A stretch of 64,000 nt of DNA from Bacteroidota bacterium (GTDB lineage: Bacteria > Bacteroidota > Bacteroidia > UKL13-3): assembly GCA_027487835.1 (NCBI GenBank), contig JAIYCU010000019.1, positions 62,001 to 126,000 of the forward strand, given 5' to 3'. How positions within the stretch are numbered: position 1 is the stretch's first letter; every line of letters starts with the position of its first letter. Below the pieces are notes generated by a model. That model saw only the letters and a program-made list of their open reading frames with translations, was not told the origin of the DNA and ran no database searches. A program made the position numbers and the translations under genes. Positions 1 to 64,000 of the stretch are shown here, one piece after another.

Positions 1-3000
1 AATTGGAAGGTAATTAATAATAGCTTCTATTGGAATTCTGCCGTCTCATTAAATCAGTATACAGGTATTAATTTAAATGCCTTTAATTTAAGTAATAACA
101 ATGAGGTTTCTGGTAATTATATTGGTGGTCAAGCCGCTTCAGCTTCAGGCGCACCAATGGTATTTAATGGGTTTAACTTCATTGGTATTAATATTAATGC
201 AGGCCTTGGAAATACTATTTCAAATAATACCCTTCAAAATTTACAACAAGTAGCTTCTTCTTTCTCAATTTTCAACCTAATTCAGGTTTCTAATGGAGAT
301 GCTTCTATAGCTGGAAATATCTTAGGTTCAAACCTTTCTCTTGCTAACATTAGAATGGATGGAACAGGAACTTTTAATGGCATTTCCTCAAGTTCAAATG
401 GAATTGTCAATATTAGTAATAATCTTCTTTCAGGCCTTACGGTAGCCTCAAATGGCAGTACCTCTATCAATGGAATTGCGGTAAGCGATGGAAGAAATAC
501 AATTACAGGAAACATTATTGGAAGCATCCTTAATAATGCATTTGACTTTAATTCTTCTGGAACTTTCCGAGGTATAAGCGTTAATACTGTATCTACTGCC
601 TTAGCACCTACAACGGAAGTTAGTGCCAACTTGATAGGTGGGGTGACAGGTACAAGCACATTGTCTTCTATAATCATAGGAATTCAATATGCCGCACCAA
701 GCAGAGGTTTAATTTTCGATAATATTATTTCTAATATTTCAATTCCAACTACCAATACAAATGGAGTAGGTGTTTCAAATGCCATTACAGGTATTCAATA
801 TTCAGGTAGTTCTCCTTTGGGTGCAATCATTAGAGGTAACCAGATTTATAACTTGAGTTCAACTGCTACAAGTGCGGTAAATACATCTGTTTTTGGTGTT
901 TATGTTACTAGTGCTTTAGGTATAGAGGTGAGCAGAAATAAGATTTATGCTTTAACTAATAGTAATACAATTTCTGCACTTGCTTCGCCGGCTATTGCTT
1001 CTGGAATTGTGGTAGGTGGTATCTCAAATGAGGTTAGAATTTTAAATAATCAAATTACTTTAGGAGTCAATCAAAATACAAATACCCAATTTACGGGTAT
1101 ATGGCAAACAACTTCTGGAGGTTTTACAGTTAGGGCTATTAATAACTCTATTTATTTAGGTGGAACAAGTGCAGGAAATTTCTCAAGTTTTGCCTATTTA
1201 AGAGGAAGTAATTCAACTACAGAAGTAACATCTGGTGTTAACTTAGTGAATAATGCATTAATAAATACTAGATCTGGTGGTTCAGGCAAACATTATGCTG
1301 TTGCAAACCAAGTATTAACTGGTGGTGCAGCAACAGGTGGAGGTTTTACTACCACAAGTGGAATTAATAATTTATTGGTTACCGCCAATGCAAATACCTT
1401 AGGCTTATGGGGTAATTTAGATAGATCAATTGATACTTGGAGAGTATCTTCAAATACAGATAGAACATCCTATTCATTAAGCAGTGGCAATGGTGCAGGA
1501 CAGTTTAATGATGCGGTAGCCTTTACAAATATTACTAGTGGCAATTTAATGCCAGTGGCAAGTGTAGATCAAAGTTGGTATTTCAATGGCAAAGGTATCG
1601 CTGGTTCGGCTTCAAGTTCAAATGCAGTTGATTATAGCAATGCATCAAGAGGAGTAACCCTAGGTTATGGCACAGATATCGGTGCATTTGAATTTAATTC
1701 AAGTGCTACGCCACCATCCGCTACAATTAGCGGAACAATTGGAGCTGGTAACACACAAACTATAAGTTTCGCAAATCGTCAAGTGGCTCAAATTACTTGG
1801 GGTAATAGTGGTGTATTGCCAAGCGCATTGACACTATTATATTATACAGGTGTTAATCCTCCTAACTTGACATCAGGTAAAACCTACCTTAATAACTATT
1901 ATGAAATGGCTGCTACAGGTGGTTCTGGATACACTTATTCGCTTTCGTTAAGTTATGATGACGCCTTGTTAGGCGATATGGCGAGTGAAGCTAGTTTAAA
2001 TATTGTTAAAAGTGCAGGTGTAGCTGGGTGGAATGTGATTAATGGCGCTACTAGCGTTGATGCAAATAATAATACAATTTCAAATACTGGAAGTTTATCT
2101 TCTTTCGGTATATTCTCTGGCTCGAACCAATGTATTGATGTTCCAGTATTTAATGGTTCAAATACAGTTTGCGCAGGTTCGGTTCAAACCTATTCTGTAA
2201 CCTCTATTGTTGGACATGTTTATACTTGGAATACCAATGGTGGAACTATTATAGCTGGTCAAGGAACCAATAGCATTTCAATAAATTGGGGTGCTGCTGG
2301 CAATGGTCTTGTTATTATAAAAGATTCAATTCAAAACAGTACTTGCCAAGTAACAGATAGCTTGGAAGTACTTGTTAATCCACTTCCAACACCAAGCATC
2401 TCTGGAGAGGCAACCGTATGTTTTGGAAGTTCAACCGCATATTCCATCTCTTCAAATGCAGGACATAATTATAATTGGACTGTGACAGAAGGTAGTATAA
2501 CGAGTGGTCAAGGTACTTCTAGCATTGTGGTTAATTGGAATGGTTCAGGAACAGGTATTGTTCGAGTTACAGATTCAATAATTGTTACAGGATGTGCAGT
2601 AACCACTACAGATTATAACGTTTTAATTAATCCTGTAATTAGTGGAAATTCAATTTCTGGAAATCAAACTATATGCGCTGGTTCAACGCCTTCTGCCATT
2701 AATGGTGTTATGCCAGTGGGTGGTAATGGTTCACCAACTTATTTATGGCAATCATCTACTACTAGTTCAACCGTTGATTTCTCAGCTGCTTTAGGCTTAA
2801 ACTCAGATGTAAATTATAGCCCAAGTGCTTTAACACAAACAACTTGGTTTAGAAGGGTTGTTTCGGCGGGTGTATGTGCGGCAGATACGAGTTTAATAAT
2901 TGAGATTACGGTAACACCTGTTTTATCTAATAATACCATTTCTTCAGATCAAACTATTTGCTCAGGTACAAGTGCAGCTTCATTAACAGGTTCATCACCT

Positions 3001-6000
3001 GCTGGTGGTAATGGTCCACTTGTTTATACTTGGGAAAGCAGCACCACAAGTGCTTCAGCAGGATTTAGTGCAGCAATAGGAATTAATAATACAGCAAGTT
3101 ATTCAACAGGTAACCTTACTCAAACAACCTGGTATAAGAGGGTTGTATCTTCTGGAGATTGTCCGAGCCTAAGCAGCAGTCCAATTCAGATTACAGTAAA
3201 CGATGTAATTGCTAATAATACAATTTCATCGCCAGCTGCTATATGCGTGGGTCAAACACCTGCATTGATTAGTGGTTCTATGCCAACAGGTGGTAATAAT
3301 TCTTATTCATTTGCTTGGGAAAGCAGCACTTCTGGCGCCAATACTGGTTTTATAGCTGCTTCAGGAATTAATAATAATGCTGATTATTCACCAAGTTCAC
3401 TTACTCAAACTACTTGGTATAGAAGAATAGTGACTGCAGGTATTTGTGCTGCTAATACTTCGATTGCTTCTGAGGTAGTCGTAAATCCTTATCCAACACC
3501 TGTAATTTCTGGTGATAATTTTGTTTGTGAAAACACTGCACACAATTATAGCATTAGCAATAATTCTAACAGAACCTATACTTGGGTTATTTCAGGTGGC
3601 TCTATTTCAAGTGGTCAAGGTACTAATAGCATTCAAGTGGTTTGGGGAAGCACAGGTTCAGGAACTGTAGTTGTTACGGATAGTAATAATTTAACAGGTT
3701 GTGCTACTACTACTTTAGCTTATAATGTTCAAATTAATTTGGTGCCAAACCCAGTAATTTCAGGACTTAATTTTATTTGTGAAAATAACTCAATTTCGTT
3801 TAGTATTCCATTTAACGCTGGAAGAAATTATCAGTGGAATGTAAATGGAGGGGTTATCACTGCTGGCCAAGGCACAAATTCAGTTACTGTACTTTGGGGT
3901 GCAGCAGGCGCAGGTAGTTTATATGTTACAGATTCAGTTTTAACCAGTGGTTGTAAAACTACAACGGTTCCATTTAATATTACCATCAATCCTAATCCAA
4001 CACCAGTTGTATCGGGCACTGCTACTGTTTGTACAGGTTCGTCATTCAATTATACTACTCTGTTTAACAGCGGAAGAACGTATGAGTGGACTGTTATAGG
4101 TGGACTTATTGATGCTGGTCAAGGTACAGATAATATTAACGTTACTTGGGGTGCGGCTGGTCCGGCTTCTATACAAGTTTCAGACAGTATAAATGTAACT
4201 GGATGTAAAACAACTTCAGCGATTTTACCTATTACCATTACACCTGCTATCGCTAATAATAGTGTAACGGGTAATCAAACTATTTGTAGTGGCAGCGTAC
4301 CAGCAACTTTAGTTGGCAGCACACCTACAGATGGAAATGGTGCATATGTTTATACTTGGGAGAGCAGCACAACAAGTGCCATTTCAGGATTTACTGCCTC
4401 AGCAGGTATCAATAACTTAATCAATTATACTTCACCTAGTGGCTTAACAACTACCACTTGGTTTAGAAGAACCGTTTCTTCAGGTGATTGTGCTGCAAAT
4501 ACGAGTAGCACTATCCTAATCACAGTGAATCCTGCTTTGGCTGGCAATACAGTGACTGGGGCTCAAATCATCTGTACTGGTAATACAGCTGCTAGCCTAA
4601 GTGGGTCTACACCTTCTGGTGGAAATGGTCCTTTAAATTATACATGGCAAAGTAGCACCACAAGTGCAAGTGCTGGTTTTGTAACTGCAAGCGGTGTAAA
4701 TAATACAAGTGCTTATGATCCAGGCGTTCTTACACAAACCACTTGGTTCAAGCGTGTGGTAACTTCTGGAGATTGTGCACCATTAAGCAGTAATACGATT
4801 GAAATAACGGTTAATCCTGTTATTGCAAATAATAATGCTTCTACTCCATCACAAGTTTGTATTGGCACAGAAACAAGAGAAATAGTTGGTTCTAATCCTT
4901 CTGGCGGCAACGGCAGTTATAGTTATGTTTGGGAGAGCAGCACAACAGATGCTATCTCAGGATTTTCAACAGCATCAGGAATAAATAATGATAAAAATTA
5001 TAGTCCGGGTGTTTTATCAGAAACAACTTGGTTTAGAAGGGTTGTAACTGCAGGTGTTTGTTTACCTAATACATCTACAGCTTCAATTGCGGTTGTAAAT
5101 AGTTACCCAACACCTGTAATCAGCGGTTTAAATGTGATTTGTGAAAACAATAGTGCAGCTTATTCAGTGGCCGCCAATTCGGGCAGAACCTATACTTGGA
5201 ATGTAGTAGGAGGTTCAATAGCCAGTGGTCAAGGGACGGCATCTGTGTTAGTAAATTGGGGTACTGCAGGGACAGGTTCTGTTACCTTAACAGATTCGGT
5301 AAATGCCACTGGTTGTGCAACAACTACTGCGCCTTTCAATGTGCTAAAAAATGCATATCCAACACCTGTTATTTCAGGTTCTAATACGGTTTGTTCGTTT
5401 TCATCAACCGTTTTCTCAGTTCCTTTTAATGTAGGTAGGGCTTATAATTGGAATGTCTCAGGTGGTATAATTGCGGCTGGTCAAGGAACCAACTTAATAA
5501 CGGTGGCTTGGGATGCACCGGGTCCTGGAACTGTTGTAGTAACAGACTCAAATACTGCTACTGGTTGCTCAATTACTACCAATGCTTTTAATGTAAGTAT
5601 TAATAATAGTCCTAATCCAGTTATTACTGGAGCCAGCAGTGTTTGTCAAACAAACCAAGCTACTTACAGCACTCAATTTAATTCAGGTAGTGCTTATATA
5701 TGGCAAGTAGTAGGTGGTACAATCACAAACGGTTTAGGTACTAATACTATAACAGTAAATTGGACAAACCTTGGAAGTGGTTCCGTGACTGTTACCGATT
5801 CAATTTTGGCGGGTGGTTGCAAAACAACAACGAGCCCTTATTCAGTAACAGTTAATGCGTACCCTACTCCGGTAATATCTGGTAATACTACAGTTTGTAA
5901 CCAAACTACTAATAACTATAATATTTCATCTAATTCAGGTAGAACCTATACTTGGACAGTAAATGGTGGAACAATAATTAGCGGACAAGGTACAGCCTCA

Positions 6001-9000
6001 ATAAATGTATTATGGACAAATGCGGGTAGTCGATCAGTTGGTGTTACAGATTCTGTAAACGCTACAGGTTGCGCGGTAACTACTGCTCCATACGCTGTAA
6101 CTGTAAACCCAGTAATCAGCAATAATTCAATATCGGGTACACAAACAATATGTGCTGGCAATATTCCTTCAACTTTTGCAGGTAGCAATCCAAGTGGCGG
6201 AAATGGCACCTATGGATTTGTATGGTTAAGCTCAACTACAAGCGTGAGCGCTGGTTTTTCAGTTGCTGCTGGTACTAACACAAATTCGAATTATACTGCA
6301 AATGCACTTACCCAAACTACTTGGTATAAGCGTATCGTAAGTGGAGGAGTTTGTACGCAAGATACAAGTGCGGCTATCCTTGTAACTGTAAATCCTGTTA
6401 TTGCTAATAATAGCATTGGTTCAAACCAAACCATTTGCCAAAACACAATAGCTGCTACCTTAACGGGCACTGCTGCCACTGGTGGAAATGGTAGTATTGA
6501 TTATTTATGGCAAAGTAGCACAACGAGTGCAATTGCTGGATTTGGTCCTGCTGCGGGTATTAATAATTCTCAAAATTATGCACCAGGTACAATTGCTGTT
6601 ACAACTTGGTTTAGAAGGGTAGTATCAGCTGGTGTTTGTGAAGCAAATACATCTACTGTGGTTAAAATTACGGCTCAGGATACTAGCAAGCCTACTGTTT
6701 TTGTTAGAAATATTTCTCGTAACTTAAGTGCTGCTGGTTCAGTTAGCATTACTGTAGCAGATATCAATAATGGTAGTTCAGATAATTGCGGTATTGCTTC
6801 GATGGTGTTAAGCCAAACCAATTTTAACTGTAACAGTGTTGGTTCAAACAATGTTTACCTAATTGTAACAGATTTAACTGGAAATAAAGACAGTGCATTG
6901 TCGGTCGTTACTATTCAAGATCAAATCAAACCAAGTGTTTTTGCCAGAAATCTTACCACCTATTTAGGTGCTGCTGGTACAACTTCACTCAATGTTAATC
7001 AAATTGATAATGGAAGCTTTGATAACTGTAACATTACCTCAAGGGTATTGTCTAAATCGAGCTTTAACTGCACCAATGTGGGCGCAAATACCATCTATTT
7101 AGTGGTTACAGATGCTTCAGGTAATAAAGATAGTGCAGCTTCAACGGTTACCGTTTTAGATACTATTAAACCTACAGTAAACGTAGCAACAGGCATTGTG
7201 CTCTATTTAAATAATACGGCAAGCATTAATGTTACAACTTCATTGATAAACAATGGAAGTTTTGATAATTGTGGAATTGCTAGCATGAGCGTATCTCCTA
7301 GTGTAATCAATTGTTCTCATATTGGTATCACACCTGTAACACTTACCATCACAGATAATAATGGCAATATAAATAGTGCTGTAACTAATGTGGTTGTATT
7401 TGATCCAATTGCTCCAGTTGCTAGACCTAAAGCTAAGGTAATTGCTTACCTAAATGCAGCTGGTAATGCGGTTGTAAATCCTAATTCAATTGACTCGGCA
7501 AGTACTGATAATTGTACAATTACCAGTAAGATAATTAGCCAGTCTACTTTTAACTGTAGCCATTTAGGTAATAATTCAGTATCATTTACAGTGCAAGATC
7601 AAAGTGGTAATTCAAACGCTGCTAACTTTATTGTAGAGGTGATTGATTCTATTAAACCAACAGCTATTGTTCAAAACATAACAGTTAATTTGAGTGCAAA
7701 TGGAACGGCAACAGTTCTTGCTTCTCAAATAAACAATGGTAGTTCTGATAATTGTGGAAGCGTTTCTTTATCGCTAAGTAAAACAAGCTTTACTTGTTCG
7801 GATATTGGCGCAAATGATGTGGTTTTAACGGTGCTTGACCCAACTGGCAATACTGCACGTGCAAATGCAACCGTAACGGTGGTAGATGTAACAGCACCAG
7901 TGGCACGCCCTCGCAACATGACTGTATTCTTAAATGCTGCTGGAGCCGCATCAATTACTGCCACACAAGCAGATAGTGCAAGTTCAGATAATTGTGGAAT
8001 CACAAGCAGAAGCATTTCTGTAACTACTTTCACTTGCGCAAATGTTGGAAACAACAACGTTAGTTTAAGTGTAACAGATGCCTCTAATAATACCAATACC
8101 GCAAACTTTAATGTATGGGTGAGAGACACAATTAAACCAATGGCAATTGCTAAAAATGTTACTTTATATTTAGCTGCCACTGGCAACGTTGGCCTTACTT
8201 CATCAATGATTAATGATGGAAGCAGCGATAATTGTAGCGGTTTGAACCTAAGTGTGAGTCAAAGTAATTTTACTTGCGCAAATGTGGGTAATAACCAAGT
8301 GACTTTAACTGCAATCGACGCGAGCGGAAACTCAAGAACAGCAATCGCTACTGTTACTGTATTGGATACCATTAAGCCAACACTTTCAATAAATGCCACT
8401 GCTACACTTTACTTAGGTTCAAATGGTACTGCTGCCCTTAGCAATGCCATGGTGAATACCGGAAGTACTGATAATTGTGGTATTTCGACTGTAAGTTTAA
8501 GTCAAACCAACTTTACTTGTGCAAACATTGGTTCAAACAATGTAAGCCTAACGGTAACAGATGTAAATAGTAATTCAAGCACGGCAAGCATTACGGTAAC
8601 TGTATTAGATACATTTAAACCAGTGGTTCGTCCACGAAATTTAACGCTATACCTTAATGCAGCTGGCACTGTAAGTCTTACAGCCTTGGGTGCAGATAGC
8701 GCTAGCTCAGATAATTGTGGAATTACCTCTCGTACAATTTCTACTAGCACCTTCACTTGTGCTAATCTTGGAAACAACTCGGTTAACTTAACAGTTGCAG
8801 ATGCCACAGGAAATAACCAAACGGCTAGCTTTAATGTAAATGTTTTAGATACCGTTAAGCCAATGGCAATTGCTCAAAATATAACTGTTTATTTAAGCAA
8901 TAGCGGAACAGCCACAATTACACCAGCGATGGTGAATAATGGAAGTAATGATAATTGTAGCAGTATTACCCTAAGCTTAAATCAAACTAACTTTACCTGC

Positions 9001-12000
9001 ACACAAATTGGAAACAACTTAGTAACGCTTACCGCTACCGATAATAAAGGAAACTTTAGAACGGCTGTAGCTACCGTAACAATTTTAGATACAATTAGGC
9101 CAACTGTTCAGGTGAATGGAGTGGTTAACTTGTACCTTAATGCAGCTGGCACTGCAACCTTAACCACTGCAATGGTGAATAATGGAAGTGCCGACAATTG
9201 CGGTATTGCTAACTTAACTTTAAGTAAAACCAATTTTACAGGTGCAGATTTAGGAAGCAACAGTGTTACTTTCACCGCAACAGATGCAAGCAGCAACAGC
9301 AGATCTGCTAGTTTAGCTGTAATTGTTATTGATACGGTTCGTCCGGTGGTGAATGTGCAAAATGTTACTACTTACTTAAATGCAGCTGGTTTAGCAAATG
9401 TTACCGCAGGCATGGTAAATAATGGTTCAACAGATAATGTAAGTATAGCGAACTTAGTGTTAAGTCAGACTTCCTTTAATTGCAATAACCGTGGTGCAAA
9501 CAATGTAACCTTAACGATTACAGATAACAGTGGTAACTTTAGATCAGCCAATGCTGTTATTACAGTATTGGATACGATTAAGCCACTCATTACTACTAGT
9601 AACTTAACAGTTTACCTAAATAGTCAAGGTGCTGCAAGCATATCTGCCGCGCAAGTTACAAGCAGTAGCAGTGATAATTGTGGAACGCCATCGGTGAGCA
9701 TAAGCAATAGTAACTTTACTTGTGCTAATATTGGTTCAAACCAAGTAACACTTACCGCAACGGATGCAAGCAGTAACAATAGAACTGCAATTGCAACCAT
9801 AACAGTGTTAGATACCATTAAGCCTACAGCTTTGGTAAATAACACAATTAACCTTTACCTAAACGCAAGTGGCACAGCAACCCTAACCACCGCTATGGTG
9901 AACAATGGTTCAACTGATAATTGCAGTTTAAGCGGATTAAGCTTAAGTAAGACCAACTTTACAGGTGCAGATTTAGGTGCAAACAATGTATTGTTTACCT
10001 TAACTGATGCAAGTAGTAATAACAGAGGTGTTAACATTGTTGTAAATGTGATCGATAGTGTTCGTCCGATTGCAATTGCACAAAACGTAACTGCCTATTT
10101 AAATGCAGGAGGCATAGCAAGCATACTTCCAAGCCAGGTGAACAATGGTTCAACTGATAATGTAGGTGTAGCTAATTTAAGCCTGAGCCAAAGCAACTTT
10201 ACATGCGCTAATATTGGTGCTAATAATGTAATCTTAACAGTATCTGATAACAGTGGTAACTTTAGAACTGCCAATGCAACAATTACTGTGTTAGATACCA
10301 TTAAACCATTGGTTACTGCCAGCAACTTAACAGTTTACTTAAATAGCCAAGGTACAGCAAGTATCAGTGCTTCTCAAATTGCAGGTAGTAGCAGCGACAA
10401 TTGTGGAACACCAAACTTAAGCATTAGCAATAGTAACTTTACTTGTGCAAACCTTGGTTCAAACCAAGTAACACTTACTGCAACAGATGCGAGCAGCAAC
10501 AATAGAACTGCCATTGCAACTATTACAGTGCTTGATACCATTAAGCCAATTGCTTCGGTAAATAGCACAGTTAACCTTTACTTGAACGCAAGTGGTACTG
10601 CAACCTTAACTACTGCCATGGTAAATAATGGTTCTACTGATAACTGTAGCTTGAGTGGATTAAGCCTAAGTAAGACTAGCTTTACGGGTGCCGATTTAGG
10701 TGTGAACAATGTATTGTTTACCCTTACAGATGCAAGTAGCAACAGCAGAGGTGTTAACATTATTGTGAACGTAATAGATAGTGTTAGACCAATTGCAATT
10801 GCACAAAACTTAACCACTTACCTAAACGCTGCGGGTACAGCAAGTATATTGCCAAGCCAAGTAAATAATGGTTCTACAGATAATGTTGGCATTGCTAACT
10901 TAAGCTTGAACCAAAGTAACTTTACTTGCGCTAACTTAGGTGCCAATACGGTTACACTAACTGCAACAGATAATAGTGGAAACTTTAGAACAGCTAATGC
11001 AACCATTACAGTGCTAGATACTATTAAACCTATAGCAAGTACAAATAACCTAACGGTTTATTTAAATGCAATAGGTAGTGCAAGTGTAAGCGTAACCCAG
11101 GTAAATGCAGGCACAACAGACAATTGCGGGGTTAGCTCTGTTAACTTAAGCAAAACAAGTTTTGATTGTACAAACTTGGGTGCCAATAATGTAACCATGA
11201 GTGTATCAGATGCAAGTGGAAATATTAGAAATACCAATGCGGTTATTACAGTATTAGATACTGTTAAGCCAACTGCTTCGGTAAATAACACCATTAGCTT
11301 ATATCTAAACAATAGTGGGAATGCAACCTTAACCAATGCAATGGTTAATAATGGTTCTACCGATAATTGTACTTTGAGTGGTTTATCATTAAGTAAAACC
11401 AGCTTTACGGGTGCAGATTTAGGTATTAACTTGGTTAACTTTACCTTAACAGACAATAGTTCAAATGTTAGAACAGTAGCCATTACGGTAAATGTAATAG
11501 ACAGTGTTCGCCCTATTGCCCTTGCACAAAACAGAACGATTTACCTTGATGCAAGTGGAAATGTAAGTATAAGCGCTGCCCAAGTAAATAATGGTTCTTC
11601 AGACAATGTTTCGGTAACAGGCTTAAGCCTTAATAGAACCAATTTTGATTGTGGTGATATTGGGTTGAACCAAGTGGTGTTAACCGTAACGGATCAAAGT
11701 GGTAACTTTAGAACAGTTTCTGCTAATATCAATGTGCTTGATTCTATGAAGCCAACTGTTATAGCAAGAAATCTAACGGTTTATTTAAACAATAGCGGAC
11801 TAGCAAGCATCACAGAGGCAATGGCCAATAATGGCTCAAGCGACAATTGTGGTGTGCCAAGTTTGAGTTTAAGTAAAGCCAATTTTGATTGTTCGAACAT
11901 AGGCGTGAATAATGTTTCACTTACAGGTACAGATGGCAGCAGTAATGCGTCAATAGCTAATCTAACTGTAACGGTTATGGATACCTTAAGGCCAACTGTG

Positions 12001-13413
12001 TTTGTAAATAATAATTATACCATTTACCTAAATGCCGCTGGTGCGGCAAGTTTAACTGCCAATGAGGTAGATGCAGGTTCAACAGATAATTGTTCAATTG
12101 CAAGCAGAGCAATTAGTAAATCTAATTTTGACGCAAGCAATTTGGGCATCAACATTATCACATTTACGGCAACCGATGGAAGTGGTAACTTTAAAACTTC
12201 AAATGTTACGATTATCGTTAGAGATAGCATGGTGCCAATTATCAAAGCAAAAAATATCACTGTATACCTTGGCAATAATGGTAATGTAAACATTACACCT
12301 GCTATGGTAGATGATGGCTCAACTGATAATGTGGGTATCACAAATAGGATTATTAGTAAGTCGTTCTTCAATTGCCAAGAAGTAGGAGCAAATCCGATTA
12401 TATTTACCATAAGAGACGTATCTGGTAATGAAGCCAGCACTTTGGTAAACGTAACTGTTGCAGATACTACTAAACCAAACTTGGTATTCCAACCTAAGAA
12501 TATTGTGGTGGGTTATTGCAATGACAGGGTGGTTTATAATAATCCAACTGCTTCTGATAATTGTGCCAATGTAAGTGTAACTCAAACAGGTGGATTGCCA
12601 TCAGGTTCTGTATTCCCTGTTGGTTTAACCTTAAATACATTTGAATTGGCTGATCCAAGTGGCAATAAAGTTAACTATAGCTTTAGTGTACTTGTGATTC
12701 CAGAAACGGTAATTGATACCTTCCCTGATGTAGAGATTTGTGGTGATAATTCAGCCATTGACTTTAGTCAAGGATTTGCGAATCTAACCTTTAGCGGAAC
12801 GGGTATTGCCAAGGATAAGAAAACATTTGATCCTGCCTTGAGTGGTTCTGGTAATTTCTTAATAACAGCCATGTTCTTAGATAGTATGGGTTGTGTAAGC
12901 ACTGGAACCTTCACGGTTGTTGTAAATAGAGTGCCTGAAAAACCAAGTATTGTAAGGTTATCTGCAAGTCAGTTAGGTGCAAATCAAGTGTATGATTTCT
13001 ACCAATGGTATCGCAACAATGAGCCAATTGCCGGAGCAAACAGCCGCAATTATAATGTGAGTCAGTCTGGTGTTTATGGTTTAGTGGTTCGCAATAATAG
13101 TGGTTGTGTAAACGGTGCAGATCCATATGCTTTAGGTGTTAGCTTAAGTGCAGGAAATGTATTGAAGGATAAAGATTTATTCCATGTGTATCCAAATCCA
13201 ACCACTGCTAAATTCTATATTGAGTTGAAAGGAATTGCTGTTAAAGGAACTAGCTTTACCATTGTGGATATGACCGGTAAGGAAGTTAAAACTTTTGAAG
13301 CAAGCTCAGATGTAATGGAATTGGATAGCTATGAATTTGCACCAGGCACTTACTATGTAAGGTTAAGCAATGGAGATAGGTTATTAGTTAAACCAATTGT
13401 GATTGTTAGATAA
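1..13413 (+). CDS. Giant repetitive T9SS-exported surface adhesin (5' end outside window)
   Basis: The frame is open from base 1, so the start lies upstream; at least 4,470 residues are encoded here. Four regions follow in order. Bases 1 to about 1700 encode Asn/Ser/Gly-rich turns (I-x-x-N-x-I patterns) like a right-handed beta-helix. Bases 2131-6678 encode 17 PKD/Ig-like units of two types. Bases 6679-12462 encode 24 HYR-like units of 80-81 residues, followed by one divergent HYR unit. From about 13180 comes a T9SS type A sorting domain with YPNPT, MTGKEV and PGTYYVRL motifs, which is normally cleaved during export by the type IX system. The protein is therefore expected on the cell surface as a long stalk, comparable in role to SprB or RemA-type adhesins. 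The next gene, an OmpA-type protein 29 bp downstream, is probably co-transcribed. The adhesive function is inferred from architecture; the ligand is unknown. Confidence 0.93.
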   Translation, partial: NWKVINNSFYWNSAVSLNQYTGINLNAFNLSNNNEVSGNYIGGQAASASGAPMVFNGFNFIGININAGLGNTISNNTLQNLQQVASSFSIFNLIQVSNGDASIAGNILGSNLSLANIRMDGTGTFNGISSSSNGIVNISNNLLSGLTVASNGSTSINGIAVSDGRNTITGNIIGSILNNAFDFNSSGTFRGISVNTVSTALAPTTEVSANLIGGVTGTSTLSSIIIGIQYAAPSRGLIFDNIISNISIPTTNTNGVGVSNAITGIQYSGSSPLGAIIRGNQIYNLSSTATSAVNTSVFGVYVTSALGIEVSRNKIYALTNSNTISALASPAIASGIVVGGISNEVRILNNQITLGVNQNTNTQFTGIWQTTSGGFTVRAINNSIYLGGTSAGNFSSFAYLRGSNSTTEVTSGVNLVNNALINTRSGGSGKHYAVANQVLTGGAATGGGFTTTSGINNLLVTANANTLGLWGNLDRSIDTWRVSSNTDRTSYSLSSGNGAGQFNDAVAFTNITSGNLMPVASVDQSWYFNGKGIAGSASSSNAVDYSNASRGVTLGYGTDIGAFEFNSSATPPSATISGTIGAGNTQTISFANRQVAQITWGNSGVLPSALTLLYYTGVNPPNLTSGKTYLNNYYEMAATGGSGYTYSLSLSYDDALLGDMASEASLNIVKSAGVAGWNVINGATSVDANNNTISNTGSLSSFGIFSGSNQCIDVPVFNGSNTVCAGSVQTYSVTSIVGHVYTWNTNGGTIIAGQGTNSISINWGAAGNGLVIIKDSIQNSTCQVTDSLEVLVNPLPTPSISGEATVCFGSSTAYSISSNAGHNYNWTVTEGSITSGQGTSSIVVNWNGSGTGIVRVTDSIIVTGCAVTTTDYNVLINPVISGNSISGNQTICAGSTPSAINGVMPVGGNGSPTYLWQSSTTSSTVDFSAALGLNSDVNYSPSALTQTTWFRRVVSAGVCAADTSLIIEITVTPVLSNNTISSDQTICSGTSAASLTGSSPAGGNGPLVYTWESSTTSASAGFSAAIGINNTASYSTGNLTQTTWYKRVVSSGDCPSLSSSPIQITVNDVIANNTISSPAAICVGQTPALISGSMPTGGNNSYSFAWESSTSGANTGFIAASGINNNADYSPSSLTQTTWYRRIVTAGICAANTSIASEVVVNPYPTPVISGDNFVCENTAHNYSISNNSNRTYTWVISGGSISSGQGTNSIQVVWGSTGSGTVVVTDSNNLTGCATTTLAYNVQINLVPNPVISGLNFICENNSISFSIPFNAGRNYQWNVNGGVITAGQGTNSVTVLWGAAGAGSLYVTDSVLTSGCKTTTVPFNITINPNPTPVVSGTATVCTGSSFNYTTLFNSGRTYEWTVIGGLIDAGQGTDNINVTWGAAGPASIQVSDSINVTGCKTTSAILPITITPAIANNSVTGNQTICSGSVPATLVGSTPTDGNGAYVYTWESSTTSAISGFTASAGINNLINYTSPSGLTTTTWFRRTVSSGDCAANTSSTILITVNPALAGNTVTGAQIICTGNTAASLSGSTPSGGNGPLNYTWQSSTTSASAGFVTASGVNNTSAYDPGVLTQTTWFKRVVTSGDCAPLSSNTIEITVNPVIANNNASTPSQVCIGTETREIVGSNPSGGNGSYSYVWESSTTDAISGFSTASGINNDKNYSPGVLSETTWFRRVVTAGVCLPNTSTASIAVVNSYPTPVISGLNVICENNSAAYSVAANSGRTYTWNVVGGSIASGQGTASVLVNWGTAGTGSVTLTDSVNATGCATTTAPFNVLKNAYPTPVISGSNTVCSFSSTVFSVPFNVGRAYNWNVSGGIIAAGQGTNLITVAWDAPGPGTVVVTDSNTATGCSITTNAFNVSINNSPNPVITGASSVCQTNQATYSTQFNSGSAYIWQVVGGTITNGLGTNTITVNWTNLGSGSVTVTDSILAGGCKTTTSPYSVTVNAYPTPVISGNTTVCNQTTNNYNISSNSGRTYTWTVNGGTIISGQGTASINVLWTNAGSRSVGVTDSVNATGCAVTTAPYAVTVNPVISNNSISGTQTICAGNIPSTFAGSNPSGGNGTYGFVWLSSTTSVSAGFSVAAGTNTNSNYTANALTQTTWYKRIVSGGVCTQDTSAAILVTVNPVIANNSIGSNQTICQNTIAATLTGTAATGGNGSIDYLWQSSTTSAIAGFGPAAGINNSQNYAPGTIAVTTWFRRVVSAGVCEANTSTVVKITAQDTSKPTVFVRNISRNLSAAGSVSITVADINNGSSDNCGIASMVLSQTNFNCNSVGSNNVYLIVTDLTGNKDSALSVVTIQDQIKPSVFARNLTTYLGAAGTTSLNVNQIDNGSFDNCNITSRVLSKSSFNCTNVGANTIYLVVTDASGNKDSAASTVTVLDTIKPTVNVATGIVLYLNNTASINVTTSLINNGSFDNCGIASMSVSPSVINCSHIGITPVTLTITDNNGNINSAVTNVVVFDPIAPVARPKAKVIAYLNAAGNAVVNPNSIDSASTDNCTITSKIISQSTFNCSHLGNNSVSFTVQDQSGNSNAANFIVEVIDSIKPTAIVQNITVNLSANGTATVLASQINNGSSDNCGSVSLSLSKTSFTCSDIGANDVVLTVLDPTGNTARANATVTVVDVTAPVARPRNMTVFLNAAGAASITATQADSASSDNCGITSRSISVTTFTCANVGNNNVSLSVTDASNNTNTANFNVWVRDTIKPMAIAKNVTLYLAATGNVGLTSSMINDGSSDNCSGLNLSVSQSNFTCANVGNNQVTLTAIDASGNSRTAIATVTVLDTIKPTLSINATATLYLGSNGTAALSNAMVNTGSTDNCGISTVSLSQTNFTCANIGSNNVSLTVTDVNSNSSTASITVTVLDTFKPVVRPRNLTLYLNAAGTVSLTALGADSASSDNCGITSRTISTSTFTCANLGNNSVNLTVADATGNNQTASFNVNVLDTVKPMAIAQNITVYLSNSGTATITPAMVNNGSNDNCSSITLSLNQTNFTCTQIGNNLVTLTATDNKGNFRTAVATVTILDTIRPTVQVNGVVNLYLNAAGTATLTTAMVNNGSADNCGIANLTLSKTNFTGADLGSNSVTFTATDASSNSRSASLAVIVIDTVRPVVNVQNVTTYLNAAGLANVTAGMVNNGSTDNVSIANLVLSQTSFNCNNRGANNVTLTITDNSGNFRSANAVITVLDTIKPLITTSNLTVYLNSQGAASISAAQVTSSSSDNCGTPSVSISNSNFTCANIGSNQVTLTATDASSNNRTAIATITVLDTIKPTALVNNTINLYLNASGTATLTTAMVNNGSTDNCSLSGLSLSKTNFTGADLGANNVLFTLTDASSNNRGVNIVVNVIDSVRPIAIAQNVTAYLNAGGIASILPSQVNNGSTDNVGVANLSLSQSNFTCANIGANNVILTVSDNSGNFRTANATITVLDTIKPLVTASNLTVYLNSQGTASISASQIAGSSSDNCGTPNLSISNSNFTCANLGSNQVTLTATDASSNNRTAIATITVLDTIKPIASVNSTVNLYLNASGTATLTTAMVNNGSTDNCSLSGLSLSKTSFTGADLGVNNVLFTLTDASSNSRGVNIIVNVIDSVRPIAIAQNLTTYLNAAGTASILPSQVNNGSTDNVGIANLSLNQSNFTCANLGANTVTLTATDNSGNFRTANATITVLDTIKPIASTNNLTVYLNAIGSASVSVTQVNAGTTDNCGVSSVNLSKTSFDCTNLGANNVTMSVSDASGNIRNTNAVITVLDTVKPTASVNNTISLYLNNSGNATLTNAMVNNGSTDNCTLSGLSLSKTSFTGADLGINLVNFTLTDNSSNVRTVAITVNVIDSVRPIALAQNRTIYLDASGNVSISAAQVNNGSSDNVSVTGLSLNRTNFDCGDIGLNQVVLTVTDQSGNFRTVSANINVLDSMKPTVIARNLTVYLNNSGLASITEAMANNGSSDNCGVPSLSLSKANFDCSNIGVNNVSLTGTDGSSNASIANLTVTVMDTLRPTVFVNNNYTIYLNAAGAASLTANEVDAGSTDNCSIASRAISKSNFDASNLGINIITFTATDGSGNFKTSNVTIIVRDSMVPIIKAKNITVYLGNNGNVNITPAMVDDGSTDNVGITNRIISKSFFNCQEVGANPIIFTIRDVSGNEASTLVNVTVADTTKPNLVFQPKNIVVGYCNDRVVYNNPTASDNCANVSVTQTGGLPSGSVFPVGLTLNTFELADPSGNKVNYSFSVLVIPETVIDTFPDVEICGDNSAIDFSQGFANLTFSGTGIAKDKKTFDPALSGSGNFLITAMFLDSMGCVSTGTFTVVVNRVPEKPSIVRLSASQLGANQVYDFYQWYRNNEPIAGANSRNYNVSQSGVYGLVVRNNSGCVNGADPYALGVSLSAGNVLKDKDLFHVYPNPTTAKFYIELKGIAVKGTSFTIVDMTGKEVKTFEASSDVMELDSYEFAPGTYYVRLSNGDRLLVKPIVIVR
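2131..6678 (+). repeat. 17 tandem PKD/Ig-like units of two types inside the giant adhesin
   Basis: Two unit types alternate in blocks. P units (about 84 residues, nine copies) run PTPVISG...VC...YTWNV.GG.I..GQGT...VTDS..TGC.TTT. Q units (about 95 residues, eight copies) run NNSISG.QTIC...GGNG...W.SSTTS...TTWFRRVVSAG.C. The order is PP QQQ PPP QQQ PPPP QQ, so expansion happened by whole blocks as well as by single units. Both types keep two cysteines near their ends, suggesting an internal disulfide in each. Boundaries are approximate, read from the translation. Confidence 0.85.
6679..12462 (+). repeat. 24 tandem HYR-like units with a 3-unit (723-bp) super-period
   Basis: Each unit starts D[TS].[KR]P and contains YLN..G, NNGS[ST]DNC, NF.C..[LI]G.N and L.V.D.SGN. 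Unit length is 80 residues, or 81 in one class. Three classes repeat as A-B-C, giving 241 residues or 723 bp. The phase is clear from unit 7 to unit 24 and is traceable earlier (units 2-4; units 5-6 lack the B class). Neighbouring super-repeats are very similar at the DNA level: the segment at 9718 recurs at 10441, exactly 723 bp later. HYR domains are Ig-like folds known from extracellular adhesion proteins. A 25th, divergent unit follows from 12463. Confidence 0.9.
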
Positions 13414-13442
13414 TAGAGTGATTAACCCATAAAATTAAAACG

Positions 13443-14927
13443 ATGAAAAAATCAATGAATAATTATAGCACTCTAAAAATGCACATCGCATTTACAATAC
13501 TAAGTTTAGTCATGTTAGGATTAGTCCCTTTGGCTGCGCAGGACCCTGGTTCTGCGCCAGCCTCTACAGGGGGAACAAATCCAGTATCACCTAAATTAAA
13601 TAGGTTTTCACTTGGATTAAAAATCACGCATTTGTACGATTTAAAATCTACTTCTTTCGACCTGCTTACAACTGGCGCATTGGCCAATGATCCACAAGGA
13701 TTGAAAGGATCTAAAACACGCTTTGATTTGGCAGGTGGTTTAGAAGCAAATTACTTTTTTAGTCCTTTATTTAGTATGGATTTAGGCTTTGAGAAAGGCA
13801 GTATGACAGGCGCAAATGAGAGAGAATATTATGAATCTCAAGTTTCATTTTTAACACTTGGTGCCAATATTTCTCTTAAACGTTCGATAAGAACAGAAGA
13901 CTATAAATTTGTGCCATTTGCAAGGGTAAGTCTTAGCAGGGCAAGTTATGATGCCGAAAGACGCTTTGTAAGTGATGATGTAGTTTTTAATACAACCAAT
14001 GGAACAACCATGATGTATGGATTAGGATTGGGTTGCAGATATTATGTCAATCAAAAGTGGAGCATTTTTGTGATGTCTGAATATGTTGCCGCAAACACGG
14101 ATGCCTGGGATGGATATGATTATGGCTCAGGAAGTGATCAAATGATTAAATCATCTATTGGTTTAAAGTTTGCCTTTGGCAAAGAAAAACATGTAGACCA
14201 AACCTTGGCTTGGCAAGATAATAGGGTAGATCAAATGCAATCTAGAATAGAATCACAAATGAGTACTGCTGTTAAAACAATAAGTGATTCAGTAAACCAA
14301 ACCTTAACCAATTATTTAAATCGTTCAGAGGTGAAAGACTCGGATGAGGATGGTATCGTAGATAAGTTTGATAAATGTCCAAATGTGGCTGGTTTGTTTT
14401 CTAATAACGGTTGCCCACCTGTAGAAGAAATTGTGAAAGAAGAAAAGAAGGAAGAAGCGGCAAAGGCAGCTATTGAAAAAGTAGGAGGCGAAGATGCTAA
14501 AGCAAAAGTTTCTCCAATCACAAGTGCTAATTCTGAAGGAAGCAGTTCAAGACAATTGTCTACAGATGAGAAGTACCGTATGAAAAATGAAATCTTAGTT
14601 GAAATGTATGCAGTTAGGTTCAGCCATAATTCATACCAACTTAATATTGACGCATACGAGCACTTAAACACCGTTGCTGTTATACTTAGGAATAACCCTA
14701 GCTACACTATCAAATTACAAGGATACACTGATGATTTAGGAACTGTAACTTATAACAAGCAACTTGCCGAACAAAGAGCAAATGCAGTAGCTGAATATTT
14801 ATATAGCCGAGGCATTAACAAAAGCAGAATTCAAATTGAAGCCAATGGTAAAGAAAACCCATTGGATGATAATTCAACTAAAATTGGAAAAGCCAATAAT
14901 AGGAGAGTAGAGCTGAAGTTACTTTAA
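13443..14927 (+). CDS. OmpA family outer-membrane protein with TSP type 3 repeat
   Basis: A 494-residue protein with an N-terminal signal peptide (hydrophobic stretch ending near LAAQ). A membrane beta-barrel of roughly 200 residues follows, with alternating aromatic strands. A calcium-binding thrombospondin type 3 motif (DSDEDGIVDKFDKCP) and a charged Lys/Glu linker come next, then a C-terminal OmpA peptidoglycan-binding domain (about residues 385-494). This domain keeps the GYTDDLG and NNRRVEL motifs, whose Asp and Arg bind diaminopimelate in the family. The barrel should sit in the outer membrane with the OmpA domain tying it to the cell wall. It starts 29 bp after the giant adhesin and ends at a strong terminator, so it is probably the last gene of that operon. 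A role as anchor or export partner for the adhesin is inferred from this pairing. A second in-frame ATG occurs four codons in. Confidence 0.88.
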   Translation: MKKSMNNYSTLKMHIAFTILSLVMLGLVPLAAQDPGSAPASTGGTNPVSPKLNRFSLGLKITHLYDLKSTSFDLLTTGALANDPQGLKGSKTRFDLAGGLEANYFFSPLFSMDLGFEKGSMTGANEREYYESQVSFLTLGANISLKRSIRTEDYKFVPFARVSLSRASYDAERRFVSDDVVFNTTNGTTMMYGLGLGCRYYVNQKWSIFVMSEYVAANTDAWDGYDYGSGSDQMIKSSIGLKFAFGKEKHVDQTLAWQDNRVDQMQSRIESQMSTAVKTISDSVNQTLTNYLNRSEVKDSDEDGIVDKFDKCPNVAGLFSNNGCPPVEEIVKEEKKEEAAKAAIEKVGGEDAKAKVSPITSANSEGSSSRQLSTDEKYRMKNEILVEMYAVRFSHNSYQLNIDAYEHLNTVAVILRNNPSYTIKLQGYTDDLGTVTYNKQLAEQRANAVAEYLYSRGINKSRIQIEANGKENPLDDNSTKIGKANNRRVELKLL

Positions 14928-14940
14928 GTACTATATTCTA

Positions 14941-14980
14941 TAAACAAAAAAGTCCCTAATTTTAGGGACTTTTTTGTTTA
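14941..14980. terminator. Bidirectional Rho-independent terminator after the adhesin/OmpA operon
   Basis: A perfect 18-bp inverted repeat (14941-14958 and 14963-14980) surrounds a 4-nt loop. The stem core is AGTCCCTA/TAGGGACT, flanked by A-tract and T-tract arms, so it works in both orientations. It begins 14 bp after the OmpA stop codon. Confidence 0.9.
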
Positions 14981-15138
14981 TGACTCGTTCAATATCGTAG
15001 GGTAATTAGTTTTCATAAGCTCTTGGTTTAGCCAAATTATTGGATTTTGAGTGAAACTACAAGTACTATTGGCATGCTTTAAAAAAAAGAGTTTACACAA
15101 TCAAGTTTAAACTCTCCTGATGATTTTCTCAATACGTT

Positions 15139-15480
15139 TAACCAAAATCATTGAACGTTCAACTAAAATCATTGAAAGCATTATGTTTTAAGTAATACTT
15201 TCAACCAAAATCATTGAACGTTCAACCAGAATAATTGAAAGCATTATTTTTTAAGTAATACTTTCAACCAAAATCATTGAAAGTATTATGTTTTAAGTAA
15301 TACTTTCAACCAAAATCATTGAACTTTCAACCAAAATCATTGAAAGCATTATGTTTTAAGTAATACTTTAAACCAAAATCATTAAACGTTCGGCCAAAAT
15401 CATTGAAAGCATTATGTTTTAAGTAATACTTTTAACTAAAATCATTGAAAGTTCATCCAAAATCATGAAAATTAAAAGCA
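15139..15480. repeat. 63-bp tandem array of hairpin-forming units built on a 21-bp module
   Basis: The word ACCAAAA (or ACTAAAA) marking each unit starts at 15141, 15204, 15267, 15309, 15372 and 15435. The spacings are 63, 63, 42, 63 and 63 bp. A full unit is two 21-bp modules (ACCAAAATCATTGAA plus GTTCA) and a 21-bp linker with GCATTATGTTTTAAGTAATA. The third copy has lost exactly one 21-bp module. Adjacent modules form the perfect palindrome TTGAACGTTCAA. The linker is flanked by TTGAAAG and CTTTCAA; in copy 3 this gives a perfect 12-bp stem with a 9-nt loop. The last copy decays after 15450. Units are contiguous with no unique spacers, so this is not a CRISPR array. Confidence 0.9.
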
Positions 15481-15490
15481 TTTCATGTGC

Positions 15491-15596
15491 TTCTCCATTG
15501 AATCAATTTGTATGTTGGAACAAGTTGTCAGGTAGGAAGATGAAATTTGGTTCTCCATTGAAGCATTTTGCTTCTTGATTGAAGCAATTTGCTTCT
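15491..15596. repeat. Short direct and inverted repeats after the 63-bp array
   Basis: TTCTCCATTGAA occurs at 15491 and again at 15551, 60 bp apart, each followed by a CA.TTTG word. The second copy runs into two small hairpins, GAAGCA-TTT-TGCTTC and GAAGCA-ATT-TGCTTC, in tandem. The composition resembles the neighbouring array but the sequence is different. Confidence 0.6.
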
Positions 15597-15657
15597 TAAC
15601 TTCATGGCTTGGCTTGCAACCAGTGCGAAACGCTAGCTGTTGGTGGGCTGCCTTTCG

Positions 15658-15924
15658 TTATTCATGTGTCCAAACTTCTGTCCCAATTGGAATGTCGGAC
15701 TTTGAAAATTTCGAAGAAATCAGAAACTCATGATTTCCTTCAAATGTAATCCCCTTAACTGTTGTTATTACTTCTGATTTGTCGGGTCTGATTAACTTAA
15801 TTTTCGCTCCAGTTGTCACATACTTTATATTGTCACCAAGTCCTGGGGTTAGCATTAGTCCACGACCAGTAATAACAAATTGATTTTCTACTTTGAAAAG
15901 TAATATACTATTAAATGCTGTCAT
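15658..15924 (-). CDS. Small stand-alone protein resembling EF-Tu domain II
   Basis: An 88-residue protein with no signal peptide or membrane segment. The pattern F.VEN.FVITGRG near the start, then I.LI..DKSE and a final IPIGTEVW, follows the beta-barrel of elongation factor Tu domain II (compare VEDVF.ITGRG in EF-Tu). No GTPase domain, G-box or domain III is present, so it cannot be a translation factor by itself. It is monocistronic, with a good promoter candidate 55-100 bp upstream. The function is unknown; a small RNA- or protein-binding barrel is possible. It lies next to a repeat-rich region, which could indicate recent arrival, but its base composition is not clearly foreign. Confidence 0.72.
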   Translation of the reverse strand: MTAFNSILLFKVENQFVITGRGLMLTPGLGDNIKYVTTGAKIKLIRPDKSEVITTVKGITFEGNHEFLISSKFSKSDIPIGTEVWTHE

Positions 15925-15978
15925 TTGATTTCAAGAACTGAAGAGTTCATTTACGAATCTTCTTTTAGCAATCCCCCA

Positions 15979-16025
15979 CAAACATACCCAAATCCCTCAA
16001 TCCAAAAATACCCATTTGTGGGTAT
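15979..16025 (-). promoter_or_regulatory. Promoter with adjacent operator-like palindrome for the EF-Tu-domain-II-like gene
   Basis: On the minus strand, TATGTTTG (15979-15986) matches the Bacteroidota -7 consensus TAnnTTTG exactly, 55 bp upstream of the ATG at 15924. A TTTG word lies about 16 nt further upstream and could serve as the -33 element. Beside it, 16008-16025 is the inverted repeat ATACCCA-TTTG-TGGGTAT, well placed to act as an operator. The regulator is unknown. Confidence 0.45.
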
Positions 16026-16070
16026 ATGTTGTTTTAATTATTTGGCAATTTGGGGGGGGTAGGGCCTGTT

Positions 16071-16104
16071 GGAAAAAATGTTTTTGTCACCTGAAAAAAA
16101 CATT
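16071..16104 (-). terminator. Probable terminator of the minus-strand pair 17302-16120
   Basis: Read on the minus strand, a 9-bp stem AATGTTTTT/AAAAACATT (16096-16104 and 16077-16085) with a 10-nt loop is followed by a run of T. It begins 16 nt after the stop codon of the 16120-16743 gene. The stem is AT-rich and so only moderately convincing. Confidence 0.5.
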
Positions 16105-16119
16105 CTGCCTTCAATCCAC

Positions 16120-16743
16120 CTACTTTATCTCTATCGGCTTCCCAAAACTTAAGGTTTCTAAATCTAACTTGATATAATAATAATCATTGTCTTTTGAGGT
16201 AAATGCATTGTCTTGGTTACCATCCCTTTGTATCTCTATCATCGCAAAGTTCTCTTTCTCAAAAATCTCAAATGAAAGCACATTCTCGTTAATCGAACTT
16301 AACTTTCTTAATTCATCCCCATATAAAGTAGATACATACAAGCTTACGGGATCGTCATCATCAATTTTTCCATTGTTATTTCTATCCGTATCCATTACCA
16401 AGTAAAAAATATACTTTTGGGTTTGGTTCACGTTTGGTTTCATTCTCCTTTCAAAATAATCATACCGATAAAACCTTTGGATATAGGTATCTTTCGCAAA
16501 TAGCTTTTTATACGTGTCTGTTTTAAAATTATAGAAAATAAGGTTGGCATGGTTGTTACCATAGGGCCCAAACTTGCCAGAAGAAAAAATAGGACCATCA
16601 TATTGAATGGGGATAATCAAAGTACTGTTCGAATCCACCATATAAATTTTATCAAATTGTTGCGTGAGCTTCGAAGTCTGTGCTTTCAAACTTTGGGTCA
16701 ACCCAAAACATAGGGTCAACCCGAAAAAAAATAAGGTTCTCAT
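16120..16743 (-). CDS. Secreted hypothetical protein with EF-hand-like acidic loops
   Basis: A 207-residue protein with a clear signal peptide (MRTLFFFGLTLCFGL, cleavage near KAQ), so periplasmic or surface-exposed. I do not recognise the family. Two acidic loops stand out: DTDRNNNGKIDDDD near residues 120-133, which has the spacing of an EF-hand or dockerin-type calcium loop, and RDGNQDNAFTSKDND near residues 175-190. The rest is rich in Tyr, Phe and beta-prone segments. It lies 13 bp downstream of the 16757-17302 gene and is probably co-transcribed with it. Calcium binding is an inference from the loops. Confidence 0.75.
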   Translation of the reverse strand: MRTLFFFGLTLCFGLTQSLKAQTSKLTQQFDKIYMVDSNSTLIIPIQYDGPIFSSGKFGPYGNNHANLIFYNFKTDTYKKLFAKDTYIQRFYRYDYFERRMKPNVNQTQKYIFYLVMDTDRNNNGKIDDDDPVSLYVSTLYGDELRKLSSINENVLSFEIFEKENFAMIEIQRDGNQDNAFTSKDNDYYYIKLDLETLSFGKPIEIK

Positions 16744-16756
16744 GGGCTAAACTTTG

Positions 16757-17302
16757 CTATTCCTTCCCTCCCTTTTCACCAATAAATTGGTCGTGCGGGA
16801 ATTTGAACAAAACATTAAATGAAGTAAGTGACCCATAAATACGGGTAATATATTGTTGCATATTCACTTTGTCTTCATCGGTTAATTTATCATGGGCATT
16901 AATGCGCTGCTCTAGCACCCTAAGTCTATCGCGCAACATTACTATCTTATGAAAGAAAGTATCAATTGGAATCTCCTTGTTAGAAAGCGTTGGGTCGCCA
17001 GGCTGTAATACCATTTTACCACCTGTCCATTTTGCACCTAAGCTTACATGCTCTGGTATTTCTGTCCAGCGTCTTAAAATGCCTACCAAGGTTTTTTCCA
17101 TTTCCCAACTGCTCACTAAATCATCGGGTGCTTCTACCGCCTCAATGATTTCCATTTGGTGCTCAAATCTCGAAACTTCTTTTTTGCCTTCCTCTACAAA
17201 GGTTATTTGGTAATGGGCGCTTTTTACATTTACCACTACGCCCAAGCCATAAACTGGATGTTTTACGCGGCTGCCTATGCCTAAATTATCAGGTGTTGTC
17301 AT
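16757..17302 (-). CDS. Conserved hypothetical protein with N-terminal Tudor/CarD-like barrel
   Basis: A 181-residue cytoplasmic protein when started at the ATG at 17302. The frame extends to a TTG at 17326, but that adds only eight unconserved-looking residues. The N-terminus IGSRVKHPVYGLGVVVNV resembles the small SH3/Tudor-like barrels of CarD and the UvrD C-terminus, which contact proteins or nucleic acid. The C-terminal half is helical and acidic/basic mixed (RDRLRVLEQRINAHDKL), possibly a coiled coil. It is divergent from dcd and upstream of the secreted protein at 16120. I cannot name the family; an uncharacterised Bacteroidota-conserved protein is most likely. Confidence 0.75.
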   Translation of the reverse strand: MTTPDNLGIGSRVKHPVYGLGVVVNVKSAHYQITFVEEGKKEVSRFEHQMEIIEAVEAPDDLVSSWEMEKTLVGILRRWTEIPEHVSLGAKWTGGKMVLQPGDPTLSNKEIPIDTFFHKIVMLRDRLRVLEQRINAHDKLTDEDKVNMQQYITRIYGSLTSFNVLFKFPHDQFIGEKGGKE

Positions 17303-17340
17303 TGCTAATTGGTTTTGAACCGACAAATTAAATATAAAGG

Positions 17341-17371
17341 TTGTAATTGTAAGCCGCTTACAATTTATTTG
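17341..17371 (+). promoter_or_regulatory. Operator-like palindrome between weak promoter elements upstream of dcd
   Basis: AATTGTAAG-CCG-CTTACAATT (17345-17365) is a perfect 9-bp inverted repeat. It lies between a TTG at 17341 and TTTATTTG at 17364-17371 (7 of 8 bases of TAnnTTTG), a spacing of 20 nt. A protein bound here would block the promoter of the dcd operon and could also affect the divergent gene starting at 17302. No regulator is encoded nearby. Confidence 0.4.
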
Positions 17372-17388
17372 TTGAAAATTTAGTTAGC

Positions 17389-17925
17389 ATGATTCTATCA
17401 GACAAAAGGATTTTGGAAGAGATTGAGGCGGGTAATATTTTGATTGAACCCTTTAATAGAGAGAACCTTGGTACCAATAGTTACGACGTGCACCTTGGCA
17501 GATACCTAGCCACCTATACCAATAGGGTTTTGGATGCCCGTGAGCACAATAAAATTGAAACTTTTGACATTCCTTCGGATGGTTTTGTTTTGCAACCCAA
17601 TACCCTTTATTTAGGCGTAACTGCAGAATACACAGAAACCCACAGACATGTGCCTTTTTTAGAAGGCAAAAGCAGCACAGGCAGATTAGGTATAGACATT
17701 CATGCCACCGCCGGAAAAGGGGATGTAGGTTTTTGTAATACTTGGACCCTAGAGATTTCCTGCGCACAGCCTGTTCGCATTTATGCAGGTATGCCTATCG
17801 GACAACTTATTTACTTTGTAGTAGAAGGAGAAATTGAAACCCTATATAACCTAAAGAAAAATGCCAAATACAGCGCTAGATCGGTTAAGCCTGTTGAAAG
17901 CATGATGTGGAAAAACAAATTCTAA
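17389..17925 (+). CDS. dcd: dCTP deaminase
   Basis: A 178-residue cytoplasmic enzyme that converts dCTP to dUTP for thymidylate synthesis. The trimeric dUTPase/dCTP deaminase fold is recognised by GTNSYDVHLG (residues 28-37), EGKSSTGRLG (92-101) carrying the conserved Ser and Arg, and TLEIS (120-124), whose Glu122 corresponds to the catalytic base. A GMPIGQLIYF segment (134-143) completes the family pattern. The length is typical. It is divergent from the 16757-17302 gene and is followed after 3 bp by a TonB-dependent receptor, so the two are transcribed together although their functions look unrelated. Confidence 0.93.
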   Translation: MILSDKRILEEIEAGNILIEPFNRENLGTNSYDVHLGRYLATYTNRVLDAREHNKIETFDIPSDGFVLQPNTLYLGVTAEYTETHRHVPFLEGKSSTGRLGIDIHATAGKGDVGFCNTWTLEISCAQPVRIYAGMPIGQLIYFVVEGEIETLYNLKKNAKYSARSVKPVESMMWKNKF

Positions 17926-17928
17926 CCC

Positions 17929-20274
17929 ATGAAAAGCCTAAAACCTCTTACCTTATTTTTATTATTACTTCCCATCTTCGCTTCGGGTCAAACCAAATAC
18001 ACCCTTAGCGGCTTTATAAAAGAGAAAGGAAGCGAAGAACAACTCATTGGCGCTACCATTGCCATTCCTTCCCTTAAAACGGGCACCGTTACCAATCATT
18101 ATGGTTTTTATTCCTTAACCCTACCTGCAGGTGAGTATGAATTGGTAGTAACCTATATTGGTTATAAGCCAAAGGCATTTAAAATAAACCTAAATGCCAA
18201 TATAGAAAACAATGTTTGGCTTGAACCCGGCAGTGAACTCAGCGAAGTGGTAATTTCTGCGGAGAAAAGTGCACCTCGTTTGGCTGAAGTTACCCGCATG
18301 AGTGTCATAGAAATTCCCATTCAACAAATCAAGGATATTCCTGCTTTGCTAGGCGAAAAGGATGTGTTAAAGGTGATACAACTTTTACCCGGCGTGCAAA
18401 AAGGCAGCGAGGGCAACTCGGGCATTTATGTGCGCGGCGGAGGCCCTGATCAAAATCTTATTATCCTAGATGATGCAACTGTTTACAATGCTTTTCATTT
18501 ATTTGGATTCTTTAGTTTATTCAATGGCGATGCACTCAAAAGTGTTGAACTTACAAAAGGGGGATTTCCAGCTAGGTATGGTGGCCGACTCTCCTCTGTG
18601 ATTGACATGAGCATGAAAGAAGGTAATAAAGAAGGGTTTCATGGCGAAGGAGGAATAGGGATTATCTCTTCTCGACTCACACTAGAAGGGCCAATTGTGA
18701 AAGGTAAATCCTCCTTTTTGGTTTCGGGCAGAAGAACATATATCGATGCCTTGATTTATCCATTACTTCCTGCTACTGATAAAACGGGCTATTATTTTTA
18801 TGATTTTAATGCCAAAGCCAACTACGAAATTGATTCGAAAAATAAAGTGTATGTGAGCGGCTATTTTGGACGCGATCGGTTTTACTTCAATTCAAAATAC
18901 AATGACAATGTATCTAAAAGTGCCATTGCGTGGGGCAATGCCACTGGCACCCTTCGATGGAATCACGTGTTTGCCCCCAAGCTTTTTGGAAACATCTCTT
19001 TAATTGCTAGCAATTATAATTTTAAATTATCTACGCAAGAATCAGGCAGCTTTGGCACCTTTTCCTTAAGTTATGGCTCTGGAATTAGAGACTATGCTGG
19101 TAAATTCGACCTAGATTATAGACCCTCCACAGTTCATACCATTAAGGCTGGAGTTCACCTCATCAACCATGTTTTTACGCCCTCTGCGCTGGTACTTAAA
19201 GATGTAAATTTAAACATTGATAATACCACCCGCCTTAATGCATGGGAAAATGCAATCTATGCAGAAGATGATATAAAGGTAGGTTCTAAACTTAGGCTTA
19301 ATCCGGGTTTGCGTATCTCTCATTTTCAGGTGCAGCAAAAAGATTATGTTCGGTTTGAACCAAGATTTAGCGCCTCTTATAATTTAAAAAGTGATTTGGC
19401 TTTAAAGGCAGCCTACTCTATGATGAACCAATACATTCATTTACTGTCTAATACATCTGTTGGTTTGCCTACCGACTTATGGGTGCCAACTACTACTAAA
19501 GTGAAGCCGCAACAATCGTGGCAACTAGCCGGTGGTGTGGCAAAAGATTTTATTGATAAAGGTTTTTCTGTGAGCGTAGAGGGCTATTTTAAAGAGTCAT
19601 CAAACATTATTTCTTATAAAGAAGGGGCTAGCTTTTTGGCGGCTGACCCTGAAGACGCTGGGTCGGGAAATGGAACTGCCTGGGAAGACCAAATAACAAG
19701 TGGCTTGGGATGGAGTTATGGTGCAGAATTTTTGGTTCAAAAAAAGACCGGCAAATTATCTGGTTGGGTAGGGTATACCTTATCATGGACAAAACTCCGT
19801 TTTTCTGAGTTAAATTTTGGTCGTGAGTTTTATGCCCGATACGACCGCCGTCATGATATTTCGGTGGTAGGAATGTATGAAATTAGAAAAGCTTCCGATA
19901 GCCAAAATGGCGTTAAACTTTCTGGTACTTGGGTATATGGTACAGGCAACGCTATTACCTTGCCCGTTGCAGATTACCTTTCCCCTGTAAATTCTCCCGG
20001 CAGGGCGCAAGTTTTTAATTATAGTACGGTGAGTGAATATACCGATAGAAATGCCTTTAGAATGGCGCCTTATCATCGTTTCGATTTGGGTATACAAGTG
20101 CAAAAGAAAATGAAACATTGGTTAAGGACCTGGGAGTTTAGTGTTTATAATCTATACAACCGTTATAATCCTTTCTTTTATTATATCACCTATAATATCG
20201 AAAATACACCTGAGCTCACCCAAGTATCTTTGTTTCCTATTATTCCATCTGTTTCTTGGAACATTAAATTTTAA
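17929..20274 (+). CDS. TonB-dependent outer-membrane receptor with carboxypeptidase-regulatory-like N-terminal domain
   Basis: A 781-residue receptor with signal peptide (MKSLKPLTLFLLLLPIFASG). A carboxypeptidase-D regulatory-like beta-sandwich (about 24-105; GATIAI, TNHYGFYSLTLPAGEY) precedes a plug domain (about 125-230; LPGVQKGSEGN, YVRGGGPDQN, LDDATVYN). A 22-strand barrel extends to the C-terminus, which ends in Phe as outer-membrane proteins do. It imports or binds a substrate using TonB energy; the substrate cannot be read from the sequence. The following DUF4249 lipoprotein starts 3 bp after the stop. Receptor plus DUF4249 pairs are common in Bacteroidota and resemble SusC/SusD in layout, though DUF4249 is a different family. 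Confidence 0.92.
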   Translation: MKSLKPLTLFLLLLPIFASGQTKYTLSGFIKEKGSEEQLIGATIAIPSLKTGTVTNHYGFYSLTLPAGEYELVVTYIGYKPKAFKINLNANIENNVWLEPGSELSEVVISAEKSAPRLAEVTRMSVIEIPIQQIKDIPALLGEKDVLKVIQLLPGVQKGSEGNSGIYVRGGGPDQNLIILDDATVYNAFHLFGFFSLFNGDALKSVELTKGGFPARYGGRLSSVIDMSMKEGNKEGFHGEGGIGIISSRLTLEGPIVKGKSSFLVSGRRTYIDALIYPLLPATDKTGYYFYDFNAKANYEIDSKNKVYVSGYFGRDRFYFNSKYNDNVSKSAIAWGNATGTLRWNHVFAPKLFGNISLIASNYNFKLSTQESGSFGTFSLSYGSGIRDYAGKFDLDYRPSTVHTIKAGVHLINHVFTPSALVLKDVNLNIDNTTRLNAWENAIYAEDDIKVGSKLRLNPGLRISHFQVQQKDYVRFEPRFSASYNLKSDLALKAAYSMMNQYIHLLSNTSVGLPTDLWVPTTTKVKPQQSWQLAGGVAKDFIDKGFSVSVEGYFKESSNIISYKEGASFLAADPEDAGSGNGTAWEDQITSGLGWSYGAEFLVQKKTGKLSGWVGYTLSWTKLRFSELNFGREFYARYDRRHDISVVGMYEIRKASDSQNGVKLSGTWVYGTGNAITLPVADYLSPVNSPGRAQVFNYSTVSEYTDRNAFRMAPYHRFDLGIQVQKKMKHWLRTWEFSVYNLYNRYNPFFYYITYNIENTPELTQVSLFPIIPSVSWNIKF

Positions 20275-20277
20275 GCC

Positions 20278-21126
20278 ATGAAAAGTATTTATTATTTAGT
20301 TGCTTTACTTGCCTTGCTTGCTTTTTCTGCATGCGAAAAGCCCGCAAATATTGCTTTGCCAAGCTCAGACCCTAAGCCGGTTGTATTTGCTTTTTTATCT
20401 CCAGAAGAACCAACTATTGAAGTTTCAGTAACCTTGTCAAATCCTATATTTAATAATAAACCTAGCAATTCAGAATTTACGGTGGTAAGAAATGCATTGG
20501 TAGAATTAGTAGATGAGACAGGTAAAAAAGTAATCCTACCGTTTAATCTCTTGGATGATAATTATAGTATTTCCCAATCTTTGATGCCGCTACTACCTGG
20601 CAAAAAGTATAAAGTGCTAGTGAGTTTTGATGCCTACAAAGTTTATGGAGAAACTACAATTTTAGATAAGGCGGTGCCCATCAAAAATGTGGAGGCCACC
20701 CAATTAGGAAGGGATGAATTTGATAATATTCGGTATGCCTTTTATACCCGCTGGGACGATATAGCAAACCAAGCAAATTATTATCGAATTATGATGGAAA
20801 GTAGATATAGTTGGGGAGGTCAAGATACTTTTTATAGCCTGTTTCTCGACCAATTGCAATTTGATGGCAGCAATGATGGAAAAGAAATGTTTGTAAGAAA
20901 TGAACTTTCATTCAGTCCCTTTATGATGGGAGAAAAGAACTATTTTGATTGCTATTTAATTCATGCAGATTTCTCTTATTTTGAGTACCATAAACGCCGA
21001 CTCAATTATTTTGGGGACGACCCATTTGGTGAGCCATTGCCTATGTATTCAAATATCAAAGGCGGCGGTTTAGGGGTAGTTTCGAGCTATCGGAAAACGC
21101 TAGTAGAGTTAACGGTGGGCGGATAG
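20278..21126 (+). CDS. DUF4249 family lipoprotein, partner of the upstream TonB receptor
   Basis: A 282-residue lipoprotein with lipobox FSAC (Cys near residue 19). The mature part begins EKPANIALPSSDPKPVV and continues with the VFAFLSPEEPTIEVSVTLS segment typical of DUF4249. The ending KTLVELTVGG is also usual for the family. It is probably exposed at the cell surface beside the receptor encoded 3 bp upstream and may help capture the receptor's ligand, by analogy with SusD-type lipoproteins. No biochemical function is established for the family as far as I know. Confidence 0.85.
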   Translation: MKSIYYLVALLALLAFSACEKPANIALPSSDPKPVVFAFLSPEEPTIEVSVTLSNPIFNNKPSNSEFTVVRNALVELVDETGKKVILPFNLLDDNYSISQSLMPLLPGKKYKVLVSFDAYKVYGETTILDKAVPIKNVEATQLGRDEFDNIRYAFYTRWDDIANQANYYRIMMESRYSWGGQDTFYSLFLDQLQFDGSNDGKEMFVRNELSFSPFMMGEKNYFDCYLIHADFSYFEYHKRRLNYFGDDPFGEPLPMYSNIKGGGLGVVSSYRKTLVELTVGG

Positions 21127-21165
21127 ATTTGTTTATTTTCTGCATATTAACTTTCTTGCCTCTCT

Positions 21166-23106
21166 ATGCAGTTAAACGATTTTTCTTTTTCAGCCAAAAA
21201 GTATTCAAATAGTTATTTGAAGGCGTGGCTTGTATATCCCTTAATAGTTTTATTTCTACTTCCGCTTTCAACTTTTTCCCAAGAAATTGATGAAGTTTGG
21301 TTGACCCAAAACTATACCAAAACAGAACAAATGATTCCCATGCGCGATGGCATCAAACTCTATACTGCCATTTATGCGCCCAAAGACCAAACGGTTAAAC
21401 ACCCTATTCTATTTAATCGCACGCCTTATTCCTGCTCGCCTTATGGCGCCAGCAAATTCTCTTCAAGGTTGTTTGCTACCTATTGGAAGGAATACATTAA
21501 ACTTGGATACATCATTGTGGTGCAAGATGTTCGCGGCGCTTGGATGAGCGAGGGCAACTTTGTAGATGTTCGCCCTTTTATTGCCAATAAGAAAAAGAAA
21601 GAAATTGACGAAGCCAGCGATACCTATGATGCCGTAGATTGGTTGGTGAAAAACGTAAAGGCAAACAATGGAAGGGTAGGTGTTTTTGGTATTTCTTATC
21701 CGGGCTTTTATGCAACCATGGCAGCTTTGAGCGGCCACAAAGCTGTTAAGGCGGTGAGTCCCCAGGCACCTGTAACCGATTGGTACATGGGCGACGATTT
21801 TCACCACAACGGTGCTTTTATGCTGGAAGATGCTTTTGGTTTTTACACAGGATTTGGTTTGCCTAGGCCTGAACCAACCACTAAACGCCCGGGTTCTCCC
21901 ATTAAATATAATACCCGCGATAGCTATAAGTTTTTCCTTGAAACTGGTGCAATTTCAAACTTTACCAAACTCACAGGTGATAGCATTGCCTTTTGGAACG
22001 ACCTTATGCAACATCCACATTACGACGATTGGTGGAAAGCACGCGATGCCCGTCTTGCTTGTTATAATATTAAACCTGCTATTTTAGTGGTAGGTGGTTT
22101 ATTTGATGCTGAAGATTGCTTTGGGGCTTGGCGTTTATACCAAGCCATCGAAAATCAAAATCCCAATACAGACAATCGAATTGTAATGGGGCCTTGGTTT
22201 CATGGCGGATGGAGTAGGAGTGATGGCGCTTATTTAGGTAATGTGCGCTTTGGTTCAAATACCTCTCAATATTATCAAACTCAATTCGAAATTCCCTTCT
22301 TTCAATTTCACCTCAACGGCGTAGGGTCAACCCAAACCATTGCAGAAGCCAATGTATTTTTTACGGGCGAAAACAATTGGAAATCATTTGAAACTTGGCC
22401 ACCTAAGGCATCCATGGCCAAACCTATTTATTTTAACCAAACTGGCGAATTAAATTGGGAACTTCCTGCGGTAGTTACCTCGTTTAGTCAATATACCAGC
22501 AACCCCAATAAGCCTGTCCCGTATACAGAGTCGGTTCAAACCGGAAGAACCAGAGAATACATGACAGACGACCAACGCTTTGCCTCTCGCAGGCCCGATG
22601 TATTGAGTTTTAGCACCGCAGTTTTGGAGGAAGATTTGTGTTTAGCAGGTACTTTAATTGCCGATTTACAAGTAAGCCTCTCCACCACAGACGCCGATTT
22701 TATTGTGAAAATTATTGATGTGTTTCCAGATGGTTTTACGTATGATACCCTCTTGCATGGCAAAGGAAATGGTAGCAATTATTTAATGGATGCCTACCAA
22801 ATGTTGGTGCGTGGCGAGGTAATGCGCGGCAGGTACCGCAATAGTTTTGAGAAGCCAGAGCCTTTTGTGCCCGGTCAAGTTACGCAAGTAAAATTTGAAT
22901 TGCCAGACATTGCCCATACGTTTAAAAAAGGACACCGATTAATGATTCAAGTTCAAAGCACTTGGTTCCCGTTGGTAGATAGAAATCCGCAACAGTTTGT
23001 AGATCCTTATCATTGCACCGATAATGATTTTGTGCCTTGTGACATCAAGTTATTTCATGATGCCACAAGACCCAGCAAAATTTTGTTGCCTGTATTAAAA
23101 TTATAA
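21166..23106 (+). CDS. Exported CocE/NonD family hydrolase (X-Pro dipeptidyl-peptidase S15-like)
   Basis: A 646-residue alpha/beta hydrolase with a signal peptide after a short polar N-region (hydrophobic WLVYPLIVLFLLPLST, cleavage near FSQ). The nucleophile is Ser177 in FGISYPG. The acid is in GGLFDAEDCFG and the histidine in GPWFHGGW, matching the CocE/NonD and alpha-amino-acid ester hydrolase family. The last 200 residues form the jelly-roll domain usual for these enzymes. Substrates in the family are acyl esters, amino-acid esters or X-Pro peptides; which applies here is unknown. It starts 39 bp after the DUF4249 gene. Its stop overlaps that of the convergent heptose kinase gene by 6 bp. 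Confidence 0.9.
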   Translation: MQLNDFSFSAKKYSNSYLKAWLVYPLIVLFLLPLSTFSQEIDEVWLTQNYTKTEQMIPMRDGIKLYTAIYAPKDQTVKHPILFNRTPYSCSPYGASKFSSRLFATYWKEYIKLGYIIVVQDVRGAWMSEGNFVDVRPFIANKKKKEIDEASDTYDAVDWLVKNVKANNGRVGVFGISYPGFYATMAALSGHKAVKAVSPQAPVTDWYMGDDFHHNGAFMLEDAFGFYTGFGLPRPEPTTKRPGSPIKYNTRDSYKFFLETGAISNFTKLTGDSIAFWNDLMQHPHYDDWWKARDARLACYNIKPAILVVGGLFDAEDCFGAWRLYQAIENQNPNTDNRIVMGPWFHGGWSRSDGAYLGNVRFGSNTSQYYQTQFEIPFFQFHLNGVGSTQTIAEANVFFTGENNWKSFETWPPKASMAKPIYFNQTGELNWELPAVVTSFSQYTSNPNKPVPYTESVQTGRTREYMTDDQRFASRRPDVLSFSTAVLEEDLCLAGTLIADLQVSLSTTDADFIVKIIDVFPDGFTYDTLLHGKGNGSNYLMDAYQMLVRGEVMRGRYRNSFEKPEPFVPGQVTQVKFELPDIAHTFKKGHRLMIQVQSTWFPLVDRNPQQFVDPYHCTDNDFVPCDIKLFHDATRPSKILLPVLKL

Positions 23107-24072
23107 CTTGGCAGATTCTTCTATCAGGCGCTCTTTGTTAATTGGCACCACACCTACTTCTTCGCAAACTAAGCCACCTGCAAGGTTAGATAAAGCTGCT
23201 GTTTGTTTGTTGTCTAATCCAATGGCATAGCATAAAGCGGCTACGCTCATAACGGTATCACCAGCGCCACTTACATCTGCTATTTTGCGGTAATGCGCAG
23301 GGATATAATCAAAGGTTTTGCCATCACAAATCATTACTCCACGCTCGCTCATGGTAACCATAATATTCTTTAGCTCCATGGCTTGCATGAGGTCTAAAAT
23401 CATGGTTTCAAAACCGCTTTGGTTGGCAGGGTCAACCTCTTTGTTAAAACCTTCTTTGAGTTCTTTTAAGTTGGGTTTAAACAAATCAACGCCACGGTAA
23501 AAATTAAAGTTTCTTTTCTTTGGGTCAACCACCACCTTTTTGCCATGCTTGTGCGCCGCAGTAACTATTTGCTCAATTAAACTTTGGGTAATTACACCTT
23601 TATCATAATCCTCAAATAAGACCACATCTACGGCGGGCAATAAATCGTTTAAAATTCTTTGGGTTAGCACATAAGTTTCGTACTCAGTAATGGGTTCTGT
23701 AACTTCATGGTCTACGCGTAGCATTTGGGTTTGCTGGGCAATCACGCGGGTTTTAGTGGTAGTGAGGCGGTCTTTGGAGCGCACAATACCTGAGGGGTTT
23801 AAGTTAGAACGTTCTAGCAATTGCAAGAATTCATTGCCTTCAATGTCTTCACCAATCACCGAGCAAAGAATTGGCTTGGCACCTAACGAAGCAAGGTTTA
23901 AAGCTACATTAGCTGCCCCACCCAATCGATATTCTTTTTTCTCAACAGCCACTACTGGCACAGGTGCCTCGGGCGATATTCTTTCTACTTTTCCAAGGAG
24001 GTAGGCATCCACCATAACATCTCCAATTACAAGGACTTTTAGCCCTAAAAATTTCTCTATAACGTCTTTCAT
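23101..24072 (-). CDS. rfaE1: D-glycero-beta-D-manno-heptose-7-phosphate kinase (RfaE1/HldE kinase domain)
   Basis: A 323-residue PfkB-family sugar kinase acting in ADP-heptose synthesis for lipopolysaccharide inner core. The N-terminus (VLVIGDVMVDAYLLG, ISPEAPVPVV, RLGGAANVALNLASLGA) is characteristic of RfaE. DVSGAGDTV near the C-terminus holds the anion hole and catalytic Asp. There is no cytidylyltransferase domain, so this is the kinase-only form. The frame extends to a GTG at 24084, but the ATG at 24072 avoids overlap with the aminotransferase gene, whose stop lies 5 bp upstream, and fits the family start. It is co-transcribed with that gene. Confidence 0.9.
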   Translation of the reverse strand: MKDVIEKFLGLKVLVIGDVMVDAYLLGKVERISPEAPVPVVAVEKKEYRLGGAANVALNLASLGAKPILCSVIGEDIEGNEFLQLLERSNLNPSGIVRSKDRLTTTKTRVIAQQTQMLRVDHEVTEPITEYETYVLTQRILNDLLPAVDVVLFEDYDKGVITQSLIEQIVTAAHKHGKKVVVDPKKRNFNFYRGVDLFKPNLKELKEGFNKEVDPANQSGFETMILDLMQAMELKNIMVTMSERGVMICDGKTFDYIPAHYRKIADVSGAGDTVMSVAALCYAIGLDNKQTAALSNLAGGLVCEEVGVVPINKERLIEESAKL

Positions 24073-24077
24073 ATTTA

Positions 24078-25280
24078 TCAGCACAATTTAGCCAAAGCAT
24101 TTTTAATTCTCTCCATGGCAACTATTAATTTTTCATCACTGGTGGCATAACTTAATCGAATGCAGTTTTCATCGCCAAATGCCTCGCCAGTTACAGTAGA
24201 AACATGACCTTCGTGTAAAAGGTAGAGGCAGAGGTCGGTGGCGGTTTCAATGATTTTCTCATTATACTTTTTACCTAAAAAGCTGCTAATGTCTGGAAAA
24301 AAGTAAAAAGCACCCTCAGGGGCATTGCATATTAAACCTGGTATTTTTTCAAGGGCGGTTTGAACCAATAATTTCCGTCGCTCAAAAGCTTGAACCATTT
24401 TTATACTAGGCTCTTTGCTGCCTGTGAGTGCTGCCACCGCCGCTTTTTGGCTGATGCCACTGGTGGCACTGGTAAACTGCCCTTGAATTTTTTCGCAGGC
24501 CATGGCAATGTCTTTTGGTGCTGCCAAATAACCCAATCGCCAACCTGTCATTGCAAAGCCTTTGGATAAGCCATTGATGGTAACTACCCGATTGGCTACT
24601 TCTGCAAAGGAGCCAATGCTAATGTGTTTGCTTTCGTAATTGATATATTCGTAAATTTCATCAGAAATAATAATAATCTCTGGGTGTTTGGCAAAAACAT
24701 CCACCAAGCCTTTCAGTTCCTCTTTGCTATATACGGACCCAGTTGGGTTGCAAGGCGAGGAAAACATAAAGGCTTTAGAGTTAGGAGTAATAGCAGCTTC
24801 TAATTGGGCAGGCGTAATTTTATAGTTTTGTGCAAGTGGGGCTTTTATAAACACGGGAACACCTTCCACCAGTCTCACCATTTCTGAGTAACTCACCCAA
24901 TATGGTGTTGGGATAATTACCTCGTCGCCCGGGTTAATGATGGCCATAATGGTATTCATTAAGGCATGTTTTGCACCTGTGCAAACCACTATTTGGTCGG
25001 GAGCGTACTGTAAATTATTTTCATTGATAAGCTTTTGTGAGATGGCTTCGCGCAATTCTGGGATGCCCGCAACAGGGGTATAATAAGAAAAGTTGTCTTC
25101 AATGGCTTTAATAGCGGCTGCCTTAATATGGGCTGGGGTTTCAAAATCAGGTTCGCCAAGACTAAGGCTAATTACGTCTATGCCTTGCGCCATAAGCTCC
25201 CTGGCTTTTTTTGCCATGGCAATGGTTTGCGGTTCATTTACCCAATCAACTCGTGCGGCCAAATAATTTTTTTCGCTCAT
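24078..25280 (-). CDS. Class I pyridoxal-phosphate aminotransferase (aspartate aminotransferase type)
   Basis: A 400-residue cytoplasmic enzyme of fold type I, subgroup I-gamma, most like aspartate aminotransferases. Visible motifs are LSLGEPDFETP near the start, SSPCNPTG with Asn178, ISDEIY with Asp207 contacting the cofactor pyridine, and the Schiff-base Lys240 in GLSKGFAMTGWRLGYL. The expected reaction is amino-group transfer between aspartate and 2-oxoglutarate, although related aromatic or prephenate specificities cannot be excluded. Its stop lies 5 bp upstream of rfaE1. A palindromic GGTTTGAACC word sits inside the gene at 24357 and another upstream of its start at 25366. Confidence 0.9.
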   Translation of the reverse strand: MSEKNYLAARVDWVNEPQTIAMAKKARELMAQGIDVISLSLGEPDFETPAHIKAAAIKAIEDNFSYYTPVAGIPELREAISQKLINENNLQYAPDQIVVCTGAKHALMNTIMAIINPGDEVIIPTPYWVSYSEMVRLVEGVPVFIKAPLAQNYKITPAQLEAAITPNSKAFMFSSPCNPTGSVYSKEELKGLVDVFAKHPEIIIISDEIYEYINYESKHISIGSFAEVANRVVTINGLSKGFAMTGWRLGYLAAPKDIAMACEKIQGQFTSATSGISQKAAVAALTGSKEPSIKMVQAFERRKLLVQTALEKIPGLICNAPEGAFYFFPDISSFLGKKYNEKIIETATDLCLYLLHEGHVSTVTGEAFGDENCIRLSYATSDEKLIVAMERIKNALAKLC

Positions 25281-25490
25281 GCTGCGAATTTATCAGATTA
25301 ACGCCTTTTTATTTTGTGTTTTTTGCAAATTTCTCAAAGGCATTGCCAAAAAATCCAAATCTTTTGGTTTGAACCAAGCAAAGTTTAAAGAATTGCGATG
25401 ATATGCGGGTTTAGGGCAGAATGGCCCTTCAAATCAATTTCATCCCCTAACTCAATAGCCTGAAGTTTGCCCTCGTTAAACACAAACACA

Positions 25491-26600
25491 ATGAAAAAAA
25501 TGTATGTTATGGCAGCAATACTTTGCTTGCTACTTTTAAACTTAAATGCATGGTCGCAAAATATTAGACCCACACTCACCGTGCTAAACATTGATACCAA
25601 AGAGGTGCAGTTAGAACCTTCACAAATGGGAAATTTAGTTAGGATAGAAATTGAGAAGTTAAACATTTATGATGTTACCGACCGTTATGATGTGGCCTAC
25701 ATTGTTCAGAAAAACAACCTAAATATAACCAATTGCTATGGCAAATTATGTTTAATGGAAATTGGTAATGTTATCAAATCAGATTACATCCTAACTGGTA
25801 GTGCCGAGTTATATGGCGAAACCATCGTTATCACGCTAAGGTTGGTAAACATTAAAGCGGGTAGTATAGATAAAACCACTGTGGTAGAGTTTTTAAACCT
25901 TCCCTTAGAAATGCAAAATATGACGGCCATTGCCATTCGGAAAATGTTTGATAAACCGGTTGATGAACAATTGTATAGTCGCCTTACTAAGCCTTTTAAT
26001 TTTGACAATGCCATAAACAATCCATATAAAACCATCATCAATTTATCTGGACCACGTTTTGGTTACAGTGTAATTTTTGGAGAAAATGCAGAACGTATGA
26101 AAGCTTCTTCAAATACCGGTGGATTTGATGCTTACCCAGCTAGTTTTTTATTTGGCTACCAATTTGAAAAGCAATACTTGAATGAAGGAAATTACCAAGC
26201 TTTGTTTGAATTCATTCCCATGATTGGTGGTTTGGATCAACAAATGTTTATCCCTAGCCTAACATTTTTAAATGGATTTAGAAATACCCGCACCGGTTGG
26301 GAAGTTGCCATTGGGCCAACTTTTAGCTTGGCCACCTACAGCCGCATGGGAAAAGTTGGAAACGCATATTACATGGAATCAGAAATTAAGCAAATGGGGT
26401 TGAATGATGTTCAAATTAAAAATACCCTCAATGCTAATGGAACGGTATCTTTAGGAACCGCCTTAATTGTGGGTGTGGGAAAAACTATTAAGTCGGGCAA
26501 AATGAATATCCCAATTAACGTTTTTGGAACCATTCCAACCAAAGAAGGTTGGCGTATTGGAATTTCAGTTGGGTACAACGCTAAGAATACTAATATGTAA
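25491..26600 (+). CDS. Exported protein with CsgG/TolB-N-like domain
   Basis: A 369-residue protein starting at the ATG at 25491; the frame extends to a TTG at 25467, but the signal peptide (MKKMYVMAAILCLLLLNLNAWSQ) begins at the ATG. Residues about 22-165 (PTLTVLNIDTKEVQ, MGNLVRIEIEKLNIYDVTDR, SDYILTGSAELYGETIVITLRLVN) resemble the CsgG/LpoB/TolB-N alpha/beta domain found in outer-membrane assembly proteins. The C-terminal part has amphipathic strands (FGYSVIFGE, GWEVAIGPTFSLATYS, GWRIGISVGYNA) and may be a small barrel. It is monocistronic and ends at a strong terminator. The exact function is unknown. Confidence 0.78.
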   Translation: MKKMYVMAAILCLLLLNLNAWSQNIRPTLTVLNIDTKEVQLEPSQMGNLVRIEIEKLNIYDVTDRYDVAYIVQKNNLNITNCYGKLCLMEIGNVIKSDYILTGSAELYGETIVITLRLVNIKAGSIDKTTVVEFLNLPLEMQNMTAIAIRKMFDKPVDEQLYSRLTKPFNFDNAINNPYKTIINLSGPRFGYSVIFGENAERMKASSNTGGFDAYPASFLFGYQFEKQYLNEGNYQALFEFIPMIGGLDQQMFIPSLTFLNGFRNTRTGWEVAIGPTFSLATYSRMGKVGNAYYMESEIKQMGLNDVQIKNTLNANGTVSLGTALIVGVGKTIKSGKMNIPINVFGTIPTKEGWRIGISVGYNAKNTNM

Positions 26601-26630
26601 TTCGGCGTATTTGGCAGAAAATTCCTTTAA

Positions 26631-26666
26631 AAATGGCTTGAATCCTTGCGGTTCAAGCCATTTTTT
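26631..26666 (+). terminator. Rho-independent terminator between the CsgG-like gene and clpB
   Basis: A perfect 12-bp stem AAATGGCTTGAA/TTCAAGCCATTT (26631-26642, 26652-26663) with a 9-nt loop and a T run to 26666. It starts 30 bp after the stop at 26600 and isolates clpB transcription. Confidence 0.88.
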
Positions 26667-26678
26667 CATTTATCGCAC

Positions 26679-26708
26679 TTGTTAGCGTGCCATAATTACT
26701 TAGGTTTA
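26679..26708 (+). promoter_or_regulatory. Candidate clpB promoter
   Basis: TTG at 26679-26681 and TAGGTTTA at 26701-26708 (7 of 8 bases of TAnnTTTG) are separated by 19 nt, as in primary-sigma promoters of Bacteroidota. The predicted start of transcription leaves a leader of about 40 nt. I see no CIRCE element or other heat-shock operator. Confidence 0.4.
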
Positions 26709-26754
26709 CACTGTGGAACTGTACTTGATGCAATACAGGTAAACAAAGCATCCC

Positions 26755-29355
26755 ATGAACCTGAATAATTTTACCATCAAGTCGCAGGAAGCTGTGCAAC
26801 AAGCACAGGTTATTGCAGCCAGCAGCGGTCAACAAGCAATTGACACTGGCCATATCTTAAAAGCCTTAATGAACACAGATGAGCAAACCATTTCTTTCTT
26901 GCTCAAGAAACTCAATGTTAACATTCCTAGACTTACCCAAGCTTCCGAAGCTATAATTGACTCCTACCCAAAAGTAAGTGGCGCTGATTCTGGTGCTTAT
27001 TTATCAAATGCGGCCAACCAAGCCCTCGTAAAAGCCCAGGCACAACTAAAAGGGTTTGGCGATGAGTTTGTGGCAGTAGAGCATATTTTACTCGGACTCT
27101 TACTTGGTTCAGACAGTATTGCCAACCTTTTAAAAGACGCAGGCATTAACGAAAAGGATTTGAAATTGGCCATTAAGGATTTGCGTGGCGATTCAAAAGT
27201 TACTTCGCAAAGCGGCGATGCCCAATACAATGCTTTAAATAAATATGCTAAAGACCTTAATGACTTGGCCCGCCAAGGAAAGCTGGATCCCGTAATTGGA
27301 AGGGATGAAGAAATTAGAAGGGTATTGCAAATTTTATCTCGTAGAACAAAAAATAACCCTGTTTTAATTGGTGAACCTGGCGTAGGTAAAACCGCCATTG
27401 CCGAAGGCCTTGCCCATAGAATTGTGAGCGGAGATGTGCCTGAGAATCTAAAAAGCAAAAGGGTTTACTCATTAGACATGGGCTCTTTAATAGCAGGTGC
27501 CAAATACAAAGGGGAGTTTGAAGAACGCTTGAAAGCCGTTATAAAGGAAGTCATTGGCAGTGATGGCGATATTGTTTTATTTATAGATGAGATTCATACC
27601 TTAGTAGGTGCTGGTGGCGGTGGAGAAGGTGCCATGGATGCAGCCAATATTCTTAAACCTGCTTTGGCCCGTGGCGAATTAAGAGCCATTGGAGCAACTA
27701 CTTTGGCAGAATACCAACGATACATTGAAAAAGACAAAGCCTTAGAAAGAAGGTTTCAAAAGGTATATGTAGAGGAACCTGATACCGAAGCAGCCATTTC
27801 TATCTTGCGTGGTTTGAAAGAGCGATACGAAGTGCACCATAAGGTGCGTATCAAGGATGAAGCAATTATTGCTGCAGTAGAACTCTCTCAGCGCTATATC
27901 TCAGATAGATTTTTGCCAGACAAAGCCATTGATTTAATGGATGAAGCTGCATCTAAATTACGTTTAGAAATTGATTCGGTGCCCGAAGAAATCGACCAAA
28001 TGAATCGACGCATCATGCAGTTGGAGATTGAAAGAGAAGCCATCAAACGCGAGGGCAACGATGCCAAAGTAAATGAATTGAGCAAAGAAATTGCCAACTT
28101 ACAAGAAGAATGTAATGCTGTTAAAGCCATATGGCAAAGCGAGAAATTGTTGGTAGATGGCATTCAGCTAGCCAAACAAGATATAGAAAATTTAAGGGTT
28201 GAAGCCGAGCAAGCCGAGCGTGCAGGTGATTTTGGTAAAGTAGCAGAGATTAGATATGGCCGCATCAAAGAGGCAGAGGCCAAGGTAATCGAATTAAAAG
28301 AAAAGCTGCAATCGCAACAAACCAACAAAGCCATGGTAAAGGAAGAAGTGGACAGCGAAGACATTGCCGATGTGGTGAGTCGCTGGACCGGCATTCCAAT
28401 TACCCGCATGTTGCAAAGTGAAAGAGAAAAGTTATTGCACCTAGAAGCCGAATTACACAAACGTGTGGTGGGTCAGGAAGAGGCTATCTCTGCCATTTCT
28501 GATGCCATTAGAAGAAGCAGAGCGGGTTTGTCTGACCCTAAGAAACCCATAGGCTCGTTTATCTTTTTGGGAACTACCGGTGTGGGCAAAACAGAATTGG
28601 CCAAAGCCTTAGCAGGATTTTTATTTAACCAAGAAGATGCCCTTGTGCGCATAGACATGAGCGAATACCAAGAGAAACATACGGTGAGCAGACTAATTGG
28701 TGCCCCTCCGGGATATGTGGGTTATGAAGAAAGTGGTCAGTTAACCGAAGCCATAAGAAGAAGACCTTATTCGGTAGTATTGTTAGATGAGATAGAAAAA
28801 GCCCATCCAGATGTGTTTAATATTTTGTTGCAAGTATTGGATGATGGTCGATTAACGGATAACAAAGGCAGAACGGCTAATTTTAAAAATACCATCATCA
28901 TCATGACCAGCAATATTGGTTCGCACCTGATCCAAGAAAAGTTTGAGAAATACACCGACGCCAATAAAGAGGAAGTGATGGCCGAGGCAAAAACAAGTGT
29001 GATGGAATTATTAAAACGCAGCATCCGACCAGAGTTCTTGAACCGAATTGATGATGTAGTAATGTTTACCCCACTGACCCGTGAGGATGTAAGAAGAATT
29101 GTGGATTTACAATTTATAGACATACAGGCTAAATTAAGCGAGCAAGGAATAAGTATTACGGCAACAGATGAAGCCTTAGATTGGTTATCACAATTGGGAT
29201 ACGACCCACAATATGGTGCACGTCCTTTGAAACGAGTTATCCAAAGAAAGATACTCAATGAATTGAGCAAAGAAATTCTGATGGGTACAATTAAAAAGGA
29301 TTCTAAGATTGAAGTGCAGTTAGATAAGAGCAATCAATTTAGGTTTGTGAATTAG
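26755..29355 (+). CDS. clpB: ATP-dependent disaggregase ClpB
   Basis: An 866-residue Hsp100 chaperone that works with DnaK to dissolve protein aggregates. Domains in order: Clp N-domain (about 1-145; [23 protein letters not shown]), AAA+ module 1 with Walker A GEPGVGKT near residue 206 and Walker B LFIDEIH, a long coiled-coil middle domain (about 400-525) typical of ClpB rather than ClpA/ClpC, AAA+ module 2 with Walker A GTTGVGKT near 606 and Walker B LLDEIEKA, and a C-terminal small domain ([15 protein letters not shown]). Length and motifs are complete. It is a single transcription unit between a terminator and an inverted-repeat tract. Confidence 0.97.
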
Positions 29356-29427
29356 TCCATGGTCGATAGTCGATGGACCATGGTGTATAAATGGACTATG
29401 GTCTATGGACCATTGACCATCGACCCC
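29356..29427. repeat. Degenerate inverted-repeat tract after clpB
   Basis: Starting at the base after the clpB stop, words of the type GGTCGATAGTCGATGG and TGGTCTATGGACC follow one another. The left arm 29361-29384 and the right arm 29395-29425 pair as a long imperfect hairpin; GGTCGATAGTCGATGG and the complement of the far end agree at 14 of 16 positions. It may serve as the clpB terminator but lacks a T tract. Simple tracts of this style occur between genes in several Bacteroidota. Confidence 0.65.
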
Positions 29428-29504
29428 TCCATACAACCGCAGCAGAAAATAATCTGACTCTTAGTTGAGTTCTTATTATCTTCACCCTTTTAATTGCATT
29501 ACTT

Positions 29505-32500
29505 ATGGCTGCCTTGCTTAGAACGCTTTTTCTCTTGCTAGTGTCTCAAACTTTGCTCGCGCAAACGCTTCGGTTCAGCCCGAAAGAAGCTTATACCTAT
29601 TATTACAAACTAGATTCTGCAAGGCTTGCGTTCATAATGAAACAAGGGTTAATAGATACTACGTACCTATTTACTCAAAAAGCGGATAGCAGTTTAGCTG
29701 CAAATGCAAAACTAAAGCCTGGTTATTATTTATTAGCCAGTAGGGCTGGTAAAGGTGCCAATTTAAGTGTGCAACAGGTATCGTATTTTAATTTTTCTTA
29801 TGTGGCCTATAATGATAAGGTGGAAGTTAAAGTAATGGATACAGCCTATGCCACACCAACTCAACTTGCGTTTTATGTAAATGGGAAGCCCCTTGATAAA
29901 GACACTACTTGCAATTGCTACTTGCTGCCACTCCAAAAAAAGTCTCATACTGTTTATGTTTCGGATGGTAAAAACTTTGAGTTTGCACGATTTAATTTCT
30001 CTAGTGATATTCAATCAAGCCATAGAAGCAATTCCAATGCATATAGCAGCTCAAAAACCTATAGCTATGGATATGCATTGTGCAATCAACCCATTTATAA
30101 GCCCAAAGATTCAGTTAAAACAAAGGCCTATTTACTTTGGGATGAAGGCGAGCCTGTAAAAGGAAAGGTAGGCATTTATTTATATGCCAATTATTTTAAA
30201 CAAAGGGTTTTGATTAAGCAGGTGAACCCCGTTTCGCCAGGCGCTTATATCTTAGATTTTAAACTGGCCGATTCCTTAAAAATTGACCAAACCTACTCGC
30301 TGCAATACATTGATAGAGAAGGAACCTTGCTAAGAACCATTTCCTTTAAACTAGAAGATTATAAACTAAGAAGTAATACGTATGAAGCCTTTTTAAGTAA
30401 AACAAAATTCTATAAAGGAGAAGCGGTTCAGGTGCAAGTGCGCGCTTTAGATATTAATGGTTTGCCCTTACCAAATGCCAATGTGAAGGCTAAGTTTTCT
30501 ATTAGGCATTTGCGAAATTTTACAGGAACCAAAGCTTTTGTTCCAGAAGAATGGTATCAAAATTTGTATGAAACTGCTGTGCCTGTGGAGAGCAATGGTC
30601 CAACCTTAATTACTTTGCCAGATAGCATCTTAATAGATTTTGATGCCACCTTAACTGCAGAAATTCTTGTAACCGATGTATCAGGTGAATCAAAGTTTTT
30701 TAAGCTCGATTTTGAAAAGGTGCAAGATTCTGTGTATTACCTTATGTCTTTAAAGCAGGATGGTTTGGTGCATGCTTCTTGCATCAATTTAGGAAAGCCA
30801 GAAAGCAAGTACATGAAGCTTAGGTATAAAGTTGGCAATTATCTTCTGGATAGCAGTTGGATAGTATTGCCTGCTAAAATTGCCCTGCATCAGTTTGCCA
30901 ACAATGCTGAGTTATTAGATAGTTCAGGAAAGCTAATTGCCAATTGTGGTTTGCACAGAAAGCAAGATTATATTGCTTTTGATGGCTATCGAAAACCGGG
31001 CGAAATAAGCATTGCCTTGTACAATCCTTCGGCTTTAAATATGCACATACAATTGTTTAGGGGCAAACAAAAAGTGATAGATTTTTATGGCGATTCTTTT
31101 AGTTTTCAGCAAAAAGATACCTCGCGTTTTTCTTATCATTTAATTTATAGCTTACAAGTTCAAGATGGTTTTTTTGTTGAAGAAAGAACCTTTCCTTTCT
31201 TAGATAAAACCATTGAAATTACACATAATATTCCCCAAGAAATTTATCCTGGTCAGACGGTTGCGGTAGATGTAAAGCTAAGTTTGCCCAACCGCAAGCC
31301 AGCCGCAGATGTAAACCTAACTGCTTATGCTATAAATGCCCAGTTTGGCGAAAATTACCAACCTGCATTAGCCAATTTTAATAGCCAAGTTCCACCTTTA
31401 TTAGAAAGGCAGCAAACAGGTTTTGAGCGTTTGCCTTATAGCTATATTAACCGGTTTTTTGAACGCTTATCTTATACCACTTTGCTAAAGGCCGGACTCC
31501 TAACGCAAGCAGATTACCGCTTAATGTATCCCAATGAAGATTGGGTGGTGATAAAAGATTCTACCTACCAAGTATCGCCTGAGGTGCTGCCAATGGTGGT
31601 GGCCAATGGTGCGCGTATACCAGTTTATGCAATTTTGGTAGATGGTCACTTTGTGGCATTGAGAAATCTTTCTCAATCACCCGATTTCCCAATTTTACTA
31701 AGTGCAGGTGCACATCAATTGTCGGTTCGTACCCAAACGGCTTGGTTTCATTTACCTAAGTTTCGGTTTGAACCAAACCAGCATTATGTAATGAGTTTTG
31801 ATACCTTGTGTTTGCCTGAAGGCATCGTTAAAGTTCCTAGGAGTAGCAAAATGAAGTTTAGTGAAGAAGAAATTGATTCCATTAAAAGTAGTTTGCTCTT
31901 TTTTGAACCCGGAAACATGATGGGTGCTAAAGAAAACATTCGCTTTAAGCAAGGTGTGATTGAAATGCCATTTTCACAGTATGCGTTTATTAGCATAAGT
32001 GAAAATGATCAACCTGGTAAATGGGCTTATGGTCCCTTTAAGGCCAACGATTCAATTCAGGTGATGAAGGGAGAACAATTGGTGCAAACGTTTTGGTTCA
32101 ACCCTAAAAAACATTATACCTATTACCAAAACAAAATAATTGGGCAAGAGGCCTCTAGCTTGAGCATCGATTTTAATACATTTTACTTTCAAACTGCTCA
32201 TGCCGATTTTTATAGTAAATACAATACTTATGATAAGGTGCCAACAACCTATGCTGTTTCAGAGCCTTTAATAGAGGAAGGCATATCGGAAAAGCTGTAT
32301 GAAGAAAAATGTAATTTTTCACAATCCTATGTTCCAGATGGCATTAATTTTCCTTTTAGTTTGCACCTAATTGGCGGGCATGCCTCAAATTTATTTCAAG
32401 GATTTATTTACAATGAGAGCAGTCCAAGAAAGAGTATTTCATTGCCTACTTTTTTTCAAAGTGATGTAGGTAGAAAAATAAGTTTTGCTTCAGGAAAGCA

Positions 32501-35500
32501 TACCTTTTATTTGATTGATTTTAACAGGCAGTTAATGGTTTTTACCTTAGAAGAGCAAGTCCAAATTGGGGCTTGGTATATGCGATTAAGTGAAGAAGAT
32601 TTTAACCAACCTTGTGACTTAATTAACCCAATGGTGGCGCTTACACGGCAGTTGGTAGAGGCCGCCAATGCCAATGAAGCTAATCAGATTACGTATAGGG
32701 TAGCCGATTATGTGTCTAAGATTAAGCTACCAAAGTATGAAGTAAACAAAACAGAGTCGGCTGCCGAGGTTTGGGGCTTTGTTACCAAAGACGAAGGCGC
32801 CAGTCTTTCTGATGTGGTAATCACCTTAGAGCAAAATGGCATTATCAAAGGCATTTCCTTTTCGGATGTGAGTGGCGGTTTTTTGTTTAAGGATATGGAG
32901 CCAGGCATTTATGAATTGCGCTTTACTAGGTTTGGTTCATGCATTACCATTTTACAAAATTTAAAGGTTGCCAAGCAAAGCAGTGTGCAGCTAAAAGTAG
33001 ATTTAAAACTATGTGGCTTTTCTGATGAAAATGGTAGAATGGTGCCATCTATCTTTTTTGCTAGAAAGAAAATTGATGTGGAAAAGGAAATGCAAGTAGC
33101 CAATAGCAATTTGTTTAGTGAGAAGGTATATGAGAAACCTATGCCAGGAACTGGGGGCGTAAAGGGAAAAATTATAGACATAAAAGTACAATCCGCTTTG
33201 GCTTATGTGACGATTACGTTAATTAATAAGAAAAGTAAGAAGTATAATACCGTTACCAATGATAACGGCGAGTTTATGATTCGTAATTTGGCACCCGGCA
33301 CTTATAGGTTAATAGCTAATTTTGTTGGGTATAGGAGTGTGGTGATTGAAGATATAGAGGTGTTTGCTTCAGAAGACCGATTGGTAAGCTTTGCCATGGA
33401 AGAGAGTAACCAACTGCTGCAAGAGGTGATGGTGGTCAATAGGAAAATGTCACCTGAAAATTCAATGTTGGCGGCACCTTCTCATTCAATTGAAAGATTA
33501 TCAGGGCAAACAATGGGTGTTGAATCAAGATCTGGCGGAACACCAGTTTTTCGCGGTGCTAGGGCAGAAGGCACAGCCTATTATGTTGATGGAGTGCGGA
33601 TGTCTGCTGGCTATAATTCGGCTCCTCTAAATAACATCAACTCCTCTTTAAGCATAGACAATATAGATTTGTTTAAAGCCAATCAGCGTGCCCGCATGTA
33701 TGAAATGGTAAACAACCAAAATATAAAATCTGAGCGCGACGAGTTTAAAGATTATGGGTATTGGGTACCCAACTTGGTGAGCGATAAAAAGGGAGAAGCC
33801 CATTTTACCATTACTTTTCCAGATAATATTACACGCTGGCAAAATTATATCGTTGCCATGAATGCGCGCTTAGATAATAAATTGGTGGTGTTTGATACCC
33901 GTTCTTTTAAACCCTTAATGGCCCAACTTTACTTGCCACGGTTTGCCATAGAAGGGGATAGCATGGTTGCAGAAGGTGCAGTAAATAACTATTCGGGCGA
34001 CAGTATTTCATTGCAATTGTCGTTTCAGTTAAATGACTCTACAGTAAAGCAACAGCCTGTTTTAATAGGAGCAGGTTATCGCTTAACACATGGATTTAAG
34101 TTTGGGTCGAACCAAAACCCATTAATTGGCTTTCAACTAAGCACCGATTTTGGATACAAAGATGCAGAGAAACGAAGTGTTCCTGTTTTTCCAAATGGCA
34201 TCATGAGCGCCGATGTTTCTAAAGCTGTCCTCAGGGGTGATAGCAGTTGGGAATTCACTACAGATAGTATCGGCGAAAGTGAATTGAGCATTTCAAATAC
34301 CTTTACTCAATTGCTCAAAGAAGAAATTGAGAAGCTCCAAAACTATGCGTATGGCTGCGTTGAGCAAACAACCTCTAAACTCTCCGCCCTTTTAATAGAA
34401 AAGAGTTTAAACAAGCTTATTGGAGATACCTTTACCAAAGACAATATGGTGAAACTTTGCTTAAACAGGCTTGCCGACCAGCAGCACAGAAATGGCGGTT
34501 GGGGCTGGTTTAGAGACGGTCATGGCGAAGTTTGGATTAGCCATTATGTAATGAAAACCCTTTGGAAAGCCAAGCAAATGGGCTATGCAACAGAGGCTGT
34601 GGGCAAAGGCATAAGTTTCTTTCAAAAGAACTTAGCTTCCTTTTCTACAAGCGATAGAATCTTGGCCATGGATATTTTGTTTTTATATAAAGTAGAATTC
34701 GACCTCAACCAATTTTTGAGAAGCTTAGACGAGGCTACTTTAAATGAAACAGATAGGTTACGCCTTAATTTATTAAAGCAACAAATGGGAGAGCCCAGTT
34801 TTGCTGGCTATTTGTTTAGCGATTTAAAAATGAACAAAGACAGCAGCATTTGGTGGAATTACAGTGGAAGAGGAATGTATCAATCTACCTTTAGTAATAC
34901 CTTGTTGGCCTATGAATTGTTAAAAGGCAGCGAAACCCCTACATGGATTTTAAAGGGCGTAAAACAATACTTCTTGCGCGAGAAATTGTTTGGCACCTTG
35001 CAAGGGCTAAACACTTTAGATGCGGCCCGTATCATAGAAATGTTTGCCATAGAAATGTCATTAGAAGAAAAGGGAACACTTAAAACAAGCTTGTCTTTAA
35101 ACAATATTCCTTTAGCCAATCAATCGCCTGCAAGGTACCCATTGGCCAAGCATACAAAGTATATCTTAAGCCATCAAGGGCCAAGAACATTTGTTCAGGT
35201 AAACCGACGGTATTGGAACAGCCAACCGCAAGCAGATAGCAATAAGTTTGTGATTAGTACCAAGTTTTTGCAAGAGAAAAAAGAAGTACAGTTGCTCAAG
35301 CAAAATGTACCCTTGCTATACACTGTGAGCATTCAATCAAAGCAAGATGTAGAATTTATTTTGGTTAAAATTCCAATTCCTGCCTCTTGCGAGTATGCTG
35401 ATAAACCTAGCTTTCCGGGTGCAGTAGAAGTTAGTTACCATAAAAATGAAGTATGGGTTTTTTACCGCAGCATGGCAAAAGGTACAAAGGTTTTAAGTTT

Positions 35501-35615
35501 TCGGCTTGAACCAAGATTTGGGGGCAGTTATACTTTGCTACCTGTTCAAATTGAGCAAATGTATGAGCCCGATCAAAGAGGTAACAATGAAGTGAAAAGG
35601 GTAGAGGTGAGGTAG
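29505..35615 (+). CDS. Alpha-2-macroglobulin family protein with embedded TonB-plug-like module
   Basis: A 2,036-residue exported protein with signal peptide (cleavage near LLAQ) and no lipobox. An MG2-type domain is marked by QPIYKPKDSVKTKAYL near residue 193, and a further macroglobulin-like domain by EIYPGQTVAVDVKL near 575. Two carboxypeptidase-regulatory-like sandwiches follow (about 1085-1165 and 1218-1300). The second runs into a TonB-receptor-plug-like segment (about 1320-1400; GGTPVFRGARAEGTAYYVDGV) with no barrel after it. Then come an A2M domain (GYWVPNLVSDKKGEAHFTI, about 1417) and a thioester domain with intact Cys1618-Val-Glu-Gln1621 in YGCVEQTTS, plus NGGWGWF. Bacterial macroglobulins trap or block foreign proteases by covalent attachment; this one probably works in the periplasm or at the outer membrane. 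The plug-like insert is unexplained. A convergent cupin gene ends 3 bp away. Confidence 0.88.
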   Translation: MAALLRTLFLLLVSQTLLAQTLRFSPKEAYTYYYKLDSARLAFIMKQGLIDTTYLFTQKADSSLAANAKLKPGYYLLASRAGKGANLSVQQVSYFNFSYVAYNDKVEVKVMDTAYATPTQLAFYVNGKPLDKDTTCNCYLLPLQKKSHTVYVSDGKNFEFARFNFSSDIQSSHRSNSNAYSSSKTYSYGYALCNQPIYKPKDSVKTKAYLLWDEGEPVKGKVGIYLYANYFKQRVLIKQVNPVSPGAYILDFKLADSLKIDQTYSLQYIDREGTLLRTISFKLEDYKLRSNTYEAFLSKTKFYKGEAVQVQVRALDINGLPLPNANVKAKFSIRHLRNFTGTKAFVPEEWYQNLYETAVPVESNGPTLITLPDSILIDFDATLTAEILVTDVSGESKFFKLDFEKVQDSVYYLMSLKQDGLVHASCINLGKPESKYMKLRYKVGNYLLDSSWIVLPAKIALHQFANNAELLDSSGKLIANCGLHRKQDYIAFDGYRKPGEISIALYNPSALNMHIQLFRGKQKVIDFYGDSFSFQQKDTSRFSYHLIYSLQVQDGFFVEERTFPFLDKTIEITHNIPQEIYPGQTVAVDVKLSLPNRKPAADVNLTAYAINAQFGENYQPALANFNSQVPPLLERQQTGFERLPYSYINRFFERLSYTTLLKAGLLTQADYRLMYPNEDWVVIKDSTYQVSPEVLPMVVANGARIPVYAILVDGHFVALRNLSQSPDFPILLSAGAHQLSVRTQTAWFHLPKFRFEPNQHYVMSFDTLCLPEGIVKVPRSSKMKFSEEEIDSIKSSLLFFEPGNMMGAKENIRFKQGVIEMPFSQYAFISISENDQPGKWAYGPFKANDSIQVMKGEQLVQTFWFNPKKHYTYYQNKIIGQEASSLSIDFNTFYFQTAHADFYSKYNTYDKVPTTYAVSEPLIEEGISEKLYEEKCNFSQSYVPDGINFPFSLHLIGGHASNLFQGFIYNESSPRKSISLPTFFQSDVGRKISFASGKHTFYLIDFNRQLMVFTLEEQVQIGAWYMRLSEEDFNQPCDLINPMVALTRQLVEAANANEANQITYRVADYVSKIKLPKYEVNKTESAAEVWGFVTKDEGASLSDVVITLEQNGIIKGISFSDVSGGFLFKDMEPGIYELRFTRFGSCITILQNLKVAKQSSVQLKVDLKLCGFSDENGRMVPSIFFARKKIDVEKEMQVANSNLFSEKVYEKPMPGTGGVKGKIIDIKVQSALAYVTITLINKKSKKYNTVTNDNGEFMIRNLAPGTYRLIANFVGYRSVVIEDIEVFASEDRLVSFAMEESNQLLQEVMVVNRKMSPENSMLAAPSHSIERLSGQTMGVESRSGGTPVFRGARAEGTAYYVDGVRMSAGYNSAPLNNINSSLSIDNIDLFKANQRARMYEMVNNQNIKSERDEFKDYGYWVPNLVSDKKGEAHFTITFPDNITRWQNYIVAMNARLDNKLVVFDTRSFKPLMAQLYLPRFAIEGDSMVAEGAVNNYSGDSISLQLSFQLNDSTVKQQPVLIGAGYRLTHGFKFGSNQNPLIGFQLSTDFGYKDAEKRSVPVFPNGIMSADVSKAVLRGDSSWEFTTDSIGESELSISNTFTQLLKEEIEKLQNYAYGCVEQTTSKLSALLIEKSLNKLIGDTFTKDNMVKLCLNRLADQQHRNGGWGWFRDGHGEVWISHYVMKTLWKAKQMGYATEAVGKGISFFQKNLASFSTSDRILAMDILFLYKVEFDLNQFLRSLDEATLNETDRLRLNLLKQQMGEPSFAGYLFSDLKMNKDSSIWWNYSGRGMYQSTFSNTLLAYELLKGSETPTWILKGVKQYFLREKLFGTLQGLNTLDAARIIEMFAIEMSLEEKGTLKTSLSLNNIPLANQSPARYPLAKHTKYILSHQGPRTFVQVNRRYWNSQPQADSNKFVISTKFLQEKKEVQLLKQNVPLLYTVSIQSKQDVEFILVKIPIPASCEYADKPSFPGAVEVSYHKNEVWVFYRSMAKGTKVLSFRLEPRFGGSYTLLPVQIEQMYEPDQRGNNEVKRVEVR

Positions 35616-35618
35616 AAA

Positions 35619-36122
35619 TTAATGCGTCAACTTGTCAATAATAACTGCATGTTGCGGGTAGGCCTTTTGTAATGCTTCTTTGTTTGCCAACTCAAAATCT
35701 GCGAAATCAAAGCCTGGTGCAACAGTGCAGCCAACCAAGCTAAAGCCATATTTTACTTCGCAACGAGAGCCAAACCAACTGCCTGCTGGGATGGTTAATT
35801 GAAATTGCTCACCTGCTTCCAAGTTTCTTCCCAATTGATGCCGTATAAGTTGGCCATTTAAATTGATTTCGTAAATACTCAAAGTGGCCCCATCATAAAA
35901 ATGCCAAGTTTCATCGCTGGCAATTCTATGGAAAGCACTAAACTGACCTTCCTCTAACATAAAGTAAATTGCAGTGCCAAAGGGTCTTGCTGCTGCAAAG
36001 CCCGCTGGCAAGGCTTCATGTGGAATTAGGTTGGCACTTCTATATACCTCCTTAAAAGAGCCACCTTCAACGTGTCGGGTCAACCCTAATTTTTCTAAAT
36101 AATAGGCTACTTTATTTTGCAT
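35619..36122 (-). CDS. Cupin family protein (DUF985)
   Basis: A 167-residue single-domain cupin. The family is recognised by LGLTRHVEGGSFKEVYRS, GTAIYFMLEEGQFSAFHRIASDETWHFYDG (His in the cupin-1 motif), LTIPAGSWFGSR and GCTVAPGFDFADFELA. Members are proposed to act on sugars or related small molecules, but no reaction is established. It is the last gene of a tight minus-strand operon (M23 peptidase, MerR regulator, gldC, cupin) and starts 2 bp after the gldC stop. Presence in the operon does not by itself imply a gliding role. Confidence 0.88.
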   Translation of the reverse strand: MQNKVAYYLEKLGLTRHVEGGSFKEVYRSANLIPHEALPAGFAAARPFGTAIYFMLEEGQFSAFHRIASDETWHFYDGATLSIYEINLNGQLIRHQLGRNLEAGEQFQLTIPAGSWFGSRCEVKYGFSLVGCTVAPGFDFADFELANKEALQKAYPQHAVIIDKLTH

Positions 36123-36124
36123 AT

Positions 36125-36493
36125 TTAGTGCTTATGGTCGTCTCCAAATACTTTAACCTTATGACCAAATTGGTGGGCAAACTCGCGCATTTCTTCTGCT
36201 ACTTCTTTATTATTAGTGGCGCGCTCAAAAGTGTCAGCCATGGTGGCTAGGGTTTGAAACATAAATAAATTCATCTCCTCAACATTCATGTCTTGGGTCC
36301 ATAAATCTATGCGAAGTGCATTTTGCTGTAAGCCATCAAATATACTTAACATCATGCCTTTTGCCTGCTCTTTGCCAGCAAAATCAGCATCATCAGCATC
36401 CCACTCAAGGTTAATGGGTAAATTCTCTTTGTCTAAATGAACATCAATTCTAATCTGTGAAGTTTTAACAACTTCTTTTTTTGCTTCACTCAT
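36125..36493 (-). CDS. gldC: Gliding motility protein GldC
   Basis: A 122-residue protein matching GldC over its whole length: IRIDVHLDKENLPINLEWDADDAD, AKGMMLSIFD, LRIDLWTQDMNVEEMN and the helical TLATMADTFERAT. No signal peptide or membrane segment is present. GldC is a T9SS/gliding accessory protein in Bacteroidota and is usually near gldB, which is not in this window. The gene lies 4 bp after the MerR-type regulator and 2 bp before the cupin gene. It agrees with the T9SS cargo found elsewhere in the window. Whether this organism glides cannot be read here, because gldC also occurs in non-gliding T9SS species. Confidence 0.9.
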   Translation of the reverse strand: MSEAKKEVVKTSQIRIDVHLDKENLPINLEWDADDADFAGKEQAKGMMLSIFDGLQQNALRIDLWTQDMNVEEMNLFMFQTLATMADTFERATNNKEVAEEMREFAHQFGHKVKVFGDDHKH

Positions 36494-36497
36494 GTTT

Positions 36498-36833
36498 TTA
36501 TTCTGGTAATTGGTTTTTTATTTCAACAAGAAACCCTCGTAGCTTGTTTAGTTTTTCTTTAATTTCATCAATATTGGCTTTGGCATTGCCTTCTTTTAAT
36601 CGCTCGTTTGCCCCTTGCAGGGTAAATCCTTCCACTTTAACTAAATGGTAAATGCGTTGCAAAAGTTGAATGTCTTTTTGGGCAAATTTTCTAGTTCCGC
36701 CTTCTGTTTTATGTGGCTTAAGTTGCGGGAATTCCTTCTCCCAAAAGCGAATAACAGATGGGCTAAGCTTTAATATTTCTGCCACTTCTCCGATAGAAAA
36801 ATGGGTTTTCTCAATTTCATCCGAATGTTTCAT
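36498..36833 (-). CDS. MerR family transcriptional regulator
   Basis: A 111-residue protein with an N-terminal winged helix typical of MerR: FSIGEVAEILKLSPSVIRFWEKEFPQLKPHKTEGGTRKFAQKDIQLL. The C-terminal half is a short helix for dimerisation (RLKEGNAKANIDEIKEKLNKLR) without a cysteine-rich metal site or a ligand-binding domain. It starts 6 bp after the M23 peptidase stop and ends 4 bp before gldC. Its targets are unknown. The arrangement beside an M23 peptidase recurs in Bacteroidota. Confidence 0.9.
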   Translation of the reverse strand: MKHSDEIEKTHFSIGEVAEILKLSPSVIRFWEKEFPQLKPHKTEGGTRKFAQKDIQLLQRIYHLVKVEGFTLQGANERLKEGNAKANIDEIKEKLNKLRGFLVEIKNQLPE

Positions 36834-36839
36834 AAGATG

Positions 36840-37805
36840 TTAATCGAATGATTGGCCCTCTCTTGCTGCTAACTCGCGAATAGCTTGGTACTCAGATTCG
36901 GTTAAGTCGTTAAAGAAGTAATTAATTGGATTGATTTTCCTGTCTCCTTTGATTACTTCATAATGCACATGGGGGGCGGTGGAGGTTCCGGTTGAACCCA
37001 CATAGCCAATTAATTCGCCTCGTTTTACTTTTTTGCCTGTTTGCACAGACATTTTACTCATGTGTGCATACAAGGATGAATAGCCAAAGCCGTGGTAAAT
37101 GACCACATGATTGCCATATCCGCTGCCATTTTCGGCCGTTCTGATAGTGCCATTTCCAGTGGCATAAATGGGAGTGCCTTTTGGTGCCGTGAAATCCATA
37201 CCTGAATGAAATTTATGTGTTTTGAAAATAGGATGAATTCGATAGCCGTAGCCCGATGCCATGCGTGTAAGGTCTTTATTACTGATGGGTTGAATGGCAG
37301 GAATCGAGGCAAGAAACTCTGTTTTATTTTTGGCCAACTCTGATAGTTCATCAAAAGATTTTCCTTGAATGTCTACCAAGTAAGTAAGCTCATCAATCTT
37401 TTTTTGCAGGTTAATAATTTCTGCCGCATTGTTTAGTCCTTCCAAATCTCTGTATTTATCTGAAAGCTTAGCGTCGCTTAATTGCTCAATTTCCATTGGC
37501 TCCGCCTCAAAGATGGCTCGGTAAATATTTTTATCTCGCTCTTGCAGGTTGATAATAGATTTATTGAGTTGAACCACCTTTTGATTTAGAATTTTAAGTT
37601 GGTATTTGTATTGGTCGTTTTCCCGCTTTAATACCCGCTCTTTTGGCGAGTCTAAAAAGGTGTACGCCACAAAAACCATGATACCGCCTGCCACAGCAGA
37701 AGCCGATAAGAAACCGAATACCCTGAGCACAATGCTCCAGATATTGGTTCCCACCTTTTCAAAGTCGAGCTTATGCGGGTTATAAAAGTATTTTATTTTT
37801 GCCAA
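36840..37805 (-). CDS. Membrane-anchored M23 family peptidoglycan endopeptidase, TTG start
   Basis: A 321-residue protein with one membrane segment (about 24-50), a periplasmic coiled coil (about 58-165) and a C-terminal LytM/M23 domain. The zinc site is complete: His200 and Asp204 in HSGMDF, then His281 in PHVHYE, with His248 in YAHMS as catalytic partner. It should cleave cross-links in peptidoglycan during growth or division. The start is TTG at 37805: MAKIKYFYNPHKLDFEK matches the usual N-terminus of Bacteroidota relatives, and the next Met lies inside the membrane segment. It is the first gene of the operon leading to gldC. Confidence 0.9.
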   Translation of the reverse strand: MAKIKYFYNPHKLDFEKVGTNIWSIVLRVFGFLSASAVAGGIMVFVAYTFLDSPKERVLKRENDQYKYQLKILNQKVVQLNKSIINLQERDKNIYRAIFEAEPMEIEQLSDAKLSDKYRDLEGLNNAAEIINLQKKIDELTYLVDIQGKSFDELSELAKNKTEFLASIPAIQPISNKDLTRMASGYGYRIHPIFKTHKFHSGMDFTAPKGTPIYATGNGTIRTAENGSGYGNHVVIYHGFGYSSLYAHMSKMSVQTGKKVKRGELIGYVGSTGTSTAPHVHYEVIKGDRKINPINYFFNDLTESEYQAIRELAAREGQSFD

Positions 37806-37890
37806 GTTTTTGCTTTTTCGGTTTCTATAAAATCCCCTTCTTTGTAAGGATTTTTAGTCTCCTATTATAGATAAAGGTGGACGAAGATAA

Positions 37891-37920
37891 TTGTTTAACC
37901 GCAAAACTTAATAGTTTTGC
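37891..37920 (+). promoter_or_regulatory. alaS promoter overlapping a palindrome
   Basis: TTG at 37891-37893 and TAGTTTTG at 37912-37919 (exact TAnnTTTG) are 18 nt apart. The perfect inverted repeat GCAAAACT-TAAT-AGTTTTGC (37901-37920) contains the -7 element in its right arm, so a protein or RNA hairpin here would affect initiation. The ATG lies 14 bp after the box. Confidence 0.5.
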
Positions 37921-37933
37921 CATAAGTGTTTGA

Positions 37934-40540
37934 ATGTCAAAAATGAAATCGAGCGAAGTACGTCAACAGTTTTTAGATTTTTTTGCCTCTAAGGGTCATC
38001 AGATCGTTAAATCTGCACCCATTGTTGTTAAAAATGATCCAACCCTAATGTTCACCAATGCCGGGATGAACCAATTTAAAGATTGGTTTTTAGGCAATGA
38101 AACGCCCAAATATAAACGCGTAGCCGATACCCAAAAATGTTTAAGGGTAAGTGGCAAGCACAATGATTTGGAAGAAGTAGGGGTAGATACCTATCACCAT
38201 ACCATGTTTGAAATGCTTGGCAATTGGAGTTTTGGCGATTATTTTAAAAAGGAAGCCATTGAATGGGCTTGGGAATTACTAACCAAAGTATATGGTTTGC
38301 CAGCAGATAGATTATATGTTACCGTTTTTGAAGGCGATACAAAAGAAAATTTGGCATTCGACCAAGAAGCGTATGACAATTGGCTTTTATGGATAGCCAA
38401 AGACCGCATCCTAAATGGAAACAAAAAAGATAATTTCTGGGAAATGGGTGATACGGGTCCTTGTGGGCCGTGTACAGAAATTCATATCGACTTGCGCCCT
38501 GAGGCAGAGCGTGCCCAAGTGCCTGGCAGTTCTTTGGTAAACAACGACCATCCACAAGTGATCGAAATATGGAACAATGTGTTTATGGAATTTAACCGTA
38601 AAGCAGATGGTTCCCTAGAAAAATTACCTGCGCAGCACGTAGATACTGGAATGGGCTTCGAGCGCTTGTGCCGCGCCATAGAAGCCAAACAAAGCAATTA
38701 TGATACGGATGTTTTCGTTCCTTATATTAAGTTTTTAGAAGAAGCCTCTGGCATTGTCTATGGCAGCGCAGAGAAAACAGATATTGCCATGCGGGTGCTT
38801 GCGGATCATATTCGCACCATCACCTTTGCCATTTTAGATGGTCAATTGCCTTCCAACAATGGCGCAGGTTATGTAATCAGACGTATTTTACGCAGAGCCG
38901 TTCGCTATTATTATAGCTTCCTAAACAAACGTGAGCCACTCTTACATCAAATGGTTGCCTTGGTGGGCAATGCCTTTGCTGATATTTTCCCCGAGGTAAA
39001 AGAGAAAAAATCTTTCATCGAAACCGTCATTAAAGAAGAAGAGATGGCTTTCTTAAGAACACTCGAAAATGGGATTAAAAGAATTGAAAGACATCCCGGT
39101 GACATCAATGGCGAAGTGGCGTTTGAATTGTTTGATACCTATGGATTCCCAATTGATTTAACCCAATTAATTGCCAGAGAGCAAGGATTTTCTGTTGACT
39201 TAGCTGGTTTTGAAAAGAATTTGCAATTGCAAAAAGAACGTTCAAGAAAGGCTACTACTTTAGAAACTGAAGATTGGGTAGTGTTAGAAGAAAACGACCA
39301 GTTGAAGTTTATTGGGTACGATCAATTGCAAGCCGAGGTGCGCATTACCCGCTACAGAAAAGTTAAAGCCAAAGGCAAAGAACAATTCCAATTAGTATTG
39401 AACCAAACCCCATTTTATGGTGAGAGCGGCGGACAAGTTGGCGACATTGGTAGTCTTGAAAGTATCAATGAAAAAATAGAAATCTTAGATACCCAAAAAG
39501 AGAATAACCTCATTGTACATATTGCGGCAAGGTTGCCAGAAAATCCTGCTGCTGTATTTGTGGCAAAGGTGAATGCAGCTAAACGCCAACTTACCAGTGC
39601 CAATCACTCGGCCACGCATTTATTGCATGCCGCCTTAAGAGAAGTTTTAGGTACCCATGTAGAGCAAAAAGGTTCATTGGTAAACAGTGACTATTTGCGT
39701 TTCGACTTCTCTCATTTCAAGGCCATGAGCGAAACAGAACTAGAGCAAGTGAGCATACGTGTAAATGAAAAAATTAGAGAAAACATTGCCTTAGATGAAC
39801 GCAGAGACGTGCCAATTGAAGAAGCAAAATCACTTGGTGCCATGGCTTTGTTTGGCGAAAAATACGGAGATAAGGTACGTGTGATTACATTTGACCCAAG
39901 TTACAGTGTAGAACTTTGTGGAGGCACGCATGTGCAAGCTACAGGCCAAATTGGAATGTTTAGCTTTAGCGCAGAATCTGCCGTAGCAGCGGGAGTAAGG
40001 CGTATAGAAGCCATTACTTCGGTGGCTGCAGAAAACCAAAGTAGGGAAGAGAAGCAGGTGCTTGCAGAACTTAAAGACTTGCTAAAAAGCAAAGACCTTA
40101 AGAAGTCTATAGAAACCTTAATGGCAGAAAAGGCAGAATTGCAGAAGAAATTAGAACTTTTAGAGTCGGAAAAAACACAAGCCTTAAAGCTGCTGTTAAA
40201 AGACAAAGTTGTGCAGCAAGGCGACCTACATTTCTTGATTGAGGAGGTTGAAATTTCAAATGCAGAACAATTAAAGAACTTATCTTTCCAATTGCGCCAA
40301 GAGATTCCAAACTTAGTTTGTATTTTAGGTTGCGGTTTGAACCAAAAGCCTTTATTAAGTATAATTTTAGCAGACGAGTTGGTTCAAACCAAACAATTGA
40401 ATGCGGGTAATTTGGTAAAGCAATTGGCCAAGCACATACAGGGCGGTGGCGGCGGTCAGCCCTTTTATGCTACAGCTGGTGGTAATAAGATGGATGGCTT
40501 AAAGGCAGCTTTGGAAGAAGCGAGAGAAATGTTTAAATAA
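37934..40540 (+). CDS. alaS: Alanyl-tRNA synthetase
   Basis: An 868-residue class II synthetase, complete. The N-terminal catalytic core starts SSEVRQQFLDFFASKGHQIV, with motif 1 and 2 features in FTNAGMNQFKDWFLG and HHTMFEMLGNWSFGDYF, and GDTGPCGPCTEIH. The editing domain carries HSATHLLH near residue 558 and the zinc ligand Cys662 in CGGTHV, so mischarged Ser- or Gly-tRNA can be hydrolysed. The C-terminal oligomerisation domain ends with GGGGGQPFYATAGG. A second Met four codons in is a possible alternative start. The gene is divergent from the M23 operon and stands alone; no T-box leader is expected or seen. Confidence 0.97.
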   Translation: MSKMKSSEVRQQFLDFFASKGHQIVKSAPIVVKNDPTLMFTNAGMNQFKDWFLGNETPKYKRVADTQKCLRVSGKHNDLEEVGVDTYHHTMFEMLGNWSFGDYFKKEAIEWAWELLTKVYGLPADRLYVTVFEGDTKENLAFDQEAYDNWLLWIAKDRILNGNKKDNFWEMGDTGPCGPCTEIHIDLRPEAERAQVPGSSLVNNDHPQVIEIWNNVFMEFNRKADGSLEKLPAQHVDTGMGFERLCRAIEAKQSNYDTDVFVPYIKFLEEASGIVYGSAEKTDIAMRVLADHIRTITFAILDGQLPSNNGAGYVIRRILRRAVRYYYSFLNKREPLLHQMVALVGNAFADIFPEVKEKKSFIETVIKEEEMAFLRTLENGIKRIERHPGDINGEVAFELFDTYGFPIDLTQLIAREQGFSVDLAGFEKNLQLQKERSRKATTLETEDWVVLEENDQLKFIGYDQLQAEVRITRYRKVKAKGKEQFQLVLNQTPFYGESGGQVGDIGSLESINEKIEILDTQKENNLIVHIAARLPENPAAVFVAKVNAAKRQLTSANHSATHLLHAALREVLGTHVEQKGSLVNSDYLRFDFSHFKAMSETELEQVSIRVNEKIRENIALDERRDVPIEEAKSLGAMALFGEKYGDKVRVITFDPSYSVELCGGTHVQATGQIGMFSFSAESAVAAGVRRIEAITSVAAENQSREEKQVLAELKDLLKSKDLKKSIETLMAEKAELQKKLELLESEKTQALKLLLKDKVVQQGDLHFLIEEVEISNAEQLKNLSFQLRQEIPNLVCILGCGLNQKPLLSIILADELVQTKQLNAGNLVKQLAKHIQGGGGGQPFYATAGGNKMDGLKAALEEAREMFK

Positions 40541-40922
40541 GTAATAAATAGAAATTGTTTTAATTGTATGTGGCACCTCAACTAATTTAACTGGAGGCTG
40601 AGTAAGTATAGTTTCTGACAGAACCAGGTTTTATATTGGGGTATAAGTGGGGGGTGTTCTAGACTTAACTAGCTTTACTTTACAATATAATTGGTGGTGT
40701 ATTGTATTAAATAAGTTATGTCTTGTACCTTAACTGGGTTGTGTGTAAAACATAACTGTTCTGTTTTAGGCTAAATGGATTGTATATGAACTTAAACCGA
40801 GTTTAGGTTTAGCACTAAACTGCCTATGGTGAATACATAAATAGTTTAGTTCTTTTACACAACTAGTTTAATGTTTTTATGAATGGTTTGTGTTGTGGGG
40901 TGAAAAAGTCATTGCAAACCTT
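40541..40922. other. Non-coding interval downstream of alaS
   Basis: About 380 bp without a gene and without a convincing terminator. Short words related to TTAACTAG/TTAACTGG recur (near 40586, 40665, 40731), and GTTTAG-CA-CTAAAC near 40808-40821 is a small inverted repeat. No RNA gene is recognisable. Confidence 0.5.
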
Positions 40923-40939
40923 TAATTTTGGGTCGAACC
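40923..40939 (+). promoter_or_regulatory. -7 element and palindrome upstream of the 40957 lipoprotein gene
   Basis: TAATTTTG at 40923-40930 matches TAnnTTTG exactly, 27 bp before the ATG. It overlaps by one base the palindromic word GGGTCGAACC (40930-40939). No TTG sits at the ideal -33 distance, so the promoter is tentative. Confidence 0.35.
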
Positions 40940-40956
40940 TAAAATAATTAATTAAC

Positions 40957-41670
40957 ATGAAACAAACCCTATTTTTTGCCTTGGCAATTAGCTTACTTTT
41001 TAGCTGTAAAAAAGAAACCATTGAAGTTCGGTATATTCCAGAGAACATTTGTTTGGTAGATTCTGTTTATACGGATAATGGATATCAGGCCTTTTTTTAT
41101 AATTCGAATAATAGATTGGAGAAGGCCATTTCAAAGGATGGCGACCAAACCTTTGTTCAAAACATAGTTTATACAGGCAATTTGGTAACCATTTCAGTTG
41201 AGGGCCAAGATGGACAACAATCAGTTTGGTTAAATTCTTTTGGGTATTGTGATAGCATAATATCAGAATTTGCTGGAGGAGAAATTATTTTTCGCTTTAA
41301 ATACAATGCCAAACAGCAAGTAATAGAGCGTCATATCTATGGAGATTTGGGCACATTTGTGTTAGATCAAAAGAATTATTTTGAATATATTAATGGCAAT
41401 AATTCAAGGGAGTATACAATCAATGATGGCGATACATCCTTTACCGATTATGTTTATGATTTAACGAAGGAAAATTCTTTACAAAGGCATGAAACTCTCT
41501 TGCAATTTCTACCAGCCAATAATAATATACTTACAAAGATTATCTATCCAGATGGCACAGAGGATGCTTTGACGTATGTTTATGATGCAAGTAATAAGGT
41601 AACAAAGCGCACCATTGAAGAGGAGGATGGAACGCTTACCACAGAGCAGTTTATTTGGATTTGTAAATAA
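40957..41670 (+). CDS. Lipoprotein with YD-repeat-like strands (paralogue of 43980-44696)
   Basis: A 237-residue lipoprotein with lipobox LFSC followed by KKE. The body has repeated short strands such as FFYNSNNRLEKAI, FRFKYNAKQQVIERH and YVYDASNKVTKRTI, which resemble the YD/RHS-type strand-turn pattern. It pairs with the 238-residue lipoprotein at 43980: both have ENICLVDS/YCLIDS near the start, FGYCDSIISEF/AGFCDSLIIDF in the middle, and end in W(I/K)CK or WKCSY. Two conserved cysteines may form a disulfide. The function is unknown. It opens a cluster of lipoprotein and LruC genes. Confidence 0.78.
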   Translation: MKQTLFFALAISLLFSCKKETIEVRYIPENICLVDSVYTDNGYQAFFYNSNNRLEKAISKDGDQTFVQNIVYTGNLVTISVEGQDGQQSVWLNSFGYCDSIISEFAGGEIIFRFKYNAKQQVIERHIYGDLGTFVLDQKNYFEYINGNNSREYTINDGDTSFTDYVYDLTKENSLQRHETLLQFLPANNNILTKIIYPDGTEDALTYVYDASNKVTKRTIEEEDGTLTTEQFIWICK

Positions 41671-41866
41671 ATTCATTATTTATAATCAAACACAATCCAT
41701 TTGAGTTCTTTTAATTGTTAAATTTGGGAGGAGTTGATTCAAAATGGGACGAACTATTGATTTGAATTAGCTAGCAGTTTATTATAAATAGCTAAAAATC
41801 AGTCGTTAAATCGGTATTTTGATTTTTGGAAGTGGTTTTGCCGTTTAAAAGCAAAAACACCAACAA

Positions 41867-42286
41867 ATGAAAATCAAAAATCTATTTTACGTACTATTAC
41901 TTCTTACAATAGTATCGTGCAAAAAAGAGTATGTAGAATTACCAGAAGTAACTAGTCCAAATGAAAAAGCAACTAGTTTTAGAGAATTAAATACCCAAGA
42001 AAATTTCGATTGGGCTACGCAAAAAAATGTAGCAATAAGTGTTCAAGGCTTAAAAACGCAGGTGCCAATTAACCGTACGATTAAGGTGAGCAGTGTGGAT
42101 GGAAATACCACTTATTATACTGGATTGTACTTAATGGAAACTAGCAATGTATTAGCAATAAAAGTTCCTTCACCTGTTACCGAGGTAAAAGTAACTTACG
42201 GTAGTATTGAAAAAATTGTTAAAATTGCTGCAAATAAAGCCAACTTCAGTTTTATGCCGGATGTGGTGGAGATACCTGCCCAATAA
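41867..42286 (+). CDS. Small lipoprotein upstream of the LruC-domain gene
   Basis: A 139-residue lipoprotein with lipobox IVSC and KKEYVELP after it. The segment ENFDWATQKNVAISVQGL resembles the N-terminal beta-sandwich found in, or next to, LruC-domain proteins of Bacteroidota. The remainder (TIKVSSVDGNTTYYTGLYL, SPVTEVKVTYGSIEKIVKIAAN) looks like a single beta-sandwich. It ends 34 bp before the LruC gene, and the two are likely co-transcribed and may form a complex at the outer membrane. The function is unknown. Confidence 0.75.
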   Translation: MKIKNLFYVLLLLTIVSCKKEYVELPEVTSPNEKATSFRELNTQENFDWATQKNVAISVQGLKTQVPINRTIKVSSVDGNTTYYTGLYLMETSNVLAIKVPSPVTEVKVTYGSIEKIVKIAANKANFSFMPDVVEIPAQ

Positions 42287-42320
42287 TTTTATTTGAACAC
42301 AAGCTTAAAAATAGTCTATC

Positions 42321-43841
42321 ATGAAATTTATTAAAATAATTTTGACCTTCTTGATTGTTTCAAGTTCGGTTATAGTAGAAGCGCAAACAGTTTCTACAGA
42401 TTGTGAAACGGCAGCTCCGCTTGCACCTAGAAGACCAGAAAATTGTCAAGCTTTTGACATTGCAAATTGTTGGGCTTTTGGTGCGGTTACCTATACAACA
42501 AACGCTACCCAAAGAATTACTGGCACGATGTCTATGCGCTCTAATTCACCTACAAATTTAGATCCTAGCGCTTGTTGGGTTAAATCTCCTTGGCTTAAAC
42601 CAGGTACTGGTAATATTACTTTCAAGATTAAGTTTGAAGCGGCTGCTGCAGCAACCATAAGAAGAGTAATTTTATCTTACTGTCCTTATAATGCTAGCAG
42701 TATTACTGCGCATAAAGAAGGAACAATGGTATTGTTCGACTCTATTAGCTATGCACCTAATCTTCCATTAACTGCACAAAGTTTATCGTTTGCAGTGCCT
42801 TCTGCAATTGCTAACTCGGGTCAACCTTATAAAATAAGAATTTCCTTTGTAGGTTCAGGTGGCACCACTCGTTATAACATGGATGATTTTGTGATTCCTG
42901 GTACTTATTGGGCAGATCCTTCAAACAGTTGTTTGCCTTTACCTGTTATCCAAGATGCGGATGCAGACGGAGTGGCTGATGCAGAGGATGCTTATCCTAA
43001 TGATGCATCAAGAGCCTATAATAACTGGTATCCTGCTGCAGGAAAAGGTACCTTGATGTATGAAGATTTATGGCCTTCTATGGGAGATTATGATTTTAAT
43101 GATTATGTATGTTCTTACCGCTATAACTTGGTTACTAATGCAAGTAACAAAGTGGTAGAAATGAAATTAAATATTACTTCTAGAGCAATTGGAGCAAGTA
43201 ATAGAAATGGTTTTGCTTTTCAATTGGATAATTTGGATCCTAGCAAAATATTAACGGTTAGCGGAACTTCAACAAACGGGGCTGAATGGGTTTCAAATGC
43301 TGCAAATGGTACAGAAAACGGACAAACCTATGCCAATGTTATTATATTTGATGATGCCTTTAAAATGCTTCCATCCCCAGGTGGCAGTGGGGTAAATGTA
43401 GATTTAAACAATCCTTATGTGACGCCTACAGAAATGAATCTTACGATTTCATTTACCACTGCAGGTGCAGCTGCAATTGGTTTAAGTGATATCAGTTTTA
43501 ATCCTTATATTATTATAAACCAAGAAAGAGGTCGCGAGGTGCATTTGCCAAACTTTGCGCCAAGTGCCAAAGCAAACCAAGCTTTGTTTGGAACTGAGGA
43601 TGATGATAGCAGCAAAGGCTTAGGAAAAATGGTTTCATTAAAATATTATAAAACCAAAAATAATCTTCCATGGGCCTTATCTGTAGAAGGTGAAGTTCCT
43701 TATCCAACAGAAAAAACAGATATCCTTGGTGCTTATTTGCATTTGGCCGAATGGGCAGAAAGCAATGGAACAGTTTATACTAATTGGTTTACCAGTGAAG
43801 AAGGTAACCGAAACAATACCAAGCTATATATTCAACCTTAG
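42321..43841 (+). CDS. LruC domain-containing exported protein (DUF4842)
   Basis: A 506-residue protein with signal peptide (cleavage near VEAQT). The N-terminal half (about 20-205) is a beta-rich domain with several Cys. Then a calcium-type loop, DADADGVADAEDAYPND (about 213-229), leads into the LruC/DUF4842 domain: MYEDLWPSMGDYDFNDYV, NGFAFQLDNL and the later LPNFAPSAKANQALFG. No T9SS domain or lipobox is present. LruC was first described in a Leptospira lipoprotein and is common in Bacteroidota, but its function is unknown. The gene is followed by a terminator. Confidence 0.87.
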   Translation: MKFIKIILTFLIVSSSVIVEAQTVSTDCETAAPLAPRRPENCQAFDIANCWAFGAVTYTTNATQRITGTMSMRSNSPTNLDPSACWVKSPWLKPGTGNITFKIKFEAAAAATIRRVILSYCPYNASSITAHKEGTMVLFDSISYAPNLPLTAQSLSFAVPSAIANSGQPYKIRISFVGSGGTTRYNMDDFVIPGTYWADPSNSCLPLPVIQDADADGVADAEDAYPNDASRAYNNWYPAAGKGTLMYEDLWPSMGDYDFNDYVCSYRYNLVTNASNKVVEMKLNITSRAIGASNRNGFAFQLDNLDPSKILTVSGTSTNGAEWVSNAANGTENGQTYANVIIFDDAFKMLPSPGGSGVNVDLNNPYVTPTEMNLTISFTTAGAAAIGLSDISFNPYIIINQERGREVHLPNFAPSAKANQALFGTEDDDSSKGLGKMVSLKYYKTKNNLPWALSVEGEVPYPTEKTDILGAYLHLAEWAESNGTVYTNWFTSEEGNRNNTKLYIQP

Positions 43842-43876
43842 TTATTTAAATTGATATTTGGATCAAACCGAAATAT

Positions 43877-43925
43877 AAAAAGGCTGAGCTAACAAATGAT
43901 GTTGGCTCAGCCTTTTGAGTTTTAG
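43877..43925. terminator. Terminator after the LruC gene, copy 1 of an identical pair
   Basis: The stem GGCTGAGC/GCTCAGCC, extended by AAAA/TTTT and by AACA/TGTT across one T-G wobble, forms a strong hairpin with flanking A and T tracts, so it works in both directions. All 49 bases (43877-43925) recur exactly at 44754-44802. Confidence 0.9.
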
Positions 43926-43979
43926 TTATTCATTACAATCTTTTTTTTGTATGTTAGATTTTCGGAAATTAATCCTACA

Positions 43980-44696
43980 ATGAAACTTAACTATATCCTT
44001 ATTTTATCTTTATTGGTGTTTTTTTCCTGCAAAAGGGAGGGCGATCAGCCTGGGAAACCTAAACCCTATCGCTATTGTTTAATTGATTCAACTGCTTCGG
44101 GTGATCTTTTTCAAAAATTAATTTATGACGATTTAAATCGGCTTACTAAAAGTATGGGGTATAGGGGGGATGATACGATAATACAAATCCTTCTTTATGA
44201 AAAGGATAAAATCATACTTAGTCGTTTCTTTAATAATAAGACAGTAGGAAGTTTTACCGCCTTATTAAATAAAGCGGGATTTTGTGATAGTTTGATCATA
44301 GACTTTAATCCAGGTTTTGTTTATGAAAAGTATCGGTACAATGAACTAAATCAATATGTAGAAAAAATAACCTATTATGATTTAGATAGCCTAAAAAAAA
44401 CAGATACACTTTTATATGAGTGGAAGGATGGAAACCTCATCTATGAAATTTCACTATCGAAAATTTCTAGAACCCATTATTATGACCTAAGTAAAAAAAA
44501 CTCTACTTCTGATTTGGAGACAACTTTATTCTTTTTACCAAGCAGTAAAAATCTTATTACTAAAACAAGAATTGGTAAACAAGATTCTACTTTATATCAA
44601 TACAAATTTGATGAGTACAATAAAGTGATTCAAAGACGTGAAATTTATAATTTATCAAGTTCAGAGATTAACTTCTTTTGGAAATGTTCCTATTGA
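43980..44696 (+). CDS. Lipoprotein with YD-repeat-like strands (paralogue of 40957-41670)
   Basis: A 238-residue lipoprotein with lipobox FFSC and KREGD after it. The frame extends upstream to a TTG at 43947, but the ATG at 43980 gives the proper signal peptide and a length equal to its paralogue. Strand-turn repeats include LIYDDLNRLTKSM, YRYNELNQYVEKI and YKFDEYNKVIQRRE. It is more diverged and lysine-rich than the paralogue. It lies between two identical terminators and is therefore a separate transcription unit. The function is unknown. Confidence 0.78.
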   Translation: MKLNYILILSLLVFFSCKREGDQPGKPKPYRYCLIDSTASGDLFQKLIYDDLNRLTKSMGYRGDDTIIQILLYEKDKIILSRFFNNKTVGSFTALLNKAGFCDSLIIDFNPGFVYEKYRYNELNQYVEKITYYDLDSLKKTDTLLYEWKDGNLIYEISLSKISRTHYYDLSKKNSTSDLETTLFFLPSSKNLITKTRIGKQDSTLYQYKFDEYNKVIQRREIYNLSSSEINFFWKCSY

Positions 44697-44753
44697 AAAT
44701 TCTATTTTTTAAATGTTCTAGGTTAAAAGAATCAATAGGGTCAATCCCTAACA

Positions 44754-44802
44754 AAAAAGGCTGAGCTAACAAATGATGTTGGCTCAGCCTTTTGAGTTTT
44801 AG
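44754..44802. terminator. Bidirectional terminator, copy 2 of an identical pair
   Basis: The same 49 bases as 43877-43925. It separates the plus-strand lipoprotein gene (stop at 44696) from the minus-strand PspC gene (stop at 44812) and can end both. Confidence 0.9.
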
Positions 44803-44811
44803 CGGTAAATG

Positions 44812-46761
44812 TTATTGATTAACACTGGTTTCTTTGGTAATTTTAACAGGGCCAATTTGTGTTTCTTCTATGGTTATTTCTTTGCCATCTTTGGTTTTTG
44901 TTTTCACCTTTTTAGAATTTCCTTTTCCGTTTTTTTCTAGCTTGATGCTTACTTTATCTCCATTTTTATCTTCAATATTAATATCTACATCCTTTAGCTC
45001 ATCTTCATTAATGTCCCTTGAGTCTGTTGTAGTTTCATTATCCTCATCATAAATACAATCTTGGCAGGTTAATCCATTATTGGTAATTTTATAGTAGTGT
45101 CCATCTGCCTCGTCCATATTGTTTTCATTGATATTTTCTTTTGATACATCATCTAGGTAAACAATGGTTCCTACAGGTAAAACAAGGATAACATCTACTT
45201 CTTGCCAGCAAAATTGCTTGCTTTTATGAATGCTAAAAAAGGATGGAATTTCAATTTTGTTGTTTTCAATTTTAACCTCATATGAAATCATTTCCATATG
45301 CTCTTCGGCATTTTGTTTGTTTTTGCCGTTTGCTCTTTTAATCACTTTTAGGTAGGCACTATCATTTTTACTTGCCTTAATGGTGATATCATCTATTTCT
45401 ATATGAAATACCTCTTTGCCAATTACCAAGCCTTTATCAAAAAACACTAATTCGCCTTCGTTTTCTATAACTGCAGTTTCATTTTCCTGCATGTCGATAC
45501 CTTGAATAAACAGGGTATCTGTTTTTGCAAGTCTGGTAATTGTTGAATTTGATTCTGGATGATTTATAGAGGTACCAAAGCTCACACCTGCATATATTAA
45601 GCAAACTATTCCTGTTAAAAAGAAGCCAAGAAGCGAGTAAAACCAAGCTGAATTTGCAAACGATAAGCCAAATAAACCTCTAATAACTAACATCAAAAGT
45701 GCGATAATTGGAGTAAGTATGGTTAAGAATACACCTGCTTTTGCAGCAAAAATTAGGGAAGAGTCTTTAATTGTAAAATTAATAAGTTGGTTAAGTTGAG
45801 CTGTATCGCCCAAATTAAAGAAAAGAGAAACCATTGCTATACTAATGGCCATAACCAATATAAATAAAATGAGTGCTGCAAAAGATCCCACTAATTTGAT
45901 TATACCTTTAAGAATAATTCCTATAAGGTTAGTGCCATGTTGGGCAATACTTTTTATCCTTACGCCATTTTGATTTTCCATTACTTGCTGTTGAATGCTA
46001 TGGATATCTACAGCTTTACCTTTCATAAGTAGTTTTTCTGAAGCGCTTATTGCCTTTGGTACAATTATCCAAAGGATAATGTATAACCAGAAGCCCGTTC
46101 CAAAAACAAACAATGCAATTACAAATGCAATTCGAATCCAAACCACATCTAAGGCAAAGTAATTTGCTAATCCGGATGATACGCCACCCACTACTCTTGC
46201 ATCATTATCTCTATATAGTTTCTTTGTTTTATTTTCTTTTTGCATGCGCATGGCAAATGCTTCCTCGCCATTGGCGAGGGGAAGCGCTATCCATAAAATG
46301 ATATACAATAAGATACCACCACCAAAGGCTACCAATAAAACCACAAACAAAACCCTTATCAATACAGGGTCTACATCAAAAAAGTTTGCTAAGCCTGAAC
46401 ATACGCCTCCTAAAGATTGGTCATAAGGATCTCTTCTTAACTTTTTATCAATAATAGGCGCATTGGGTCTATGATTAAAATTGGGGGCCTCAGCTTTTTG
46501 TTCTCCGTGTTCATCCATTTGATTAACATTGCCCATGGTAGCAATAACTGAATCTACATCATCGCCAAAAAGAGTGGTTCGGTTCGAACCTAACTTTTCG
46601 CTTAATAGCTCTGCCATGCGTGATTCTATGTCTTGTACCACTTCTGTATTACCCGCAAAGTGTTTACGCAGGCTTTCAATGTAAAATTTAAGCTTTTCAT
46701 AAGCTTTTTCCTCAATGGTGTAAACCACACCCGCAAGGTGAATTTGAAATACTTTATCCAT
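44812..46761 (-). CDS. Membrane protein with two PspC domains
   Basis: A 649-residue protein. Residues 1-95 are cytoplasmic and acidic/helical. Two PspC domains follow: DQSLGGVCSGLANFFDVDPVLIRV (about 115-165) and ARVVGGVSSGLANYFALDVVWIRI (about 188-240), each with its own membrane segment. Further membrane helices lie at about 285-315, 345-370 and 375-400. The C-terminal 250 residues are a soluble, highly acidic beta-rich domain with DUF2807/adhesin-like character. PspC proteins sense or respond to envelope stress. The gene starts 3 bp after a PadR-type repressor, a common Bacteroidota pairing in which PadR is thought to control the pair. Confidence 0.88.
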   Translation of the reverse strand: MDKVFQIHLAGVVYTIEEKAYEKLKFYIESLRKHFAGNTEVVQDIESRMAELLSEKLGSNRTTLFGDDVDSVIATMGNVNQMDEHGEQKAEAPNFNHRPNAPIIDKKLRRDPYDQSLGGVCSGLANFFDVDPVLIRVLFVVLLVAFGGGILLYIILWIALPLANGEEAFAMRMQKENKTKKLYRDNDARVVGGVSSGLANYFALDVVWIRIAFVIALFVFGTGFWLYIILWIIVPKAISASEKLLMKGKAVDIHSIQQQVMENQNGVRIKSIAQHGTNLIGIILKGIIKLVGSFAALILFILVMAISIAMVSLFFNLGDTAQLNQLINFTIKDSSLIFAAKAGVFLTILTPIIALLMLVIRGLFGLSFANSAWFYSLLGFFLTGIVCLIYAGVSFGTSINHPESNSTITRLAKTDTLFIQGIDMQENETAVIENEGELVFFDKGLVIGKEVFHIEIDDITIKASKNDSAYLKVIKRANGKNKQNAEEHMEMISYEVKIENNKIEIPSFFSIHKSKQFCWQEVDVILVLPVGTIVYLDDVSKENINENNMDEADGHYYKITNNGLTCQDCIYDEDNETTTDSRDINEDELKDVDINIEDKNGDKVSIKLEKNGKGNSKKVKTKTKDGKEITIEETQIGPVKITKETSVNQ

Positions 46762-46764
46762 AGG

Positions 46765-47106
46765 TTAGATTTGTTGGGTTGTTTTCTTTGTTAAATTATT
46801 TACTGCTTTTACTAAGTCTTGCCAGGTGAGTCCGAGTTCATTCATAAACATGGTGCCTTGGTCTGTAAGTTGGTAATATTTTCTTGGGGGACCACTTTTG
46901 CTTTCTACCCAATTGTAGCTTAGCAGCCCTTCATTTTTTAATCTGCTAAGTAGGGGGTATAAGGTTCCTTCTACTACCAGCAAACTACTTGCTTTCATTT
47001 CTTCTAATATGTCGGAGGCATATGCTTCGCCTCTGCTGATGATAGAAAGAATACAGTATTCAAGTATTCCTTTCTTCATTTGTGCCTTACTATTTTCAAT
47101 ATCCAT
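46765..47106 (-). CDS. PadR family transcriptional repressor
   Basis: A 113-residue winged-helix protein starting at the ATG at 47106; the frame extends to a GTG at 47139, inside the promoter, which is less likely. Typical motifs are MKKGILEYCILSIISRGEAYASDI, EGTLYPLLSRLKNEGLL and GPPRKYYQLTDQG. The C-terminal helix is short, as in the minimal PadR-s2 subgroup. It probably represses its own operon with the PspC gene through the palindrome at 47158-47178. Confidence 0.9.
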   Translation of the reverse strand: MDIENSKAQMKKGILEYCILSIISRGEAYASDILEEMKASSLLVVEGTLYPLLSRLKNEGLLSYNWVESKSGPPRKYYQLTDQGTMFMNELGLTWQDLVKAVNNLTKKTTQQI

Positions 47107-47138
47107 GTTCTTATTATTACAAGGTTCAAAGTATGGCA

Positions 47139-47178
47139 CAAAACTAAGGGAATATTAGTACTATGCAATACATAGTAC
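47139..47178 (-). promoter_or_regulatory. PadR/PspC operon promoter with overlapping palindromic operator
   Basis: On the minus strand TTG (47166-47168) and TAGTTTTG (47139-47146, exact TAnnTTTG) are 19 nt apart, a textbook Bacteroidota promoter. The perfect inverted repeat GTACTATG-CAATA-CATAGTAC (47158-47178) is centred on the -33 TTG. A repressor bound there would exclude RNA polymerase; the PadR protein encoded 33 bp downstream is the obvious candidate. Confidence 0.65.
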
Positions 47179-47219
47179 ATATTCATAAGGTTAACTATTT
47201 GAAAATGAGTGTGAAAAAT

Positions 47220-48008
47220 TTAATCTTCTTGGTTTGAGTCGTCCCCTAGCTTTAGCTTAGAGGGCAGTGTATCATAATATTCCTTAAACTTTTTAGTAAA
47301 GTAGTTATGGTTTTTAAAGCCGCAAACCGCAATAACTTCTGTTACATTAAGGGCTTTATTGTCTAGGATTTCCTTGGCTTTGTGCAAGCGAGTTTCTAAA
47401 ATGAATTGAAAGATGGATTTTCCTAAAATTCGTTTTACATGTTTTTGAATGCTAGAGGTACTCATAGGAAATGCATTTCCTAAATCTTTTAAAGAAAGCG
47501 ACTCGTTACTAATATTTTTATCAATAAATACTTTTAGCTCCGTTAAGAATTTTTGGTCACGCGAGGTATAAGTTTCCTCTGTTTGGCTTTTGTTTAAATA
47601 CGACTGAATTACTTTCTTTCTATTATCAATATTATTTCTGCATTTGAAAATAATTTCTTGAGCAACAAATGGTTTTGTTATAAAATCATCTGCCATTAAA
47701 TCAAGGGCCATTAGTTTATCTTCTAAGGCTGTTTTAGCGGTTAAGAAAATAAATGGAATATGAGTATATTTTTTGTTTGATTTTATATTTTTTAGCAATT
47801 CAATTCCATCCAATACTGGCATCGAAATATCAGATAGGATGAGGGCAATTCTTTTAGATTGGATTAGCTTTAAAGCTTCTAAACCATTGTTGGCACTATA
47901 AACATGAAATCCTTCAATTTCAAGCATTGAGCAAAGGTTTTCAACAAGTATTAAATCATCTTCAACTACTAGAATTTTATCCAACATGTATTGGTTCTTC
48001 TTTTTCAT
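47220..48008 (-). CDS. Response regulator with AraC-type DNA-binding domain
   Basis: A 262-residue regulator. The receiver domain (about 10-125) has the acidic pair EDD, the phosphoacceptor Asp in ILSDISMPVLDG, and Lys in FITKPF. The C-terminal AraC/HTH_18 domain (about 155-255) shows LGKSIFQFILETRLHKAKEIL and the second helix-turn-helix VTEVIAVCGFKNHNYFTKKFKEYY. It is the last gene of a three-gene operon, 4 bp after the receiver/ATPase gene, and is presumably the transcriptional output of that phosphorelay. Targets are unknown. An alternative start is Met8. Confidence 0.9.
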   Translation of the reverse strand: MKKKNQYMLDKILVVEDDLILVENLCSMLEIEGFHVYSANNGLEALKLIQSKRIALILSDISMPVLDGIELLKNIKSNKKYTHIPFIFLTAKTALEDKLMALDLMADDFITKPFVAQEIIFKCRNNIDNRKKVIQSYLNKSQTEETYTSRDQKFLTELKVFIDKNISNESLSLKDLGNAFPMSTSSIQKHVKRILGKSIFQFILETRLHKAKEILDNKALNVTEVIAVCGFKNHNYFTKKFKEYYDTLPSKLKLGDDSNQED

Positions 48009-48012
48009 CTGC

Positions 48013-49101
48013 TTATAAACTAATTTCTTTTATTTGAATAGTGTAGTTAATTATATTCTTGTCAACTTTAAGGCTAAGTTCTGCGTTTAAATGTTGTATT
48101 ATTTCTTTTATTAAATAAAGACCTAAACCTAAGCCATGACTGTTAGTTTCGCTTGTATTAATCTTATAGAAGGGAATGGCATTTTCGTAATCTTGTTCAG
48201 TGAATCCGCTTGAAACATATTTCAAATCTAAAATTAGAAATTGATTTACTTGGTTGAAACTCCAAATCACAGATGTGCCGGGTATGCTAAATTTAAATGC
48301 GTTATCCGAAAGCTCTTCAATTAACTTTTTAAGGAGAAGGGTATTGTGTTTAAAGGATAGGAAGGCAATGTTAATTACCAAATCTTCCTGCCTTAAGTAC
48401 ATTAGAGTTAAATTTTTAAAGACTTTTCTAATGTCTATTTCTGTGAAGTTTGCAGGTTGAATCTTTATTTTTTCTTTGATCCAATTATTATAAAATTGAT
48501 AATTACTAATTGAGCGTTGTAATTTTAATCCACTTTGTTCAATAACTTGTATGACGGTTTGTGTAATTAAATCTTTCTTTTCTGGAAGGTTGAATTTTAG
48601 AAAATGCGCACCCGCCGCAATGTTATTGAGGTTGTTGTTAAAAAAATCAAAACTACCGAGTATTGGTAATTCGGCTGTATTATTTTTAGCATTTTCAATC
48701 GCTTTAAAGGTGCTTTCTTGTTTAATTAGTTTGGTATATATTACTATTTGAAGTTCTGCTAAATCAAAGGGTTTAGTAATATAATCATCCGCTCCTAAAT
48801 TCATCCCAGTTCTTAGGTCTTCAGGGTTATTCTTGGCAGTTAAAAATACAAAAACACTTGTATGTAAGGGGTGCATTAGGTTAATGTATTGTAAGAAATC
48901 AAAGCCATTCATTTCTGGCATCATAATATCACATAAAATCAAATGTGGATTATAATTTTCAAAAACCTCACTGGCTTCTTTACCGTTAACAGTTGCTAAA
49001 ACATCATAGTCTAGCATTTGAATAAACTCCTTTAAATTCTCTCGAATTGTCTGGTCGTCCTCTACTATTAAAATTCTCTTTTTTTCTTCGTTTACTGACA
49101 T
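48013..49101 (-). CDS. Receiver domain fused to a HATPase domain with a degenerate H-box
   Basis: A 362-residue cytoplasmic protein. The receiver (about 8-125) is intact: EDD, Asp in ILCDIMMPEMNG, and Lys in YITKPF. The ATPase domain (about 235-360) has an N-box ELSDNAFKF and G2 box GLGLGLYLI. In between, where a HisKA segment SHELRTPLN would be expected, the sequence is GSFDFFNNNLNNI, with Phe at the histidine position. Autophosphorylation on a conventional His therefore looks impossible. It may be a phosphatase, a scaffold, or a partner that binds the kinase. It overlaps the upstream sensor kinase gene by 10 bp. Confidence 0.85.
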   Translation of the reverse strand: MSVNEEKKRILIVEDDQTIRENLKEFIQMLDYDVLATVNGKEASEVFENYNPHLILCDIMMPEMNGFDFLQYINLMHPLHTSVFVFLTAKNNPEDLRTGMNLGADDYITKPFDLAELQIVIYTKLIKQESTFKAIENAKNNTAELPILGSFDFFNNNLNNIAAGAHFLKFNLPEKKDLITQTVIQVIEQSGLKLQRSISNYQFYNNWIKEKIKIQPANFTEIDIRKVFKNLTLMYLRQEDLVINIAFLSFKHNTLLLKKLIEELSDNAFKFSIPGTSVIWSFNQVNQFLILDLKYVSSGFTEQDYENAIPFYKINTSETNSHGLGLGLYLIKEIIQHLNAELSLKVDKNIINYTIQIKEISL

Positions 49102-51776
49102 ATTGGTATATAAATAGTAATGATTGTTCCTTTTCCTAATTTGCTTGAAATATTTATTTTCCCTTCATGCAATTCTGTAAAATATTTGGTTATAGAAAGT
49201 CCTAATCCTGTTCCTGGTATATTTTCTACATTTGAACTTCTGAAAAAACTTGTGAAAATATTATCTAATTCTCCCTTTGGTATTCCAATGCCCTGATCGC
49301 TTACTTCTATTTTAAAGTAATTGTCTTCATTACTAAGCTGGATTTTAATTTCTGTGTTAGGATTTGAATATTTAGACGCATTTCCAATTATGTTATTTAG
49401 TATATGTGAAATCATAATGGCATCAAAATTTACAAGCGGTTGTTTTATATTATCTATGAAATTTAGGGTGTGCGTGCCAAGTATCCTTGTTGCTTCTACA
49501 TTTAAGTAACGAACTATATAGTCTCTTAAATTATTGGCAGTTGGGTTAAATTTAACGCGTGAAGCATCAATTTGCCCAATGGTGAGTACATCTGTTATTA
49601 GCGAAGTAATGCGTTCTACATCCTGTACGATATGTTTTATTTTGTTTTTGAATGCATTTGATAAGGTTTCGTCAATAGGTGTTTTATTTTTGTCTAAACG
49701 CAATTCAATTATTTCGGCACTACTGCGAATCCCCGCTAAAGGTGTTCTTAGCTCATGTGAAACCATATTCACAAACCTGCTTTTTAATTCGTTTAGTTCT
49801 TTTTCATTTGCCAAGGCTTTCAACAATTCTATTTCAGCATTTTTTCTTAAGGTAATGTCTTCAAATGAACCCCTTGTACCAATACAATTACCACTGTTGT
49901 CTCTTTTAATACTCATTGCAATGTCTAACCAAATGGGTTGTCCTTGCTCGTTTTTTATAATGGCCTCTAATTGTATGTTCTTAGATGCCTCGTCCTCCGC
50001 CTGGCCTTGCATGAAATTCCTGATTTTCGACTGAATATCTGGCTCAAATAAGAGGGGCATGGATGAACCAATGTAGGCATCTGGTAAATGTCCAGTTACT
50101 AATTTCCAAGCAGCATTTAAAAAACTAAAGTTTAATTCGGCATCGGTTTCAAATATTACTTCTCTTAAGTTTTCTACTAGTTCCTTATATTTTCTTTCAC
50201 TTTCTCTGATTTTGTGCTCTGCTTCTTTTATTTCATTGGTGTCCAAAATAAAACCAATGATTTGTTGTGGACTTCCATTTTCGTCATAATTTACGGCCCT
50301 CGCATTCGTCATAATCCAAGTATATTCATTCTTACCCTTTTGAATGCGATATTCAATAGATTGATTGGGCTCTAAATTATCTGGTTTTCTATGCAACAGT
50401 TTGTCAAAGGCCTGTTTTACATTTTCAATATCGTCTGGATGAATATTACTTATAAAGCGTTCAAACGGATCCTCATAGTTCTCATAAATTTTATCAAAAA
50501 ATAGGTTAAAAAAATGGTTGTTTCCATCTACTTTTTTTGTAACTAAATTCCAGCTCCACATGCCAAGTTGATTAGCCTCAATTGCCAATTCCAACTTTTG
50601 ATTGGTTTCTTTTATTAATTGGTAATTATGTTTAATAGCAGAAATATCTTGGGTGGCACAAATCAATGAATTATCATCCATCATGCGCAAGGTTATTTCT
50701 TGATAAATTGGGTCTCCGTTTTTCTTTCGTCCTAATGTTTCACCTCTCCAAATCCTTTCTTGCATGAGTTGAGGGAAAATATTTTCTTTAATTCTATTTT
50801 CTTCCTCTATTTCGTACAATTTTTCCCAATTTTCTCCAATTAATTCGCCTACTTGATACCCAAATAATATTTCATGTGCTTTATTCATAAACACATATTT
50901 ACCATTGGGGTCAAGGATGGCTATTCCATCAGGTGAGTTTATAATGGCTTCTTTTTGTAAGTCGATTAAACGCTCTTGTTCTTTTAGTTTAGTTATGTTT
51001 ATGCTATATCCAATGGTATATAATATGTTGCTATTGCTATCCAAAACAGGATGTAACATTCTTAAATGGGAGATACTGGATCCATCTGGTTTTTCAAATG
51101 TTTCTTCTAAAGAATAAGGTTGTTTGTTTAGCTGAATCTGTGAAAGCAATTTCCTTCTATTTATTGCAATCGTATCATCTCTATTTGTTTTTATACAATA
51201 TTCAAAATCATCTTTTCCCACCATCCAGTTCCGAAGTTCTTCAGATTTAATGGCATGTTTACTTAGGTAAACATATTTATATTCATTGTTTAATACAACA
51301 ACTTCAGTTGGATTATTGGCAAGGATGGCTTCAAAAAAGTTTCTTTCACCTTTTATCTTTTCTAAGGCAAGCGCTTTCTCTTTTATTTTTTCCCAAATCC
51401 AAATTTGTTGGCCCAGCATACAAGCAAATTTTTGGAAGGATTGGTAAGACGATGGGTCACAAAAATGGGTTATTTCTTCCCCTTTTAATACCATAAATCC
51501 AATTACCTTTTCTATTTTATTAATTGGAAAAAGGAGGGTTTGTAATTGGCTATTAGGCTCGAAATATTTTAACTCATTTTTTGAGTTTTTCTCAAGCAAC
51601 TCGCTAAAACCTTCATGCGTTGAATTAGCAATATAAATCTTATCTGCGCCTAGGTCCTTACTTAATTGTGCTAATATTGCATCTAAGGATTTCCCATTCT
51701 CAAAAGATTCACAAATGCTTGAAATAGCTTCAAATAAGCGGGTGTTAAGGGTTTCTATATTGGAAATTGTTTCCAT
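49092..51776 (-). CDS. Cytoplasmic GAF/PAS sensor histidine kinase
   Basis: An 894-residue kinase with no membrane segment. An N-terminal GAF-like domain (about 10-140) precedes four PAS domains: about 150-270, 275-385 (SPDGIAILDPNGKYVFMNKA), 395-515 (NQLGMWSW) and 525-645 (LREVIFETDAELNFSFLN). The HisKA phosphoacceptor is His674 in NMVSHELRTPL. The HATPase has an N-box NNIIGNASKYS, DQGIGIP and GTGLGLSI. It likely integrates several cytoplasmic signals and starts the relay continued by the two downstream gene products. It is the first gene of the operon; its 3' end overlaps the next gene by 10 bp. Confidence 0.92.
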   Translation of the reverse strand: METISNIETLNTRLFEAISSICESFENGKSLDAILAQLSKDLGADKIYIANSTHEGFSELLEKNSKNELKYFEPNSQLQTLLFPINKIEKVIGFMVLKGEEITHFCDPSSYQSFQKFACMLGQQIWIWEKIKEKALALEKIKGERNFFEAILANNPTEVVVLNNEYKYVYLSKHAIKSEELRNWMVGKDDFEYCIKTNRDDTIAINRRKLLSQIQLNKQPYSLEETFEKPDGSSISHLRMLHPVLDSNSNILYTIGYSINITKLKEQERLIDLQKEAIINSPDGIAILDPNGKYVFMNKAHEILFGYQVGELIGENWEKLYEIEEENRIKENIFPQLMQERIWRGETLGRKKNGDPIYQEITLRMMDDNSLICATQDISAIKHNYQLIKETNQKLELAIEANQLGMWSWNLVTKKVDGNNHFFNLFFDKIYENYEDPFERFISNIHPDDIENVKQAFDKLLHRKPDNLEPNQSIEYRIQKGKNEYTWIMTNARAVNYDENGSPQQIIGFILDTNEIKEAEHKIRESERKYKELVENLREVIFETDAELNFSFLNAAWKLVTGHLPDAYIGSSMPLLFEPDIQSKIRNFMQGQAEDEASKNIQLEAIIKNEQGQPIWLDIAMSIKRDNSGNCIGTRGSFEDITLRKNAEIELLKALANEKELNELKSRFVNMVSHELRTPLAGIRSSAEIIELRLDKNKTPIDETLSNAFKNKIKHIVQDVERITSLITDVLTIGQIDASRVKFNPTANNLRDYIVRYLNVEATRILGTHTLNFIDNIKQPLVNFDAIMISHILNNIIGNASKYSNPNTEIKIQLSNEDNYFKIEVSDQGIGIPKGELDNIFTSFFRSSNVENIPGTGLGLSITKYFTELHEGKINISSKLGKGTIITIYIPICQ

Positions 51777-51903
51777 TGGCTAAATTTTCGATGGCAATTT
51801 AGAGTTCACTTCCTCCTTTAAAAATTACAGCCTTCAAAAACCACATTTTTTCCTTCATTAAGTGAATAAAATCCACCCAAAAAATAATCATTAGTTAAAT
51901 CAG

Positions 51904-54900
51904 CTATTCTACAATCAGCTTTTGGGTGCTAATTTCATTTTCCTTGCTAATTTTTACCAAATAAACGCCTGGTGTTAAGCCTTGTGTTTTTAGCGTGTAG
52001 GTTTCTTTTGCATCTATGGTTTCTTGAAGGCATGTTTGACCCAATAAATTAAGCACTGTCAAGCTAGCTCCATTTAAATGCTGTCCAACAATAGTAACTT
52101 TATCTTTAGCTGGATTTGGATACATTACCCATTCGTCTTTTATTGTTTTTTCTGCCGTATTTAAAGCCCAATTGGTAGTAAAGCTATACTCAAATCCTCC
52201 CCCAAAATCAGGTTGAAAGGTTTTGAAAATTTGGCCATTTGCACGCTTTAATCTTACAAACCCTGTGCCTTGCGCAGTGTTAGCCCACCATTGCACACCA
52301 TCCTGTCCTTTATCCTCAACCACCAATTTAAAACAGCCTCCTAGATTATATCCTTTAGTAAAGGTGAAATTGGCTTGTGTAAAGCTTTGCTGGTCAACCA
52401 AGTTTCCTTTGTCGTCGTATAGTTTATAATTGTTTTCCGCTGGATTATTATTAGTTCTAAACTCTAAGGTGAAAACAGATGGGGCAATTTCTGGTAAATT
52501 AAATTTACTTACTGTTTCATTATTTAATAAATTTTCATCTCCTGTATTTCCATTAACGCTGTTAATTTTCACACTGAAAGAATTATTGGTACTTCCTGCA
52601 ATGCCACTGTTCCATAATACATCATAAGTTGGCAGTACAAGGGTATCATAAGCCAAAGAGGCAATATTCCCCTTCCAAGTAAAAGTTTGACGGGTGCCAT
52701 TGTTAACCCCATACTCTAAGCTTAGTGCTGTGATAGGTTCTGATCCACCATTTTGAACAATAATTTTTGGCTGGCTACAAATTGGGTTTTGTCTGCCAAA
52801 TAAAACGGCATTGTTTGGGTTTAAGATGTCTATTAATCTTACCTCTCTTTTAAAATTAAAATCGCCATAGCTTACCAATTGATGCGCTGCATGGTAGTTA
52901 TATGAACCACTTGGATTAGGTGGTGTACTGGCATTGTAATCTACCAATAAGCTATCGCCTGCGGTAATATGGGTGCTTACATTAAACTCTTTGGTAAGCG
53001 ATTTTTGCCCAGGGCACCAGCCTTGTCTATCATAAACCCATGTGCCTCCTTGCGGAAACACAGGATTAAAGGCACACTCTTCACTAATTATCCATGCATA
53101 TTCGTTGGCTCCGCCATTTAAGTTTAATTGATGAGTGACTTGTCCGCCATTGGCCTCAAATTCTCCCTCTGCACCATGTCCGGTAATGGTAGAACGAATT
53201 TTGAATTCTTTCCCTGTTGCCAAGGTTGGAACTTTTATGGCAGCAAAACGTGAATTATTATTAATAGCCGTTAAGGAAGCTTGCCCTGTTCTATTGGTGC
53301 CTTGCCAAATCTGTTCAAAGCTTAACACATTCTTTGGAGGTGTGCCCACTATAAACCAAAATTCAATATCGTTCTGTTCTTGAGTTTGTCCGCCTAAGGT
53401 CATTAATATTCTTTTGTTACCTTTTAAAATTGGTGCAAAGTCGCTTACATCAAAATACCATGTTTTCCCAGTTGCGCCTAGGTTTAAACCGATACCATAA
53501 GGTGTAACAAACGACATGATTTCATTGTACCACGGAAACCTTCTAAAGAATGTTAAGTTGCTTAATGTTAAACTGCCTTCGGCTGTTACTGCTATGCTAT
53601 CTATTATTGGTAAGCTTGCACTGTCGCCATTATAAACAAAGCTATGTTTGGCATGGTACCAATTGCTTTGGGTGCTCACTAAATTTACTTGGTCGTTACT
53701 AATTGGATACTGCCCTTGCTTAGAGGTAATTGAATACACTTCTACCACATTTGTTTTTCTGAGGATAGAATCACGCAGGACAATGTTTTGTACATTGCTA
53801 ATTAGGCTTGCCCTGTTAAAAACTATATTGGGTCTTAAATCAACCTGACTAAACCCAAACGTAATTTGTTCACCCCTTTCATAAGACCATCTTAGGTTTT
53901 CGCCTGCTGCTGTATTGTTATGAATTACTTCTGTGAGGCTGTTCCCACTTGCTTCTCCCATTGGATAATACGCAACTATATCGCTTGAAAAAGGCGCCAA
54001 ATAACCAATTATGCCAGAAGTTATATTGGTAATTTGAGAATCGGGTAGGGCTTTGTTCCAAATAAGCAGTTCACTGATGCGGCCTTTGTAGTTATTTGCA
54101 AGATTTTGGTCTTTGCCTAAAATTAAATTTACCAGGTTAATGGCCTTTGTTTTGGCGGTGCCCGACATCCAAAGGCTGCCATTTAAAAATACCTTCATGG
54201 TGCCAGTGCTGGCATTTTTAACAAAAACCCAATGGTTCCAGCGGCCACCCATTTCGGTTAGGCTTGCAGCTTTTTCAATGCGGTCATATCCACCCACAAA
54301 TCCACAATCAAAATAGACATTGGCATTGGAAAAAGGCAGATGTATATTTAACTGTCGGTTGTTGAGATTCTTATCATAGCCATATAAAATTGAAGTGCTT
54401 ATTGGCATTTGTGCAGCATTGCCAAAGGCCCAAAATGAAATGCTTATTTCATTTTTAATTTTAGAAAAATCGGTGGTATCCAATCTTACATGACCGTTAT
54501 TCGATAGGTCTAGTGCATAATTGTTAAGTGCTGTGATTCCAGAAATACCATCAGTTGCCGAGGAGGCCAATTGTAAAACGCTGTCTTTAACGCTATTGGT
54601 AAATGAAAACTCAACCACAATATTTTGCGTTCCATTCCAAACAAAAGGTGTGTGAAAATTCAATCGGTTCAAACCGAAACTAAATTGATGACTGCTAAAA
54701 AACACTTCGGTATAATTGCCTTGTTCGGCAGAAATGGTTTGAAAATCGTTTTTTGAGGTATGTTTAATTTTAACTTTTAAGAAGGAAGCCTTAGCTCCAT
54801 TATTTAAAATATCTAGTTGCAAACTGTGAATAGGGCCAGCGCTTAGGCCCGCTGCCGCAAGTTCTGATGCCTTGTAAATAAACTGTGATTTGCCTGAATG

Positions 54901-55383
54901 CTGATGGGTGGCAATGGCAGAATTACTTGGAAGCTTACTTTGTCCAATTGCAAAACTTGAATCGTATAAGGTGCTGTCTATAGTTATTCTTTTTTGGGTG
55001 TATTGTGTGTAGTCATATACAGGTTTACTGGTGTAATTAAAGGTAGAACCAGTAAAATTTGAAATGACATATTTAGGTTGTAGAGTTGAAACTTCTTCTA
55101 CTTTATTAGAATCTACCACATAGGTATTGCAAGAATAATCCCACTCCCCACAACCTAAATTTCTATCTGTACTATTAGATACAAGTCCGTTTTTGCAACG
55201 CATATTATAGGCCATGATAATGCGTTCATAGCTTAAGTTATTATTTGGAAAATACGCTACAGTATCTCTGGTATTGCTACCATAATGAAAGGTTTTTACT
55301 TTAATTGTATCTCCTGGATTTTGCGCGTTTGTGATAGTGCTAAGGCAAAATATCATCAAAAATAACAGCCCGATTTGTTTCAT
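51904..55383 (-). CDS. PNGase F-related exported protein with LamG insertion and T9SS sorting domain
   Basis: A 1,159-residue protein with signal peptide (cleavage near TNAQ). An N-terminal region has RCKNG and LGCGEWDYSCN (about 60-90). A LamG/concanavalin-like domain follows (about 295-445; ISISFWAFGN, GGRWNHWVFVKN, KVFLNGSLW, GRISELLIWNKAL). Then come two peptide-N-glycosidase F-type jelly-roll domains (about 590-850), with KTWYFDVSDFAPIL, TITGHGAEGEFEANGG, and NPVFPQGGTWVYDRQGWCPG. The C-terminus is a T9SS type A domain (VMYPNPAKDKV, LLGQTCL, PGVYLVKI). PNGase F cleaves N-glycans from glycoproteins; a secreted deglycosidase is the best guess, though catalytic residues were not aligned in detail. 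It is a single-gene unit. Confidence 0.85.
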   Translation of the reverse strand: MKQIGLLFLMIFCLSTITNAQNPGDTIKVKTFHYGSNTRDTVAYFPNNNLSYERIIMAYNMRCKNGLVSNSTDRNLGCGEWDYSCNTYVVDSNKVEEVSTLQPKYVISNFTGSTFNYTSKPVYDYTQYTQKRITIDSTLYDSSFAIGQSKLPSNSAIATHQHSGKSQFIYKASELAAAGLSAGPIHSLQLDILNNGAKASFLKVKIKHTSKNDFQTISAEQGNYTEVFFSSHQFSFGLNRLNFHTPFVWNGTQNIVVEFSFTNSVKDSVLQLASSATDGISGITALNNYALDLSNNGHVRLDTTDFSKIKNEISISFWAFGNAAQMPISTSILYGYDKNLNNRQLNIHLPFSNANVYFDCGFVGGYDRIEKAASLTEMGGRWNHWVFVKNASTGTMKVFLNGSLWMSGTAKTKAINLVNLILGKDQNLANNYKGRISELLIWNKALPDSQITNITSGIIGYLAPFSSDIVAYYPMGEASGNSLTEVIHNNTAAGENLRWSYERGEQITFGFSQVDLRPNIVFNRASLISNVQNIVLRDSILRKTNVVEVYSITSKQGQYPISNDQVNLVSTQSNWYHAKHSFVYNGDSASLPIIDSIAVTAEGSLTLSNLTFFRRFPWYNEIMSFVTPYGIGLNLGATGKTWYFDVSDFAPILKGNKRILMTLGGQTQEQNDIEFWFIVGTPPKNVLSFEQIWQGTNRTGQASLTAINNNSRFAAIKVPTLATGKEFKIRSTITGHGAEGEFEANGGQVTHQLNLNGGANEYAWIISEECAFNPVFPQGGTWVYDRQGWCPGQKSLTKEFNVSTHITAGDSLLVDYNASTPPNPSGSYNYHAAHQLVSYGDFNFKREVRLIDILNPNNAVLFGRQNPICSQPKIIVQNGGSEPITALSLEYGVNNGTRQTFTWKGNIASLAYDTLVLPTYDVLWNSGIAGSTNNSFSVKINSVNGNTGDENLLNNETVSKFNLPEIAPSVFTLEFRTNNNPAENNYKLYDDKGNLVDQQSFTQANFTFTKGYNLGGCFKLVVEDKGQDGVQWWANTAQGTGFVRLKRANGQIFKTFQPDFGGGFEYSFTTNWALNTAEKTIKDEWVMYPNPAKDKVTIVGQHLNGASLTVLNLLGQTCLQETIDAKETYTLKTQGLTPGVYLVKISKENEISTQKLIVE

Positions 55384-55445
55384 CTTTTTTCAAATGTATC
55401 TCTGCAATATATTTATTTTTGATTATTTGCCAAGGTCAAAATGCA

Positions 55446-57128
55446 CTACAAACCAAATACTACCTTGTCTTTTGGATACCTTATCTCGTAAGTGAAAGTT
55501 ACTTTTTTAGTCTCTTTTGAGTTTACTTTTAGTCGCCAAGTTAGCTTCCCCTCCACCTCTTCTAATTGTGCGCCATTTCCTTCTACTAGGGTTACTTTTA
55601 TCTCGCTACCACCTTGCACTACTGGGATTTGGTCTTCCAAGCTTATGGTTACTCCCACAGACTTTGTGTTTCTTACTAGAAGTTCTATGGTTCTGCTTTC
55701 TACTTTGTCTGTTTCTAAGATTTTGCTTCTCGACTTTTCTTTGATTTTTCTGCGTTGAATCACTAAGCTTTTATCTCGACCAAGGTTAAAGGCCAAGGTA
55801 TCGGTTTCAGATTGCGGATTGATAAAGGTTTCTCCAATATAGCCATTGTCAAAATAGATGCGCGCATTGCCAGGCAATAAATTTAAGGATTCCCAACCGC
55901 TAACATCGGCCATTAAAAAGGCATCACTGCTTAGTTTTGGAACGGCTGCAAAAGACAAATCCATGCCAATGCTTTCCTGCTTAATCATTACTTTATGCGG
56001 TTTGGTGCCACTTAAGATTTCGTACTTAAGTTTGATGTCGTATTCGGTTCTAATTAAATTTTCACTGATATTAATATATTCTTCTATGGCTTTACTTTCT
56101 GCATAGGCAGATCCATTATCATCTTGGTCTGACAAGTCTTCTTTTAAATTTTTACTTTTTGCACTCACTTTGGCTGGGGCAAGTATTCTAAGTTGCGCAT
56201 TGCTCATTTGTTGTTGCTTTCTCATTTGTACAAATTGCTGTAAACTAATATACCAAGGGGTTAATACGGGCTTAATGTTTTGCTCCATTGGATTGCTGCT
56301 GCTTAAGGTAAGTAAGGTTTGATTCCAATTTATTTCACTTTGCTGCGAAACCAAAGCAAAATATTTTACCATCATTTTGTTATCGCTTGGGTTGGCATGC
56401 AATTCATATACGGGTTGCCACGAGGCGCTTGGAATAAAGTAATTAAAATTTATCACGGCTGTGCCTGGGCTTTCGGCATACATGCTTACCACCACTTGAT
56501 GAATGGGGGCTGCTTGGTCGTTTTCTTGGTAAACACCCGATTCAATTAGCTGCAATTGTTTGAGCCTTTCATTTAATTGCTGCATATGTTTGTCAATTTT
56601 GCTTCTGCGTTTTTCTAAAATAAGGCTTTGGTCGTATATTGAATTCAAGCGCGTATGGGTAAAATCCATGGCATTTACTAGCAGGGGCAAAGAATCTTTG
56701 GTTGATTCTCCCTTGATGAGTTTGAAGTTTAGGAGCATTTTTTTCTCTGTTTCCAACACGTAATTTTTGTTGTGTATTTCTTGTAAATCGAATTGAAACA
56801 GCTCAATAGAATCTTGAATGCGTGCAATTTCTTTGGTATAGGTACGCACCACGGGTTTCACTTCTTTGTAATAACTGCGGTATTGAACTTCCATCACTGT
56901 GCCTCCTTTGCTAGATGCCTGCAAAGAGTTTTCGATGATGTTGGCAGAAATATTCTCAAAAATAAATTCGTTGTTGCCTGTTTGTAAATTCACTGTTTCT
57001 TGATGATACAAATGAGCGCCCTGTAAATAAACAGTTGCTTTTTGTACTTTGGAGGAGATGGGTTTGGCGGCTAAAACAAGTTGCGCAATTGAGAGTAAAA
57101 TAAGGCTGAAAAATAATTTAGGATGCAT
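55446..57128 (-). CDS. Mucoidy inhibitor MuiA family protein (DUF4139)
   Basis: A 560-residue exported protein with signal peptide (cleavage near VLAA). The N-terminal DUF4140-type domain starts ISSKVQKATVYLQGAHLYHQ. A long coiled coil follows (about 90-200), then the C-terminal DUF4139 beta-rich domain (about 210-560; ASWQPVYELHANPS, LFQ-like strands, ending KVTFTYEIRYPKDKVV). The family is named for an effect on mucoidy but its biochemical role is unknown. It is divergent from the ECF sigma factor gene, with about 80 bp between starts. Confidence 0.88.
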   Translation of the reverse strand: MHPKLFFSLILLSIAQLVLAAKPISSKVQKATVYLQGAHLYHQETVNLQTGNNEFIFENISANIIENSLQASSKGGTVMEVQYRSYYKEVKPVVRTYTKEIARIQDSIELFQFDLQEIHNKNYVLETEKKMLLNFKLIKGESTKDSLPLLVNAMDFTHTRLNSIYDQSLILEKRRSKIDKHMQQLNERLKQLQLIESGVYQENDQAAPIHQVVVSMYAESPGTAVINFNYFIPSASWQPVYELHANPSDNKMMVKYFALVSQQSEINWNQTLLTLSSSNPMEQNIKPVLTPWYISLQQFVQMRKQQQMSNAQLRILAPAKVSAKSKNLKEDLSDQDDNGSAYAESKAIEEYINISENLIRTEYDIKLKYEILSGTKPHKVMIKQESIGMDLSFAAVPKLSSDAFLMADVSGWESLNLLPGNARIYFDNGYIGETFINPQSETDTLAFNLGRDKSLVIQRRKIKEKSRSKILETDKVESRTIELLVRNTKSVGVTISLEDQIPVVQGGSEIKVTLVEGNGAQLEEVEGKLTWRLKVNSKETKKVTFTYEIRYPKDKVVFGL

Positions 57129-57211
57129 ACGTTTTTTAATTTGTTACCCCTTTGATGCATGGAATTTTTGTTTTCCATAAAAAGCCTCGGAATTTTTTTC
57201 ATATTTGTTAC

Positions 57212-57832
57212 GTGACCCATCCTTGGCAAAGCGAAGCAGACGAAGAATTAGTAAAACATTACGCAAGTACTGGCAATAAGCAAGTGTTAGGCATTTTGTT
57301 TAAACGCCATTCACTTTTGTGCTTTACAGTTTGCATGAAATACCTAAAAGATGAAATGGCGGCCGAAGACGCCGTGATGCAAGTGTTTGAAAAATTAATG
57401 ACAGACTTGCGCAAACATGAGGTGCAGAATTTTAGGAGTTGGCTGCATAGCGTATGCAGAAATTATTGCTTAATGGAACTTAGAAAGCCTCAGCTTTTTG
57501 CCGCCTTGCAAACTAATACCGAAGAAAGTGAAGATAGATTTGTGGAATCTTCCTCTTTGGTGCATCCAATAGACGATAAACACCAATTGGAAGAGAAACT
57601 ACAAACCATGGAGCAGGTATTAAATGAGCTAAATGCCGCGCAGGCCAATTGCTTGCGATTGTTTTATTTGGAAGGTAAAAGCTATGAAGATATTAGTAAG
57701 CAACTAAGTTTAACACTTAACGAAGTGAAAAGTCATATTCAAAATGGTAAACGGAATTTGAAAATTGGAATGGCACGAAAAGGCATCACCTATGCCTCAA
57801 TATTATTTTTATGGATTCAACAAAGTGCATAA
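57212..57832 (+). CDS. ECF-type RNA polymerase sigma factor
   Basis: A sigma-70 family factor with region 2 (DEELVKHYASTGNKQVLGILFKR, CMKYLKDEMAAEDAVMQVFEKL) and region 4 (ANCLRLFYLEGKSYEDISKQLSLTLNEVKSHIQNGKRNL). The most likely start is the GTG at 57212, nine residues before the conserved helix (206 residues). An in-frame ATG at 57155 would add 19 unconserved-looking residues. The next gene, an anti-sigma candidate, overlaps its 3' end by 22 bp, so translation is probably coupled. Region 2.2 looks intact; target promoters are unknown. Confidence 0.88.
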   Translation: MTHPWQSEADEELVKHYASTGNKQVLGILFKRHSLLCFTVCMKYLKDEMAAEDAVMQVFEKLMTDLRKHEVQNFRSWLHSVCRNYCLMELRKPQLFAALQTNTEESEDRFVESSSLVHPIDDKHQLEEKLQTMEQVLNELNAAQANCLRLFYLEGKSYEDISKQLSLTLNEVKSHIQNGKRNLKIGMARKGITYASILFLWIQQSA

Positions 57833-58809
57833 ATAATACCCAGTGGGAGACTTATAGCCAAGGCAAGCTTAATAGTAAGGAGCTCGCACAAATGACTGTA
57901 CATACTGCAGATTGTGAAATTTGTGCAGACATTAAAGATGGAATTGATAGCATGCAAAAGCCTTCAGAATTAGTAAAACATGTTCAATCTATTGATAAGA
58001 AAATAGCAAAGAAAACTAAAAAGTCTTTTGCAAAAGTAATTGCCATTTCAGCTTTTGTTGCCGTTGCCGCCAGTTTGCTCATTTTTGGCAATGGTTTTTT
58101 ACTTATGCAAGAGGAGGATGCTGAGATGCAGCCTATTTTATCCGAAAAAGTTGAGCGAAAGATTGATTCGGTTCAAACCGAAACCAAAAAGATATTGGCT
58201 TTAGAAAGCCCGACTAGAAAAGCCAAGAAAGCTATCAAACCATATACTCCAGCTCCAGCAGTATCTATTGAAGATTTACCAGCTGCCAATTCTGAAATGT
58301 CTGCCCAAACAGAGGATAAACCTGCGCAGATTGAAAGTTTAAGTCCGCTTTCAGAAGATGATAATTCTGCAGAAGTTGATTTAGTTAAGGCATTGCCCAT
58401 GCAAACAAAAGAAGAAGTAAAATTACAAAACAGGGACATTCAAAAGGTAACCCCTAGCAGCAAAAAGCAAAAATCGCGTGCAGCAGGACCACAAATCTCA
58501 AACAGTAATAATAATACTTATTCAGCCTTAGAGGCTCTAAGCACCTATTCTCAAGATTCTGTTCGCATTGCCCTTGCCAAACAATTGTTAGCTGCAGAGG
58601 CTTATCAAAATGGGCTTAATGCGTTAATTCGCCTAAGAAATGATTCTAATTCTGTGTTCTACCCAGAGGCGCTTTATATAAGCGCACAGTTATATATCGG
58701 GTTGAACCAAGCAAATTTTGCCGTGGGTTTGTTGCAGGAAATTTTAAAAACAGAAAACAGCTTTAATCAAAAGGCAAAATTATTGTTAGAGACCCTTAAA
58801 AAGGATTAA
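57811..58809 (+). CDS. Anti-sigma factor with zinc-binding HX3CX2C motif and membrane segment
   Basis: A 332-residue protein overlapping the sigma gene by 22 bp. The N-terminal domain has HTADCEIC, the HX3CX2C zinc-site pattern of ZAS anti-sigma factors, preceded by GKLNSKELAQM. A single membrane segment follows (about 74-95; VIAISAFVAVAASLLIFG). The periplasmic part is a Pro/Ala/Glu/Ser-rich linker and a C-terminal helical region (about 240-330; ALSTYSQDSVRIALAKQLLAA, LIRLRNDS, ALYISAQLYIGLNQANFAVGLLQEIL) resembling TPR repeats. It should hold the ECF factor at the membrane. The last four bases overlap the convergent biotin carrier gene. Confidence 0.82.
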   Translation: MDSTKCINNTQWETYSQGKLNSKELAQMTVHTADCEICADIKDGIDSMQKPSELVKHVQSIDKKIAKKTKKSFAKVIAISAFVAVAASLLIFGNGFLLMQEEDAEMQPILSEKVERKIDSVQTETKKILALESPTRKAKKAIKPYTPAPAVSIEDLPAANSEMSAQTEDKPAQIESLSPLSEDDNSAEVDLVKALPMQTKEEVKLQNRDIQKVTPSSKKQKSRAAGPQISNSNNNTYSALEALSTYSQDSVRIALAKQLLAAEAYQNGLNALIRLRNDSNSVFYPEALYISAQLYIGLNQANFAVGLLQEILKTENSFNQKAKLLLETLKKD

Positions 58810-59303
58810 GCCAATTCTACCAAAACTGTATTTTTTTCAACAGCTTGTTTTTCGCTTACGCAGATTTTCTTAATAACACCTTCTCCGTCCGCTTTAATTA
58901 CGTTTTCCATTTTCATGGCCTCTAGCACCAAAATAGCATCGCCTTTTTTAACTGTGTCGCCTTCTTTCGCCATAATTCTTAAAACCAAACCAGGCATAGG
59001 TGCTTTTACAATATTTGCTTTGGTGCTTAGCATTTTATCCATGCCTAGTTCACTCAATAAATTATCGTATTTATCTTTAATGCTTACTTCTTGTTTAACC
59101 CCATTTACCATGATAATCATGGTTTTTTGATTTTCAGATTTTTCAATCAATTCAATGGTTAAGCTTTGGTTGTTAAGGAGGATATGATACTTATTGGGAC
59201 CTAGCTTTATGGAGTCTGCATTTACGGCTTTACCATCTAAAATGGCCTCGCCACTATGTAAATTGTATTGAAATTGCTGGTTGTTAACTTTTATATTTAA
59301 CAT
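58806..59303 (-). CDS. Biotin carboxyl carrier protein domain (acyl-CoA carboxylase subunit)
   Basis: A 165-residue protein with a biotinyl/lipoyl domain at its C-terminus. The biotinylated residue is Lys131 in LEAMKMEN, and the fold is closed by VEKNTVLVELA. APMPGLVLRIMAKEGDTVKKGD precedes it. The N-terminal 90 residues are a beta-rich region that probably docks with a carboxylase subunit. It serves as the mobile carrier for acetyl- or propionyl-CoA carboxylase; the partner genes are not in this window. Its start codon overlaps an ATG of the divergent M1 peptidase frame. Confidence 0.9.
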   Translation of the reverse strand: MLNIKVNNQQFQYNLHSGEAILDGKAVNADSIKLGPNKYHILLNNQSLTIELIEKSENQKTMIIMVNGVKQEVSIKDKYDNLLSELGMDKMLSTKANIVKAPMPGLVLRIMAKEGDTVKKGDAILVLEAMKMENVIKADGEGVIKKICVSEKQAVEKNTVLVELA

Positions 59304-59328
59304 GATTGGCGTTTATTGCGTGTTTAAA

Positions 59329-61854
59329 ATGCGTATGAGGTTATACTTGAGTTTGGCTTTGGCAATATTTTTTGCCTTAAGCGCTTGCAAAATAAATAAA
59401 AACGGTTCCAATAAACAGCCCGAAAAATATTTTTTAGAAGATGTTGTGGTTAAACCTGCTAAAACGCTGCCTGTGGCCGAGCTGCAAACCATGCGCACGC
59501 AGGTTTCTGATTTATTACATTCCCGACTAGAAGTTGCTTTTGACTATCAAAGACAATGGGTTTTGGGTAAAGCTTTGCTAAGTTTTGAACCGTATCATGC
59601 CTTGCCCGATAGCCTTCATTTAGATGCCAAGGGCTTTGAAATCAATAGGGTAGGGGTTTTGCAAGGCAAAGATACCTTGCCTGTAAACTATCGGTATGAT
59701 GGTAAACAATTGCATTTGCCCTATGGCAAAAACAACAAGCTGATTGTATTTATAGATTATACAGCTAAACCCAATGAAATTGAAAAAGAAGGGGGAAATG
59801 CCATTACAGATTCTCGCGGTTTGTATTTTATCAATCCATTGGGAACGGATCCGAATAAGCCTCGTCAAATATGGACACAAGGTGAAACAGAATACAATTC
59901 TTGCTGGTTCCCAACCATTGATGCGCCCAACGAAAAGCATACACAAGACATTTACATTACAGTAGACAGTGGCGAAGTAAGTCTTAGCAATGGACTCCTG
60001 CTCACTGTTCAAAAATTGCCTAGTGGCAGGCATATCGACCATTGGCAGCAGTTAAAGCCGCATGCACCTTATTTAACCATGCTGGCCATTGGAAATTTTG
60101 TTATTACAAAAGATACATGGCATGGCAAGGAGGTGAGTTATTATTTAGAACCTGCCTATGCCCCTTATGCCCGAGCCATTTTTGGCAAAACAAGTGAAAT
60201 GTTAGATATTTTCTCTCGCCTTACTGGTGTGGAATATCCTTGGGATAAGTTTAGCCAGATTGTTTGCAGGGACTTTGTGAGCGGTGCCATGGAAAATACC
60301 AGTGCGGTACTTCATGGTGAATTTGTGCAACAAGATAAGAGAGGATTACTCGACAATCCTCAGGAAGACATCATAGCGCATGAGTTGTTTCACCATTGGT
60401 TTGGCGATTTGGTAACCAGCAGAAGTTGGGGACATTTGCCCTTAAACGAAAGTTTTGCAACCTATGGCGAATACCTTTACCATGAAGCTGCCCTTGGAAA
60501 AGAAGAAGCAGATAGGGCCTTCGCTTGGAATTTAGAAGGCTATTTGCGTCAGAAAAGTAAACATCAAGTTTCCCCCATACGCACATATTTTACACATGCA
60601 GATGATATGTTTGATGTGGTAAGTTATCAAAAGGGCTCCTGGATATTACATCATTTACGCAGTGTGATTGGCGATTCTGCTTTTTTTAAAGGAATGAAAA
60701 TTTACCTTTCAGATAATGCATATAAGGCCACTGATATTCATCACTTGCGCATGGCCATGGAAAAGGCTTCTGGCGTAGATTTAATTCCGTTTTTTGATAG
60801 GTGGTTTATGCGTAGTGGGCATCCTGAATTTCAGGTTGCTTTGACCCAAAATGCCGCAGGTAAATTAGAAGTAAGTGTTAAACAAGTTCAAGATAAAAGC
60901 CTGGGTCTTTTTGAACTTAGTTTGCCCTTTACCGTTGTTTACCAAGATGGAAGTATAGCAGAGCATAAACTTGCTGTAAAAAATGAATCACATGTTTTTA
61001 TGTTAGATAATTCATCCAGCCAAACAATTATTGCGTGGTTCACAGATGGCAAGGGAGTAGTGCCAATGAAGCTAACAGAACTTAATAAATCGGATACAGC
61101 CTGGTTGGCACAATTGATTTTTTCAAAAGATTTTCCTTCTAAAAATAAAGCCTATCAACATTTTAATAGGCCAGATTTAAGTAAGAATTTATACAGGGTT
61201 AAGGCTGCAAACTATTTAATATCGCAGTCGCAATGGTTTTACCAAAGACAAGGAGTTTCTTTAATTGGCGATACCTTATTTGAAACATTTGAGCCCCAGT
61301 TAAAGGCCTTAATAAGTCAATCTGAAAATTACGGCCTTAGTGCAATGGCTTTAGAAATATTGGTTGAAAAGTTTGGGTTTGAACCTAATCAGCAAGTGGT
61401 ATTTGATGCATTAAAATCTCCTTCTTATGAGTGTGTAAGAACCGGTATTGATTTGCTTGCAACCCATCGAAAAGATACAATTTTAACTATTTTACCCAGC
61501 TTTGAAGCGATCCCTAGCGAGAGTTTGCAACGAACCATTGCTAGCATTTATGCCGAGCAAATTAACCTTAATTATAATGCGTATTTTGCTGCTAATTTGG
61601 GGAGATTTGCCTATTCCAAGCGTTTGTTCAGAAATTTATATTTGCAATATTTGATTAAACAAAATGCAATCATTTGTAAAGAAGGAATTGATGTGTTAGC
61701 TACCTATTATAACCAAAGTTCTGATTCTGATAAAGCCAATACTTTACTAAATTTCCTAAATCAATGGAAACTAAAATCAGAGAATAAGGACTTTTTTGAA
61801 AGCATAGATTTCAAAGACTTTTATACTAAGATAGAGGCCGCCACAAAAATTTAA
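59329..61854 (+). CDS. Lipoprotein M1 family metallopeptidase (aminopeptidase N type)
   Basis: An 841-residue zinc aminopeptidase starting at the ATG at 59329. The frame extends to a TTG at 59281, with another ATG at 59302 overlapping the divergent gene's start; only the later start gives a clean lipoprotein signal (MRMRLYLSLALAIFFALSAC). The active site is complete: G319AMEN for the N-terminus of the substrate, His351-Glu-Leu-Phe-His355 and Glu374 as zinc ligands and base (HELFHHWFGDLVTSRSWGHL, then NE). A C-terminal helical or HEAT-like region follows (about 560-841). It probably trims peptides at the outer membrane or in the periplasm. Confidence 0.9.
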   Translation: MRMRLYLSLALAIFFALSACKINKNGSNKQPEKYFLEDVVVKPAKTLPVAELQTMRTQVSDLLHSRLEVAFDYQRQWVLGKALLSFEPYHALPDSLHLDAKGFEINRVGVLQGKDTLPVNYRYDGKQLHLPYGKNNKLIVFIDYTAKPNEIEKEGGNAITDSRGLYFINPLGTDPNKPRQIWTQGETEYNSCWFPTIDAPNEKHTQDIYITVDSGEVSLSNGLLLTVQKLPSGRHIDHWQQLKPHAPYLTMLAIGNFVITKDTWHGKEVSYYLEPAYAPYARAIFGKTSEMLDIFSRLTGVEYPWDKFSQIVCRDFVSGAMENTSAVLHGEFVQQDKRGLLDNPQEDIIAHELFHHWFGDLVTSRSWGHLPLNESFATYGEYLYHEAALGKEEADRAFAWNLEGYLRQKSKHQVSPIRTYFTHADDMFDVVSYQKGSWILHHLRSVIGDSAFFKGMKIYLSDNAYKATDIHHLRMAMEKASGVDLIPFFDRWFMRSGHPEFQVALTQNAAGKLEVSVKQVQDKSLGLFELSLPFTVVYQDGSIAEHKLAVKNESHVFMLDNSSSQTIIAWFTDGKGVVPMKLTELNKSDTAWLAQLIFSKDFPSKNKAYQHFNRPDLSKNLYRVKAANYLISQSQWFYQRQGVSLIGDTLFETFEPQLKALISQSENYGLSAMALEILVEKFGFEPNQQVVFDALKSPSYECVRTGIDLLATHRKDTILTILPSFEAIPSESLQRTIASIYAEQINLNYNAYFAANLGRFAYSKRLFRNLYLQYLIKQNAIICKEGIDVLATYYNQSSDSDKANTLLNFLNQWKLKSENKDFFESIDFKDFYTKIEAATKI

Positions 61855-61905
61855 TTCAATTTGTTAACCTGATATTTTATTTCAGAATTAGTAATAGAAA
61901 TTAAA

Positions 61906-62688
61906 TTAATCCAAAGTAAATGTTATTCTATCGGTAGCAAAAACTTCCCAGGTGCGTTGGTGTTGGATATAAGCAATTAGGGCAAAGTTCTCCATGTTAA
62001 ACTCAGGGTTATAAGGTATTTTAAATGAACCTTTATTACCTACCATTGGTACACAGTAAAACCCTCTTACAATATTGTGGTGGTGCATTAACTGACCAAT
62101 ATTTTCTCCGGCTGTAACCATATTGTTGATTTTCTTTTGCACAAAGGCTACCCTTAAATCGCATGAGTCAACATTACCCCAAGAACTAAATGCAAAGGTA
62201 AGACTATCCTCGCCCTCTACTGGCGCGGCACCTGTGCGTAGAAAATGTTGTGAAGGTGTATTGATTAAAGTATGCACTTTTCTGCCAATACTTGGTTTAT
62301 CATTACCAGCAAATTCTTTGTTGCCCCCATTCACAAATGCCATTGGTGTATAGGTAGAAGTTAATCCTTTTTTCTTCAAATACATTTGCTGACGCTTGGT
62401 ATAGTTAGAATCTGAGAAAGGGTCGACCCAACCTGAACGGTTCCAAATATCCACATGAAAATCAACTACGTAAACCGGAAAACCAGCACTATCGCTCATG
62501 TGGATTAATTCACCCATAAACTCATCCGCAAAAGGACAACTGCTGCAACCTTCTGATGAAAATAATTCTATTAAAACACTGGGTTGGTAAAGTGAAGGCT
62601 CTTTCTTTTCAGTAGTCTGCGCTCCTAATTTAACTAGAAGTCCTATGCCAAATACAAATACTAAAACTGTTTTTTTTATCTGAACCAT
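61906..62688 (-). CDS. DUF1223 family exported thioredoxin-like protein
   Basis: A 260-residue protein with an N-terminal signal or membrane segment (about 5-24). The DUF1223 core starts VLIELFSSEGCSSCPFADEF, with a CxxC pair at Cys48 and Cys51, and continues VDFHVDIWNRSGWVDPFSD and STYTPMAFVNG. The family has a thioredoxin-type fold, but its redox role is unproven. It is immediately downstream of the M28 peptidase: the start overlaps that gene's stop by 13 bp, so translation is probably coupled. It might help fold or mature exported proteins, which is only an inference. Confidence 0.88.
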   Translation of the reverse strand: MVQIKKTVLVFVFGIGLLVKLGAQTTEKKEPSLYQPSVLIELFSSEGCSSCPFADEFMGELIHMSDSAGFPVYVVDFHVDIWNRSGWVDPFSDSNYTKRQQMYLKKKGLTSTYTPMAFVNGGNKEFAGNDKPSIGRKVHTLINTPSQHFLRTGAAPVEGEDSLTFAFSSWGNVDSCDLRVAFVQKKINNMVTAGENIGQLMHHHNIVRGFYCVPMVGNKGSFKIPYNPEFNMENFALIAYIQHQRTWEVFATDRITFTLD

Positions 62689-64000
62689 AAACGTTGTGTA
62701 TCAATTTTTTCTCCTGCTACAAATAGACTACAATGATAAAGACCCTTGGTAGAAAAGCCATGCTCAAACACCACTTCATTGATGTTTTTGTTTAAGTCGA
62801 TGTGTAATTCTTTCACAATTCGTCCTTGGAGGTCTGTTATCATTAGGCTGCCAACCAAGCCTAGTTTTGGGTTTTGAACCCAAACGCTAAGACTTAGGGT
62901 TTCGTCTATAGGATTAGGACTTACCGGTAAAAGTTGCATCGTTTTGCCTGAGGCCGCGTTTTCTTGCAAACTTGTAGGAGGCACGCCGGCTACTTTTACA
63001 TATTTCTCTAAAGAAAACAGGCTTTCTGTTCCTTCTGCATCTTGTGTGGCTATACTCACAAAATAAAAGCTATCTTTTTTTACATGATAGGTTTTTAAAT
63101 CGCTTTGCCCATTCAAGGTAAAAAGGGTGTCAAAGGTATTGCTCCTGCTTCTAAAGCCAATTTTATAAGCATAATTTGATTGGGGATTGGTAATTTTAAC
63201 TGAGAGGCCGTTGCCATCATTTATGAGCTCAAACTCTGGCGGATTCTGCGGCCCAATGGCCAGCATGGCGCTTGTAATACCATTTATTTGCACATTTCTT
63301 TTTAAGTAGCTTGTACTCACAAATAGGGAATCGAGCTTCCCGTCACCATTCACATCTTTTCCTAAAACATCGCGGGTGCTGTGTTGTCGGTCTTGGTAAC
63401 CTGCAGCACTAGCATTGGCATCACCATGCTCATTGGCACTGGTAAGTCGAATGGCTGCATACCCTTGTTGCCTAAACGGAATATGGTCGCCACCACGCCC
63501 AATGCGGTCTTCTGCATTCATAATTTGAATGTTAGTTTTTACTGGCATTTGGGCAAGTAATTCTTCCTCAAAAGAAAGCTTTGTAAACCTTGCCAAGCCT
63601 TTTGGCATTGAATAATTTGCACCTGCAGAGAATATTCTAACCTGCAAACTGTCAATTTCATTTTCACCTGGGCAGCCTGGCGGGGAGGCTGTCTTTCCGC
63701 AAATGATGCCACCAATTACATCATTGTTTAAAACTGCTCTAATAGGAAGTGTGTTTGTTTTGGCAAATACTGCAAAAGCATTGGCGCCATCTAAGCCTTG
63801 CTCTTCTGCGGTGGTGAGCATAAATACCAAGGTTCGCGGGTAAGTTTGCGAACTCAATACCCTGGCGAGCTCTAAAACCAAGGCAACACCACTTCCATTG
63901 TCTTCCATGCCTCGGGCTTCGCAGGCGGTATCACAAACGGTTTCGCAACGGCTGTCGTAATGGGCCTCAATTAAGATAAACCCTTTCTGACTAGTATCTG
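62676..64000 (-). CDS. M28 family peptidase with T9SS sorting domain (5' end outside window)
   Basis: The reading frame stays open to base 64000, so the N-terminus is missing; 441 codons plus stop are visible. The zinc site is seen in order: AHYDS (His and Asp-side ligand region, upstream of base 63908), EDNGSG, TTAEEQGL (Glu pair), and GGDHIPF. A fibronectin-like or beta-sandwich domain follows (about bases 63280-62990), then a T9SS type A sorting domain (VSPNPIDETLSLSV, TDLQGRIVKEL, STKGLYHCSLF). It is a secreted aminopeptidase or carboxypeptidase-type enzyme, substrate unknown. The DUF1223 gene overlaps its stop by 13 bp. Confidence 0.9.
   Translation of the reverse strand, partial: DTSQKGFILIEAHYDSRCETVCDTACEARGMEDNGSGVALVLELARVLSSQTYPRTLVFMLTTAEEQGLDGANAFAVFAKTNTLPIRAVLNNDVIGGIICGKTASPPGCPGENEIDSLQVRIFSAGANYSMPKGLARFTKLSFEEELLAQMPVKTNIQIMNAEDRIGRGGDHIPFRQQGYAAIRLTSANEHGDANASAAGYQDRQHSTRDVLGKDVNGDGKLDSLFVSTSYLKRNVQINGITSAMLAIGPQNPPEFELINDGNGLSVKITNPQSNYAYKIGFRSRSNTFDTLFTLNGQSDLKTYHVKKDSFYFVSIATQDAEGTESLFSLEKYVKVAGVPPTSLQENAASGKTMQLLPVSPNPIDETLSLSVWVQNPKLGLVGSLMITDLQGRIVKELHIDLNKNINEVVFEHGFSTKGLYHCSLFVAGEKIDTQRLWFR

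What the first reader, a model, noticed from the sequence alone, without database searches (positions are those of the whole stretch)
29505..35615. Alpha-2-macroglobulin with an embedded TonB-plug-like domain and intact thioester
Between two carboxypeptidase-regulatory-like domains and the A2M/thioester part (Cys1618-Val-Glu-Gln1621) lies a segment like a TonB receptor plug (GGTPVFRGARAEGTAYYVDGV) with no barrel. A plug normally sits inside a barrel. Here it might dock to a barrel encoded elsewhere, placing a protease trap at an outer-membrane channel. No penicillin-binding protein PbpC partner, usual for enterobacterial macroglobulins, is nearby.
Basis: partly seen in the sequence, partly recalled or inferred. 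Interest (0 to 1): 0.6.

Follow-up and report, generated by a model that had tools for sequence, protein, structure and literature searches.

The report
Protease trap baited with receptor plug
A bacterial relative of our blood's protease-trapping protein seems to have swapped the stretch that proteases bite for the front end (docking signal and plug, without the pore) of an outer-membrane nutrient receptor, and related bacteria appear to have made the same kind of swap several separate times.

Summary
ORF 29505-35615 is a thioester alpha-2-macroglobulin (A2M; CVEQ 1618-1621) that carries, just before its A2M/MG7 domain, a carboxypeptidase-like domain, a TonB-box-like motif (LQEVMV, 1305-1310) and a plug-like segment, with no barrel. 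It is no lone oddity: 51 of 70 relatives (a set biased towards the window) have a strong receptor module there, a few a complete SusC plug; in a phylum sample 12 of 32 A2Ms of this class have a strong TonB box, 0 of 55 of the other class. Trees reject a single origin (AU p 0.0006); the window's module groups with a TonB receptor family of its own genome and relatives. The TonB-box Glu is invariant in 32 of 32 aligned modules. AlphaFold leaves 1303-1391 unfolded. I read it as a bait-region swap: a soluble, probably periplasmic protease trap whose bait mimics the N-terminal face of TonB receptors and may still bind TonB. The canonical PbpC pair lies elsewhere in the genome, beside a second, plug-less A2M. 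Nothing was tested at the bench; function is inferred.

The parts
29505..35615 (+). Whole gene: 2036-aa thioester alpha-2-macroglobulin with TonB-receptor module in the bait interval
29505..29564 (+). Signal-peptide-like N terminus without lipobox (MAALLRTLFLLLVSQTLLAQ)
   Evidence: sequence by eye; no signal-peptide program was run
32769..33005 (+). First carboxypeptidase-regulatory-like domain (residues 1089-1167), not followed by a TonB box (by eye)
   Evidence: 29.8 bits, cut-off 32.3
33159..33398 (+). Second carboxypeptidase-regulatory-like domain = receptor N-terminal extension (1219-1298)
   Evidence: AF2 block means 95-98
33417..33434 (+). TonB-box-like motif LQEVMV (1305-1310)
33411..33677 (+). 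Stretch predicted disordered (1303-1391): proposed bait region
   Evidence: pLDDT under 50 throughout, 10-residue means 22-42
33483..33695 (+). Plug-like segment PF07715 (1327-1397); conserved core 1336-1366
33603..33740 (+). Fast-evolving, indel-rich post-plug linker (1367-1412)
   Evidence: conservation 0.25; dN/dS 0.31
33759..34019 (+). A2M domain PF00207 / MG7 (1419-1505)
34302..35066 (+). Thioester domain (about 1600-1854)
   Evidence: helical, 10-residue means 67-95
34356..34367 (+). Thioester motif Cys1618-Val-Glu-Gln1621
35292..35573 (+). bMG10 domain (1930-2023) with the EXMY motif EQMY at 2017-2020 (35553-35564)

Best explanation
The gene encodes a soluble, probably periplasmic, covalent protease trap of the alpha-2-macroglobulin kind whose bait region has been replaced by the N-terminal module (NTE, TonB box, plug) of a TonB-dependent receptor. 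Without a barrel the plug part is probably unfolded and open to proteases. A protease that bites it, or the variable linker behind it, would release the MG/TED arms, expose the Cys-Gln thioester and be trapped. The TonB box and plug core are held by selection, so I infer that the module also mimics receptors towards a partner, most simply TonB, which would hold the trap where receptors and TonB meet. Shown by computation: architecture, position, intact thioester motif, repeated capture, selective constraint, predicted disorder. Inferred: bait function, trapping, periplasmic location, TonB binding.
For: Position: in relatives where PF07703 (bait-region domain) is found together with a module, it ends upstream of the module and PF00207 follows it. 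C.EQ in 69 of 70 relatives with an MG7 motif; EXMY motif in W and, as E.M[YF], in 52 of 70. AF2: 1303-1391 is under pLDDT 50 while the domain before it is about 80 and the TED 67-95; a module-only run also leaves it unfolded. The post-plug linker is the fastest part (W-L132 dN/dS 0.31 against 0.10 for the whole; 11 of 46 codons unaligned). TonB box in the top 2.5% of 6-mers in the window's clade and the best conserved 6-mer of the module by identity (second by similarity) in the 34-row set; Glu in 32 of 32. More than one origin (AU p 0.0006 and 0.0005), each time the same receptor piece at the same place. Own-genome A2M:receptor module identity exceeds cross-genome (0.534 v 0.472, permutation p 0.0014, 7 genomes). 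Literature: isolated FepA plug behaves as unfolded (review PMC11658791, passages); human A2M stays functional with its bait replaced by Gly/Ser (PMC9352918, abstract); the motif DEVVVTG is a TonB box by mutation in Bt1763 (PMC7782687, passages).
Against: A free bait should not need a conserved plug core, yet 1342-1366 is the eighth best conserved 25-aa window of the clade. AF2 rests on 34 and 32 rows; other stretches (for example W 882-933) are also under 50, and 1390-1469 after the module is only 55-66. The window's TonB box is less canonical: 13.2 bits, under the null maximum of 16.4, SusC-type median 22.6. 15 of 32 class-2 A2Ms of the phylum sample score under 10.6 for a TonB box. Lengthening the bait of human A2M predisposes it to collapse (PMC9352918, section heading), so a long insert may be costly. 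TonB binding and trapping are untested; no shared neighbour gene was found.
Confidence: 0.5

Rival explanations
1. TonB is the main ligand: the module is there so that energised TonB-ExbBD binds the A2M, recruits it or pulls on it, and the bait proper is only the short variable linker. Pulling could even prime the trap.
For: TonB box can outlive its neighbours: L074, L076, L084, L072, L053 and L082 score 16.0-23.5 bits with no match to my module profiles; five of the six have no NCBIfam match and L082 one of E 0.01. 12 of 32 class-2 against 0 of 55 class-1 A2Ms exceed the null maximum (Fisher 1.3e-6; W and L090 placed by hand). The own genome has six TonB_C matches.
Against: In L074, L076 and L082 plug-like pieces stand before the TonB box, in scrambled order (by eye). 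The plug core is about as conserved as the TonB box. No interaction data.
Confidence: 0.2
2. Hitch-hiking: A2Ms and receptors both carry carboxypeptidase-like domains, receptors are numerous, and illegitimate recombination now and then drops a receptor N-terminus into a tolerant bait region, where it decays.
For: Bait sequence is replaceable in human A2M (PMC9352918, abstract). The own genome has 30 Plug matches, one of them this A2M. Decayed and scrambled copies exist. From the TonB box on, the module evolves faster than the rest of the protein (W-L132).
Against: Still purifying selection on the module (W-L132 dN/dS 0.08 for the second carboxypeptidase-like domain, 0.18 for TonB box to plug core); invariant TonB-box Glu; protein-level resemblance to the own-genome receptor.
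Confidence: 0.2
3. One reading: the plug docks into a receptor barrel and places the trap at an outer-membrane channel.
For: Complete SusC plugs up to the start of the barrel in relatives such as L172. Plug and barrel of FhuA can work when made separately (recalled, from no call).
Against: The window copy has no counterpart to the last part of the receptor plug; predicted unfolded; some relatives have a TonB box without a profile match to a plug.
Confidence: 0.07

Closest known systems
Type I bacterial A2M (E. coli YfhM/ECAM, Salmonella SaA2M)
   Same: CXEQ thioester, TED, MG7 and C-terminal MG order, EXMY motif; Foldseek best hit 4u48, E 3.2e-33; phmmer aligns YGCVEQTTS on YGCLEQTTS.
   Different: No PF07703 match in W, no lipobox seen, no PbpC neighbour, bait interval filled by a receptor module.
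Type II A2M MagD of Pseudomonas
   Same: Signal peptide, no lipobox (PMC5764988, passages).
   Different: MagD lacks the CXEQ motif and sits in a six-gene operon; here CXEQ is present and no shared neighbourhood was seen.
SusC/RagA and Oar-like TonB-dependent receptors
   Same: NTE (PF13620/PF13715), TonB box, plug; module profile A3 matches Bt1763 (5t3r) E 1.4e-47 (the profile includes SusC-type rows; a profile of the window's clade alone gives 0.0056).
   Different: No barrel; followed by MG7.

Membership tests
Type I alpha-2-macroglobulin | CXEQ thioester motif in an alpha-helical TED | tested here: met
   CVEQ at 1618; helical TED, 10-residue pLDDT means 67-95; aligned to solved TEDs. Cys-Gln distance not measured (no coordinates given).
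Type I alpha-2-macroglobulin | PF00207 and bMG10 | tested here: met
   47.2 and 40.8 bits, over cut-offs
Type I alpha-2-macroglobulin | A2M_BRD (PF07703) and MG2 (PF01835) matches | tested here: not met
   No PF07703 among matches up to E 1; MG2 E 0.07, under cut-off. Sequence profiles only; N-terminal half not modelled.
Type I alpha-2-macroglobulin | Lipobox / membrane anchor and PbpC neighbour | tested here: not met
   No lipobox in the N terminus by eye; no PbpC in flanking ORFs, PbpC at C46
Type I alpha-2-macroglobulin | Covalent trapping of a protease after bait cleavage | not testable with these tools
   needs purified protein
TonB-dependent receptor | Plug domain | tested here: inconclusive
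   27.1 bits, 22.1 (cut-off 23.9); 48% identity to a receptor plug over 82 aa; last part missing; not predicted to fold
TonB-dependent receptor | TonB box | tested here: inconclusive
   13.2 bits: above the 99th percentile 10.58 of null windows but under the null maximum 16.4; sequence only
TonB-dependent receptor | Beta-barrel | tested here: not met
   MG7 follows the plug; no barrel family among the 15 Pfam matches up to E 1
TonB-dependent receptor | TonB binding | not testable with these tools
   needs binding assay

The most novel reading that the evidence does not exclude
A Ton-linked protease trap: the A2M binds energised TonB through the TonB box in its bait, so that the proton-motive force positions, primes or mechanically triggers a thioester protease trap, and the bait is kept in step with the receptors of the same cell as an integrated decoy.
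Probability: 0.2. Interest if true: 0.88.

Novelty: new variant of a known kind. Interest (0 to 1): 0.68.

Why it matters
Bacterial macroglobulins are thought to use a loose, broad bait. Here many Bacteroidota seem to have loaded the bait, more than once, with the TonB-contacting part of their own receptors, and to have kept the contact motif. That makes two questions testable: what proteases these traps are built for, and whether TonB has partners other than outer-membrane transporters. It would also be a bacterial parallel to integrated decoys. Searches for macroglobulin together with TonB, plug domain or TonB box in the held open-access library gave no paper on it (none; the 30 titles listed of 220 are on other matters). 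Subscription papers and preprints were not searched.

Tried and rejected
Rejected: sequence artefact (a 91% identical ortholog, G007, and six further full-length same-genus orthologs at 34-37% share the architecture). Rejected: single ancient fusion (AU tests). Rejected: recent gene conversion from the receptor: synonymous sites are saturated and no lower for own-genome pairs (mean own pS 0.776, p 0.91); old conversion or repeated old capture is not excluded. Rejected: a specific operon: no neighbour family in more than 8 of 79 loci (ORFs of 110 aa or more). An early regex made many relatives look thioester-less; corrected with C.EQ. My regexes for class and lipobox were crude; the first class split mixed classes and was replaced, where W and L090 were still misplaced and were moved by hand. 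The TonB-box matrix was trained on receptor rows picked by a regex (60 of 70), so it is not independent of my idea of the motif. Literature: 'susc' matched 'susceptible'; one search gave nothing relevant by title. Foldseek on the module model: no TonB-receptor plug among the 50 rows shown; carboxypeptidase- and transthyretin-like folds lead, the SusC NTE 6ytc is rank 35.

Dropped rows: L003-L009, L034, L035 were left out of the module tables as copies of L132-L138, L158, L189; nine of 79 named loci had no MG7 motif by my pattern and were not counted; 15 of 101 receptor rows without the core pattern were dropped and SusC receptors thinned to 18 for the first tree, in which four rows labelled as receptors (L277, L278, L288, L297) are in truth A2M ORFs; 67 of its 128 rows went into the careful tree, with long rows L140, L159 and near-copy L132 left out and those four not used.
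Full report
WHAT IS THERE. The ORF at 29505..35615 (+) encodes 2036 aa. Pfam finds carboxypeptidase-like domain(s), a plug match, A2M/MG7, TED and bMG10 in that order; CVEQ starts at residue 1618, and the EXMY motif described for E. coli and Salmonella A2M (PMC4498604, passages) is present as EQMY at 2017. The N terminus looks like a cleavable signal peptide without lipobox (by eye). Genome: 3.38 Mb, 46 contigs; the window lies in contig C3. Named relatives L132-L139 are uncultured Bacteroidia/Bacteroidota MAGs.

THE OTHER A2M. The same genome has a second A2M (1891-aa frame, C46, no module) and next to it, by coordinates, the genome's one BiPBP_C (PbpC) match. So the usual PbpC pair exists, and the window's gene is a different class.

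A PHYLUM-WIDE THEME. A draw of 148 genomes of the phylum gave A2M matches in 66, 87 genes with the two of the own genome; the other 85 were fetched. Pfam on 37 class-2-like genes chosen by eye (30 of the 85 plus 7): Plug over cut-off in 6, carboxypeptidase-like domain over cut-off in 13. NCBIfam on 20 segments, the window's among them: SusC/RagA N terminus (TIGR04056) at E below 1e-18 in 11 of 20, best 5.8e-66, SusC signature over cut-off in 5 of 20; neither in the window's own segment. So two module kinds exist: SusC-type, and the window's kind. A scan of named genomes seeded with the window's clade gave 79 loci (best 80 of 209 relatives kept); of 70 with an MG7 motif, 51 have a strong module, 18 a weak one, 1 none. 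This set is ranked by likeness to the window, so the share is biased upwards. Some relatives (for example L172) hold a complete SusC plug followed directly by MG7.

ORIGIN. The window's module is closest to a 1275-aa TonB receptor ('receptor X') of its own genome: 40% over 201 aa, against 31% over 166 aa for the next among the Plug-bearing ORFs of that genome. In the careful tree of 67 modules the window's clade lies with receptor X (99/99; inside that group the A2M rows are not resolved as one clade), the Lewinella A2M module pairs with the receptor-X homolog of its own genome (99/98), and SusC-type modules fall with SusC (98/95). One clade of all A2M modules is rejected, AU p 0.0006, and so is one clade of the receptor-X type, p 0.0005. 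On the A2M backbone tree the two module kinds need three changes (quick tree). Groups were named after a first tree had been seen, which weakens the AU p-values.

TRACKING THE RECEPTOR. In seven genomes with both genes, module identity between A2M and own receptor is 0.534, cross-genome 0.472, A2M to A2M 0.461; over all 5040 permutations p 0.0014; for the plug core alone p 0.0071. The own receptor is the single best one in only 3 of 7 genomes for the whole module. Synonymous sites are saturated and show no such signal (p 0.91). So this is protein-level tracking, or old repeated capture; these cannot be told apart here.

CONSTRAINT. In the window's clade (9 sequences, near-copy L132 left out) mean column identity is 0.374; MG7 0.58, plug core 0.54, TonB-box stretch 0.44, linker 0.29, post-plug 0.25. 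W-L132 dN/dS: whole 0.104, second carboxypeptidase-like domain 0.080, TonB box to plug core 0.180, post-plug 0.312. So the module is under purifying selection, but from the TonB box on it evolves faster than the rest. Of six other pairs run, one had saturated dS; in the other five the two module windows give 0.11-0.33 (one value not computable), against 0.09-0.11 for the whole proteins.

TONB BOX. A 9-residue matrix trained on 60 of 70 receptor rows, scored on the 180 aa before MG7, passes the 99th percentile (10.58) of 1306 null windows in 13 of 14 window-type, 40 of 43 SusC-type, 15 of 27 weak and 13 of 77 other A2Ms. Above the null maximum of 16.4: 12 of 32 class-2 and 0 of 55 class-1 genes of the phylum sample, after moving W and L090 to class 2 by hand. 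The window's own score is 13.2. In alignment A3 the Glu is invariant in 32 of 32 rows, the L two before it in 31, the V after it in 29 and the V three after it in 29. The box 6-mer is in the top 2.5% of 6-mers in the window's clade and top 7.6% in the 34-row set. The SusC-type form equals the box shown by mutation in Bt1763, where it is flexible and separate from the NTE (PMC7782687, passages). The first carboxypeptidase-like domain of the window protein is not followed by such a motif (by eye).

FOLD. AF2 on residues 840-2036 (34 rows): mean pLDDT 72.4; second carboxypeptidase-like domain about 80; 1303-1391 under 50 throughout (10-residue means 22-42), with two 2-residue strands and a short helix at its end; 1390-1469 55-66; TED 67-95, mostly over 80; a few other stretches, such as 882-933, are also under 50. 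Foldseek: Salmonella A2M first, E 3.2e-33. Module alone (32 rows): carboxypeptidase-like domain 95-98, the rest 40-75 with short strands and two helices. Shallow alignments can by themselves lower confidence.

MECHANISM. Bait regions are largely disordered and their cleavage triggers A2M (PMC4498604, passages; PMC9352918, abstract). A plug without barrel is unfolded in FepA (PMC11658791, passages). A barrel-less plug in the bait interval is therefore a plausible bait. What a plain bait does not explain is the preserved TonB box and plug core; TonB contact, or mimicry of the receptor towards an attacker, does. I hold bait function as most likely, TonB contact as possible in addition, barrel docking as unlikely.

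LIMITS. No function was measured. The phylum sample is one draw; classes were set by simple patterns. Paper searches cover only an open-access library.

Noticed in passing
L319-L330 (for example L319), genomes of the window's genus: A free-standing, signal-peptide-bearing protein of about 125 aa that is little more than the receptor-X plug core (..GTAYFVDGIRVRSG..) and ends in an aromatic residue. A short-frame copy was found in 12 of 19 genus genomes, two of the 12 with stops inside; 10 intact sequences were aligned. In the window's own genome the search found only the receptor and this A2M. A barrel-less plug thus also exists on its own.
   Followed up: partly
L074, L076, L082 (bait interval): Plug-like pieces (such as GKVAGVRIRG) stand before, not after, the TonB box: scrambled receptor peptides in the bait.
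   Followed up: partly
G009:C13:2433-2671 (L044): A same-genus genome keeps matches only to the first 50 and last 38 residues of the A2M, side by side: an apparent internal deletion.
   Followed up: no
L009 / G006:C138: Ortholog with one in-frame TAG: pseudogene, or sequence error.
   Followed up: no
L033, G000:C46:194.5 kb: Receptor X: 1275-aa receptor with NTE and plug, with frames of about 1200-1300 aa matching in many same-family genomes. Substrate unknown; Oar, an NTE-bearing receptor of Myxococcus, is needed for secretion of protease PopC (PMC6434023, passages).
   Followed up: partly
window 29350-29425: Short repeated ccatggtc/gaccatgg-like units just upstream of the gene (by eye).
   Followed up: no
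L179: A module-bearing A2M in a MAG labelled Thermoanaerobaculia groups with Saprospiraceae L143: misbinning or transfer.
   Followed up: no
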